Shown here piece by piece: positions 1 through 64,000 of a DNA stretch of 64,000 nt. This DNA comes from Paramecium tetraurelia (lineage: Eukaryota; Ciliophora; Oligohymenophorea; Peniculida; Parameciidae), in the NCBI RefSeq assembly GCF_000165425.1, contig NW_001799646.1:4981-68980 (forward strand), read 5' to 3'. The translations under genes were made by a program, and so were the position numbers. The stretch's first letter is position 1; every line of letters begins with the position of its first letter. The notes under the pieces were generated by a model that had not been told where the DNA came from, did no database searches, and saw only the letters and a list, made by a program, of their open reading frames with translations.

Positions 1-791
1 CGATTAGTATAATATGTAAGAAGTTTTGAAAAGATTTATCTTATTTTTAGTTAATGTTTAGTCACTCACAATGGAGTAATATAAAAATGGTTCAAAAGTT
101 GGAATATGGAATGATTGTTATGAGAATTAATACTTGTATTTAGACATAGATATTATAGTGGTGGAGGTTTATATGACGAATAAGGGATTAAAACTGGTAG
201 ATGGGTTGATTTAAATGTTCAATTTAATTGGTAATTTATTTTTTAATTTTAATCATTATTCTTTTAGTAATTATGAAGTCACTTATAATGGTGTTTATAA
301 AAATGGTTTAAAAGTTGGTTAATGGAATGTTTTTTTTAACAAAGAATAGATGTATAACACTCTTCTTCTTAAATTCTTAGTTGTTAAGGATCATATGATT
401 AATATGGTTTGAAGACAGGCAAGTGGATCGATATTTTTGATGCCTTTAATGAGTATAATGGTAATTAATTTTCTAGAGAGTATCTGGTTACATATAATGG
501 AGAATACAAAAATGGATAAAAATTTGGAAAGTGGGGAATAAATTATCGGTAGTAGAATAAAACTTGGGAATAAATGTAATAAATCTTTAACTTATAATAT
601 TTAATAGCGGAGGAGGATTTTATGATGATGATGGATTAAAGAATTGTAAATGGATGGATTTGGAAAATAGTTTTTAATATGTAAATATAGTCACATACTC
701 AGGTGAATACAAAAATGGGAATAAAATAGGTAGATGGAATGTGTATCAGAATGGAGAACCCAAAAATGAAGTCATTTAATATGAATAGTGA
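1..791 (+). CDS. MORN_2-like repeat protein, C-terminal part
   Basis: The gene enters from outside the window and stops at TGA 789-791. After splicing it carries about four copies of a 50-60 residue unit. Each unit has a GGGxYDxxGxKxGxW half and a YNGEYKNGxKxGxWN half, resembling MORN_2/YwqK-type repeats. Seen introns are about 17-51, 136-158, 231-267, 352-380 and 576-607. Three of them (136, 352, 576) fall at the same point of successive units, between the WN segment and the YD segment. The product is probably a soluble repeat protein; its function is unknown. Paramecium carries many such genes, so a paralogue family is expected. The start codon is not in the window. Confidence 0.8.
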
Positions 792-899
792 AATTATAAT
801 TTGAAAAAGTTAGAGATAATATTTACTATATTTTTTAAATATATTTTTAAATTAATGATAGTTATTTTTAATTATAAAATCATTTGCAAAAGGTTTAAA

Positions 900-1880
900 T
901 ATTTTGAGAACTAACTATTGATATGTAAAGTAAGTAAGTGAGGTTTATATTGGTCCAAACTTTTTGTTAAGGAAAACAGGTTATAAATAGAAAGATTATT
1001 GTGATGTAAATTGCTTCAATATTGATAATTATTAAATGGATGAAAATGTAACATCTTATTGTTAGACCTAAAACACAGATTGAATCGAGTGCTAGTCTAT
1101 TTACTGAGGGGTTAATCCATGAAGATAGCACACAAAATTTTCAATTTGTTAACCCAACCAAAGCACTCTAAAGCAAAATTTCTAGATTCAGATATGTAGC
1201 CATCAACTCCTCAGATTTAGCTATGATAATTAATCACAAGGTCAATATCTGAGTAATTAAGAGATTTCATTGTTTATAAAAGAACATCAGACCTCCATAC
1301 TTAACAGGTGCATTAACTATTATCATCCTAATAAAAAACAACTTGGAAGTTCAATTTCAACATTTCATCAAGAATACTAAAGGTCAAGCCACAAAATAAA
1401 TGATCCACTAATATAAAATAATAATATAAATTTGGAGAAAAATAACAGAATTTGAATTTAATAAAACAATCTCACTTATGCCTATAAATCTAATTCTTAT
1501 ATCATTATGTTTTGTTAATTCAAATTACAACTGCAAATAAAATGAGTACAAGATATCATATAAAGTAAATTTTAGACGCTGTTATAAAGATGTAAGATTA
1601 ATAAATAATGATGAACAATAACTTCTTACTTTGATGGAGCAATTTTTTTCAAATATAAGGAAGAATTTAATCTCTGAAAGCCCTGAATATGTTAGTCTTT
1701 TATTAAAGCTCATATGAAGTGTAAACGGAATGATTGAGAACATATAAATTCACAACATTAGAAAAATAAAAGAATTGAAACATATTGATAGAAAAGCGTA
1801 ATACTTTCATTTGAGAATAAATAAAGAGAGATAATCAATTTATAAATAATAAAATTAAAATAAAAGAAAAAGGATGTTCA
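900..1880 (+). pseudogene. Decayed protein-coding relic
   Basis: Protein-like plus-strand reading is spread over several frames. One frame runs to TGA 1081-1083, a second from about 1036 to TGA 1250-1252, a third from about 1253 to 1470. A further frame from about 1567 is cut by TGA 1715-1717 yet stays protein-like beyond it (SVNGMIENIQ...). No GT-AG segment of usual length repairs these breaks. Composition (charged residues, Q from TAA/TAG) is like neighbouring genes. I read this as one or two dying genes, family unrecognised. An unspliced or assembly-damaged gene is the alternative. Confidence 0.45.
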
Positions 1881-2190
1881 TAATCTACGTTTCGCAATTA
1901 TTGTATTTGAATTTAAATAATTAATAGATAAATAACATTAATAGAACAATCATAGCAATATATACTATAAAATTTCTTCTTCATTCTTCAATAATGTTGG
2001 ATTTGTTAATTTGGAAACTTTTCAAACTGAAATTTATTCTTGAAAGACATCTTTTTTCAAAAGAAATAGACAAAACTATGTCATTTAAAAACAATAAATC
2101 ATTTGAGTTTTAAGAGAAGGATTCTCTGCACTTTTATTTACAATGTAGAAAATAATATGAAAATATTAATGGTTTAAAAGATTTAATTTT

Positions 2191-3447
2191 TCAATAATAT
2201 AATGTCTTGCTTTTGCATTATTTAATTTTGAGTTGATCCTTCTATTTCTTAGTATTTTCGATTCTAGCCTGCTGTTAATGATTTTCAACTATTTAATAAA
2301 CACATTCATCCTCTTCATTTTCGTTTTCTTAGATAGTGGACATTCTTGCTTATGATAAATCCATGGAGTTATAATTGTTAGTAGAATCTGATGGATGATC
2401 AGGATGTTGTTAAGGATCAAATACCTTAATATTATCTAGACTGTCTAGAATGTTCTGGTCGTTAAAGAGTTCAATAGGAGAACCTTCTTGTTATTTGTTA
2501 TTATTATTTGAAGAACATTTAGAGAGTTTTGAGTTTTGCAAACTTTATTGCAAACTTTTGATATATTTAATTTAAATATTAGTAATATCGTTTAAAGGAT
2601 TGTGTTGTTGAGTTGAATAATCTCTATCAATTAGATAGTTATTTTTCATAATTTTGATATTTTAATCCATATTATGAGATTGATTATCGGTTAGAAAGGG
2701 TTTATGACTTTATGAGTGATGAATCATTTAATTTTCAGTATCATTGGCGTAAGAAGATTATAGTTTATCAGTTATAAGTTTGCTGTTGGTTATATTAATT
2801 TAAAATATTTATGCTCTAAGCTTTTCTAATTAATTATTGATTGTTTCAAGTTCGTTTTTATTATTATTTTATAATCGAGTTGAAAGGTCTTTAATTTATT
2901 TATTAATAAAGTTTGAAAGTTTTTCTTCTAACTAAGTTTGTAACTATAGAAATTATGATGAGGCATTTTGCTGATATTGGGTTTAATTTAAAATAATTTA
3001 TTACAAAAATTCTATTTGTTTATTTTGATGATCTAATACTTTGAATATTTCTGATTTTTAGGTCTTAATTACGGTATCAATATATGAGTAGACCTAATTG
3101 ATATCATTTTTTTATATCAAGGATTAGGTTTAATGTTAAAACAATGATTCAAGTTAGTATTGATTGAGTATTTAATCTTTGGATTGATTGGATTATGTAC
3201 TTTCTCTTTCTTTGGACACTTGTCTAGAATTGTTTTCGTAGGAGTTGTAAGTATTTTGTTTATGATGGTTTTATGATATGATCTAAACATAAGGAGTAAT
3301 ATTATTAGTGGGAGTGATTTATTTTAGTTATAATTTAATTTAATTTTATTCTAAACTGATTAATGAATTAATACATTAGAGATTAACATTAACATTTCTA
3401 TAAAGTGGACTGGAGGATGCAGGAGATAACCTTCTTGGTTAATACAT
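2191..3447 (-). CDS. Q/N-rich coiled-coil protein, unknown
   Basis: This is one open frame of 418 residues with the ciliate code, starting MYQPRRLSPASSSP and ending at TGA (2191-2193). It is glutamine- and asparagine-rich, with a coiled-coil middle (LEEKLSNFINKQIKDLSTRL region) and an acidic tail near QENENEEDE. A 24-nt GTA...TAG segment near the 5' end contains no stop and could be a small in-frame intron, so residues 28-35 are uncertain. There is no signal peptide or membrane helix. No family is recognised. It is transcribed divergently from the downstream transporter. Confidence 0.7.
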
Positions 3448-3885
3448 TCAGGTAAATAATTAATTTTAATTTTGAAAAATAATTGTTAAAAATTAAAATA
3501 TGAAATATTATATTAATGGAATATTAAAATAGGATGTTAACCGAAGTTTAATAAAACGTATAAGCAGAATAATTAAATTACTTAAAATAAATATTAATAA
3601 GAAAATTAAAGAATACTAATTTTGAGATTAAATTGTAGGATATTTGATTTCGTCAGTGATTGCACATTAATGGAATCGTGTCTTAATATAATTAATATTA
3701 TTGTAATATGATTGTATATATTTATTAATCTGTTTTTTGATTGGCTGTGTTTATTGTTTATTGATGCGTAATAATTATTTAAATTGATTACTTTATTTTA
3801 TGATTTTATCATTACGAACATAATTACGCAATTTTGAGATTAGTCTCAGATATTGTAAGATAATTACAATTATTTTAATTATTAA
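3448..3885. other. Gene-free AT-rich spacer between divergent genes
   Basis: This stretch lies between two divergently transcribed genes and should hold both promoters. I see no open frame worth reporting, no RNA gene and no repeat beyond AT runs. Confidence 0.5.
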
Positions 3886-5623
3886 ATGCTTGTGCATGAA
3901 TAAAGTACATAAAATGATTCTGCTGATTTGAAATAGTTGACATATGATGAAGCGTTAACGCAAGTTGGAGGTGCTGGATTATATTAAAAAAGAGCATTTT
4001 TAATATTTGGATTGCAGTGGTTGATTACTAAGTATGTTACAGAATTCCACATTATAGTTGGATATTGTTTTCTCCTGTTTTCTTTTTTATCGAACCTACG
4101 ATTGATTGTAAGGATAATCCTGAATGTCTGAGCTAATGTACATCTGATTCCTTAGATGAAAAATGTCTTACCTATGTTTGCGTACAATATTTGATCAATT
4201 TAGGATGACTCTTAACGAAGAGACTTTGTTGTTGGTGAATCATTAAATACAGCCTTTAATGCTCTATTACCTTGTAACAAATCTTTACAATCCATAATTA
4301 AATCTATTGTTTATATTGGATCCTTGTCTGGATTTTTTGTATTCTCCTTTATAGCTGATAATTATGGCCGTAAGTTGGCATTATCTATTTCTTGGGGTAT
4401 GACTACAGTGGGATCACTGTTGCTTGCAGTATTTTATTACATTATGTTTAAGTTTGCCATGAACTATTCAATGATTGCTATAGGAATATTTTTATTAGGT
4501 TTTGGAGGTAATCCAGCAATTACAGTACATTATTCATTTATTAATGAACATTCATGTAAATACTTCAATAATTATTAATTAGAAGGACATTTTAGAGAAA
4601 TATAGAATGTTGGAGTTTAGGTGTTCTTTGCTGTTGGTGAATTCACTATAATAGCTTTGGCATATTTTGTGTCTAAGTGGAGGTGGTTGGCCATTGCAGT
4701 TGCTTTGCCTACTGTTTTATTAAACCTGTGTAACTTTTGGATTTTTGAATCTCCTCAATTTCTATACTCAAAAAATAAGAAGAAATGTGTCAAGATTCTT
4801 AATTAAATTGCAAAAATAAATGGCACCCAACCCCTAGCTATGAATGATTTGGCTACGAACCCATAAAGTAAGGAGAACAATTCCAGAGTTTATTCAATCT
4901 GGGATTTATTGAAATATAAATCTCTTAGATTTGTATTTCTAGCTGGAGTGATGATGTTCTTTGCAATCTAAGTTACATATTATGGGATTAGTTTTGTTAG
5001 TGATTAATTAGGCCTTGATTTCTTCTTAAGTAATTTCATTATTGCTTTCTTTGAACTCTTAGCTTATGCAACAACAGGTATATCATCTTCTTATTGTCAG
5101 ATTTGTTTATTACTAAATTAAAAAGAAAGAAGAACATTATAGGAGGATTCTTTATTGTAGGAATTATGAGTCTCTATTTCATCTTCAAAAGTGACCACAT
5201 TGTATTCAGAATCTTTCAAGGAGTATTGGCAGGAGTATAATTTTAATATTATTCAATTAGTTAATGAGATTTCTGATTTGTGTCGTATGGGCATTGGCAT
5301 ATGTCTATGTGTCTGAACTGTTTCCTTCAGTTGTGAGATCTTTAGCTTTGTGTTTGATATCTGCTGGGGGTTCAATTGGTAGCATAGCTCAAGCTTTTCT
5401 AATAAATATTTGTGCTACTCTCAATATTCATCCTATGGTTGCATTTGGGTTAATTGGGGTTTTGTGCTCCTTGCTTTTGTTCCCTTTAAGAGAGACTTTA
5501 CATTAACCACTATTAGAAAAAATTGAAGAGGATGATAATAGAATTAGAAAGAGTATGCTACACATCAATGAATCAGAGGAGATCACAACATCTATTCCTG
5601 TTCTTGCTAACAATGAAGAATGA
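3886..5623 (+). CDS. MFS transporter, organic cation/SLC22-like
   Basis: A major facilitator of the organic cation/carnitine type. The N-terminus MLVHEQSTQ leads into a YDEAL...GGAGLYQ segment typical of this group. Next come a first helix, a cysteine-containing loop (CKDNPECLSQC), and the helix 2-3 signature GFFVFSFIADNYGRK. Many hydrophobic helices follow, with YVSELFPSVVRS near helix 11. Four introns are needed: 4032-4057, 4182-4203, 5078-5100 and 5235-5260 (22-26 nt, GTA...TAG or CAG). The tail is acidic and cytoplasmic-looking. Substrate is not predictable beyond an organic ion; it acts in a membrane. Stop TGA 5621-5623. Confidence 0.88.
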
Positions 5624-6005
5624 TTATTTAATATTTCTATTTTTTTAATAGTAAATAATGGGTATTTTAATATTTCAATATTTTATATATTTTTCCTAGA
5701 AAATCATTGAGATCTTGACATATCTGATGAGTTTATTCAAATTTAGCATAATCTCCAAAACTAGAACTTGCCAATTATTTTAGATAAATCTAGTGTTTAA
5801 TTTTAGGTGTTATATACTAGAAGGTATAGAATTTATTTTACTTAAATTAAAAGTAGGTTGATATATTGAATATGTTAATCAAAAACCTTTAGGTAGTGCT
5901 TCTTTGAGTTAATTAAATTATTTTATATTTAATTATTCATTGAATTAAAATTTAAATTAATAAAAAATTCTGTTAAATAGTTAATAAATATTATAATTCA
6001 AAGAA
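5624..6005. other. Spacer with a weak short open frame
   Basis: AT-rich spacer between two plus-strand genes. A protein-like reading at about 5726-5850 (contains MSLFKFSIISKTR) has no convincing splice partner, so I do not call a gene. Confidence 0.3.
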
Positions 6006-6836
6006 ATGAATGACAATGTATAAACTAGAGTAACAGGGATTTTTGAGAAATTGAATAACATTTAAAATTAAGTATAGGATGAGTACTAATTAATTTTCAT
6101 TAATAAATTATAGAAAAAATAGCAGATTTTCCATTATTGCCTAGTTGATTGGCCAGTTTGAATCTAATTTAAGAAATGCATCTTAATAAAAAGAAGCAGT
6201 ATTTAGTTAATTGGCAAATAAATTTAAAGAATTACAAGTATTCTTGGAAAGTGAAAATGATAAGTATGAATAATTTGAAATTTAGTCGAGTGAGATAAGA
6301 ATAGGAAACTTAGAAAATGATTGTTGATTTAGAAAGACATGCTAAAAGGTTATTAGAAACTAGTTAAAAGGAGAGAGTAGATTAAGAAAAGAAATTGACT
6401 TATGCAATTAGTTAATAAATAGATTTCATATCCTAAGATGTTAATAGATAAGGAATTGAACTTTTAGAATCACATAAATATGTGGATATTTATTTAAATG
6501 AAGACTTACCTAAAATTGCTGATGATCTTTAGAATGAGATTGACGAAAGAAGAGAGGTTGAAGAAAGAATATATCATCAATTTATGGAGTAAATCTCAGA
6601 CCTAAGAGAATTATTTGATAGGTATTATAGAAACTAATGATCATCATAGAGAGAGAAAAGAAAGAGAAGCCAAAGAAGAAGACATAGTTGAAAGTTTAAG
6701 AGAAGTGTAGTTTAGAATTACTGAATTGTTGAAGCGAAATAGAAAAGAAAGAGAAACTACTGAATAAGAAATGGTGTCTTTAGTTGAAACTGTAATTGAA
6801 AAAATTAAGATTGAAATGCTAGAAATGAATATGTGA
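6006..6836 (+). CDS. SF-assemblin family protein
   Basis: A coiled-coil protein of the striated fibre assemblin family, which builds rootlets attached to basal bodies. It starts MNDNVQTRVTGIFEKL, followed by DEKNSRFSIIAQL. Regularly spaced heptads then run to the end, with the typical ERxVEERIY and RKEREAKEE segments. Three small introns restore the frame: near 6087-6117 (31 nt), near 6269-6290 (22 nt) and near 6620-6647 (28 nt). Length is about 245-250 residues, usual for the family. The product should sit in kinetodesmal or other striated rootlets of the cortex. Stop TGA 6834-6836. Confidence 0.85.
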
Positions 6837-6885
6837 AATTTATTTGTTGAATAATTGATATATTCTTTAATATCTATCAATAATT

Positions 6886-8016
6886 TCATCTTCCAGACCA
6901 TGAAGCAACTTATTTCTTGAACATTATGATAACCTCATCCAAAATGGCATTCTCTTCATTTCTCTTAGCCTTAGCTTCTTCGTAATCAGCTCTCTTGGAT
7001 TCCAAATCAGATTAGGCTTAATCTAAGGCATCTTGGGATTCTTATAGAATAATCTTAGATTTAGCTTATTAGGCCAAGGCAGCTTGGATTTACTAATTTA
7101 ATGTATAATCTATACAGTAGCAGTTCTATCAGCAAATACTTATTTTCTTTCATATTCTACTTCCAAACTTGTTATTTCAGCTTCAGACAATGAAACCCAT
7201 CCAGCTAATTCCCAGGATGCGTTGATTTCATTCTATTTCAAATTCTCCAATGAAGCTTCTAATTCGCTTTCCAATCCTTCAAGGACAGCCAAGACTTTTT
7301 CAGCCAATGTACTTCCAGATTATTATTCCTTGAATAATTTAATAATTTACTTATTCTCCTGAAGCTAAAGCTAAAAATGATTTTATCTGATGTTCTTAGA
7401 ACAAATTGCTATATTACTTTAATTTCTCAGCGACTGATTAAACTTGAACTTATGCAAATTCGAATGAATCTCCATTTATAATATAACCAGCAACATCTTA
7501 TTTGAGAAGTTTGATGACTTCAAGGGCTTCTTGATTGTGTTTGATTGATTTAACAAATAATTGATTGCTAAAGCATTAATTGTCTTGTAATGTTTCAATT
7601 TTAGCTGCAATTGAATCTCTTCTTGCTTCGTTCCAAGCCAAATAATTTTTGGTTTATTGTAAGACTTATTCATATTCAGCCCTATTTTCAACTGCTTGTT
7701 AGAATAATTTTTGATTCAAGGCTTTGATTTTGGTGAATTATTCAATTGTTCTAATATTTAATTAATTATATATACTAAGCACCAATCCATTCATCTGTTT
7801 CATTCTTTTAGTCTGCAGCAAATTAAGCATCAATATTTGATTATTTCAAATCATTCAACAATCCAAACACTGTATCAATAGCATCACTTGCTTTTGTTCC
7901 AGTCTATTCGAATATTTGATTCAATTTACTTATAAAAGTGCTAAGATTTGATCTTATGTTTTTGAAGCATAGCTTGTAGCTGCTAAGGCTAACAATACCA
8001 CAATCATGTATTTCAT
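6886..8016 (-). CDS. Trichocyst matrix protein (TMP family)
   Basis: A secretory-granule core protein of the extrusive trichocyst. It begins with a signal peptide (MKYMIVVLLALAATSYA). Family features follow: DAIDTVFGLLNDL near the N-terminus, long acidic coiled coils with QNRAEYEQ, and the C-terminal block KAKRNEENAILDEVIIMFKKQV. Four introns of 22-26 nt are needed, one ending AAG rather than TAG. TMPs are cleaved and crystallise in the granule, swelling explosively on Ca2+ entry at exocytosis. Length (about 340 aa) fits the family. It is convergent with the SF-assemblin gene, 49 bp apart. Stop is the TGA at 6886-6888. Confidence 0.88.
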
Positions 8017-8578
8017 TTCTGATAAACTTATTATTAAAAAACGATTTATATAAAAAACGAATTAATCCTAAATTCTATAATTATTTTCTTAATTCAATAT
8101 TATGCATATTGATTTTACAGACCTTCGATTCATATTATGGTATAATGTAATTCAATCACCATATTTTTGAATATATATTTAAAGTTTATTATCAATATTT
8201 GTTAATAGGAATTGTTGTAATTATTTTCTACTTAACTCTCAATTCTAACTCTGTTAATAGGTTAATTGTATTTTTTATCAGAATTTTAAACGTTTAATTA
8301 AATGCAATGATAATAATTTAATAAGACTAGTAAAAATGATGTAAGAATTTTTTGAATTCACTTGTTTTTGGAAATATCCATAGTAAAACTAGTTGTGAAG
8401 TTGAAAATAACAGAAATTAATTATTTTTATTAATTGTGCTTTTTTATTAATAATTATTATTTATGTTATCAATATTTATAAAAAAATACATAACTCAAGT
8501 AATATAAATTTTAAATCGTTCAAAATAACAAATAATTAATTCATAATATAAAACACTAAATCTTAATTAACTATTATA
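8017..8578. other. AT-rich intergenic region between divergent genes
   Basis: Very AT-rich, with no protein-like frame or RNA gene seen. It should contain the promoters of the trichocyst gene (minus) and the kinase-like gene (plus). Confidence 0.5.
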
Positions 8579-9966
8579 ATGAATCAAAACGATCTATATC
8601 AAATTGAAGGATTAAACTTTACCAAAGGCAGAAAGACTGAAATTTACATTACACAAGAGCCATTAGGATTCAAGCTATTAGTATTTATTAACTTCAATGT
8701 ATAGGACCCTTTGAATCTAAGTTTCAAACTATTGGTTTATTGGAGCGATGAGACTGTATTATTGGATTGGAATGATTACATTGAAGGAATTTGCTCTAAT
8801 GGACTATACTTTAGACTCATTTATTAAGGGGAAGAATACAAAATTCATGGTTCTACGGAATAACTGGACGAGTTATATTATTTTTGTTCTGGAAAGTTCA
8901 TTTTTTAAAAAAGTAATATCTTTATAAAGAATTCGGTCATTTAGACCAATTCACAATATGAAGTATATAAATATCTTAAGCTAAGCTGAATTTAATAACG
9001 AATGTCAAAGAAAATAAACAGTACATTGAGAAAAGAATTTTTTCCAGCTTAACTTCTTAAAGGTTGGAGATGTCGAACTCATTTAACACTCAACTGGGTC
9101 AAGACAACATACCAGAGGAAGTGAGGATCATCTAATTATTGAATGCTTAGAATTGTCCTTACATAATGAAAATTTAATCGATCACATATGATGGTGATTA
9201 CTATTCTTTAATCTACACAAACAAAAACTTAATATCTTTAAAGTAGATTTTAAAAATGTAAAAAATGGGCTTGCCTCTCTCTTTCGTAATTGAGATTTTG
9301 GAACAATTGCTAATTGGTATACAATAATCTAAATGTTAGTGTTAAATATTTTTCAAGAGCTTCAAATTATTCATAATGGAATTAATTTGGATATGATTAA
9401 TTACTCTCTGGAATCCAACTCTATTGTAGTTTGTAATTTCTCATCCTCCACTTTTGAATGCAATAAAGGAACACCTATGTAAATATTTCTCATTAGTTTA
9501 GAAAGGGAAATACTATAGGATTTATTCCTCCCGAGTATTTAAATAAATACCTGATCTCGCCATAAGCCAATATTTTCCAGCTTGGCACTCTTTTATACCA
9601 TCTGTAATTGTATTTGTTCATATCCTAAGGTTATTCAATCAAAATCCTTTTGGAAATGACCCATAAACATAACTTCAAAACAACATTTCAGGAAAATATA
9701 ATATCCTAAATACAAATGTTGATAAGGATATCATCGATTTACTCAAATCTATGATGCAAATAAATCCTTAAAAGAGAAAAACCCCTAAGGAATATTTGTG
9801 CTCAAAGATTTTTAAACCTTAATATCGATCGAAGATTTCTAAAAACTCATTCTTATCATTTCTTCAAGAGAATCGTCTTTCGAAAAACTTTGAATTTGAA
9901 GTTGAGAATGAAAATCCCACCATACAAAACATTAAATCTCTTTCTATAAATAAAAAAAAGAATTGA
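8579..9966 (+). CDS. Kinase-fold protein lacking catalytic motifs (pseudokinase)
   Basis: The N-terminal 100 residues (MNQNDLYQIEGLNF...) look like a PH-type lipid-binding module. A kinase fold follows. The hinge area reads LIYTNKNLISLKQIL and the C-lobe holds GTPIKGN...GFIPPEYL, IFQLGTLLYHLLFNQNPFG and DLLKSMMQINPQKRKTP. These match subdomains VIII, IX and XI. The catalytic loop reads HNGINLDMIN instead of HRDLKPEN, and the DFG position reads CNF, so phosphotransfer is unlikely. No glycine loop is evident. Introns: one near 8970, 9318-9340, one near 9478, and 9604-9629 (ends AAG). Stop TGA 9964-9966. The fold call is strong; the inactivity is inferred. Confidence 0.75.
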
Positions 9967-10365
9967 TATTTGATTTATAATTTGTGTTAGAAAGTAGTAA
10001 TATACCAAACTTAAATATCCATTAAACTAGCTTTATAAAAACAGGTATGATTTCAATATCCTTTCTTTCAAGAAATGGCTACATTTATTATTGCTTAGAT
10101 TATAAATTTCGGATAACTACAGATATATTTTGTTATTTTATTAAGTTAAAAGATAATTATGGATATAGGCTTAAAATACATTAGAAATTAAGTTGAATTC
10201 ACCAAAGTTAAATTGATAGAGCTAATCAACAATTATAAATGATGAGACATTATTATTTGAAATTGCAATAAGTATAATTAGGTAATTTATTATTTAAATT
10301 TAATATAAATGATATATTCAAGAAAAAAAACTTTTCTTTTTTAATATGGGTATTGATAATTCAAA
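9967..10365. other. Spacer with possible 49-residue ORF
   Basis: The only notable item is a plus-strand frame 10047-10196 (MISISFLSRNGYIYY...). It has protein-like composition but no homology I recognise. It could be a tiny gene or the remains of one. Confidence 0.3.
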
Positions 10366-11330
10366 TCAAATATCTTTTATTAATATCTCTTCTTAATAGT
10401 GAATCCATCCATCATCCATTGTTGAATATATTCTTTCTCCAAAAATCATATCATCATTAAAATAACCTCCATATCTTTCTCATTTTAAACTTTTATTACT
10501 CCATATCCTTCTCTTGAAGCTAGTTCTTATCCTTAGCCTATATAATCATTGGAATATTGAAGTGTAAAATCCTACAATTATTGTTATTATTCAATTAATA
10601 TTAGGGTATTATCATAACTATTGATATTTAGTATACCTATTCTATCTACTATTTTGGTACTTCTGGATTTCAGTTTCTTTACTTTAAATGTCTTGTTCTA
10701 TCAAGAGTATTTCAAACTTCTCTTCTAATCATCATCTTTGTAACAATTCTATTAAGGTCTAAATTATGATTGGGATTATGAGTATTCAAATGGTCTTTAG
10801 AATATGGAACTTGTTGAGGTTCTGGCTAATCTAATTATTTTTAATATTATGGTTGAGATTAATTAAGGTTGTGATTAATATAAAGTAGGGTAAGGTTATT
10901 AAACATCTCTTGGATGTACTTATTATTAAATAGATGTTCAATATTACTTAGAGATACTTGAAAAATATTACAAATTATTATGGGGTACTTTACAACTAAG
11001 CAGGGCAAGCCAGACTTGATTTATAATTTAGGATAAATTATAGAGTGATGATCATGAATTTTATTAACATTAAGATCTTTGCGGTTGAGGTGACAATGTT
11101 ACGGATTATTATTTGTCACCGAGTAGTTTATTAATAATATTATGATTAATGATAACCCTAAGGAATAAATAAACTCAGAATTAACCTAAGGAATTTAGGA
11201 AGGAGATAATATGGCAGTCCGGATTTAACAGTTGGAGGAGGACTTTTCCTTGAATAAATGATTATATTCTTAATGATGATGCCATTTTAATGTGAATTTA
11301 TTTTAATTATTCTTATTGCCATTTAATGAA
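10366..11330 (-). pseudogene. Broken MORN-repeat gene
   Basis: The minus-strand reading ends with MORN-like text (EGYGVIKVQN, then YGGYFNDDMIFGERI in another frame to TGA at 10366). One excess base near 10480 throws the frame out, giving an early TGA at 10446-10448. A second break lies near 10740, where DLNRI and a coiled-coil segment EEKFEILLIEQDIQ are in different frames across two adjacent TGA triplets. A 19-nt intron near 10630 is still recognisable. No usual intron repairs either break. The upstream part (around HCHLNRKDLN) is not assignable. I infer a recently inactivated gene; sequencing indels would be the alternative. Confidence 0.5.
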
Positions 11331-11387
11331 TTATAATTTGATTCCAAAATTATATACCAAATTTATTGTAAAGATATAATGATATAA

Positions 11388-13226
11388 TCAAAACCCATAA
11401 TCAAAGCATTCTTTTGTTTATTATCCATTCTTAATGATCTCTTATTTCTTTCCTGCAAATGGGATTCTGTGCAACCAATCAGATGGAACTCCCTTATAAT
11501 TTTTAGGATTCAATTCTATTGGGTCCAATGATTACAAATAATTTGGGGGTGGATTTCTATTAATTAATATCTATTGTACTTGTCATCAAACGATTTCACT
11601 TCCTACAGATCAGCTGTTATCTAATTCTTCTACTCCTATCTAGGTGATTTTTTCAATAATGAAGGATTTATCTCATTCACTTTGCAAGTCAATCGATTAG
11701 CCTTTTCCTTCTTCTATTTTAATTCTTCTATAAACTTGTTGCTTGCCTTATCAGGAATAGCTAATTAATCATCAACTTTTAAATTTGATTCTGATTGCAT
11801 TTAAACTTTCTTGTCTAGTTTCTTTTTAGAATCCTTTGTTTTCTAATCATTGCTTATTTTTGACTTATTCTCATTTTATGATTTCTATGTTCTATTATCC
11901 AAAGCTGATTATGGCCTCTTAATCTTTTGTTGACTCTTCTTATTCTCCTATTGAAGTTATTCACCTTAAACACTCCCTGCTTCAGAAGCAAACCTTAGAG
12001 TGTTACTCAAATCTGGTTTTTTAATGCTGAACTCAGGTATAACTTATTTGCCTTTTGAATCCAATTACTTCTTTAAGTCTTAGTATGGTTACGGAGTCAA
12101 AGGGTTCCTTGATTTTAATGCTTCCACCTATTCTGGATTTAATCTATCCTCTTCTCTGCAATTCCGAGGGGGTTCTGGTTCTACATTAGCAACTGCAGCT
12201 CCTTTTCTTAATGCGTTCTAATATGTCTATATGTAATATGGATCGTTCCTATTTCTATGAGGTTACACATTGTGCGATAGTAGATGTTGCCCATATATTA
12301 CTCCTCCAACTGTCGGATTGACATTATTATACCCATATGGACCCCAAGCAGGTTTACCAAAGTATGTTGTAAATGCTGAATCTGCTATCCATCTTGTCTC
12401 ACCATTAAACTTCTTAATCCTTTCCTATCTTCTTTTCAATTTTTCAGCATCTTCAGGGTTATTTGGATCTAAAGTCTTCGCTTTCTTGATGAATTTGGTT
12501 GTCATCTTCTTCACCTAATCATCGTTCTATTAATCATTAACTTCTTCATCTTCTTCTTCAGAACTTACTACATCTTCCTCTTCCTTTTTAGATTCTTCAT
12601 AATAAAATCCACCTTATGGATGTACCACTTTATATTATCCTTTAAAATTTTGATTATTTTGTTCTAATTAATAGATAAGTTCATTTTAATCCTTTATATC
12701 TTTCACTTAATAGTTATCTCTATATGCAGATTATTGCTTTGGATTCCATTTTAAAGGCAATTTATATTGATTATCTAAATCCTCTTATTATTAATATTAT
12801 TAGGGTTAATTTGCTTATTATGCCTTACTATTTTAACATTCACAAGATTTAGCAATGTTTTTGATGGTTTTTTCATCTAATTCTATAAATGATGTTAATT
12901 TTTAATTTACTTTACACATAAATTTAGGAATCATCAACCTTTAATTTTTCAATTTTTCTAAAATTATCTTTATTTTCGGTTTGCCAATGTTAATTTTCAT
13001 GATTGATTCTTGCAGTAACCTTTTTGGTTTCTGGTTCTTTTTCTACTTAGATTTTCTTTTTAAAATCCCACGGTTCATCCTACTGTCGAGGCCATTTCAT
13101 AATGTCAAACATAGTTGGTTCTTCATTTCTTGGCTTATTCTTTTTACCAAATGTTTTATTATCGTCTTAATAAAATAATTCAATACTTTCATATACTTAT
13201 TTGAGCACTTAATCTTTAGTTTTCAT
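11388..13226 (-). CDS. Conserved-looking charged protein, unknown function
   Basis: A long gene starting MKTKDQVLKQVYESIELF. Two introns are needed: about 28 nt near 12890 and 23 nt near 11560. It encodes roughly 595 residues. Notable parts are FDIMKWPRQQDEPWDF near the N-terminus, an acidic stretch (SSEEEDEEVND), a central block with WGPYGYNN and GGVIYGQHLLSHN, and a lysine-rich tail. The C-terminal block reads PPPNYLQSLDPIELNP...GVPSDWLHRIPF. It has no membrane segment or signal peptide. The style recalls axonemal or cytoskeletal proteins, but I do not recognise the family. Confidence 0.75.
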
Positions 13227-13304
13227 ATGACTGTTAAATAGATATTTAATAAATAAATAAATTTTGATATTATTATATGTAAAATGTTAAGAAAACAAAA
13301 TAGT

Positions 13305-14181
13305 TCATTATTATTCAACATCATCTTCACTTTATTGTTTGACTTCATTATCTATCTATTGTTAGATTTGGCTCTCCACAATTTCATCTTGTCTTAGAGT
13401 TTCAATTTATGATTCCTCATTTAGCTAAGGAATTTCAGGCAATTCTTATTTGGTTTAATTCTTCTCATCCTGTTATTGCTATTTTTCTTCTTATTATAAA
13501 AGTTCCTTTAGGGTAGATTATTCTTCTTAATTTATTAAATAATTGATTTTTTCTAATTCAGAAACATCAATTGATTTATTTTTGACACTAGGTTTGAACA
13601 TATATAAGTACTTAAGAATTGGTTATAACTATGTTTTTTCCTTTTTTTTGCAGGATAGTGAACTATTATTTGTTGTATCACGATTGGATAGAGTCAAATT
13701 GTTTCTAAAATAGAAATAAGATTACCTAATTGAATTTACATATTGTTAACATTATTGATATCTTTAAAGTCTTTGCATCAATCTTTTGTTTTCGGTATAT
13801 TAATGAGAATACTCATCCAATTTTAGGACTGGCTCTTGTTTCATAAGTCTATCAGCTAATTTAATGTTTTCATTTTAAATTTATTGAGCTTGTATTTTGC
13901 GAAAAGTTAAATTTAAGTTATGAGGGTGATGCAGATTTTCATCTTCATATTTATAGTAATCTTATTACATTGGCCTATTGCAGATTTCTGTTATTTTATA
14001 ATATAATTAACTGTTTCCCTTATTGATTCGTTCTGATTATTCTAAATTTATTAAAATCTTCATGAAAACATACCACTGAGATCGAAACGCCTTCTTTATT
14101 GTCTGATGGAATTTCTCTTTTCCAAGATTTCTATATGTTAGACTCTTGATTATGAATGTGATTTTTTGCTTTTGATTTCAT
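13305..14181 (-). CDS. CFAP97/Hemingway-type protein
   Basis: The core segment NLTFRKIQAQQIQNENIKL with ...ADRLMKQEP...EYSHQY is the Hmw/CFAP97 motif of axoneme-associated proteins. The tail is acidic and glutamine-rich. The 5' structure is ambiguous. The model with start at 14179-14181 uses a 32-nt and a 26-nt intron (the latter ending AAG). The alternative starts at 14061-14063 without them and gives MKILINLEQS. A 21-nt in-frame segment after NSIR is probably a third intron. Stop at 13305-13307. Function inferred: cilium assembly or motility. Confidence 0.7.
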
Positions 14182-14323
14182 TCAATTTTTTCAAATGAAG
14201 ATCATAAGACCTAATAAATGTATATATGATGGATTACTTTTCTCTGGAAAATATTTAGTCTAATTTATAATTATAATTGTATTAATGATTAGTTCTCATT
14301 AATTAAAATAAATAATTAATATA

Positions 14324-14908
14324 ATGTCACAACCGTCCGAGACTAAACAATCAATTCATAGTGGCAGAATGGTACTCCATCCATCCTTGAAGTTAGATAA
14401 ATCAGCAGCCTTTTTCAAAAGCACTAGAGTTAGTTCATGTTCTTATGTGAGAATGAAATAAGGAAATCCTGAAGTAATATCCACCATATCAAAGGCTGTT
14501 CCGTTCTATGAAATTGCAAACAAGACACCAGCAGAACACGAAACTAAATCCACATACACAACATCAACATATGCGTAATTCATTCATTTTTTATATAAGT
14601 GATGATTATAAAGTCAAGCCTTATTTGCATGTTGGTTCAACTAATAAATTATTGGAACCCTATCACACAGGTTCATTCAGATCAAGATTACCTGAACCTG
14701 ATGCTCCAATTCTCACTAAAAATGCATCTCAAGTAGAATTAGGAGAAAGACAGTATTCAGTGATAATTAATTTAGTTTCAATGTGAAGAGACACTTTCTA
14801 AGCACAGCACATAATGTTTATGGAAATTTTGGTAAATTTGGAAATGTCACAAATCCAGGAATCCTATCAGAGAAAACCAAATGGCATCACCATTTATAAT
14901 AAAAATGA
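14324..14908 (+). CDS. Small probable ciliary protein, unknown family
   Basis: Spliced product of about 178 residues, starting MSQPSETKQSIHSGRM. It includes SAAFFKSTRVSS, GNPEVISTISKAVPFY, KPYLHVGSTNKLLEP and RLPEPDAPILTKNASQ. It ends with VYGNFGKFGNVTNPGILSEK. Two introns restore the frame: 14575-14599 (25 nt, ends AAG) and one of 23 nt near 14754. The pattern of short proline/asparagine motifs resembles microtubule-associated ciliary proteins, but the family is not named with confidence. It is convergent with the next gene, 17 bp away. Confidence 0.72.
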
Positions 14909-14925
14909 TAAGATAATATGTATAA

Positions 14926-15885
14926 TCATTAATTAATATCATTATCATTATCTTTAGGGTTGCATTCTGGAATATAGACATTCAATTTTAATGTATCAAG
15001 ATTAAGCATAGTTTTAGGATCTATTTCTGGTTGTTTCTATTCTCTTTATTGTTATTTCTATTTCTCATTTTCTCTTGAATTAGTCATAGTCTTTTTTGGT
15101 TGTTTCCTCTTTTTGTTGTTATTTTCAATTTTATCAATATCCAATTATTCTATTTAATTATCCTTATTTTCACTTATTTAATTGCTTTTCTTTTTAGTAT
15201 TCTTACTATTAACGCTTTCTTTTTATTCTTCTACTTACTCTTCCTTTTCCTCTTCTTATTCTTGATCATCATCTGGATTCTATTGTTCCAACCCAAAACT
15301 AAACAAAAATTTCCTTAATTTGAAATTCTTCTTATCAGCCTTAGTGTTTTCTGGTAGATCTACACAATTTGGATCATATCTTTTGACTTCGTTTGATTTC
15401 TCTTCAGATGTGAGTTTACTACTATCAATTTTAGTTAGTCTGTGTTTTTTCTGATTCTTTGATGTTGATTACTTAGTTAGTGAAGGCTCCATTTATTTTT
15501 CATTTGATTATTCTGAATCTGCATTCTATTTCTTTTTTGACACTTTAGGTAATGATTTGTATTCTGATTCAGAATCAGATTAATGTTTTTTCTTTTTTGC
15601 TGTTTTCTTCTTTTTCTTCTTGGCTACCTAGTCTTAAGTTTATGGGAGTTCTTTTTCTCCAAAGACATCATCAAAATTTTAATCATAATTAGTGAGGAAA
15701 TCCTAGAGTGTCAGTTTTGCTAATGGTTTCTTTTTTAGTGATTTTGAGTTTGATGGTAAGGAGGAAAATAAGGATGTTTGAAATAAGGGTTGATTTTCAG
15801 AGGATTTCTTCTAGGTTTCTTCTTATTCTGACTCTGAACCGTCCTCGATATTAAATTTCTATTTGAGCTAATTAATATTAAACAT
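14926..15885 (-). CDS. Lysine- and glutamate-rich protein, unknown
   Basis: An intronless frame of 319 residues from MFNINQLKQKFNIEDG to TGA at 14926-14928. It has runs of lysine (around KKKKKKTAKKKK), several serine/acid clusters and a C-terminal ETQ-rich section ending LDTLKLNVYIPECNPK. The region LTLQDFLTNYDQNFDDVFGE is the only candidate folded or binding motif. Basic runs would suit a nuclear location. No family recognised. Confidence 0.75.
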
Positions 15886-16103
15886 ACAGGAGTGGTCATA
15901 TATTTTTGTAATATATATTACAATAATTTTCAGGATTTTATAAGTGATCCTTTTTTAATTTATTTTATTTAGATAAATTATAGGTGAGTAGAATTATAAT
16001 ACATTTATTAATAAATTAATGAATTTATAGAATCCAAATAAATTAAAATGGAAACAATAATACATTAGAAAATACAGAGATCTATTAGGGATTTCAAAGT
16101 ATT

Positions 16104-16658
16104 ATGATAACGAAGACAATTAGTCTTAGGGTTTCAGAAGTTCAACCGATAGCCAATCACATAACTCCAGTTTATTTGGATCACATAGATAGAGCATCAA
16201 AAATGAGATCAAGGTCTACGAAATGCAATGATGAAAGTTTCCAAAGCAAAAATAGTTCCTGTAGTGTTAATAGAAAGCTATCAGAAATGAACTCTACCAA
16301 AATATATTCAGCTGCTGAGATGAATTAAATAATCAAACATGCCAAGCTTTGTGGGTTGCTAAATAATAATCCATAAGTATCTCCACATTAATAATAGCAT
16401 TAACCATTATTAGAATAAAATCGAAAGCATTTCTAGGAAGTTCGAAATCTATAGAGGAGTTGGCATTACTATAAAATAAGACAGGAAGAACAGAACTTAG
16501 AATTCAATAGAATTCCTATGGAACAACATTATCAATCTAAATTAAGTTAGAAAAGGAGGGATATTAATATACAACGATTGATTCAGGAATAGAAAAGTCT
16601 ATACTAATTACACAGCATATAAGCAATTGATGCAACATTGTCAAATAGTAAGATTTGA
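16104..16658 (+). CDS. Short unknown protein, basic C-terminus
   Basis: Open frame of about 184 residues starting MITKTISLRVSEVQP. Features: a serine-rich N-terminal third, AEMNQIIKHAKLCGLL in the middle, then a strongly basic helical part (QKRRDINIQRLIQEQ). A 21-nt GTA...TAG segment near 16377 has no stop and may be an in-frame intron. An upstream ATG at 16049 leads to a short alternative frame with a 25-nt intron, but that runs into a stop, so I chose 16104. No family recognised. Confidence 0.6.
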
Positions 16659-16679
16659 TCTCTCTTTTATTTGAATATA

Positions 16680-17280
16680 TATATTATGAGTACAGCAAAT
16701 TCTAAAATACAATATTAATATATAAATTTAACAGGATAAATAGGAAAACAAATCTATCCTATCTAACTAAAATTTATTTACTTCAGATTTTGATTAAGGA
16801 ACTCTATTTTTATCTCCCTTAAAATCACCTGAAAAATCAAAACAACTTCTTAGTTAGTCACTGATAGCATAGATAATCTAATGGAAAGTCAAAATATCAT
16901 TAAGACTGAAAATCTTCAGAATTCAATCTAAAAAAGTGCTCTCTAAAATAGATGATTTCGAAAGTTCTCAGGATACATAAAACTACTCGTTTTAGAAGAC
17001 ATGACAATTTTCAGTCTTACACATTACTTAATATTGAATCTAAAAATGACTGGATGATTTCTTCAATAATAATGATTATTCTCGAAACAACAACAAATAA
17101 TTAAAGAAACCAAATTATATCAGTTAGTAATCTTTACTGATTATGTTGAAACCTTATATGGCAAAGATTGGTTTCAAACTTCAATAAGGAGACCTCTTAG
17201 ATAAAATACTATGAAAGAATTCTTTGATACTCGAGAATGATTTTAATTAAACTATTTTATATTTTATATTTCATATCAAT
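16680..17280 (+). pseudogene. Probable gene relic
   Basis: Protein-like pieces occur in at least three plus frames: one with LFTSDFDQGTLFLSPLKSP, one with DNFQSYTLLNIESKNDW, and one with LLIMLKPYMAKIGFKLQ. No start codon lies in the first piece, and no GTA...AG segment of usual size joins them. TGA triplets separate all three. The stretch could also be a gene with a retained internal eliminated sequence. Low certainty. Confidence 0.35.
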
Positions 17281-17299
17281 ATCTTCATCTTGTATAATT

Positions 17300-18223
17300 A
17301 TGAAGAAGTCATCTTCTCAAAGGATATTGGTTACATAAGATGAGTTTCTGAGAATTCAATCATATGCCAATAAATCGATTTAGCCTCACTCCAAAGCCAG
17401 AATCAAACAAAAACCAAAACCAGAATAATGTCAATTCAAACCAGAAGTATCAATACATTTATCTCTAGATCAACAAATAATCAATCAATTTATAGCGAAC
17501 AATAAATGATCTCTACAGATGGAATCAAAATAAAATGCAAAAAATACACCAAATAAAAGAAGAAGAAGTATTCATCCTTCAATTATCTAGACTCGAGAAA
17601 TCTAAAATAATGCCAATAGATTGACTCATGAAGTCACTTCTTCCTCTGTCTTTGAAAGACTTTATCAAATCAGAAAAAGTAGTGCCTTCACTCTGTGTAA
17701 TTATCAACATTAAGTTAGAATAATCAAAAAGAAATACCCATTGTGATTAACCGTATTATACTAAAAATATGACGAAATCGATGTATCAAGATTATCAAAG
17801 ATAATTTTAACTTGTGGATACAACCTAATCTAAATCCAAAACCTAAGCAACTGAAAATTCTTAATTGCAAACTCCCATTTAACATGCTCTTGATTAAGAA
17901 TTACCTAATTCCATTAATAATGTAAATATCTACATTTATATTTAACAGATGAAAATATCCCTTCCTATACATCAATATTTTGATCTGACCCAATAAATGC
18001 AGGGTTCATCTGATTCATTAGCCCAATCCAACTTTTAAGAGAAGGATATCGAAGTCATGGTTGAAAGGTATTACCATTCTAATCTAGATTGAATAATTGG
18101 TAAGCCAAAAAACTAGAAAGAGAATAATTGATTGCTTAAGAATACAATAATTAATAAGCATCAATATCTGGTCATTCGTACAATTAACCAAAGTCGTATT
18201 CGAACATGTTTTTAAATATTTGA
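17300..18223 (+). CDS. Unknown protein with several mini-introns
   Basis: Starts MKKSSSQRILVTQDEF. After removing introns near 17449-17470, 17571-17593, 17700-17721, 17927-17953 (27 nt, in-frame) and 18068-18087 the frame runs to TGA 18221-18223. The spliced text contains NDLYRWNQNKMQKIHQ, NANRLTHEVTSSSVFE and a C-terminal helical part (LNNWQAKKLEREQLIAQEY). The RWNQ... plus ANRL...VFERL combination recurs in Paramecium hypothetical proteins as I remember them. No enzymatic motif. The protein is hydrophilic and probably cytoskeletal, but that is a guess. Confidence 0.65.
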
Positions 18224-18746
18224 TTTATTTTACCATTTGTTACTAGTATCTAATATAACTCATTATGATCTATTAATATAATAATTAGAATATTATCAAC
18301 ATCAGATAAATCTTTTACAATATGAAATACAAATTATTGGATTCTATAAATAAAATATAAGATTCAATTATTCTATTACTTGAAATTAACTTATCAATAA
18401 ATTTATTATCTGCGTGTTAATAATTACAGTAGCTATTAATAAATAGATTAAAGAATATATTTAGTATTCTATACATTTTAATATCAAAACTACAATATAA
18501 TCAAACTAATCAAACACTCTTCATGCTATATTATTGAATCATATACTTTAGATAATTGTTTAGTAAATATATTAGAATAATAATTGATTTTAATTAACTT
18601 TATTATGAAGATTGATAGACAAATTGTTAAATCTAAATAATAAATTAATATTTAAAATTGTAGTTAGGTTGTTAAATCGCTAACAATTCTATTAATTATT
18701 ATTCATATTTATTTAGACAAGATACTTTAATTTCAATCAATAATAT
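18224..18746. other. AT-rich spacer, no gene seen
   Basis: Very AT-rich with long stretches of isoleucine/asparagine-like chance translation. No RNA gene or repeat was recognised. Confidence 0.45.
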
Positions 18747-19583
18747 TCACACTATATTATATTGAAATCTTAAGTAATAAATAATAATGAAATTTACAAT
18801 ATATTAAATTATGTCAAAAAATTAAATAAAAATTCCTATTAGAAATGAAAATGAAACAAAGATTATTTCAAATTAAACAAAAAAAAATTTTAATAGGTAG
18901 AAAGATGACTTAAAATTGAATAAATCTAATAATTAGATGTCTTAGGAATATTATACAAAATCAAAACTAAATTATGTTAGAGAATTTAAATAGTATTCAA
19001 TATATATGAAATTACAAATATCAAGCTTGGTGTATGAAAGTAGGACTTCTTTTATGTTATTTTTAGAACTAGGTTAGATATAATGTAATAATACATCTCT
19101 AATAAATTGTGTCAAATGTTTTGATTATCTGATCATATTATTATATTATGATTGTTTTTATCGATATTATTCTTAGATATATTATTCTTGAATATACTCC
19201 TGAGTTTCTGCTTGCAAATCAGTGAATCTCTTGTTTGGAGGGATAAACCACTTATTATATTGATTGGGTCGTTTAGGTGATAGTCGTTTATCAGTCTTTA
19301 TCTTCAATTATAATTCACTCTAAGATTTAGGCAAGCTGTGCAAACTATAAAGCGAACTGGCTCTCCTATGTTTATATTTGTTATCAGGTTGAGTGGTTTC
19401 ATGCTAAGGAGTTGATTCATTGGCATTTGTATGAACAATCTTATCGATCCATCTATTTTCATCAAAATTGCTAATCTTTTGCTTAGGAATGAGAACAGGG
19501 GGCAGGATAGTTAATTATTTAGATTTTAATCTAGAAATCAATTTAGCATGAATTGATTCAGAATTATTCTCATTTTAATTCAT
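18747..19583 (-). CDS. Unknown protein; C-terminal extent uncertain
   Basis: The N-terminal 120 residues (from MNQNENNSESIHAKL) look like real coding sequence, with ILPPVLIPKQKISNF, RRASSLYSLHSLPKS and NQYNKWFIPPNKRF. Beyond about 19200 the same frame stays open to TGA 18747-18749 but becomes hydrophobic and low-complexity. The true end may therefore be nearer 19150, perhaps after a splice at GTATATTCAAG. An antisense plus frame (18811-19191) overlaps this tail. No family recognised. Confidence 0.55.
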
Positions 19584-19874
19584 ATAAAATGTTAATATTA
19601 AATAAAATTTGAATAGAACAATTAATTTATCACTCATAATATTGAGTTAAAATTTTGATGGATGATTTAAGTTCTTAAATAAAGATGTCTTTCAAAATAA
19701 AGGATTAGAGGCTATGTATTCTTTTTGTTTAGAATAAGAGTGATATTGAAATGTTACTATATTTATTAATTATTGAGATATATCCAAGAATGTATAGTAC
19801 TTTGATATTAAAGAATAGTAACTTGTACTTTAGTATTAGATGTATTGTAATTAATTTTTATAAAATTAAATAAA

Positions 19875-22800
19875 ATGGTTATTAAAAAGGTCTTTGAAGA
19901 TTTTTATCGTGAAAACTTTCTGATGATAAGAGATAGCTTTTATAGGAATCAATACTTTAGTTTTGGATTGATATTGTTTTAAACCATTTAGTTATAAGGG
20001 ATATTTCTCAGTGAAAATAATTTTGAACCGTAAAAACATGAAAAAAAGAGAGGGATAATGGATGCAATAATTTGGATTTTAAAATCATCAAAGTAAACAT
20101 TTGATTAGAATATTAGGATATACCCTTTATTTCAAACTGAAACAAACTTAAGTCAAATATATTTTATAGATGTCTGTTTCTTAATTATTGTAATTGTGAT
20201 TTCTCTTTTAAATTTAATTGTTGTATTTAGGAAGAATAGTTAATAGAAGTAGACAAATTAGAAAATAAACGGATTATTTTCTTTAAAATTTTCAGATTTC
20301 CCCATTTAAGTATATAGATTAATAAGAATAGTTGTAAACTAAATAATATTTTCATGTAAATTTTATCAAATTCATTACTAATGCATTGTCGTTCTTTTTG
20401 TAAACATATAAATATGTGCTCCATTGGATGACCATTTATTGTTCATTAAATATTTTTAACAACTATATTGCAGATGATCAATAAGCAAATCAAAGTAAGA
20501 TGAAATCTTAAATTAGATTGGATTTATACATAAGGCATGATCGCATCAATATTTGTGTTTTTATTTTTTCTAATCCTTGATATCTTTATGATGTTTCATT
20601 GTTTTGATTACAAATTTAAAAACAAAGATTGTTTGGGAAGAAAAGTAACTGGATTTAAATTATTATAAAACATCTACATTTATGCATGCATACTCATAAT
20701 AATATTTACTAAACAAAAATACCCAAATCTGCAATTATTATTAGGACTATTTTGTAATTTGTTTTTTTTACTGTTAAGTACTCTATAAATTTTATTTAGA
20801 AGACAATAAATTAATACTTTTTAGTCATTTGTATTGGGTCAATTTATATTTATATATATTGGATAGATTTGTTACATTAATAATTTATTCTCAATAGATT
20901 TCCTTAATTTATTGGTTTTCATCTCATCTCCTATTATAATTGCAGTCTAAATAATCATCAGACGAGAATAGTTTAAGTATCATTTTGCAGTAAGTTTAAA
21001 GGATCCGAGAAATTTGGAAGAAAAATTAAGAATAATGTATGATCTGATTAAAATGACTTATTATAAGGATTGGAGAACTTTTAAGAAACCAATTATTAGA
21101 ACCTACATTTCCCTCTAATTACACAATGTTGCTGCTAATCATTTAAGAAATTGTTCAGGCTATTTGGTAGAGGATGGTTAACCTTTACAATACAATCTTT
21201 CTAGATAATGTTTTTGTAGATAATACTTTTAATATAGTGAATAGAAATCTCTTACATTTTGGAAAAGAGATTTAGATCATGATACAGAGAAGAAATACTT
21301 TGCTTTTAAAAGTGAGAAACAATTTAAATAATTTCTGTTCGATTTAATTCGATACTATTTTGAAAGATTTCTGTAAAATAAATCATTTACGGATAACAAT
21401 GAATAATTTTCATATATCTACTTCCTATTTTAAGTACAAAAGAAGCCTACTAAAGCATTTTATGAAGCAATGAACTTAAAATTTAAAGTTAAGAAGCTGA
21501 ACTAAAAGAGAACTATGATAATTGAATAATTGATTTAAGATGCTAAACATAACTTCAATTAGATGATCGAAAAAAAAGATCTTAAAAATCAGAAGTACAA
21601 CTTTAAATAGGTTTTTGACTTTGATTCAAATCTTGACACTTCTAAATAAAACTTTTAGATCATACTTTCAAATTATAAGAAATGGTTTTATTAACTGTTG
21701 AATTAATAATTATAATTGCAATCAATCATAAAGAAAGGAACTGAATTATAGTTACAGATTCAAGTCTTAGAAAAACAATTATTCTAATTATATTAACTAA
21801 ATCCAGTCTCCACTGAATTAGACACTATCATCTATTTGTTTTATAAATACTTAAATTTCAACATCAAGAGACCTAAAACAACTAAAAGAAATTCTACATA
21901 TGCTAACTAATTTGTCTAGTCTATTAATTAACAAGTATTTTAAAGGGATTCCTGCATCATTTATATTTCATTAATGAATCAAAGAGGCTCAATACAAAAT
22001 TATACAAAATCCTTCAAATCACTTATCTTGGGGACTGATTAAGATATCAAATATTAGAATATTAAACATTTCATGCCTGATTCTATTGCCTAGTATCATG
22101 ATATGTATTTAGACAACTTTATTGAATTTGGCAGAATGAACATTGTGATGGCTGAATAAAGATTTTTAATATTGAAAAACAAAGAATCATTCATCATTCC
22201 AGTCTATGCCAAGGTGAGATTGGAAAATTACTCTAATAGTGACTTTGGATCTTCTGCATTAATCACATAAATAAATTAATAGAATTATTATATAGTCATA
22301 AGCAAATTTGGGATTTTAGAAGAGATATCATAGAACTTTTATGAAGATATTATCAAGAAAACATTCAACTGTCCTCCCAATTAATTGAAGAATCTGAATT
22401 TCCTTAGAATTATGCCATGTTTATTAAGGGATCTCTAGAAACTTGAAGAAACTTACAAAAATAATACTGAAATTGATTTTGAATTCTAGTAGCAAAACAA
22501 AGACAAAGTAAACTATGACATTTTGAAGGAAGGACATATTCTAATACCAAGATAATTTAATCTAAATGAATATATACAATTACTAAGGACAAGCATGACT
22601 GGTGATATTCAAACATACTTTTTACTGAATAATAGAAAAGTCATCTTTACTATTAGAACGTTTAACATTATTTTATCTTTTATGTAAAATACAAAATAAG
22701 ATTAATGAAGACTATAAATTCATTGCATATAATCCTGGATATCTAGAATCTTAAGATGGTAAAATCAGAACAACAATAAAAGGTGCTGAAAGTCATTTAG

Positions 22801-25270
22801 AATCTTTGTAATTTTGAGGGTTAACATATCAATATTTAGCAATAGACTCCAAAGATTAATTATATGCATCAGGATTCTGAATACAAGGAAAACTTATATA
22901 AAGATAATTTTGATTTGTTTAGGAAGTCTCAATCATCTGAATATTTAGAAAGGAAATACTAAGATGTGGAGTCAAATTTGTTATTAGAAGATGATGTGAT
23001 GATCACTCAAAAATAAAGGAATATTGAGGAATATAATCCTTTTTCTAAAAGAGAATAGATATCTTTAACTCTGGATTCAAAATCAAAAGAAAACTAATAA
23101 TTATTGTAGATGGAATTCGACAATTCAAAATAGTATCAAAGATAAAATAGTTTCTAATTGATATCAAAGAATCAGATAGAAGACATGGATCTTTCTAATA
23201 AAAATTCTAAGGATTCAATTGATTCAAGTTCTGATCACAAAAGCAATAATAAAATCACTATTCATTAGAATGATGGAGGTAGTTCAATTGGTAGTTCTTA
23301 ATAATAATCAGATTATCTTAGCAAGAGAAGAATGATTAAGGATGTCTTATACTCAGATCATCAATTCTAAAATAATACAACCAAAAAAGGAATGTTAATC
23401 TTTGGATTGCTGTTACTAATTATTTTATATGTTCTCAATCTTGTGTTTATAATTATCTCTAAAGAAGTATTTTATAGCATTTAACTTAGAAATTTTTATT
23501 GATTGAAACAAATAAGCATGTCTCCAAAAATATTGAGTGTTCTTTTAACCTTTTCATACTATCCAATCAATATTAGCAAATATTGCGTTAGAATCAAACA
23601 ACTTTGCCATGGTATGATTAGATACAAAATGTCTCAATCAATTATTACAAGTAGTATATATAAGTAATTCTGAATGAATAAAATACTATAATAGAGTAAT
23701 CAAGCTTTAATTAATAATGTATATATTTTATATATTTAAGAAAACATCATTTTTACCCAAAACAATCAGACCCTATTATTAGATTAATTGTTCATATTTA
23801 AATTAGTTGGTTAATAAATGATTGATTATATAAAAAACAATGAAGTAGATGATAATAATAGCATACAATTCATAATTGATAACTATTTAGTAATTATCAC
23901 TGATATGCTCTCTGAATTGAATTCATCAATTACTACTAACATAAATGAATAAATTGATTTTATTTAAACCTAGCATTAATTATCAATAATTCTGTCAGAA
24001 GTAACATTAAGTTTATTAGTAATCATATTATTACCTGTATTTTTGGTGATAAATAAATAAAAGAATACTATTTTATAATTCTTCACAACATTCCCATAAT
24101 CAGAACTGTAACAATAATTTGATGTATATCAAATTTTATTGGAGAAATTAGAAGAGACTAAATTCGCTCAATAAGAAACTAATCAATATGACATTGAAAG
24201 TGTTCACATTAAAAAGTTTGCCAAAACTATTCGAGGGATTAAGGATTCCAATCATAAGAAATAATAACATGGAAAATTGAAGACCATAATTGGATCGAGT
24301 AAACTTATTATTCTATATAGATGCCACTCCCTTAATAATCTTCAGTATCTTATTAGTATTGCTGTTATTTTCTATAGTATCAGCTTACTTTATCACTTCT
24401 TATTTGATTCAATTTTAATTTTTAAATGAATATCAAAATTACTTTTAATAAAATACAATTTATAGTACTTTACAAAATGAAATATTAAAAGAGAATTCCA
24501 TCGAAAATATTATCATAAATAGTTTGATTAGCCAAAACACATTAGAAGTGAATGATACTTCAAGTAAAGACATATCATATAAACTAGTCTTATAATTGAT
24601 TCAGTATCAGTAGGAAAATTAGAATTAGGCATTAATTTATTACTCCTAAGAACTGACAGGTAAACTAAATAATGACGATTCTCAATTATTTGAAATATTG
24701 TCAAATAACTTTTGTGCTGTTTTTGATAGTCTTTTAATATCGCATTTGTCGAATTAGCAATATTTAGATTATTTTTCTTATGAGATTTGTGAATCATTTG
24801 GTAATTAATAATCTGGAGTCAGTGTCACTTTGGCTAATTTTATCACTCAAATGAATTAATTTTATGAGACTCTATCAATATTTGAATGTAATATTAATAT
24901 TTTAAGTTGATTAGAATTAAATTTAGATCCTTAAAATTTAGATAAGGAAGTGATTTTATTGAGCAATAAAGAGTTATAAGAAATCTTCATTTATTTAACA
25001 TTTGTGCTTCAAGTTATATCTGATTATGAAGATTATCAATTAAGAGACTTAATTGACAGCCATTTTGTGAGTTAAATAGTCATATTTGCGATTGGGGCTA
25101 CGTTTGTTTGTGTTTTTACTTTTATAACAGAGAAGTGTTTCAAGAATTTAATTTCAAATTAAATTAATTAATCAAAATTATTATTAACATTAATCCCATT
25201 TGAAGTATTATAAACAAATGCTTATGTGATGACGTATGTGTTGCAGGAGTCTAAGAAAATATATTTGTGA
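19875..25270 (+). CDS. Giant multi-pass membrane protein with PAS-like domain (TmcB-like family)
   Basis: About 1,700-1,750 residues. The N-terminal third has eight or more membrane helices (e.g. LIIVIVISLLNLIVV, IFIYIGQICYI). The conserved cytoplasmic segment LIKMTYYKDWRTFKKP and cysteine pairs follow. A PAS-type domain comes next, recognised by HFMPDSIAQYHD and by KESFIIPVYAKVRLEN. A long Q/S-rich linker and further helix pairs enclose an extracellular-type domain near the C-terminus. Introns seen near 20311, 20494, 23467, 23741, 24299 and 24890. The junction near 22683 is unresolved: a 17-nt segment or another splice is needed. This family is large in ciliates and proposed to be sensory. 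Confidence 0.75.
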
Positions 25271-25325
25271 TGATATTATTTATGTGTTTATTTAAGTTAA
25301 TAAATAAAAATAAATATTAATTTAT

Positions 25326-28300
25326 ATGTTACTAACAATCAAATATTAGAATAGAGTGAAATAATTGAATTTGGATAGAAGAATAAATGTTTAGTCTTTA
25401 TAAATATTATTAGGACAATTATTTAGCATAAAACATAAAATTATTGGATTAATCGATTCAGATGGTAAAACTTAAATAAATAAAGTTTAGGCAATTATGT
25501 TGATTTAGTATAATTTATCTAATAATTGAATTACACAAAATGTTCCCATTATACTTTAGTAAGTGAAGATGGATCAAATATACTAGAGAATACAATATAA
25601 CAATAAACATCTTTAAAATATAGTTCCATTTCAGATTTCAATAACAAACTTCAATTTATTGATTTCATCTATGACATAGAGGAGTTTCAAAATATCTTGG
25701 GAGATGACTAATATTCTTGCATTTATTTAATTCATGAAAAAGATCCATCCGCATTAGATTTCCTAAGTTCCTTAGAACCTTTAATAAACAACCTCAATTG
25801 TTGGATCAATTTTTATTATTCCTTCAGTAATAACATACTTGATTGGGCAAATGAACACGACTGTCAAACTAAGACTCTCTGGGTGTACAAGGGATCAAAG
25901 AAAATAGTGTCAATTTTATTGAATAATGACAAAAAGATGAGGCAAATGGATGAAATTATCCAGAAACTTGTTCAATCTAAAATTATGGATCCCATGGTTA
26001 AGAATTCTAATATCAGATAAACATCTCAATTATCTTCATAATAATCTCCAAATAAAAGAAGAAGTAAATCCATTAGAAAATTGGTCGAAGACTCTCAAAT
26101 TCATAGTAATCAAAGTTCCTATAACTCAAAGTTAATCGGTTCTCAATATATTACAAGAGTTTAAGCAAAGGTTACTTAATGTGCCCCATCTAGAGGTAGT
26201 GACATTCCAGAGGATCATGTTTCATATAATATCTCAAATCCCAATGATTCCATAATAAATCAACAAGATCTTTTGTTTCGAGTTGTTGCTGAATTAGAAG
26301 ACAAAGAACTACTTGATGTTACTATGGCCAGACTGGTTAAAAGACTCTTGATTGAAGAAAACATAGAGATTATTACTGTGTTATTGTAGTACTCTCAAAG
26401 ATCCATAGATATCTATAGATTAAGTGAGAGACTGAACAATATAATTGAGAAATAGAAAAATCAATAGAGACCTACCTCGCCTTTTTAGAATTTAAAGTAG
26501 ACTAAATAAACTATAAGTAATAATATTAAGGAATAGAATGAGGATGTAAAGAATTTCATTCTTGATATCAACAATTACAATTTCACTTCTGAATAATATG
26601 GCATGATTAATATGCTATGGAATCAAAAGGATCAAATCTTAATTAGGTTGTGTACTGATATTTATAATAAAGAGAGTAGAAAAGAATAAGCTTCTTTAAA
26701 ACCATTGCAACTTTATGCAGATACTAAATTTAATGAACTATTGAACTAAAATTTCAAAAAGCCAGAAATATCAATCATCCAAGAATGTAAGAATACAAAG
26801 TCCGGCTCTATTTATGCTACCTTATAGCATTTTAGATATGAAACAAATGTTGACTATTTTGTCAATGATCTTAAGAAGGCATTATAACAAATTCACAATT
26901 AAAATCTGCATTTAACTGTATCTGAGAAACAGCCTAATTAAATATCAAAAGAAATCAATCTATTCAAATTTTAATCACCCAAGGCTCCATCCCCTTTATG
27001 TGTATTAATGCCTAACTTTTAAAACTTAGCCAATGAAGCCCTGTCACCTCCTCCATAACCCAAATAACAAAAGTAGGAAGAAAATAGCAATAAAAACTAT
27101 TAATCCTATGGGAAAATCTCGAATGAATTACAAAGAGTTCAATTGTTTTAAACATTTCCTGCTTAACAACCAAAATTAGAATAGTAAAATAAAGAGGAGG
27201 TTGAGTAATAATAGAATAATTAACAAAATGAACTTAAATAAGAGTAATCTCAAAGGAAATAATAAGATGTTGCTGCTAAGGATATTATTTTTAGTGAGGA
27301 GAACTTCATTCAGAGGAAAAGGGAGTAACGTATATAATACTCTTAAAAAATTGAAAAATTATATTCCATCTAAACAGATAAGGATATTGCTTAGGATTTC
27401 TAAGATATGATAAATTAAATGGAATTGGATGATTAAAAATTGAAATAAGTAGAATAGTTGTTTTCAGACCATAATGAATAACTGTATGAAATAATTAAAG
27501 GGTTTTAAACCTCTCGAATTGTAATGAATACAAGAGCAAAATTGATGTAATGAATTTTTTATATTAATAGCAAACTGCTCTCTGAAAAACAAAATGATGT
27601 TCAGGATTATCGAAAAACCAAGATGTATAATTTATTTATGAATTAAGTGAGATAATTTACATTGTAAAAACATTTATAAGAAAATGAAAAAGTTTATCTA
27701 TTGAAAATGTTTAGAGAAAATGATCTACAGGTGTTGGGAACACTTGAAACTTATTTGCAAAATCAAGATGCTGAGGATATGTTAGAAAACTTATAGATGA
27801 TAATAAAACAGTATGGTAAATTCACTAATGTAATTACATTCATTATTTTCAGATTAATTAATTAGAAACCGACTTGTCTCCCTTGGATCAGCCACACTTA
27901 GACACTCCTATTTTTGGAGCCAAAGAGATACTATCAACCATTAAACAATACTTTTCAGCTGAAGAGAAAAATAGATTAGAAACTATTGCAAGTGGTTGGG
28001 GTGAAAACGATATTGTCGAACTCTATTCTCAATTTTAATAGGATTAGGATTTGAATGGATTTATAGCATCAATCAAAAAATTAAGTTAATAAGACATCTT
28101 CAAAAAATTACATCAACCTAATAGTTTTGAAGATGTTTTGAAAAAATTAAAAAAGGATGGATTATTGAAAGTCGATGATTATATGTTGGGATTACTAAAC
28201 AAGAAAAAAAATGAATAAAGAATTAAAGGAGTATTTGAAATCTATTTGTATTCAAAGAATGTTGAGGACTTTGTAGAGAGCATTAAAAGTATTTAAAAAT

Positions 28301-28549
28301 TATTGCAATAATGTAATATTAATGAAAATATTATTATTAGAAATGATACAGTAGACAATAGAGTAATTTGAATAGGAGAACCTCTTAGGAGATGATAAAT
28401 TGATAAAATTAAAAGAGATAGCTCATGATTATCATAAAGACTACCCAAAATTAGTTGGAGCTTTCTCTCTGTATTTTGAACAGTAATAAATGGATCCTGA
28501 AGGAGCTAAAGCAGAGATTTTAGAGACCTTAAATATATTTGCTGAATGA
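25326..28549 (+). CDS. Large cytoplasmic protein with PB1-like N-terminus
   Basis: About 1,030 residues. The N-terminus MLLTIKYQNRVKQLNLDR...SIKHKIIGLIDSDG resembles a PB1 interaction domain. A long Q-rich, mostly helical body contains paired helical units (EIIQKLVQS, ELEDKELLDVTMARLVKRL). The C-terminal third has regular helices (NDIVELYSQFQQD, PKLVGAFSLYFEQQQ) that could be degenerate EF-hand or Bromi-like units. Introns: 26 nt near 25462, 24 nt near 27547, 23 nt near 27830 and 28 nt near 28314. Stop TGA 28547-28549. Function unknown; the PB1 call is a by-eye inference. Confidence 0.7.
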
Positions 28550-28602
28550 AAATCATGATTATTTTGTAAAATGTTAATTGCGAGATATTATTAAATTATT
28601 TC

Positions 28603-29325
28603 ATGTTTTCATCAATAGCGGTTTCTCTTTAAGATTTAAGGGGTTAGAGAATAATTTCTACAAATGGCACATCTAATTATAGAGATTTTTAAAGGTTGCC
28701 TGTCACAAAGACTAATTATAAGAGATAGTACTTAAAAGGAGCATCAAATAGAGTTAAGTCACTCAAGGAGGAATCTAATTTCGTATAACTGTGCAGTGAG
28801 AGAAAAGACAATGAGAAACTATTTAAGTTTAATAAGCAAGGTTAACTATTAAACTACAGGAATTTTCATCTCCATAAATAATACCCACTCACTTAAAGGG
28901 ATTAATAAAATGAAGTCGATAGTTTAAATAAAATCAATAGTGGAAGACAGATGTTTAAAAACTCATCATTGAAGTTAATTACTGATTCCAATAATCAGTT
29001 AATTGAATTAGTATGTTCGTCTGAACCAATTATCTAAAAAATTAAAAAGACTAATTCTATTTCTAATGTTCCAAAAGTGGAAGAAAGAAACAATAATACT
29101 ACTAATTATAGTAATACTAAGAGAATATCATCTGCAAATAAACATCTATAATTGATAATCTCATCAGCAATTAACAAGGAAGATCTATTATTTAAAAGTA
29201 CCCAATCCACTCAGAATTATACATAAAAAGTGATAATTAAAGAGTATAAACTAGATCGAAGTTTGAAGTCTAAAATACCCACCTCTTTTGATGGAACAAA
29301 GAAGTTTTTAAAGTAATTTATATGA
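28603..29325 (+). CDS. Basic low-complexity protein, unknown
   Basis: Intronless frame of 240 residues starting MFSSIAVSLQDLRGQRI. It is rich in lysine, asparagine and serine, with short motifs such as LPVTKTNYKRQYLKGAS and KLITDSNNQLIELV and a basic tail KSKIPTSFDGTKKFLKQ. It starts 53 bp after the preceding stop. No domain recognised; probably disordered. Confidence 0.65.
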
Positions 29326-29561
29326 TATCAATATATCTCTATTGTAAAAGCGAACTTAATAAATTATATTTAACAAGAGTAGTTAGCAAATTTGAGATGT
29401 TACATATTAAAGATATATCTACATATATCCATCATTCAGTGTCTTAGATATCTTATTCACTTTTCTTTTTTGATCATAAAATAAAGTATTTATCTAAGTT
29501 ACCAATAATTCCTTGGATTACAAAATTATTGGTAATAATAATTTTTTAAAATATTTATTAA

Positions 29562-30216
29562 AATGGCAACTGCTGATATTATTGTATTTAAATATTGCAA
29601 TATTTAGACGACCCATGGTATGCCTTCAAAAAAGGAAGTGATAAGTTCTAAACGGATATTTCCAGGTATTTTCGAGATCGAATGAATTAGAGCAACACAA
29701 TAGAAAGGGTGCAATTCAATTAACTTGGGATGTTCAAGGAGTTTTTCCAAAGATTGCTTAAAAGATAGGAGTATCAAAAGTACCTGATGATCCTCCCTTG
29801 GTATAAGTTATTGTTAAGATGTAGCCACCAAAACCTAAATATATTCCACCTCCATTGCCTCAGAATTATGTTCATCCTCCAATAAAAAAATAAGGCAAGA
29901 AGACAGGGAAACCAGAAATAGTGGCTGAGAGATAAAGTTACGAAGAGAGCATTGCAAAAAAAACAATCAGATAGAGTAGAAAGTCACTTTCGAACTCAAA
30001 TTATGGAAAAGAATATGGGGGGTTTTATAGCATGGATAGGTGCTTTTTGAAACGGGATAAGGAATTCATAAAAAAGGAAGTTAAAGGATATGGTAATTAT
30101 GATATATTAGAATTGCAGGCAACTTCTATGAGAAGTCACCGGAGGGGAGATTTGTGCATGTTCCATAGCCTCCGTTATCATATAAGTATTAATATGTAGC
30201 CTCAACAGAATTATGA
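29562..30216 (+). CDS. Small proline-rich probable ciliary protein
   Basis: Spliced product about 190 residues beginning MATADII...THGMPSKKEV. Introns: a 24-nt in-frame one near 29589, 25 nt near 29667 and 26 nt near 30092. The middle reads GAIQLTWDVQGVFPKIAQ and the proline block PPKPKYIPPPLPQNYVHPP. The end is GYGNFYEKSPEGRFVHVPQP. The tail style (YEKSPEG...PPLSYKY) is reminiscent of microtubule inner proteins. Family not recognised. Confidence 0.68.
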
Positions 30217-30386
30217 TTAAATAAATTAATATGATTAATAAAAAACTTTAGTATTTAATGAGACCTTAATAAATACAAAAGATATTTTATTTTAACATCT
30301 AATTTTTTTTAAATCATCTCATGCTTCCTTTAATGTGTGCTGCACCATATTTAAATTACCCCTAACTCAACCTTTAATAATTCTAT

Positions 30387-31333
30387 ATGCTTCCTACGTC
30401 AACGTATGCGTTGCCAATCCCAGTGAAAGAAACTTGTGATTAGGCATGTTAGTTTCCTGAGCCAGTTGAATAAAATGCTGTAACTAATAACATGGAGATT
30501 ATCGCAGAATAAGAATTGATCTCTCTGCTAAGATTCCTGTCGAAGAACATTTCTTTACTCCAAGACTCAGTGTTTGAAGAGTTTGTATAAGAAAATTTAA
30601 AAGTATTTCGCATTTTAATTAATTAGACACTCTCCTCATTTTCGAAAGACATACCAAACATGATCAAAAAGCGCTATGTTTAGGTTAACAAAACAAAAGA
30701 AGAAATGACGAAGTTTATTATAAGAAGATGTTTCCTTTTCATTAAAAGTCAAATTGAATACGAAGAAAAAGAGGGAATGTCAGCTGAAGAGAGAGACAGA
30801 CTCTTTTACCATTCCTTCTTCTCAGATGACAAGGAATTTATGAAGACTCTCAATCAGGAATCAATAGATGATATGATACCATTCAGAAAGGACTCCAAAA
30901 TGAAGACTATGAATGAAACCTATCTAAGAAAATTATTTGCATCAGAGAGATTTTCCTCTTTCTATGCAAAATTTCTTTGTAAAAAATTAACAATAACATT
31001 AGCTTCATTCAATGAGATTTGCAATCACGAAAACGATGAAAAAATTGAGAATATGACTAAACAGATTATTAAAATTATAATCACCAGAGATTTTGGAGTA
31101 ATTTGTTATCTTATACTTAACAGAAAATTAAAAGTTACAGACGATTCCCTTGGAAAGACCATGAAATCCTTAAATGTGAACAAAGAGCCAAAGAAATCTA
31201 CTCCAAATATTCTAACTATTCAAGTACTTCATATCTTCATCATCTAGAAGCCAATACTAAGAATAAGTTTCTTTCAAAACTAGATTCGCATACACTGGAC
31301 ATTTTGGAAAAATTCTCTGAATCTTCAGAATGA
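30387..31333 (+). CDS. Unknown helical protein
   Basis: Starts MLPTSTYALPIPVKETC. One 26-nt intron (about 31099-31124) is required, and a 24-nt in-frame segment near 30602 is probably another. The product is about 300 residues, largely helical, with LLRFLSKNISLLQDSVF, KSQIEYEEKEGMSAEERD and a conserved-looking YAKFLCKKLTITL. The end reads SHTLDILEKFSESSE. Soluble, no catalytic motif, family not recognised. Confidence 0.68.
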
Positions 31334-31373
31334 AATATATATGAATATTATATATATATATTTTAATTATATT

Positions 31374-32229
31374 ATGAATCAGTATTTGGCCACTCATGAC
31401 TCAAGTCTAAACACTTCTTTGTCTAAATAAAAGTACTCATTCCCAAAAGCCAAAAGAGAACCCATTCATAATAAATCAGCGTAATTCTCATTCTCCACTC
31501 ATGTAGAACCAACGAATTAAGTTACAAATTACCTTAAAACTTGGGAAGCAGAATGGCTGGAATCGGCTATGGATTCAAGTACTCCAAGTTCATATATTTA
31601 GACATGATTTTTCCAAAGATGCTAAACCAGTCCCAGCTCCTAATTTGTATGAAATCTAATCCTTTGCTGAAAATAATGTCGACAAGAAGAAGGGACCCAC
31701 ATTCGCTTATAGCAGAGATTAAATGAAGGCCCATGGAATTTGGGGTTCTTTGAATTTACTTTCTCCAGGTCCTGGTAGATATGCTTCAACCAATTCCCTT
31801 GTTGATAACAAATTCACCTTTGGACTCAAATCAGGCTCTTTGAAATAGTTCAACACTCCTGGTTTCTCTAATTAATCTATTTCTAGGACCTGGAACTTAT
31901 GAAGCCATTCAAATCACAAATCAAAAAGGAAATCAATATATCTCAAAATTCAGAAGCTCTGGTGCTGCCATCATAGGCAAAGATTAAGACAGATTTAAGA
32001 CCCTATAGAGTTTCAATCTTATTTATCAATAGCCTAAAATAGTTTTCCTGAACCAGCTAGTTATGATATCTCGAATACTGGAATCACTGGAACAGGTTTC
32101 TGCCACAAAAATGGATTCAAATCTACAGTCCAAAACTCATTTCCTAAGGCTACACGAAAAGGACCATTCGATTTGGGAGCGTAGAGTCCTGGTCCTGGAA
32201 GTTATAAAGTTTATTCAGAATTTGAGTGA
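31374..32229 (+). CDS. SHIPPO/ODF3-type STPGP-repeat protein
   Basis: Repeated PGPGxY units mark this axonemal family: LLSPGPGRY, NTPGPGTYEA, SFPEPASYDI and QSPGPGSYKV. YSFPKAKRE and LGSRMAGIGYGFK are the usual companion segments. Introns are 31481-31506, 31580-31602, a 25-nt one starting GTTT near 31862 and a 23-nt one starting GTTTC near 32014. The last two lack the usual GTA donor but join the PGPG motif exactly. Product about 250 residues, presumably on ciliary or cortical microtubules. Stop TGA 32227-32229. Confidence 0.85.
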
Positions 32230-32379
32230 TTTTAATATAGAAACATTAAGTTAAATTCAATAGAAACAAAACAGTATGATAAGTTTATTAAATCAAATAC
32301 TTCTAATGATTAAAGTGAATTAAATTGGCTGATATTCAAAATTTTGTTTTTCCTGTTACAAATAATATTAATTATAAAA

Positions 32380-34103
<1,724 letters not shown>

Positions 34104-34245
34104 ATCATTAATCTTTATATTCATGAAATCATTTTCATACAAAATAAATAATGCATTATTATTAATTAAACATAATTAGTCATCTTACATCATATTATAA
34201 TAAACATGATTTCATGGATAATCAAAAATATTATTGTTTTAATTA

Positions 34246-35109
34246 ATGTTTAGGAATTTAATTAAATTAGGAGGCTGTTTGGGCTTGTTGAGTTCCTCAA
34301 ATATTTTATGCAATTAAATTAAAGGTAAAAACTCGGAGGACCAATTACCTCATTTTCATTTTATTAATGATCATGATTTACAAAAATTACAAAAGAAACA
34401 TACAAATTTGTAAATTATAGATAGAAGCTACACAGAACACATTCTATCAGTGATTCGAGACGTTGAAACAGATATCGTGGTATTAATAACTATTATTCAA
34501 GGATTTCAGAAAAAATGCAGATCGTTTAATTAGAATTCTGATTGAATAAGCTATCTCATAAATTGAAAAAAAGAAACACGTTAAATAGTCTCCATTAGGA
34601 TATTATGATGCTCATGAGTTGAAATTTTCAGATGAGGAGTAATTTTAATTAATAAATTCAGAATATGTTTTGTGAGTATTCTAAGGTCAGGAAATGCTTT
34701 TTTAATTGAGGCTTTGAAGATCATGACAGGAGCATCAATTGGTTAAATACTTATTTAAAGAAATGAGGAAACTTCTCAACCTTCATATTTTTTCTAAAAG
34801 TTGCCTAAAAACATTAAGGATTAATAAGTCATCCTGGTTGATCCAATGTTGGCCACAGGAGGTAGTGCTAGCATGGCTTTGAAGATTTTAAAAAATCATG
34901 GAGTCAAAGAAGAGAACATCACATTTTTAACGTTAGTTAGTTGTGAATAAGGATTAAGTAAATTGTTTAGTGAGCATCCTAAAATCAAGATTATTACAGC
35001 TTAAGTTGATCCAATCTTATTGTAAGATATCAACTACTTAGCTCCAGGAATAGGTGATTTTGGAGATAGATATTTTGGGACTGTTAAAAGCAGTTAAGGT
35101 TAATAATGA
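34246..35109 (+). CDS. upp: Uracil phosphoribosyltransferase
   Basis: Converts uracil and PRPP to UMP in pyrimidine salvage. Signature segments are CFVSILRSGNAFLIEAL, the PRPP loop VDPMLATGGSASMALK and the uracil-binding end PGIGDFGDRYFGT. Two introns: 34480-34501 (ends AAG) and 23 nt near 34640. The core matches the family in length, but about 60 residues precede it (MFRNLIKLGGCLGLL...), longer than in bacteria and possibly a targeting or regulatory extension. Stop TGA 35107-35109. The name follows the bacterial gene; the UPRT call is strong. Confidence 0.9.
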
Positions 35110-35176
35110 TTATTACATAAAAACAGCAAATTTATCTGTGAAATCCTGTTTATAAAAAAATATATTAAATAATTTT

Positions 35177-36815
35177 TCAAAGCTACTATTACTAATTAAG
35201 TTTATTATATAATTTAAAGGCTGAGTTCTTTTTTAGAGGAGTAGTATCAAATTTTAATTTACTCAAGCTCAAATTATCTTTAAATTAAGAATGTTGAATA
35301 GCACTCTTATTTTCTGATTTCAAGTTTGGAGTCTTTTTATTAGATTATTGAATATTTTAATGTTTTGGAGTGAGTAAATTTAATAATTTTGAAGGTGACT
35401 CAATTTAATGTTAAAATTAATCATCATATTTGACTTCCAAACAAATATTACTAGGACTATGAGTGTCATTATGATGATGATTGTCATTATTATTATGAGA
35501 ATCATTTGTATTGTTTTAATTAGGATCTGGTTTCTCTTTGAGAGGAGTCTTAAACTAATTCAGAGAAGGCAGTTGATATTCATCACTATTATTGGTTTAT
35601 TCATAAATTCTACTTAAATTCTTGGATACTTAATTGGCACTATCTTGTTTGTATTTATGCAAATAATTATAATAGAAGGAAGGTCTTTATGATAAAAAGT
35701 CTTTGATTACAGAGACAGTAAAAACGTCTTAGCACATAATCCAAAAGTCTTTTATCCATCTATCAACCTTCTCATCTTAATCATAACCATGAGCTCCGAC
35801 CTTTTCTTATATGTATTCATATAGATTGTTTTATATGTCATCAGCTTTGTCTTCATTCCAGAATATTGAGTCAGTTATCTTAGCAGTTTTCTTTAGCATT
35901 TTTGTTTCCATTGAGTAACTCTCAATTCCATCGATTTTAATTTCATTCATCATTTTCTAAATATACGAATTCACTGAATTGGGATTCAAATAATTCTGTT
36001 GTTTATTTGTCCTTCTTCTTGGCATATTGTTAGGAGAATAGGATCTGGGAGACATCTATCCATTTTATTGAGAGGATAACAATTTTTATAATAATTATCT
36101 TTCTAAGGAAGTAAATGAATTCATCAATTCAGAATTCTACATTCCTATAGGATAGTTAACTTATTGTGTACCTCCTCTCTTGCGAATATCTTTCAATCTC
36201 TCCTCCATCTCAGGAATACGTTTTTTCATTGCTGAATTCCAATGATTCTTTATTGAATTGTCTGTCCTCCCTATTAATTATTTAGCCATTTCAGCCCATC
36301 TATTTCCCATAACTCTATGTGATAGGAATAGAATCCATTCTTCATAATCTCCCCAATGTGATTTCTTAATCTGAGGATTCAAATGATTATGCCATCTCTC
36401 TCTGCATTATTTGCCTATTCTCCCAGGCAGATGTTCTGCTATGAATGTCCATTTCTAAGGACCGTGCATCTAAACCAATTTAATTAACAAATTATCTTCC
36501 TACTCTGACCATGGTCTCTTTTTTCCTTTAGACTAATTTGATACTCTAATTTAATACATGAAATAGAATATCTTCATCATCATCATAATCTCTTTCTTGC
36601 CCATATTTTGGTGTAACTGTCAGGGCGAAATTGGTTAAGCTCTTTTATTTAGTTGCTGCTATGTCCTATAAAATGTTCTATTTTTTTTTATCAGTTGGTT
36701 CGATTTCATTCATCTCAACATATTCATTCTTGTTTCTTAATCTCCTCTTTATTATCGGAGGAGAAATAGACAGATGATTTTATGATTTCATTCTCAATCT
36801 CTAACTTCTATACAT
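35177..36815 (-). CDS. R2R3 MYB transcription factor
   Basis: Two MYB repeats follow a 110-residue basic/acidic N-terminus. R2 reads KKRPWSEQEDNLLIKLV...W...CRERWHNHLNP. R3 reads KSHWGDYEEWILFLS...RWAEMAKQLIGRTDN and IKNHWNSAMKK. The tryptophan pattern and the GRTDNSIKNHW helix are those of DNA-binding R2R3 proteins; R3's first Trp is kept. One 25-nt intron near 36550 lies just before the domain. The C-terminal 300 residues are Q/N/S-rich with HHHHND and SPSNI segments, as in activation regions. About 535 residues. Likely a nuclear regulator. Confidence 0.9.
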
Positions 36816-36849
36816 TTTATTAATTAAATAATATTTTTGAATTTGAATT

Positions 36850-37162
36850 TCAAAATTAAATATATATTATATACCTCATATTATTTATATTAATTGCCAT
36901 ACATATATATATATACTACTCCTCACTCTCATATCCATTCTCCCATTCCCTAAAATTTCCTCGCCATTCAATAATATACTCACTTCTTATTTTTTAGAGA
37001 TTGCCAACTTTTATTATTTCAATCATTCAATAACATTTAATCAAATAGAGGCAAAGTCAACTCTCCTTTATATTACCAATAAGAGGATTCCCCTTGCTCA
37101 TTATCCTCACCATTCCTTCTCATTACAATGCTATAACTAATAGCAAGCCCTCCAAAGCACAT
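36850..37162 (-). CDS. Possible small gene with unresolved junction
   Basis: Two overlapping minus frames read like protein. The first (37019-37162) starts MCFGGLAISYSIVMRRN and has GESSYW and LTLPLFDQML. The second (36850-37026) begins MIEIIKVGNLQKIR and includes EWRGNFREWENGYESEEQ before becoming low-complexity. They probably belong to one gene of about 100 residues, but no usual intron joins them. They could also be two tiny genes or a relic. GC is higher than in the surrounding spacer. Confidence 0.35.
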
Positions 37163-37990
37163 CAAATTCAAATTCTAAACGATAATTTCTAATTTATCAC
37201 AAATATTTTAAATAAATAATTCAAAAAATTATTCCGAATGTCAATTCTTAATTATACATTAAAATAAAGAAATAGATTCAAGATAATTTTGATCATTTAA
37301 ATATAATTTAAGTTTCAAGCATTATTGAATTTAATTGGTATTGGATTTTCTTAATTTTTAAATATTGGACGTTATTGATATATGCTATTTTTTAATTTTA
37401 TTGGAGGTTGTTTATATCAAACACAAAGCACGATATGTACAATGTAGAATGATATAAAATAAATTAAATCAGCCATGTATTTTTCATTCCACTTAGACAA
37501 AATCATTGTTCACTAAAAGAAATATTCTTAATAAAAGAATACAACAGTTAAAAGATATTAAAAATTAAATAATATTGAGTATATTCATTTAATGAACAAA
37601 TGGATGTATTTTAAACTAAATAAATTATTTCATTCTAAAGTAATTATTTTTGAGCTTACATACCTTAGAGTATATATTATTTAATACACTGTAAATTTAT
37701 TATTTCCATATTTTTCATTTTTAAGTAAGTCAGTTTCTTTTTTTAATATTTTAATTGATGTGATTGAGTCTATACACTAAAAAGTAATTTCTAATGATTT
37801 CTTTTTTGAGAATTGTTTAGATTATGGATTGGAAATATATATTCTTAGAATTTATAATATTTATAAATGAGATTTGTTTAATAAATTATTTGTATTTTAG
37901 AATAATAGTTTCATAATGTATATGGATTCCATGTGTTTTCTATGGTTGAAATACGAGGAATGAAAAGTTTAAATATATTTAATAAAACTT
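37163..37990. other. Longest gene-free spacer of the window
   Basis: Extremely AT-rich with no protein-like frame, RNA gene or repeat that I can support. It lies upstream of the PX-domain gene. Confidence 0.45.
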
Positions 37991-39653
37991 ATGGATAGAA
38001 ACTCATTTGTAAATTAGATCGATAGTTTCATTGAGACTACAATATAAGCACAAGGTTTCGATAAATAAGAGTTTCTCTAATATTTAAATAGTAAAAAAAC
38101 AAATGGTGATAAAATTGAATTATGGAATATGGATGAGATTCTCATAGCAGGAGGGGAGTTTTTGGCCCTAAAATAGCAATAGTACGTATTATTACAATTC
38201 TAGACAAACAAGCACAGAGATGACTAAATATCCTGAATATTAGAATAACCACCAGGATGGGAAGTTATATCCTGGATTCAATGATTATCAATCTCCTCCT
38301 AGTTTTATTTCTTAGCCCTAATTTGCTAAACAAGGAACTTTAAAGGAGGAATCTGAAGGTTTGATGCAGACACCTCCACCTCCTCAAATGCCTCAACTTC
38401 CTCAACCTCCTTTGCCTCAACAGCTCATTAATCAATAAAACGTAATGGTTATAGAAGGTCAACGATATAAGGTGTATCCAGGATAACAAATGTAGATAAA
38501 TCAGAATTCTTTCTTGTATAAACATCCAAACATTGACGTGAAGATTCAAAGTTATTAAGAGTAACCAGGCTCTTTGTTTTCGAAATCATACATATTGTAT
38601 AAAATCACTTTGGATCCATATGGATATTTCATTAGTAGGAGATATTCTGACTTCGACAAATTAAGAGAATATTTGGTTAAGAATTATCCAGATTACTATG
38701 TTCCTCCAATTCCCAAGAAGGTGACTTCGAGTACTAAGAATAAGATTGCTGATTTCAGATAGTTAGCGTTAGAGAAATTCATGAATACAATCATTAGACA
38801 ATTCTGGTTCGATAGCTTAGTAGACAGCTTTTTCAGTTGTCAAAATGATAATGATCTATAAAATAAGCTCAAATAATAGAAATAGAGACAATATGATATC
38901 TAAAATTTAGCAACTTTGAATGGATAAATTGAATGTTAGATAAGTTCATAAATTGAGGGGTTCTTCTCATATTAATCAAGTACTTTTAGTAAGGATTTGG
39001 AATGCTATAACAATATTAGACAAATATCTAAGAAAATTGTGGGTTTAAACAAATAGTTAAGTTAAGAATATAAATCACTGGCAGATTAATTTGTGAATTT
39101 GCAATAAAGAAATAGGGGTTAAAATGAATAGATACCTGAGAAGGTAGATGAAATCTATTATAAACATCTTAATTAAATGTTCTTAACATGGAGTAGAAAA
39201 TAAGAAGATATTGGATTGATTGTTACTAAGCATCTAAGTTACTTTTACAAATATTAAAACTAAGTTATTGAAACACTCAAAGAGAAAATTAAGTATAGAG
39301 ATTCATTAAGGGATGAAACATTAAAATAATTACAAAAGATTGAATCTAAAATAGACAAACAATTTAAAGAATTGAATGATAGCTAAATTCAATAACGAAC
39401 TCAAACTTAATCATAAGAAATCTTCACAGAAAAACAATAAAAGTAAAGTTTGTTTCCTAAAGAAACCAAATAATATGAAGTTATTTCCGATAATTTTGGA
39501 TACTTCAATAACAATATTTACTAATAAATATAAATCATAATGAATCTGAGCCAATATTAAACTACTTAGACAATTTTAAATATGCAGCAAAAAATGGCAT
39601 AGATCTATTTGGATATGGTCAAAGAAAATGAATAATTATTTGTGAGAAACTGA
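37991..39653 (+). CDS. PX-domain protein, sorting-nexin type
   Basis: The N-terminal 180 residues are proline/glutamine-rich (TPPPPQMPQLPQPPLPQQ). A PX domain follows: SYILYKITLDPYGYFISRRYSDFDKL, then PPIPKK with the basic residues that bind phosphoinositides. A long helical region to the C-terminus resembles a BAR-type coiled coil, so this is a sorting-nexin layout. One 22-nt intron near 38192 is needed; the rest is one open frame of about 545 residues. It is expected on endosomal or phagosomal membranes, recycling cargo. Stop TGA 39651-39653. Confidence 0.85.
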
Positions 39654-39806
39654 TTAATATATTTTAATTTATTAAACCATTTCATTATATTACACTTTAA
39701 ATTGCTTATTAATCTGAACATTGGTCGAATAATTCAATGTTAGTGTCAGAATCTTTAAATATATATTAAATGTTGTCTATCCAAAAATTATATATATTAA
39801 ATTAGT

Positions 39807-41876
39807 TCATATAGCATCAATTCTCTTTTTAAAATATTCAATGGCAGTCCTGTCGTTCAATTTTTCTTAAAGACCTGTAGAACAAATAACATTTTCTAAT
39901 ATTTCTCTAATCACATCCTTGTTTTGAAAAGTGTCCACTTTTTTTTTCTTTAAACAAAAGTTTGTTATCACACATAGTAAATACATCCCGGTTTCATAAG
40001 GTTGAGATACAGTCTTAATTTCTTCAATTTTAATTTTCCATAATTTCATATTTGAGATCCTTTCCATTTTATAGTGATAGGATTGTTTTCGAATCCAATA
40101 TATTAGAAACTATAGAAATCGATGTTGCATATCGATTCTTTATTAAACCTCATCTATTACATCCTATTCTTAGATCTGCCAAGATCGAAATATTTGTTAC
40201 AATGAACTGACTGGTAATTTAGGCTTTTGATAACATAAATAATAATGACGAATCACTAAATTCTAGACATCTATTACTCCTAATGAATATTCATCTACCT
40301 GTCCTTATTTTATTGGAAAATATATGTAATCAAAGTTAGATAAGTAATTTTCTATTCTCGATTAAGGAGCTTCTTTTCCAGTTCTTTATTCAAAGATTAA
40401 ATTATCAAAATCTGCAATTTGCATAAAAGCCTACCTTTCATTACAAAGTGAAGAAAATTCCTGTAGAAACTTGAAATAAAAGTCTACTATTTCAGATTTC
40501 ACTCTCCCATTTCTCAAATCATATAGTGCATCTCTTGATATCTTATAAAATGATGATTTACCTTGATTCCATACTTCATAGCAATAAGATTATCCTTTTA
40601 AACTGTGACAAACTTCCCTGGTGGCAATTTTTTGCCTTCTTATCTCATAATTGGATCTACAATCGATTGATAATTTTGTTCTTGTAACTACTTCAATGTC
40701 TCCACTTTAGAGTTTGTCTACAGCTGTAACCCCAAGCCTTGGAACAATTGAGAATCAAATTTTCCTTGTAGAATTTAGGAAGCATTCTTTAATAGCTGGT
40801 TTTGGCTGGATGAATATAGCATTTGATTCTGTTTTATTTGATCTAGATTCTAGAATTCAGTTTCTAGATCTTTATTTAATTTTTTCATTTTAATCTAGAA
40901 AATCTCTGAAGTCAGTATGTCATCATCATCGCCTACTCCATTTAATACTTTCAAATAGGATATTCTTTCATTCAATAGATTGATTTATTATTCCCTTTCT
41001 TGCTTAGATTTAGGAGTTTAGAGTCTGACTTTATTTAACTTTTTTGGTTGAAGTTGTGCTACTCTTTACTTTCTTAATTCTTTCAAGGCTTAATTCTGCT
41101 TTAATTTTAGTATATTTTATTAATCAATTTCAATTTATTCCTAGAATTCTTTCTCAATCTAGTCAAAACCAAAACTTAAAATTAGCCAGACGACTCTATC
41201 ATGACAAATCTTATGCTCAAATTCTGTTAATTAAATTGTATCTATTTTAACTCCTTAAAGAAATGATAATAAAAAATAAAAGTAGTATGGCGATGCTTCA
41301 GGATTGATAAATTTCTAGATCAATCTGATTTCATAATCCAGACCATCAGTCAATTAATTAACAATCATTTTCATTTACTCCTGATTATTCTTAGAGTAAT
41401 CTACCAAATATATGACTTCGTGGTATAATATTATAAGAAAATACTTCTTTATCAGTTTCACAAGTATAATTTGCTTTTTAGATTCTTCAACTGTTAGGGT
41501 TTAGACAATTGAATCAGTTTCATTCCTCAAGTTAATTTTATTGTTTTAAACATCGAATTGTTGCTAATGATTCACATCAAAAATTACAATATCATAGAAC
41601 TGGAAAAAGGGTAGGTCTCTGCCTTACATAGTTTCTGAAACAACAGCTAAATAGTTTAAGAAAAATATCCAAAGAGAATTAGAGAATTAAGATTTTTTAA
41701 TGAGAGCATCGATCTCTTTAAAAAGGATAGGTATTTCATGGAAATAAAAAAAATGCTAATATACACAATACATTACATACATTTTCATCTGAGTTGAACT
41801 TATAGTAATCGTCTACTAAATCAACTACTTCTTGAGTAGTAAAGTTATCTAGATCTGGAAATTAGTATTAAGACAT
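39807..41876 (-). CDS. Ulp1/SENP-like protein with degenerate catalytic site
   Basis: About 675 residues. The N-terminal 230 (MSQYQFPDLDNFTTQEV...) and a long coiled coil (QQNILKLKQNQALKELRK) precede a C-terminal Ulp1-like fold. That fold is recognised by KISRDALYDLRNGRVKSEIV, FDYIYFPIKQGQVDEYSLG and QPYETGMYLLCVI. In active Ulp1 these positions carry His-Trp, an Asp and Q...DCG. Here they read EY, no Asp and ETG, so SUMO-protease activity is doubtful. Introns: 25 nt near 41783 and 20 nt near 40542. A 36-nt in-frame segment near 41170 may be a third. Stop at 39807-39809. The gene is sure; the fold is inferred by eye. Confidence 0.75.
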
Positions 41877-41922
41877 TAATAACAAAAATAATATATTATT
41901 TGAGTATATAGTTTATAATTGT

Positions 41923-42639
41923 TCATAGGAATGGATTGTTTGCTATGTAATTCATCTTCCTGTAATAAATCATACCAAATATGATGAAGAGTATTGAGAA
42001 TAGTGATGACAAGTACAAAGTATAAGGTTCCCATTCCTTATCAATAATTTTAAATATTGATATCGTGGCATACATAAACAATGCCATAGTGGATAGTTTA
42101 TAAGAACTTATAAAATAACGTGTATATCTAAAGATCATCTCTGAATTGGTTTATTTAATTTCAACCAAGTACCTAAATGAAATAATTAATAAGGATTACT
42201 TAAATTTGTGAGTGAAACATTACAAAATTGAGAGTAAAACCAAGAAGACCGAGTCTCCTAATAATATTAGAGCCAAATATTCCTTATCTATCTATTCGAA
42301 TGAGGAATCAAATCCAAAGTCGACATCTACTGTTGAAGGTAGTTTGTCGTATTCAGACACGAACTCATAGAAGGTGTATATGAATAGAGTGAGAGTGCAT
42401 AGATCGATGAATATTTCGACTTTGGATAAGGAGGGACGATTGTATATGATCGGTATTGTCTTGTTTGGAGAATCTTAGATACTGTAGGTTTCTATTGGAT
42501 TTAATTGTGGGTTCAATAATGAGTCTTATCTGACTATGATGTAAGCATTTGGGTTTTTGTTGTCTGGAATTTCTTTTTCATTAAGTTCCTTTTTGGATAA
42601 TTGAGATGCCACTGTTTTGGGTCCAATGATGGGATGCAT
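41923..42639 (-). CDS. Four-helix membrane protein, unknown
   Basis: Intronless frame of 238 residues starting MHPIIGPKTVASQLSK. A hydrophilic 85-residue head precedes four predicted membrane helices: FIDLCTLTLFIYTFYEF, LALILLGDSVFLVLLSI, STMALFMYATISIFKI and LSSLFSILFIIFGMIYY. Between helices 2 and 3 lies a basic cytoplasmic-looking loop. No signal peptide and no transporter motif. Stop at 41923-41925. It is divergent from the trichocyst gene 29 bp away, so the two promoters must nearly coincide. Confidence 0.75.
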
Positions 42640-42668
42640 TGATTTATAAATTTATTAATATAAACAAT

Positions 42669-43935
42669 ATGCCGTGCAAATTGTTAATTTTATTGGCTAT
42701 TCTAAGTGTCTCTCTGTAATTTGATGAGGACGTCGATGTACATGAAGAGATAGAGAAGGTTATTATTATGATAAATGTTGTAGTTGAAATAAAGTCAATT
42801 CGGATAAACAATCTTGGACACAGTCTAGATTTAATTATCTGGGCCTGAACCATTACAGAATTTGATAAATATGCTATAGAATCTGAACACTCAATTGGAA
42901 GGAGAACAAGACAGAGATGACAGATTACACGAGAGATATTAATCATTATGTGAAAACGTATAATCTTGCAATTCATTTCTTTAAAGGATTTGAGCACCTT
43001 GGAAGATATCATTAATGAATCAACAAGTACATCAAAATTGCTTAAGGGATAGATTGACTAATTGGAACCAGATAAACAAGCAAAATTGACAGACTTAGCA
43101 AGAACAGAAAATGAATTAAAAGAACTCAAAAACGAATTAGAATATTAAACTGAGAAAAGAAAAGAGGAACAAGTTAGATATGAAAAAACCTTAGATAATT
43201 TAGAACAAGGCTTGTATGCTTTAAATGAAGCCAAGAAAATGTTTAACACATTTCTTAATGTTCTTATTAAAAACTAATAAAGATTTGCCAGTCTCATTTA
43301 AGTAGAAAATCAAGATAAGTTCTTAAATAAGAATTATTCCCTTAATGATGAAGATGACATAACTTTGGTTGAAATCGCTCAATAGATTAATAAAATCAAA
43401 CATAATGTAAAAGCAGAAGGAATCAACTTTCTTTTGCATGGAATCTCTCATATTGTGAATCTATTATCCAAAGACCCAACAGCAGAATAAGAATCAATGA
43501 GCAGAAAAGTCTTGGAAATCATTTCACAAGTGGACAATTGGATTCAAAAGCAAAGAATTTATGAAGATTTATGCGAACAACAACGTAAAGATGCTTTCGG
43601 AGCTTTGGCCTAAATGTTGGAAGATCAAATTATATTGAAATAAGAGAATTTAACCTTCCTTTAAGGTATTTGTTTATGGAAATAATTGTTTAGGATCAAT
43701 TGAGTCTCTGAATTCTTAAATTACAAGTGCTAAAAATGAAAAGGCAGAAGTAGACGTGAAAATAGAAACTAAAACATCTTAAAATGATGATCGAGATACT
43801 GAGTGCAGAAATGAAGACTTGGATTATTAAAGTGGCAAGAATAAGAGGGACAAAGAAAGAGAAGAATTAGGACTTGTATTGGATTTGGTAATCAATAAAA
43901 TTGGATAACTCAAGAAGGAAATATTATAAAAATGA
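42669..43935 (+). CDS. Trichocyst matrix protein (TMP family)
   Basis: Signal peptide MPCKLLILLAILSVSL, then a family-typical N-terminus (FGQTILDTVQIQLSGPEP). Long acidic coiled coils follow (DQLEPDKQAKLTDLARTEN, EGLYALNEAK-like segment). The C-terminal domain ends in NSQITSAKNEK...KKEILQK. Three introns: 25 nt starting GTTAT near 42755, 29 nt near 42949 and 28 nt near 43664. About 390 residues, as usual for TMPs. The product enters dense-core trichocysts and is proteolytically processed. It is only distantly alike to the one at 6886-8016, so they belong to different TMP subfamilies. Confidence 0.85.
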
Positions 43936-43991
43936 AAAGGATTATTAGTATATCATTCATACACTATTTTATTTAATTCTTTTAATAATAT

Positions 43992-45284
43992 ATGTCATAT
44001 TCTCAAAGAAACATTCAAAATTTACCATTTTATTCTCCAGCCAAATTTGAAAATGACCAAAAGGATTTAATGATCTCTTAATTGAAGGCTGAGAACTTTG
44101 AATTGAGATAGAATGCACGAGACTATTAAGAATTGGCTTCTCATTTGAAATCATTAGAGAATAGGTGAATTAGCTGTTAAAATTAGATATAATACATTAC
44201 ATGATGAGAAGATGAGAAATGAAGTAGACTATCGAAATAAGAGTGATCAAACTTTAAAAACTATTGCTAACCTTAGAAATGAGATAGATAATTTGAAGTC
44301 TTAGTTAACAGAAAAACATATTGAAAGTTAAGAGATGAGAGCTGAAAATCTGGCATTCAAAGAAATCACAGATCATAGATCCTAAGAGAATTAGAGAGTC
44401 AAAAATGACTTAGCCCAAATCCAAGAGGCAAACAGAAAATTATACGAAGATAAACTTAGATTGGAAACAGAATTATAAGCAGCTAAAGATGAAAGAAAAA
44501 GGTAAGAGATGATTCATATAAAATAAGATTATTGCATGACAGAGAGATTCTTAATAATACTTATGAAGATGTATTAGATAAATTGAATGAAAAAGAGAAA
44601 TCATTTTCTTAATTGCAAAGTGATTTTGATAATCTTGAAAAGTAAAACCTAATTTATAGAGCAGATGTTGAAAATGTAATTTTATTAATTGACCATCTAG
44701 ATTAATAATGAATTAAAAACAAAGAATGAAAATTTGAAATATACTCGAATGCAATATCAAGAAGCTTAGAATTATATATCATAACTATAAAATGATCTTG
44801 AAGAACTTCATAAATAAAAAGAGAAATTCAAGTAGGAAAGCCTATTATATTAAAAAAATTATTAATCAGAAGCGGACACATGCATGGAATTGAATGCATA
44901 AGTTATTTAGTTAGATCAGACTGTTAAACATTAGGAAAAGACTATTATAGACTAGAGGAATGAGATGGAGCGATTAAAATCATTACACATGGAATGTTTA
45001 GAAACTACAGAGGAATTGAGTCATGAATTAGAGCAAGTAAAGCGGATGAATGATCAATTAGAACATTAACATCGAGAAGTATTTTTCTGATCTTATTGTA
45101 GGTTATGGAAGAACTTGACAAAATGTCATTAGCAGAAGAATAAGCCGCTATGGCTAGAGCTAGTAAATACAAAGAATTGAAAACCAAATTAATAATGGGA
45201 ACTAAGCATCTAACGTAGTTCCAATCTCCATTTAAAAGATTTTCTACTAACAAAAAGCCTTAAATGAAACAATATGAATTTTGA
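43992..45284 (+). CDS. Long coiled-coil protein, probable basal-body or cortex component
   Basis: Starts MSYSQRNIQNLPFYSPAK. Almost all of the 390 or so residues form heptad coiled coil (LRNEIDNLKSQLTEKHIE, MNDQLEHQHRE). The basic end reads FQSPFKRFSTNKKPQMK. Four introns: 22 nt (GTGAA donor) near 44164, 26 nt near 44502 (ends AAG), 25 nt near 44675 and 23 nt near 45079. The head FYSPAKF and tail QSPFKRF may be phosphorylation sites. Family not named; the location is inferred from the style only. Confidence 0.72.
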
Positions 45285-45334
45285 AAAGTTGTATATTACT
45301 ATTAATATTTTAATTATATTTCCATATTTTCAGC

Positions 45335-46117
45335 ATGATTGAAATCAGACTCCATTGTCAGAAAACAATTTGGCAACAGAAACAAGTAAGGAGCAAAGAC
45401 TTAGTTTATTTAATTAGTCTATTTCACTTATATATGAATCAAAGCATATATGTATGAATTATCCTAATATAAAGACTATAAAGTATATTTATTATTGAGA
45501 AATTATGCTCCAAAAATGAGGACTGATAAGAAATACGAATTGATTGAGGTGCAGAATTAAAAGTAGTAAATTAAAAATCTGATTCTAGAAAGTTAATGTT
45601 CTTAATTTTGGATTACATCATGTGACGACTTTTGTTTAAACAAATAAGTCAAAATAAGTCCTAATTGTTTATGATGTTGATCCAATCAAATTAGCTGTTT
45701 GATTGTCTCGGTTATGTAAAAGACAGAAAGTTCCATTAGAATTCATTAAAAGTAACATTCTTTGAAATCACTTCAATTAGATAAGCAAATATTAGGAGGA
45801 TTTATTCATTCAAAGACAGCCATTTTTATAGCCTTGATTAAAGACAGAAAAGAGGATCAAGTTTAATTCGATAATGTAGAAAAGAATTCAATTTAAATTA
45901 TTTTAAAAGGCTCGAGATTTAAGATAACATCATAATGAGAACCATGAGTTATTAAGAACTATTGGAGGAGGTTAAGTTGAAATAAATCGAAGCATTACTA
46001 AGAGGCTTTGAAGAAAGCTTTGGAATTGGAAGAACTGAAAAAAATAAGCTAATGATGTAACATTATAAATAAGAAAAATTAACATGTATATATAAGGGGG
46101 ATCATTTTTATTTCTGA
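45335..46117 (+). CDS. Uncertain gene with competing frames
   Basis: The N-terminal exon (MIEIRLHCQKTIWQQKQ...KDLVYLI) joins, by a 28-nt intron near 45419 ending AAG, to YMYELSQYKDYKVYLLLRN. After about 45600 two frames look coding. One holds LQLDKQILGGFIHSKTAIF and stops at 45936-45938. The other holds SYQELLEEVKLKQIEALLRG and stops at 46115-46117. Only the 5' half is convincing as a unit. It may be two small genes, an alternatively spliced gene or a relic. The 3' end overlaps the minus-strand gene at 46102. Confidence 0.4.
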
Positions 46118-46371
46118 TGTTCTTGTTCTAAGAAATCAAAATGATCTTCTGCGAAATCATCATATCTGCTTTCTTGGAAAAAATCAACTGGTATTCTCAA
46201 TAATTCGTTTTTGAGGCAATCTTAAATATAGGTGTTCTTCATGAACATTTAATCATAGTATTTGAAAAATTATTCTTCATTCCTTTTCAAAGGATTAATA
46301 GTTTTCAAATCTCCTCCAATTACTAGGTTTTTAAAATTCAAAGCAACATTTTTAGCAACGTATTTTTACAT
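46102..46371 (-). CDS. Small unknown protein (89 aa)
   Basis: A single open frame starting MQKYVAKNVALNFKNL, containing IGGDLKTINPLKRNEEQF and ending DFLEQEHQKQK. The protein-like reading and compact size suggest a genuine small gene. No signal peptide or known motif. Its upstream side (46372-46626) is AT-rich spacer. Confidence 0.6.
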
Positions 46372-46626
46372 TATTTGTTTATTAAAAATATTATTACAGA
46401 TAAATAAATATTATTGTAATATATATATAGATGAATTCTATGTGAAATCAGAAAGTAATACAAATTATATGGATATCTCATTATGATTAATTAATAAATA
46501 AATAATATGTCATATTTATTTAATCAATTAATAAATAATAATACATATATACATGTTATAATTAGAATATTTATTAATCATATAAAAATATTATAATAGT
46601 AAATGTTATCTAATAAGTAAGAACTT

Positions 46627-49037
46627 TCAAATTTAATTCAAAAACTTATGCAAATCAAATTTAAGCAATGACCCTTCTAACCAAATCTCATTAATATGTG
46701 AAAAATCTTTTTTAAGCTTATTTATCTTTTGCACAATATTGTTATTAACTTTTACTTCCTCATTTTATTTTACATTTTTCCATTGGCAATATTTAGATTA
46801 CAGCAAAACGAACTTTGAATAACCACCAAAATCGAGCATGTTTGTCCCATATCTGTGATTTCCAATTGAACACTCATACTTTTCATAGATCTCTTTTAAA
46901 GTTTTGAATCTTTCTCTCTACAACTTGCTAAAAAGGATTATTTTTCTTTAAATATTGATTTCTTGTTATCTTACTAATATGTAATTAGAAAGCCGTAGTT
47001 TCTGGTTGAAGGTTAACATTGAGAAATTGGATTATCGATTTTAATTTTTGAAAAGTGAATTTCGTTTTGATAGAAGTTTCAATGGAATAACCTTGGTGAT
47101 TGTCGAGTATTCATTTAAATCTTTCCAGTCTTCTGGAGGTGTGATGTCTATTAATCTTATATAATCGATCACCCTATATACACAAAATTAGAATCTCTAA
47201 TATACTATTTATTTGTTAAGTTTAGCCTATCCTATGATTCGTTATAAAAAGTTATAATGATAAGATTAATTATTCTATAGTTGATTCTCATCGATTTTTC
47301 TATTGTTGAATTTGGGTGAGCTGTCGTTGAAGATGATTAAATTTTTTCGTTTCAATCTTTGCAATTCAACTTTTTATCTAAATTAATTATTTTTATACTT
47401 TTTTCGAGTTTAAGCTATGAAAGTATCAACTGCTTTCTTCGGGCATACAATTATGAGACTTCAAAATTGATGGGTTTACTCTTTTTAAAGCAATTGATAA
47501 AGGCCTTAAATTAAACTATTAAGATGAAAGATCTCTATTGAGCTATAGCATAAGTAAATCGAGGCTGCTCATTTAAGGCTTCAAATTCTCCAAATATAGT
47601 GCCTTATAATATGGTTAATAAATTGAATCTGTTTTTTGAAAGGATTCTGACATCCCCTTTGATCAAATAATAGATTTCATCAGAGATTTAGCCTTTCCTA
47701 TAGATCATTTCGTTTTTCTCGTACGTGATAAATCTGCATGATTTCAAAAGACTTTGGGTATTATTAACATCTTAAAGAAAGAATTGGATCTTGATGCACA
47801 AATCCAATCTTACACTTAAAGTGAAATAGGTTTGAAGGGGTTTATGAAATTCATTAAGCATATAAAGAATGTCCTATTCCCAAAATTGATTGTGCTGTGC
47901 ATTTGTTTTAAGGTACTTTTAGACTGAATCTTTAAGGTCATCTGGCATTTTAGTTTAGAAGGCTAGACGATCAAATAGGAAATATTGGTTGTCATCATTG
48001 GATAGATTAGATTGCATCAATAATTTGGCAAAGTCACCAACTTTGACTGAATAATATCCGATTGATATTATAATCCAAATAGCCGACATTGAGTAGTTCT
48101 AAGGTATGTCACCGTAACCCACAGTAAACAAGGTTTACGAAGACCAATAGACTCCAGTAATGTAATTATAATGGGTGTCGTTAAATAGAAAGATGCATCC
48201 AAATATGTGTATGAGAAGCAAAGCATTCAGAATGATGTTGGATAGGAATATCCATCCTTCTGAGAGGTAATAGTTAGTATCCCAAGAGAAGGAATCGATA
48301 ATATTGGATGTGTAGAAAATTTACCCCTTATAGTTTTTCTAGGGTTTGTTGATGAAGTATTTGATCAATCGAAGGAGTTTAAACAATTAAAGTTCTGATT
48401 GTTGAATGAACAACTAATATTAAGGTACTGATATAAGATCGAAGATCATCCAGGTTTTGAGATAATTGAGCAGAATTAATTTGAATTCTTTAACCAAATT
48501 ATAATTTTCATCAATGTATGCAGTTGTGAAATTCATCAATATGTCTATAGCAAAGATAACATCGATTCCCATTAAAACTTAATCTACATTAATTAGATTA
48601 GCCAAATGCAGAGGAAATACTATTGCATAAAAGAATAGCAGTAATTAAATGAATGAATTCCATTTGATAATAAAATACTGATCTGGATAAAAGGGTAGGA
48701 TGTTTTATTTCTTTGATTTGAAATATTCTATACGTTATCTGAGTTGCTCCTTTGAATATTAAGAGAGGGATTAAAAGAAACTCATAATTATGATCAATTT
48801 TTTTGTGGTTTGTTTAAATTTGGATTTATAGTCAACGAGTGGTTTAATCTTGGAAATACTGGTATTATGGGAGTAGTAGGATTGACTTCTCTTATTAATA
48901 AGATCTTATTTTTTTAAGGCAAATGGACTTAATGAGAATTGTTTATTGGGTATTTTTTTTCTAGAGAGCTGAATATTTTAAGAGTATTCAGCTGAATCAG
49001 ATGTGGAGGACATCAAATCTCTATTTGTAGTAATCAT
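46627..49037 (-). CDS. Voltage-type K+ channel with cyclic-nucleotide-binding domain
   Basis: About 790 residues. The order is a basic N-terminus (MITTNRDLMSSTSD...) and six membrane helices (LLLFFYAIVFPLHLANL = S1, GIDVIFAIDILMNFTTAY = S2). The pore GVYWSSQTLFTVGYGDIP is followed by S6, a C-linker and a CNBD (MIYRKGQISDEIYYLIKGD, GTIFGEFEAL). TVGYGD marks K+ selectivity. The S4 segment LFKLLRLIKYFI carries few basic residues. One 29-nt intron near 47342 (ends AAG) is needed to reach the C-terminal 230 residues. It belongs to the CNG/EAG-like group large in Paramecium; gating ligand unproven. Stop at 46627-46629. Confidence 0.9.
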
Positions 49038-49070
49038 ATAATATATAAAATAAATTAATTAGAAACAATT

Positions 49071-49802
49071 TCATTTATAATTATTCTTCCATTTGAGCAT
49101 ACCTTCATAAACAATCTCTTTTTGAGGTGCTTTCTTGCCATGCAATTTGGAATAAGTCTTCAATTCTTTAGCCTATTAAATACACTAGAAATGGAATTAA
49201 TTAATTACCTTAATTTCTAAATTAGAGATTTCAGTAGCTTTGAGAGGAGACTTGGGCTTATTAGTAGTTGTGTATTCATTAGTTGTGCAATCCTTGGCAT
49301 TCCTAACACTATCATGTGCAGTCCAATCCAACTAAGGAGAAGTTGATCTAACTCTTTGATTGACTTTAGTGTCACCACAATGTCTGTCAAATAAATCAGA
49401 GAAGTTCTGATTTTGATGCTTCACCTGATTATTTGGATCCTCAACAACCTTAGTTCTACTCTCACAAACCTATTTCACCTTCTAGTAACTGTAGCCAGGT
49501 AAAACATTGGAAGTATTCTAATATAGCATTCTTTATCTATGATCTAGATTTGGAGATTTTGGTTTGTCTTCTATACATTTAGGAGGTGATATTGGAAGTC
49601 TTGTTGGCTCATAAAATATATTTGATCGCTTGTCTTGTATTGATTTCTCGTGTGCACTTAATTGAATTAATTTCTAATCTCTGTTGATGTATTAATTTGG
49701 CATTATTTTTGGTCTCATTGGTGGACTGTATCGATGATACGTGTATTGAGAGTCCTCGCTTATTGGGAATAATGCATTTCGATCGTGATCTCGTTATTTC
49801 AT
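49071..49802 (-). CDS. Small probable cytoskeletal protein
   Basis: Starts MKQRDHDRNALFPISED, with YHRYSPPMRPKI, HRQRMLYQNTSNVLPGYSY and a SPQLDWTAHDSVRNAKDC block. The end is basic: KLHGKKAPQKEIVYEGML. A 24-nt GTA...TAG intron (or 36 nt, in-frame) near 49180 is likely. About 235 residues, no signal or membrane helix. The RYSPPMRP and VLPGYSY motifs resemble microtubule-binding ciliary proteins; no family assigned. Stop TGA 49071-49073, 33 bp from the channel start. Confidence 0.65.
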
Positions 49803-49908
49803 TAAATTTAAATATAATATATATAATATACAGAAAATGGAAGTATAAAATATTTAATACGAATAATGTGAATTTTGTAATAGAAAGTTTTTCGAAGGAA
49901 AATTGAAA

Positions 49909-50292
49909 ATGCATTTAAAATTATGCAGCAAAGAGAAACCAATGATCTTTGTTTAAAAAGGAAAAGAAGAACTAAAGAAGAAAAGATCGAAATCTATGGC
50001 AAAACCAAAATCTCAAGGGCCAAAAAAAACTAATAGAGAAAACAGTTCGTTGGATAGAAGTTATATAACAACAGCAGAATGTCACATCTGTGGTAGAAAA
50101 TTCAATCCTCGAAATCTAGAAAGTCATTTAGAACTTTGTTAAAAAAATTAAAAAGAGTTGATGTATAAAAAAATGCTCATTGAAAAATAACTTAAACAAA
50201 AGAAAATCACTACATACCATTGTAAACAATGTAGCTATGAAATGGAACAGGATCATAATTTCTGTGGAAGATGCGGTTTTAAAAGAAAATGA
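49909..50292 (+). CDS. C2HC zinc-finger protein (ZC2HC1-like)
   Basis: Intronless frame of 127 residues starting MHLKLCSKEKPMIFVQKG. A basic stretch leads to ECHICGRKFNPRNLESHLEL with the final C, a C2HC finger (C..C.12.H.3.C). A second four-cysteine knuckle follows: YHCKQCSYEMEQDHNFCGRCG. ZC2HC1-type fingers are common in ciliated organisms and bind Zn2+; partners unknown. A later ATG at 49945 is possible. Stop TGA 50290-50292. Confidence 0.75.
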
Positions 50293-50861
50293 TGAACAAT
50301 TTATAAAAATGAATTTAATTATCTTACTCTATAAGTTTGTGTATTATTTACTACCTTATCAGTGTTACAAATATATTGATTATTGTAACCATCATTTGAT
50401 ACTTCATTACATTTTTAATAAAAGATAAAACTATAATGATTAACTATGAATTATAACTTAGCATCAAATATTTGGTTTGGGCAACATTCAAAATACAATG
50501 ATAGTATAGATAGAAATACAATATATGAAAATGTTGAGTTTTTACTAAATGCAAATTTAATGATTAATTCATATTTCACTAAGAATAATTAACAGTTCTT
50601 AATTTAGTCTTCATTTGACTAAGGATGAATGTTTCATCCAGTTTCTATTGCTTTCTTATTGAAATCTTTCTTATCTCAATCTTGAATAAATCCTCAATAA
50701 AAGTCTTAGTTGTAAATAGTCAGTTTAATAGTTGTATTTCTAGAGGGAAAGGTGAGCAGCATTTGTTGTTGTGATTAGTATTGGGGAAGAGATAGGGAAT
50801 TTGAGTAATGATGAGGAAATAAGAATGGAGGTTCAAAATTTATTATATAAATAAATATATA
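50293..50861. other. Spacer with a TGA-interrupted minus-strand reading
   Basis: On the minus strand between about 50560 and 50800 a protein-like text runs through three TGA codons (AIETG, then NIHPQSNEDQIKNC). Other frames there are also partly open. No start plus usual introns repairs it, so I do not call a gene. It may be a relic. Confidence 0.3.
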
Positions 50862-52973
50862 ATGAAATAAAGGCCAACAACTGCGAAAGTTCCAAAAACC
50901 ATAGATTAAAGGGAAATTCAATAGCTTCATGATCTAGATAGTACTTAAGTAGTTAGAATCTAGGTCGTTAATATCAGCTAATCGGCAGCAATCTTTCCTA
51001 ATTTACAATTTTGAATGAATTGGGGAAAGGTTCCTATGGAGTGGTTTATAAGGTGAAATCTAGTTAGGATGGGAATATTTATGTGCTTAAGAAGATCAAT
51101 CTAACTCATCTGAAACCAAAGCATCAAGGTATGTGTGTTTCATATTAAAAGCTGAGGCACTCAAAGAGGCATAACTTTTGAGGAAACTGAAACACCCAAA
51201 TATCATCACATATTATATGAGTTTCATTGAACAAGACAATCTCTGCATCATTATGGAATATGCAGAAGGAGGAGATCTTTAGAAAGTAGCCATCCCTCAC
51301 TTATTTAGTTACTCAAAGATTATAAGGAGAGAAGGAAATTTATGTAAGAAGAAACCATTTGGGAGATGAGTAGGGAACTCAGTTCAGCATTGTAGCATCT
51401 GCATGAAAACAACATCATTCACAGAGATATTAAAACACTCAACGTGTTTCTTACGAAGGATAAACGTGTGAAATTGGGGGATCTAGGAGTATCCAAAATA
51501 TTCAATTCAGACACAGCCCTCTAAGGCACTCGAGTTGGCACTCCCTTATATTTGTCCCCAGAACTTGTTTAGCATTAGCCCTATGATTACAAGGTTGATA
51601 TTTGGGCTTTGGGTTGCGTTGTATTTTACATGGCTGCTTTGGAACCTCCCTTTTAGGGTGAGAATTTGATTGCCTTAGGATATAGTATAGTTAACAGAGC
51701 TCCTAAAGCATTGCCGCCTCAATATTCTACAAGTACGAATTTTATAAGTAAATTATCAAAGGATTAAGTCAGTTCATTTGGAAGTTGCTTGAGAAGATCC
51801 CAGCCTTGAGACCCAGTATTTAAGAAGTCAACACAATTTATTTCCAATAAAGGAGTCAGCCATAGAGAATTTCATAGTAGATTTTATTAATTACATAGAC
51901 AACTTGATGATGCATTGCCTTAGATGTAATATCAATAGCACTAATAATAAAGGCCATAAACCTCAAATCCCAAATCGTATGCAATGTAGGCATAAGAGAC
52001 TGAGAAGATGAAGAAAACTAGGAAACCACAACAGCAAGATTTAATTAGTAATGGGTCGGATACAATCTACATGGGAGATGTTATTGACATGACCTAAAAG
52101 CAAGTAGAAAATGAGCAAATATCGAGAGCCTAATAATATTAGTAGTTGTTGAAAGATCAATAGGAGAAGTTAGAGAAGGAGCGACTTGAAAGGGAGAGGA
52201 TAGACAGAGAGAGACAAGAGAGAATGGATAGAGAGAGATAGGAGAGGCTGGAGAAGGAGAAATAAGAAAGATTGGAAAGACAAGAGAGACTAGAAAGAGA
52301 GAAAATCTAGAGATTAGAGAAGGAAAGGTAATTAAAAGAATAACAGGAATAAGATAGACTTAAGTAATTAGAATAATAAGAATATAAAAATACTTAATAA
52401 TAGTAATAATAATAGATCTTAAAGATTCAATCTAACAATGTTGAACTCTACATTCAAGATATCGATGACAAATAATTTTAAGAGGAAAGGAAGAACTCTT
52501 TTTCACTAGAATAAGGACCAAAATTTAAACTTGAAATGAAACACTCTAAACCATAGAATACTTATAAACAGAATGTGCAAATCAGACCTTTATCAGCCTA
52601 AGCAAGAGGATCTTCATTTGCAAATATCTCTTGCAGGGCTAAATTGATTCCAGTGTAATAAAATTAATCAGTCAAGGAAGTTAAAAAGTTCACTATCCTA
52701 GATTTGAACCCAACTTCAAACTAGCCATCTGTGCATTAAGAGGTACCTCTACCACAGGAACCTTACATTAAATACCCAAATAGTAATGGTGGTTAAAATG
52801 CTGTAATTAACAACGTTAACAACATTCTAAATTCCCAACCGAATAAAACCAAAGAAAATATTCGTATCAAAAGTGCTCTTATAATATAATACTCAAATAA
52901 AAGATAATAACAAGATCAATCATCAAATTAAATTGTTAAGCATTACACATTAAAGGATTTAGTAGAGTCATGA
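50862..52973 (+). CDS. NEK-family protein kinase with charged C-terminal region
   Basis: Kinase domain with [11 protein letters not shown], the catalytic lysine in [22 protein letters not shown] (DLG in place of DFG, as in many NEKs) and [10 protein letters not shown]. Introns: 23 nt near 50948, 51129-51151 (ends AAG), 23 nt near 51285, 29 nt near 51733 and 22 nt near 51882. After the domain comes a low-complexity stretch of about 80 residues made of repeated E/R/L units (e.g. [18 protein letters not shown]), then a Q-rich segment. The tail is serine-rich. NEKs act on basal bodies, cilia length and microtubules. About 660 residues. Stop TGA 52971-52973. Confidence 0.9.
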
Positions 52974-53692
52974 TATTAATTATTTATTTTTGGAAATATG
53001 ATCATAAATTTTTAATGATATTTGTTTAATTCTATCCAGAATTTCTTAAATAGTATTTAATTAATTCAATTATTTAATATAAAATTATTGAATAAGCCCA
53101 TTCTATCACAATTATTATTCATCAAATAATTTGAGAACAAACTACGTATCCTTAACTCTATGATTATTTCTCAATAAACTTGAAATATACACAGACAGAC
53201 AGACATATTTTCTGATCAATTTTAGATAAATATACCTTTTCTTATATTTTTGATAAATATCTTCAAATACTTAAATTAATTTATTCCTAACTATAAAAAT
53301 AATCTTACAAATTATTAGCTTTTACAGTATTTTAAAACATCAAGTATTCATAATACTTACTCAATGAGTGTAGTTATTAAAAAACATGAGTATTTTGATT
53401 GTTTTAATAAATAAAATACTACTAATGCTTCTGAGATATAAGTATTTAAAGTCACATTATCTTTTTACTTAAATTAATTATGAAATTGCACATATACATA
53501 TTCCAAATAATTCCCAATATTCTCTTTACATTTAATTCTAGATCTATTTAGAATATAAAGCTTTTAGCTCAGAATAAATTAACTCTATAATTAACTAAGA
53601 TAAGCTGTCATCATCATTTTAAATTAAATGCTTTTCAAACTATATGTTTATTAATTTCATTGAATATTCTATTTTATATAACATAATAAAAA
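52974..53692. other. AT-rich spacer with a short ACAG repeat
   Basis: Convergent spacer between the NEK and TPR genes. No gene or RNA seen. A short microsatellite of ACAG units lies near 53191-53207. Confidence 0.5.
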
Positions 53693-54236
53693 TCAAACGA
53701 ATAGTTTTTTCATTGCTTAAGCCATCACTTTATCTTATTTACTCTCTTTGATTTGAATCTATTTCAATTAAGAACTGATATCTATTTGATGATCCTACTT
53801 TTGAACATCCAACAATTATTATCTAGCCTCTTCTAGATTATTCAATTCAATATTGCATATAGCTAATCGGAACAAAACCTTAATATTCTTGCTAATTTGT
53901 AAACTATTCAGAGCTGCTTCTCTTCCTTTATCGAATTTCTATTAATTAATATAGACTTAGGCCATATTTCCATATGTCTGGGATTTTAATTGTAGGATTA
54001 CATTAGTCTCTTCCTAAGATGTCAATTAATTCTAAATTCGAATTATTTTACAATACCTTAGAATATTATGCCAATTCATCATCTTTGCTTATCAATCCAT
54101 TGACGTATAAAAATACTTTGTGATAACAAGTCAAAGCTTTTTTCCAATCCTGATTTTTGAAGTGTACATTTCCTTCTTCTTTATACTTTTAGGCTGTCAA
54201 TATTTTCTCTTAAATTGAGTTATCTGAGTTTTGCAT
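53693..54236 (-). CDS. Small TPR protein
   Basis: Starts MQNSDNSIQEKILTAQKYKE. The segment KEEGNVHFKNQDWKKALTCY is a first tetratricopeptide repeat. After a 25-nt intron near 54060 the rest reads NMAQVYINQQKFDKGREAAL and IKVLFRLAICNIELNNLEEA, two more TPR helices. About 170 residues, the TPR part of TTC4/TTC9 or immunophilin-like co-chaperones without a catalytic domain. It probably binds partners via Hsp70/Hsp90-type tails. Stop at 53693-53695. Confidence 0.8.
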
Positions 54237-54703
54237 TATTTAATATAATAATAATAATATCAATATTTAAATAATACTTTATTTTCTTTAATTATTTTTA
54301 CAGATTTGACAAAATTAGTTTATAGAATTGATTTCTATGCTAATTGTAGGGGATATAATGTGTTTATTATTAATGATAAGAACTTGATCCCTTTGAAGAG
54401 ATGATAGATTGTAAAACAAATGTTGTGGCTTATAAAAATATTAATGTAGAATAGGAACAAGTACATGGTTCCTATTAAGCGATTATTAAAGTAGTAACAT
54501 AATTTAAGTCAAGAATAACGAGAATTAATTATTGTAAATAATTGAAATTTATAAAAATAAATATTGAATTTATAATAAATTTAATTAAAAGTGCATCATT
54601 TTATAATGACACACTTTAAATTTACATTATGATATTGGAGTTTATAGGGTTTTATAATAATTAGCAATAAGATATAATTAATTCAAAAAAATATTATAAA
54701 AAT
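54237..54703. other. Spacer, no supported gene
   Basis: AT-rich, upstream of the transporter. A plus-strand open frame from 54401 (MIDCKTNVVAYKNINVEQ...) is short of evidence and overlaps the next gene start in another frame. Confidence 0.4.
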
Positions 54704-56341
54704 AATGGAAGAAAGAAACCCCTAATCAATTGGTTATTCTAATGGAATAGCGTTAGCAACTGTGCATGGAGGGAACGAACAAAATAAATTACTTCATAAA
54801 ATAAGTGAATCAAGTAGTCCCATGAAGACTGATTTTTAAATAACTTAGAGCAAAGAAATCTACACGGATGAAGAAATGAAAAACTTCACCAAGAGAGGAA
54901 TAATCTCACTGGTGGGAGGAGTAATTTTACATTTAGAATTGGGAACTTTCTATGTTTGGGGCTCAATAAGTAATTAATTAATAATAATTTTGATTAGGTC
55001 CTTATGTCGCTGCTTGGATGAGAGAAAAGGACAAAGAAGTGACTCTAAACTTTATGGCAATCATCTTCCCAATCCTAGGAGTAATAACCATGTCAGTTCT
55101 ATCCTTCGGTATAAAAATAGCTGAAAAAATCGGATTAAAAGTTACAATAGGAATAGGTTCATTCACTATTGCTCTTGCTTTTTTGATAATCTCTTTTATC
55201 TAAGAAATAGGAGGGTTTATAGCAGTCTATTGTATAATGGTTGGAATATCTGGGGGATTACTATATATGCTACCAATTATTTGTGGATGGAGATACTTTC
55301 CTAATAGAAGAGGATTAGTATCAGGGATGACAATAGGTGGATATGGATTTGGATCATTTATCTTCAATTTCGTATGCAAAGCAATAGCAAATCCAAATAA
55401 TCTAAAGCCTACAGTGGTGGAGGTGGAAGATGGAAAAGATGTGAAATACTTTGACAATGAAGTAGGAGACAAAGTGCCATTGATGTTGCAAGTCCTTGCT
55501 GCAAGTTATCTTGGATTGGGAATTATAGCTACGATTATGATCAGGTATCCATCTGAAATAGATCCTGATAAAATGTTGGCTACATTGGAAACTGAAGAAT
55601 TAAAGAAGAGAAAAGAAGGAGCTGATGCACCTCCACCTCCAGTATTACCAGCTCATAAGGAATGTGTTGAGATGTAAGTTATCCTATTTATTCTATAGTG
55701 GTCGAGGTATGAGACATCCAACTTTTATAATTCTCTAATTGATTGTGTTGATGTCATGTACATTTGGTATGTTGATATCTAATTGCTACAAATACTATGG
55801 ATTAGAATTGGGAATAGATGATGCCACATTAACAGCCACTGGTTCTGTTGCAGGAGTTATGAATGGATCATCTAGATTCTTTTGGGCCACTCTAACAGAT
55901 AAGACTTCATATAAATTCACATTTACTCTAATTTCAATCCTCAATCTGGTTACTACATCCATTCTCCCATATAATAAGGATGGTATTGGCTATCTTTTAT
56001 TGATTGCTGTTGTCTACCTTGCTGAAGGAGGATTGTTGGCTACCTATCCTGTTATTTGCGCTAAGATATATGGTAAGAAGATAGGAGGGTTGATGTACGG
56101 GTTCATGTTTTTCTTTGTTGGAGTCTCGAATATGATTGGATATCTACTTTATGCTTTTGCTAGGAAGAAGATTAAATGGGAGGGAGTGTTTTGGATTTGC
56201 TTCGCATTGAATGTTATTGGAATCATTTTGGGGTTGATTCTTAAGGAAACGGGATATGATTGGAGAGATTAGGCAGTGATCGATGCGGAGAAGGAGAGAG
56301 AATTAGAAAATAAGGGATAATTAGCTGCAAATCAAAATTGA
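54704..56341 (+). CDS. MFS transporter, oxalate/formate antiporter (OFA)-like
   Basis: About 525 residues with twelve predicted helices. After an 85-residue head the first helix reads HLELGTFYVWGSISPYVAAW, typical of OFA/monocarboxylate carriers. GGYGFGSFIF and CGWRYFPNRRGLVSG are the helix 4-5 signature. The central loop is charged and proline-rich (GADAPPPPVLPAHKE). The C-terminal half has RFFWATLTDK in loop 8-9. Two introns: 28 nt near 54970 and 25 nt near 55675. The C-terminus is acidic. Substrate unproven, probably a monocarboxylate or dicarboxylate. Stop TGA 56339-56341. Confidence 0.9.
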
Positions 56342-56426
56342 ATTAATATTAATTTACACTACTGTGATTTCTATTTGTAATTTATAGATCAATAATTCAT
56401 TCTAAAATTAATATTTTAATTGTAAA

Positions 56427-58182
56427 ATGGATAGAAATGGAGAATCAATATTCACATCTAATTTTTGGAGAGAAATCAATGAGTAATTTTTCATGGTTCT
56501 GTCTCCTGTCAACATCTCTGATATTAGAGTGTTCAAAAAGAAATGTAATCATTTTATTCATAAAATAGTTTCTAATTATGTAAACTTAAATTGTCATAAA
56601 TTATTAGATAAACTTCTTCGACATAATAACAGATCTAAATTATCTTAATTCAACTTTATCAACTTAAAATAAAGAATTTCATTGCTCTTTCAAGAAAGCT
56701 AATAACATTCAGAACCCATTTAAAATTTAATTGATGAAATGATAGACCAAATTTGTTTTGCTCATCTTATAGAAGGACTACAGCAGACCTAAGATCTCAT
56801 TAAAAATATGTCCCAATTATCAGAATAACAACAATAAATAATATACAATTAAGAAAATTAAATATTGAGTAATTTACACCAAATGATCGATTGTCAAGAT
56901 GAATTGTCTCAACATATACAATAACTTGAATCATAACTTGAACAACTCGATAATTAGAATTCCATTCAATAGTACAATACTATTCCTAATATAATTAGGC
57001 TTGAACAACATGTCAATGAAATCAACAATTCTCTCCTCTTCACTTATTCTTCTTAAATACTTCATGAGAATTCCCTTAAATTAACCAGAACCAGAATCTA
57101 AAATCACAAAGAAGAACTCTCCGCATTGAAGGACCTAATCATATTGCATGAAGATTACCAAGTGGCAGAAAGCATTGGAAAAGCTACTTTCAACGAATAA
57201 AGTAAATTCAACCAACTTATTTTGTAAAGGTAACACCATTACAGTGATCTTCGATAAATATTTGAGTCAAACTTAAATTGATCTCAACTTGGAACACTTT
57301 GCAAATCTACAAAAATTGAGAGAAGTACCTTACGAATTTCCTGATTAATTGCCTGGACTCAGATCTGATGTAAATGGATTGAATTTATGTAGGATGTATT
57401 CGAAATGCAAATGTGTCATTTTTGTAAGTTGATGGTTGATGTTAAAAATCTGAAATAGTGTTCATATAATCATTATTAGATGGGGTTACATGAATACAAT
57501 GAAGATTTATTAATTTGTTAAAGATATTAAATTAATGCAAAGTCTTAATAATCATATTTTTTAGATCTCTATTCTACAAATTACATCATTGAAAGTACTT
57601 TAAATTTTGACATATTATAGATTAATAGATCCAATGCAAAAGATACTTTTGTTTGAAATGTTTGAAGCATGAGTTCGATTCATATGAAACTACTCAATTT
57701 CTTTGGATTTGCCCCTTATGCAAAGTAAATACTACTTATAATCAACATAGGGATTATGTTCTTGTCTCAGATGTTCTAGAAATGAAATTATTTATAAATT
57801 AAAGAGACAATACTTGGAATTGAATGGTAATTTGGAAGATATTTATTAATCATCATATTTTGAAATACTTGTGAATGAAAAACGAAAGCAAATTAAAAAT
57901 ATTCCTATTGAATTTATTAATTTAATTAAAAACAAACAAGAAAACAATGATGATACCTTAACACCAAAAAGTAATTTGAAACATAAGAGATCAATGACCA
58001 AGGGTATGATGAAGAAGAAAATGAAGAAAAATGATTCAGCTTAGAAATCACATAAACTTACACATATAGAGAGTTCCTCATCATCAGTGAAAATTAAGAA
58101 ATCAAAGGAGATTAAAAAGAGATCTGTGTTTCTTAATAACAATCAAAATGATCCTTCTAATCAATAAATCTTTATCTAATGA
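56427..58182 (+). CDS. CDCA7-type zf-4CXXC_R1 zinc-finger protein
   Basis: About 535 residues. The N-terminal 290 form helices and coiled coil (CQDELSQHIQQLESQLEQL). After splicing, the second half holds CHFCKL...QC, then CKRYFCLKCL and WICPLCKGLCSCLRC. That C..C / C..C / W.CP.CKG.C.C..C pattern is the zf-4CXXC_R1 domain of CDCA7 proteins. A lysine-rich tail (MKKKMKKNDSAQKSHK) follows. Introns: 28 nt near 57201 (ends AAG), 23 nt near 57370, 26 nt near 57598 and 26 nt near 57726. In animals and plants CDCA7 partners the HELLS remodeller and binds DNA. Domain call is by eye but distinctive. Confidence 0.72.
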
Positions 58183-58499
58183 TTTTGTTTATGATTAATA
58201 CTCTTTATCTTTATGTTTTTATATATCATAATATTTCAAGATATTGAATTCGAGATTAAAAAGCCATGACCATATTCCACCTGAAAAAACCTTAATTTTA
58301 TTTAATGATTAATTTAATGTTTAATTTATTCAAATACATGTTTAAGCTCTTTACCATTTATTATAAAATAACGAATAATATTATTATGTAATTATATAAT
58401 TTTATCCAAATTTCTATATGACTCATGTTTATTTGTATCATGAGATTGTGTCGTTGTAATTATTGTATTAGAGCGAATTAATAATGTAATTGAATTAAA
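58183..58499. other. AT-rich spacer, no gene seen
   Basis: Nothing protein-like or RNA-like was found in this short spacer between two plus-strand genes. Confidence 0.5.
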
Positions 58500-59691
58500 A
58501 TGTTAAATTATGAATTAAATGAGTTTGTTAAGAAAGCATATAAACACAATTTATTGAGTAAAACAATTTAAAATATCCCTCAAAGCTCCATTGATAAGGA
58601 AGTTAAGGATAAGAAATTAAATAGCAAGCGTATCTGTAAGCAAAGATTAAAGTAAAAAGCAATCAAGAAAGGAAACGAAAACAATTGAAAATATTTAGTA
58701 TTAAAAAATTAGTGAAGAGTTTACAGGTAGGAGTAGTTCTAAACTCTCCAGCTCCATCATGATACGACAAGAGAGAAGAAATACATAATCACCTTAGAAA
58801 TTAATGAGAATTTTATCTATTTCCTAAGAGGAAGTGCCTCAATAATTAGCTGATGTATTGGGGGAAATCAGTAGAATTGAATTGGAAACAGATATCAAAT
58901 TAAGATGCAAGACAATCTAGGTTAGAAACATACGGATAAAAAAATAATAATTAGTTAAGTATTTATAAAGGTATTACCCTGATGTTATCTGCGAACAAAT
59001 TGCAAAAGTATTCAAAATACCTCAGATCCTAAGCTTCAATTAATATTAATAATGGATATAGAAAATAGAAAATTTGGATTTAAAATAGTAAATCCGTCTG
59101 TGCTTCTTCGTTTATGATATCAATAACTAATCCGAGATAACCACCAATAATTTAGTTGAACTATTAAAATATAACACCAATCCAGCGATAGAATTGGATA
59201 TCCTCCACATGATTAAATAAACAAAGGCTCAAATATCAAATCAGATAAATAATGATATTAAACAAATGAACTCCTTCACATTGCCCCTTAGTGTTTTGAG
59301 AGTCAAATTAGATCAAAGTGTGGTTCTCTAATAAAGAAGACAATCAGTATTGTCCAATGATGGTAGAGGAAGACTCTTTGGTAAGATCAGTCAGAGAAAC
59401 TCATTTGATTTAAATATGGACGTTGATTAAGATAGCTCAAATCATGCTAAGAACACTCCTACTAAGAAAAAGGTAATGTTGATTACTTAAATTAATAATA
59501 ATAATGAGTAGGATTATGCTTTCTCAGGCATTATATAAAATAATAAATCAGAAAAGAAGAAAAAGAAAAGCAAAATATTAAAGGATGAAAATAAAATTAG
59601 TATAGATTTGAATGGATTTCTTAATATTTGGTTTCCCCAAAAACCAAATCTATTTCATGATCTATTGAGAATTTTAACTGCTAAGCCATGA
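58500..59691 (+). CDS. EF-hand-like region protein, unknown; 5' structure uncertain
   Basis: The main frame begins by 58758 (MIRQERRNTQSPQ) and runs to TGA 59689-59691. It holds RLCFFVYDINNQSEITTNN, which fits the entry to an EF-hand pair with poor Ca2+ ligands, as in calcineurin B-like proteins, then a lysine-rich tail. Upstream exons from 58500 (MLNYELNEFVKKAYKHNLL) read well after a 23-nt intron, but joining them to the main frame needs a splice I cannot find. Either the gene starts at 58758, or exon 1 joins by an unusual intron. Confidence 0.6.
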
Positions 59692-59768
59692 TATACATAA
59701 TAAATTTGATTTTGAATAATATCTATATCTGTTTGTTTATTTTAGATACATTAAACTAAAATATATAA

Positions 59769-60647
59769 TCAATTTTTGAATTGTGGCGATTCAGATAAAA
59801 TCATCTTTTTTTAATTATTCAACATGAGCAATTAAGTAAATTAGGATGTTTTATCAGGAATTCTTACTACTTATTAATCCTTCATAATAACCTAATCTTC
59901 ATCAATTGAATTGTTAGTTTCACAAGTTTAAAATAAGGTTTCTTGAGTATATTAATTATTGTTTTAAGTGTATTGGTGAGTAGTGTTGTTGTCCTTCAAC
60001 TCATAAAAGTCTTCCTTATTCTAAAATGAAATAAACAAAGATAAATATGTTTGAAAAGATTATGATAATTACTTACATAACAATTAGTTTTGCTATGTAA
60101 AATTATCATGCAACTTCTAAAACTAATGTATAACCAATTCTTGTTAAGTTAATTATTAAGTGAAAATGGAATGTTCTTAAAATCTCTTCTAATAAATCTG
60201 CATTATTTCATTGAATGGTCCCATTGTCATGTATTCAATGATATTAAACTCATTAGACAATATGTCATCTTCCATTTTCTTTAATGAATCTATAGTTGAT
60301 CGAATCTAATATTGTTCAGCATTTAAGCATTTCTCGATTTATTTAATCATTTCATTCTAATTTAATAAAATATCCAGTACTTTTAATTGAAGCAATGGTT
60401 AAATTGTATTATCAAATATCTTATCTATAGATTACTTTAGGTCTGATATTTTCATATTTTCCAAGCATTCTTTGGTCTCCTAGATTAACTATTTGAACGA
60501 AGTAATTTTCTCTTATCTCATCTCTTTGTCTCTCACTTCCGGACTCAAAGTACTCTAAAATAAATGAGTAACATTACTGTGTAAGTTGATAATGAGATCG
60601 TTTTGGCTTTGGGGGAGGGTTGAGCTGTTTGATTTAACGAATTGCAT
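59769..60647 (-). CDS. Coiled-coil protein, unknown
   Basis: Intronless frame of 292 residues starting MQFVKSNSSTLPQSQND. It is mostly helical, with KQLIQETKECLENMKIS, NEMIKQIEKCLNAEQY and a Q/T-rich C-terminus ending MILSESPQFKN. Two serine-proline-like sites near the end could be phosphorylated. Family not recognised. It is convergent with the preceding plus gene (77 bp). Confidence 0.68.
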
Positions 60648-60671
60648 TGATTTGTGTTCATTCTCTTTTCT

Positions 60672-61046
60672 TCATTCGCTTATTTTTTATAAGTTTATAA
60701 AATTACATAGGTAATTATTAAAGTTCAGTTTGATGCCGGCATAGCAATTCTATTGAGTTAATATTGGATTTGTTCTATTTTATATTTTCATAAGTGATTT
60801 CAAAATTTAGCCTTGTCTATTAGTATAAATCTAAGTACAATTATGCAATTTTTTATCAGATGGTTATGTGGATGTGATTTTCTTCGGTTAATTGGGAGTT
60901 TGGTTTTAAATTTCATTTAGAAGTGATCTGTTGGAATTCGAATTCTTTTCCAAGGAGACAGTCTTTTTTTTGCTTTTGCTTAAATATGTAGGTCTTTGGT
61001 TATTGTTCAATCGGAGGTTTTCCTTTAGGAGTGGGCTTTTGCGCAT
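60672..61046 (-). CDS. Small basic protein (124 aa), unknown
   Basis: Intronless frame starting MRKSPLLKENLRLNNNQRP with a basic stretch (YLSKSKKKTVSLEKNSNSN). The remainder is Q/N-rich, with NYLCNFINLQKISE at the C-terminus. Codon use and reading quality suggest a real gene. It sits in a gap of about 430 bp between a minus gene and a plus gene. No domain recognised. Confidence 0.55.
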
Positions 61047-61081
61047 TAATATGTTTTAACAACCTTTTTTATTAATTAAAT

Positions 61082-62380
61082 ATGTAAATGGAATTATATA
61101 AAGAGAGGCAATAATCTAATGAAAATTCGAATCAGCTTAAACCTGTGGAAGCATTCTAATCTTTAGTACAATATGTGAATGAATTGACTGATATAGTGAA
61201 TAAGATTAAAGTAAAGAATGAAGCTGAATTCTTAATTGCTTATCAGAATCACATGAAAAAAATCAAAGCTGAATTGAAGGAATTACGAAGTAAAATGGAA
61301 GAACAATTAGGCATTCAAAATTAGAATAATGTGAAAGTAACAAGCAGCGATAACGAATTAGTAATAAACAGTTTAAAAATTTATTAGGTTTATTTTAGAG
61401 AAGAATGTCTGAAGTTATACTAAAAGGTTGAATTGAAAAATAAAGAAGTCTATGAATTAAGGTTTAAATTATCAGAACTGCAGAAATCCAACGAATTCTT
61501 GGAATCATAAATCAAGTCATTAATTAAAAAGGTTAAATTATAGGAAATTGATAAGGAATTATAACCAAACATCCAATTAGATTAAACATTTTGTACTACT
61601 ACTCCTGCTAATTAGCACAGTATGAATATTATTCAGTCTAATAATAGAATTTTAAAAACGAAGGTTAACAGATTATCAATCTAAAGTTGATATGAGCTCA
61701 TCCTTATCTAAACATCATTATTCCTCAATTAAAGAAATGTTTCCAGCAGATGACTTGAATAAGGAAATCGTTAAATATGAGGATATTCTAGATAAAATCA
61801 CTAAGTATTGCATATAATTATTAGATATGTTACCATTATTGAATAAAAATACTAAAATTAAAATAGAATCCTAAATGAAAAAGTTTAGAAACTTCTAATA
61901 TCTTAAAATAAGAAATGTGTAATTAGAAGTGAATTGGAAAACTTTTTTTTAGAGTGTGTAGAAACAGTAAGAAAAGAAGTTTAGAAAAAAAGACCTTTGG
62001 CTAATTTTTAATAATATCAATCTTATTTAGATTCTGTGCAGGATTACTCCTAGTTCTATAAAGAAGATAAAATCAAGATCTTAGAATTAGTAGTTAGCAA
62101 TGAAAAGCTCTTAGTTTTTATCTTCTAGAAGCTATTTCCTAATCACGTTAATTTAGTTCTTTAATCAATAAAAGAGGATACAAATCTAAAAAGCTACTTA
62201 GATCAAAATCTTAAGAACTCCATTCCAAATCATCAAAATACTGAAGAGATTATTAATTTAAATTAACTAGTGACAAATTATAAGGTGGAAGCCTCTAAGA
62301 CGGCAAGAGAAGTTAGATCAGTGTCTTTAAATAAATAATTAGAAGTGAGAAGAGGTAAATTACTATTTAAATAATTTTGA
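61082..62380 (+). CDS. Coiled-coil protein, unknown
   Basis: Starts MQMELYKERQQSNENS (61082; a second ATG lies at 61088). The first 180 residues form coiled coil, with NHMKKIKAELKELRSKME. A 28-nt intron near 61620 and a 20-nt intron near 61807 join FPADDLNKEIVKYEDILD to KYVTIIEQKYQNQ and SELENFFLECVETVRKEVQK. The LEXFFLECVEXVRKE segment recurs in ciliate centriole/axoneme-associated coiled-coil proteins as I recall them. About 415 residues. Stop TGA 62378-62380. Confidence 0.7.
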
Positions 62381-62606
62381 ATTCATGATGTACTTTAACA
62401 ATATTCTATTTTAATTAAGGATTTGGAGTATTTTATATTAATTTTTTTAAATATTTTAATGTTCCTGAAATTCTACAAATTTTATTAGTGTGTTGAGTTA
62501 AATAAAATTAATAAACTTAATTGTTTTCGACTATCTGCTACTCCAATCCTATAGAATATTTTTTTATATTAATATAAATAATAAAATAATAGCTCTTCAA
62601 TTAAAT

Positions 62607-63579
62607 ATGAGTTAGTATTGCATATATGAGGATCATAATGAAGGAACAATTATTGGAGTTTGCACAAAATTAAATTGCAAATATATGGGAGCATCATGCA
62701 GTACTTGTTTGTAATCATTCCATAACAAACATTTTTAAGAGTTTTTTTTAGATTTCAAAGGTTTATTACAAAATTGGTAATAGAAAATTAAAACTTATTG
62801 TAAATTAAAAAGTCTTTAATAGCAATTTAATAGACTTAATATTGATTTAGATGATATGATTGTTAGATTCAACATAGAAGTACAAGAATAAAACTTTGAA
62901 CATTATACACTATAAGAATTAAAAGCATTAACCCAAAAATTAGCATATCTAGGTTTAATAGAACAATATATAAATCCCTTAGAAGATTTAATTTAACGAA
63001 TGCATGCTTAAATCAAGTCTGTGAAAGATTTATCTCTCATTTAATTACGATTCTCTAACGAACTCAAGTCTGATAATATTGTTCTTAACATTCAAGGAAG
63101 TATTGCATCTACTTCTGATGAACACTTAGGCTTAGTTTTATGCGAAACTGGGGTTAATAAGGATTCGTAAGTGTAAGAATTTACTTTTAAGATTTTGAAA
63201 ATGGATTGGATGGCAATAGGAATTGGTCACAAAGATCATATCCAATGCAATAAAAAAAAATTTGATATTTGGGAGAATTCTTAGCACGGGTAGAAATTAT
63301 AAATATCTAAGATGCTACCTTATCGATTCAATTGGAAAAGTATTCTCTCCTGGAGATAATAATAATAAGAAAAACAATTTTAGTTTAAAAATAAATGATA
63401 TTATAACAGTTAAGGTAGATAAAACTAACAAAAATGTCTTATGGACAGATTAAAACAAGTAATAATTATCGGTAAAATTTGTGGAATAATCTTAGATAAT
63501 GGAATTTGATGTTAGTTAATGTATCTGTCCTGTGGTTTGTCTTCGCAAGTCTGAGGTATAAGTTATTTGTTAATCTTGA
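62607..63579 (+). CDS. B-box/SPRY-like protein
   Basis: N-terminal zinc-binding part with EDHNEGTIIGVCTKLNC and SCSTCLQSFHNKHF, a degenerate B-box. A helical spacer follows, then a SPRY-like C-terminal domain: KMDWMAIGIGHKDHIQ, SQHGCYLIDSIGKVFSPGD and INDIITVKVDKTNKN. A 22-nt intron near 63290 (ends AAG) restores the HGCYLIDS junction. About 315 residues. Many such genes exist in Paramecium; the domain pair suits protein recognition, perhaps E3-like, though no RING is visible. Stop TGA 63577-63579. Confidence 0.72.
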
Positions 63580-64000
63580 ATCAGAATTTATTTCATATCA
63601 AATTAATAAAGAAATAATTTTATTCTTCATTCTAATATATCTACTGGTTTTGATATCTGATATAAAATTGATCGTTAATAATAATAAAATTACAGTCTTC
63701 CTAAATAAGACATATGAAGAACGAGTTGAAGCAAAATAATAATTTGTAAATTGAAATAATTAATATTGTTAATATATTAATTATTAATGGTTATTATATT
63801 TATATATTAACGACTTGTCACTAATTTCAAAATAAAATTTGTTAATTTGATTCCTCTTAATACGAGTTTTAGCTTTGTTTTTTCGGTTGGACCAAAGCTT
63901 TATAGTGTTCTTGCACTAATATTTTGTATTTTTGTTTTTTTTGTTTTTTCCTCTTAAAGCTATTGCGAGCATTTATGAACCAATTTAATATCTTAATTAA
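63580..64000. other. Gene-free end of window
   Basis: AT-rich. A short plus frame to about 63739 is hydrophobic and lacks support. A T-rich tract (TTTTTTTGTTTTTT-like) lies near 63930-63950. No telomeric repeat is present, so the chromosome continues. Confidence 0.4.

Follow-up and report, generated by a model that had tools for sequence, protein, structure and literature searches.

As judged from profile comparisons, a gene of Paramecium tetraurelia, located in the 64,000-nucleotide stretch of DNA analysed here (the window), encodes a protein whose cysteine-rich finger is homologous to the zf-4CXXC_R1 finger of CDCA7. The gene is one of twelve members of a family, and purifying selection acts on this family in the four gene pairs measured. 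By its residues, the window protein is not a CDCA7 orthologue in the sense of the published class I definition. We consider the odds slightly better than even (a probability of about 0.55) that it serves in the nucleus as a chromatin adaptor, which would bind DNA or nucleosomes independently of 5-methylcytosine (5mC) and of the HELLS remodeller; a different job in chromatin is probable because this copy lacks the 5mC-reading residues and the genome seemingly lacks the partners.

The gene, its paralogues and its introns

A search of the genome (69 Mb in 231 contigs), in which the protein of an earlier four-intron gene model was the query, found seven close paralogues and, weakly, three of the four distant ones, whereas the Pfam model of zf-4CXXC_R1, PF10497, found all four distant paralogues directly (C166, C25, C181 and C230), which brings the paralogues in the same genome to eleven. 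We refer to the eight close genes (C227, which is the window gene, C213, C223, C208, C157, C156, C58 and C138) as subfamily A, and to the four distant ones as subfamily B. The subfamily-A genes can be aligned over their whole length, apart from the divergent N-terminus of C156 and a run of N in C138, and they form four pairs (C227/C213 with 82.1% identity, C223/C208 with 75.8%, C157/C156 with 72.2% and C58/C138 with 70.1%), which would fit ohnologues of the latest whole-genome duplication. The subfamily-B proteins share 25.6-27.7% of their aligned residues with the window protein. In an alignment of all twelve sequences the two subfamilies have in common an FWR.IN motif, the pre-finger module AESI.K, the finger and the beginning of the tail. 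An arrangement of subfamily B in two ohnologue pairs was also considered and rejected, as only C25/C230 is a clear pair (96.7%) and the other comparisons gave 85.5-87.0%.

Compared with its ohnologue C213, the window gene had a dS of 0.60 and a dN/dS of 0.16 overall, with dN/dS values of 0.07 in the 140-residue region comprising finger and tail and 0.19 elsewhere. Full-length dN/dS was 0.10 for C208/C223 (in this pair dS of the domain was saturated), 0.27 for C157/C156 and 0.18 for C58/C138. Two copies look irregular: in C138 (L040) CPMCK is followed by a run of N and residues around the finger are altered, and C156 (L041) has the divergent N-terminus mentioned above. These copies may be decaying or misassembled or, in the case of C138, masked.

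If TAA and TAG are read as Q, according to the ciliate code, the frame of the window gene is open from the ATG at 56427 to the TGA at 58180-58182 once short GT..AG introns are spliced out (Table 1). The spliced frame carries CHFC, CLKC and WICPLCKGLCSCLRC, thus the cysteine pattern noticed in the preliminary description of this DNA was confirmed; its count of four introns was not, and on comparison with the paralogues we dropped that model in favour of six introns, which is the most likely structure and gives a protein of 533 instead of 550 amino acids. Six of the seven other subfamily-A models have an intron of the same phase at the site of intron 1, and all seven have one at the site of intron 2. 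Four of these six and four of these seven introns, respectively, are not multiples of three, and they break the frame if retained. In the window gene introns 1 and 2 were overlooked at first because each has a length divisible by three, contains no in-frame stop and can be read through.

The two introns inside the finger had been called unusual for their positions. This does not hold: both are common to subfamilies A and B (Table 1), therefore the positions are old and ordinary, and such conservation within the finger argues against chance as the source of the pattern. It must be noted that the splice sites of the window gene were inferred from sequence alone; for splicing of subfamily A, protein-guided alignment was used. 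A reference put together in part by eye served for fitting the four subfamily-B models, whose ends are provisional, and the agreement of their introns leans on that reference. Of the alternative splices in the finger region (ending at 57458, or removing 57517-57542 or 57542-57564) some also leave an open frame, yet they were rejected because they destroy or delete part of what the paralogues keep (the segment between cysteines 2 and 3 or the stretch that follows it). The upstream neighbour on the plus strand (window positions ~54994-56341) looks by eye like a multi-pass membrane transporter of the MFS type.

Table 1. The gene and its parts in window coordinates, with the observations on which each feature is based.
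Feature	Position	Strand	Basis
Gene, seven exons, 533 aa	56427..58182	+	open spliced frame; eight full-length subfamily-A models; dN/dS with C213
N-terminal region, includes introns 1-3	56427..57369	+	12-sequence alignment
Intron 1, 24 nt, multiple of three, stop-less	56545..56568	+	position and phase as in C213, C223, C208, C157, C58, C138
Intron 2, 27 nt, multiple of three, stop-less	56972..56998	+	position and phase matched in 7/7 other subfamily-A models
Intron 3, 28 nt	57202..57229	+	position and phase matched in 8/8 subfamily-A models
Intron 4, 23 nt, directly 5' of the finger	57370..57392	+	in 4/8 subfamily-A models (C227, C213, C223, C208)
Finger part 1, cysteines 1-3 (CHFCK...QC)	57414..57461	+	invariant cysteines of alignment A1; CDCA7 R274/Q275 sites are K/L
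Family-specific stretch between cysteines 3 and 4, 49 residues, split by intron 5	57462..57634	+	alignment A1; CDCA7 has 4 residues
Intron 5, 26 nt, phase 1, five residues ahead of cysteine 4	57595..57620	+	position and phase matched in 12/12 models
Finger part 2, cysteines 4-8 (CKRYFCLKC...WICPLCK)	57635..57724	+	alignment and profile comparisons
Intron 6, 26 nt, phase 0, between CPLCK and GLC	57725..57750	+	matched in 11/12 models; N run in C138
Finger part 3, cysteines 9-11 (CSCLRC)	57757..57774	+	alignment A1, PDB profile search
Conserved tail straight after the finger, predicted helical	57778..57897	+	single-sequence structure model; conservation in alignment A1
Basic C-terminal tail, 21 K/R vs 7 D/E in 88 residues	57916..58179	+	composition, subfamily-A alignment

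The N-terminal region contains an FWR.I(N/H) motif and, by eye, a Q/L-rich, coiled-coil-like stretch, followed by the pre-finger module (AESI.K ... LR) present in both subfamilies; a Pfam scan of the full protein gave no match above its cut-off in this region. The model of the tail was predicted from a single sequence, an 80-aa fragment of exon 7, and it has helices at H10-33 and H35-49 at low confidence (mean pLDDT 69.1). In all eight subfamily-A proteins the basic C-terminal tail carries an element of the form (D/E)(S/T)SS(S/Q)S.K(I/M)K, which is probably nuclear-localisation-like.

The finger compared with CDCA7 and its relatives

PF10497 proteins carry annotation in ciliate databases. The window protein does not reach the gathering score of this model (22.7 bits): it scored 13.8 bits with six introns, 13.9 with four, and 16.6 when the domain was taken alone. 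With the full protein PF10497 ranked third, after Myticin-prepro (17.8 bits, cut-off 28.5) and HEAT_EF3_GNC1 (14.8 bits, cut-off 27), both of which were under their own cut-offs and were taken as spurious. Among the five full proteins scanned, the window protein included, C166 (41.8) and C157 (24.5) were above the PF10497 cut-off and C58 (20.4) and C208 (12.9) below it, and in the raw genome four paralogue exon matches exceeded it. When the domain copies were scanned alone, all 11 matched PF10497 at E<=1 (best 2.1e-11), and three also matched Myticin-prepro. The PF10497 search with which the preliminary description had proposed to check the domain thus stayed short of the cut-off with the spliced window protein, and the domain copies of the family all matched at E<=1. 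Because it is itself under the cut-off, we file the window protein as a divergent zf-4CXXC_R1 relative via its paralogues; its full-length homology to the paralogues above the cut-off is backed by the alignment and by the shared introns. In a scan of the 11 domain copies against NCBIfam, Gins15 matched three and RppA two (best 0.0011), and these matches were judged spurious.

Comparison with known structures points in the same direction. When a family profile built from 11 copies was run against all PDB chains, the three CDCA7 entries came out at the top of the 14 sequences found (8yv8 with an E-value of 1.7e-4, 8tle with 2.0e-4 and 8tlk with 5.0e-4), and hhalign gave 94.9% probability for an alignment with the human CDCA7 finger spanning cysteines 5 to 11. 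CDCA7 scored 18.8, 24.2 and 24.7 bits with the profiles of subfamily A, of subfamily B and of both jointly, as compared with best scores of 9.3, 8.7 and 6.1 among 2000 shuffles of CDCA7 scored against each profile. Eleven cysteines are invariant across the 11 aligned domain copies (alignment A1, from which C138 was omitted because of its N run). The core aligned in the PDB search begins after cysteine 4, and the CH.C start was recognized only by eye and in a segment of near-zero score; with the insertion ahead of it, cysteine 4 is identified by way of the alignment. A search of IMG/VR with the domain alignment returned 103 pattern matches, none of which was confirmed.

Homology of the finger, which the PDB profile, hhalign, the shuffle control and the PF10497 matches of the domain copies support, does not make the protein an orthologue, and on this point the CDCA7 relationship proposed in the preliminary description has to be narrowed. 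An orthologue of CDCA7 is defined by 11 cysteines together with three ICF residues, R274, G294 and R304 (PMC10538959, in the part available). According to the accessible text of PMC11343034, R274 and Q275 confer selectivity for hemimethylated CpG, R304 and S330 contact the DNA backbone, and G294 is important for the integrity of the zinc site. The window copy has the cysteines in the order found in CDCA7 (8yv8, 8tle, 8tlk), a CH.C(R/K) start, a core of the form C..CL and W.CP.C...(I/L/F)C.C..C, and predicted helices after the finger. Unlike CDCA7, it has all five of these residues altered (R274 to K, Q275 to L, G294 to R, R304 to E and S330 to L), and in subfamily A the spacing of cysteines 4 and 5 is 5 instead of 8, and that of cysteines 6 and 7 is 17 instead of 20; in subfamily B the C4-C5 spacing is shortened as well. 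The gap between cysteines 3 and 4 measures 49 residues in subfamily A and 55 in subfamily B as opposed to 4 in CDCA7, and the insertion in the window copy amounts to about 45 residues. What had been described as the signature of CDCA7 is therefore a signature from which the cysteines were kept and the ICF residues lost, and by its residues the window protein stands outside class I.

The same sites vary in the rest of the family. In the 11 copies scored by script, R or K occupies the site of G294, and E, D or N that of R304; C138, read by eye, has K and E at these positions. RQ, corresponding to R274-Q275, is kept in four of the twelve genes (C157, L038; C156, L041; C58, L039; and, by eye, C138, L040), whose finger opens with CH(S/Y)CRQ, and S330 is kept in all four subfamily-B copies. 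At the CpG-reading sites the family has RQ, KL, KE or KM.

It is also worth comparing the family with the other zf-4CXXC_R1 classes, as they are described in the part of PMC10538959 available. Class III, the plant IBM1/JMJ24 type, resembles it in that the cysteines are kept, the C4-C5 and C6-C7 spacings are shortened and the ICF residues are lost, but the Pfam scan of five full proteins, the window protein among them, found no JmjC domain, and in subfamily B the C6-C7 spacing is 20. Class II (DDR1-3 and the fungal CDCA7F, the latter mostly without a further annotated domain) likewise has a substituted ICF glycine; unlike in class II, R304 is lost too, and neither DDT nor WHIM1 was found in the same scan. 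ICOPa and ICOPb of the Paramecium ISWI1 complex are, by their description in PMC11789628, comparable as divergent, duplicated chromatin proteins that Pfam does not recognize, but they are reported there with only a WSD motif.

Methylation machinery and remodellers in the genome

The statement in the preliminary description that Paramecium is generally reported to lack 5mC agrees with a published report, according to which 5mC of P. tetraurelia lay under the detection limit of mass spectrometry and bisulfite sequencing, whereas antibody methods had pointed to its presence (PMC6209305, as far as its accessible part goes). In the available text of PMC11441545 a canonical cytosine methyltransferase is described as not identified in ciliates, and in that of PMC7599177 5mC is reported in Oxytricha and Stylonychia. 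Our profile search of the genome gave no PF00145 (cytosine-5 methyltransferase) candidate. The corresponding searches for SNF2 and MT-A70 gave 36 exon matches (30 loci) and 16 exon matches, respectively; these were readily found, so that the search does pick up split genes of such a size in a ciliate. An SRA domain search had no match, and its control likewise matched nowhere.

A HELLS homologue, which the preliminary description had suggested looking for, was not recovered by reciprocal search. The best match of a human HELLS fragment in the genome was C156:41048 (217.6 bits), and in the reverse search against PDB the protein from this locus scored 403.6 bits with SMARCA2/BRG1, as compared with 262.3 for DDM1 and 238.5 for HELLS, i.e. 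it is a BRG1/SMARCA2 homologue. The negative result applies to four SNF2 representatives searched in reverse (L057, L059, L046 and L050); the SNF2 set examined comprised 24 of the 30 loci, L069 and five loci shorter than 200 aa having been omitted. Of the other representatives, one matched CHD4 (248.2 bits, DDM1 181.9), one SRCAP/SWR1 (401.7) and L059 ISWI (261.4, with DDM1 as the next class at 225.0), so that ISWI-class and BRG1-class ATPases are both present in the genome. WHIM1 had no match in the genome. A single DDT match, on C2 and outside the family (G000:C2:743037-743174; 24.8 bits, cut-off 22), marks what may be an accessory protein of ISWI.

CpG is strongly depleted in the window (1-64000), where 470 occurrences were observed against a mean of 1171 in 50 mononucleotide shuffles, i.e. 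0.40 of expectation; the value for GpC was 0.94, and those for TpG and CpA were only 1.06 and 1.10. In the eight subfamily-A coding sequences CpG is depleted at all three codon positions and junctions. Such depletion is odd for a genome without detectable 5mC.

Possible functions of the family

In the chromatin-adaptor reading that we prefer, the finger, the helical tail and the basic C-terminus would serve in the nucleus for binding to DNA or nucleosomes, while the coiled-coil-like N-terminal half would join a partner other than HELLS. The likeliest partner might be another remodeller, of the ISWI or SWI/SNF class, because both classes are present here and plant class II proteins bind ISWI. 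According to PMC11343034, in the part accessible, the cysteine-rich segment of CDCA7 alone showed no detectable DNA binding, which was conferred by a C-terminal extension for which two helices are predicted; the predicted post-finger helices of the window protein may be comparable to this extension. The E at the site of R304 and the L at that of S330 could also mean that DNA binding was lost in the window copy.

It is extremely improbable, and in our view already largely refuted, that the protein is a true CDCA7 orthologue, which recruits a HELLS remodeller to hemimethylated CpG in a 5mC system that was overlooked. The eleven cysteines, CDCA7 as the best structural match, the RQ of four genes and the CpG depletion of the window are in line with such a role, as are the antibody results in Paramecium (PMC6209305) and the 5mC of other ciliates (PMC7599177), but G294 and R304 are absent from all 11 script-scored copies and, by eye, from C138, the searches for PF00145 and for HELLS were negative, 5mC was below detection by two methods (PMC6209305), and the slight excess of TpG and CpA differs from classic 5mC decay. 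The finger could also be viewed as a RING-like cysteine cluster and the protein as a ubiquitin E3 ligase, since TRIM RING chains rank next after CDCA7 in the PDB list (E-values from 0.047 to 0.094), and four of the 11 domain copies match the RING model PF00097 (best 0.024) and three match PHD (best 0.015). This is very unlikely: PF10497 matches all 11 copies with a far better best E-value, CDCA7 outscores the best RING by ~8 bits, and no RING profile is the best zinc-finger match of the window domain (Myticin-prepro 18.4, PF10497 16.6 and RING PF15227 14.6 bits). Moreover, the C.C..C segment after CP.C is invariant in the family, and a RING does not include such a segment.

Two further alternatives keep the finger in chromatin. 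By analogy with plants, the protein may be an accessory subunit of ISWI, a ciliate counterpart of DDR1-3 (class II proteins with zf-4CXXC_R1, DDT and WHIM1) or of ICOPa/b, a rather unlikely possibility: DDR1 and DDR3 bind ISWI orthologues (PMC10538959), ISWI1 and ICOPa/b act in Paramecium genome editing (PMC11789628), both statements being from the accessible parts of these papers, and the genome has an ISWI-class ATPase; as in class II, another residue replaces the ICF glycine. The Pfam scan of five full proteins gave neither DDT nor WHIM, so that the ISWI link is one of analogy, and the lone DDT match of the genome lies elsewhere, with WHIM1 matching nowhere. Retuning of the finger to another DNA mark, e.g. 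6mA hemimethylated at ApT after replication, or germline DNA destined for elimination, is unlikely. It would fit the presence of MT-A70 methyltransferase-type domains, the differences at the CpG-reading sites across the family and the many copies kept, with four clear pairs in subfamily A, and 6mA is reported to occur widely among ciliates, with enrichment at AT in Tetrahymena (PMC7599177, in its available part); the sequence, however, holds no pointer to adenine.

A more far-reaching proposal, to which we give a distinctly low probability, is that Paramecium kept and expanded the CDCA7 finger after losing 5mC, the DNMTs and HELLS, and that of the subfamilies with RQ, KL, KE and KM at least one senses another DNA state linked to replication or development (hemimethylated 6mA at ApT or elimination-marked germline DNA) and signals it to another remodeller.

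We found no description of a Paramecium zf-4CXXC_R1 family in the open-access literature searched; in the available text of PMC10538959 the mentions of Paramecium concern PRC2 or references, and CDCA7 orthologues are reported there as absent from the available SAR genomes except one. When the genome was searched by a BLAST-type method for the human finger, no member of the family was matched, which may be why surveys pass over it; such an empty answer is unreliable, and introns interrupt the finger. The domain family itself was already known, so the surprise is moderate. It has been argued that loss of methylated DNA makes the CDCA7 finger readily dispensable (PMC11343034, in the part available). 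Twelve diverged relatives of CDCA7 persist in a ciliate genome in which neither a C5 methyltransferase nor HELLS was detected, and they provide a testable system for asking what the finger reads without 5mC, and whether its ancestral role went beyond hemimethylation.
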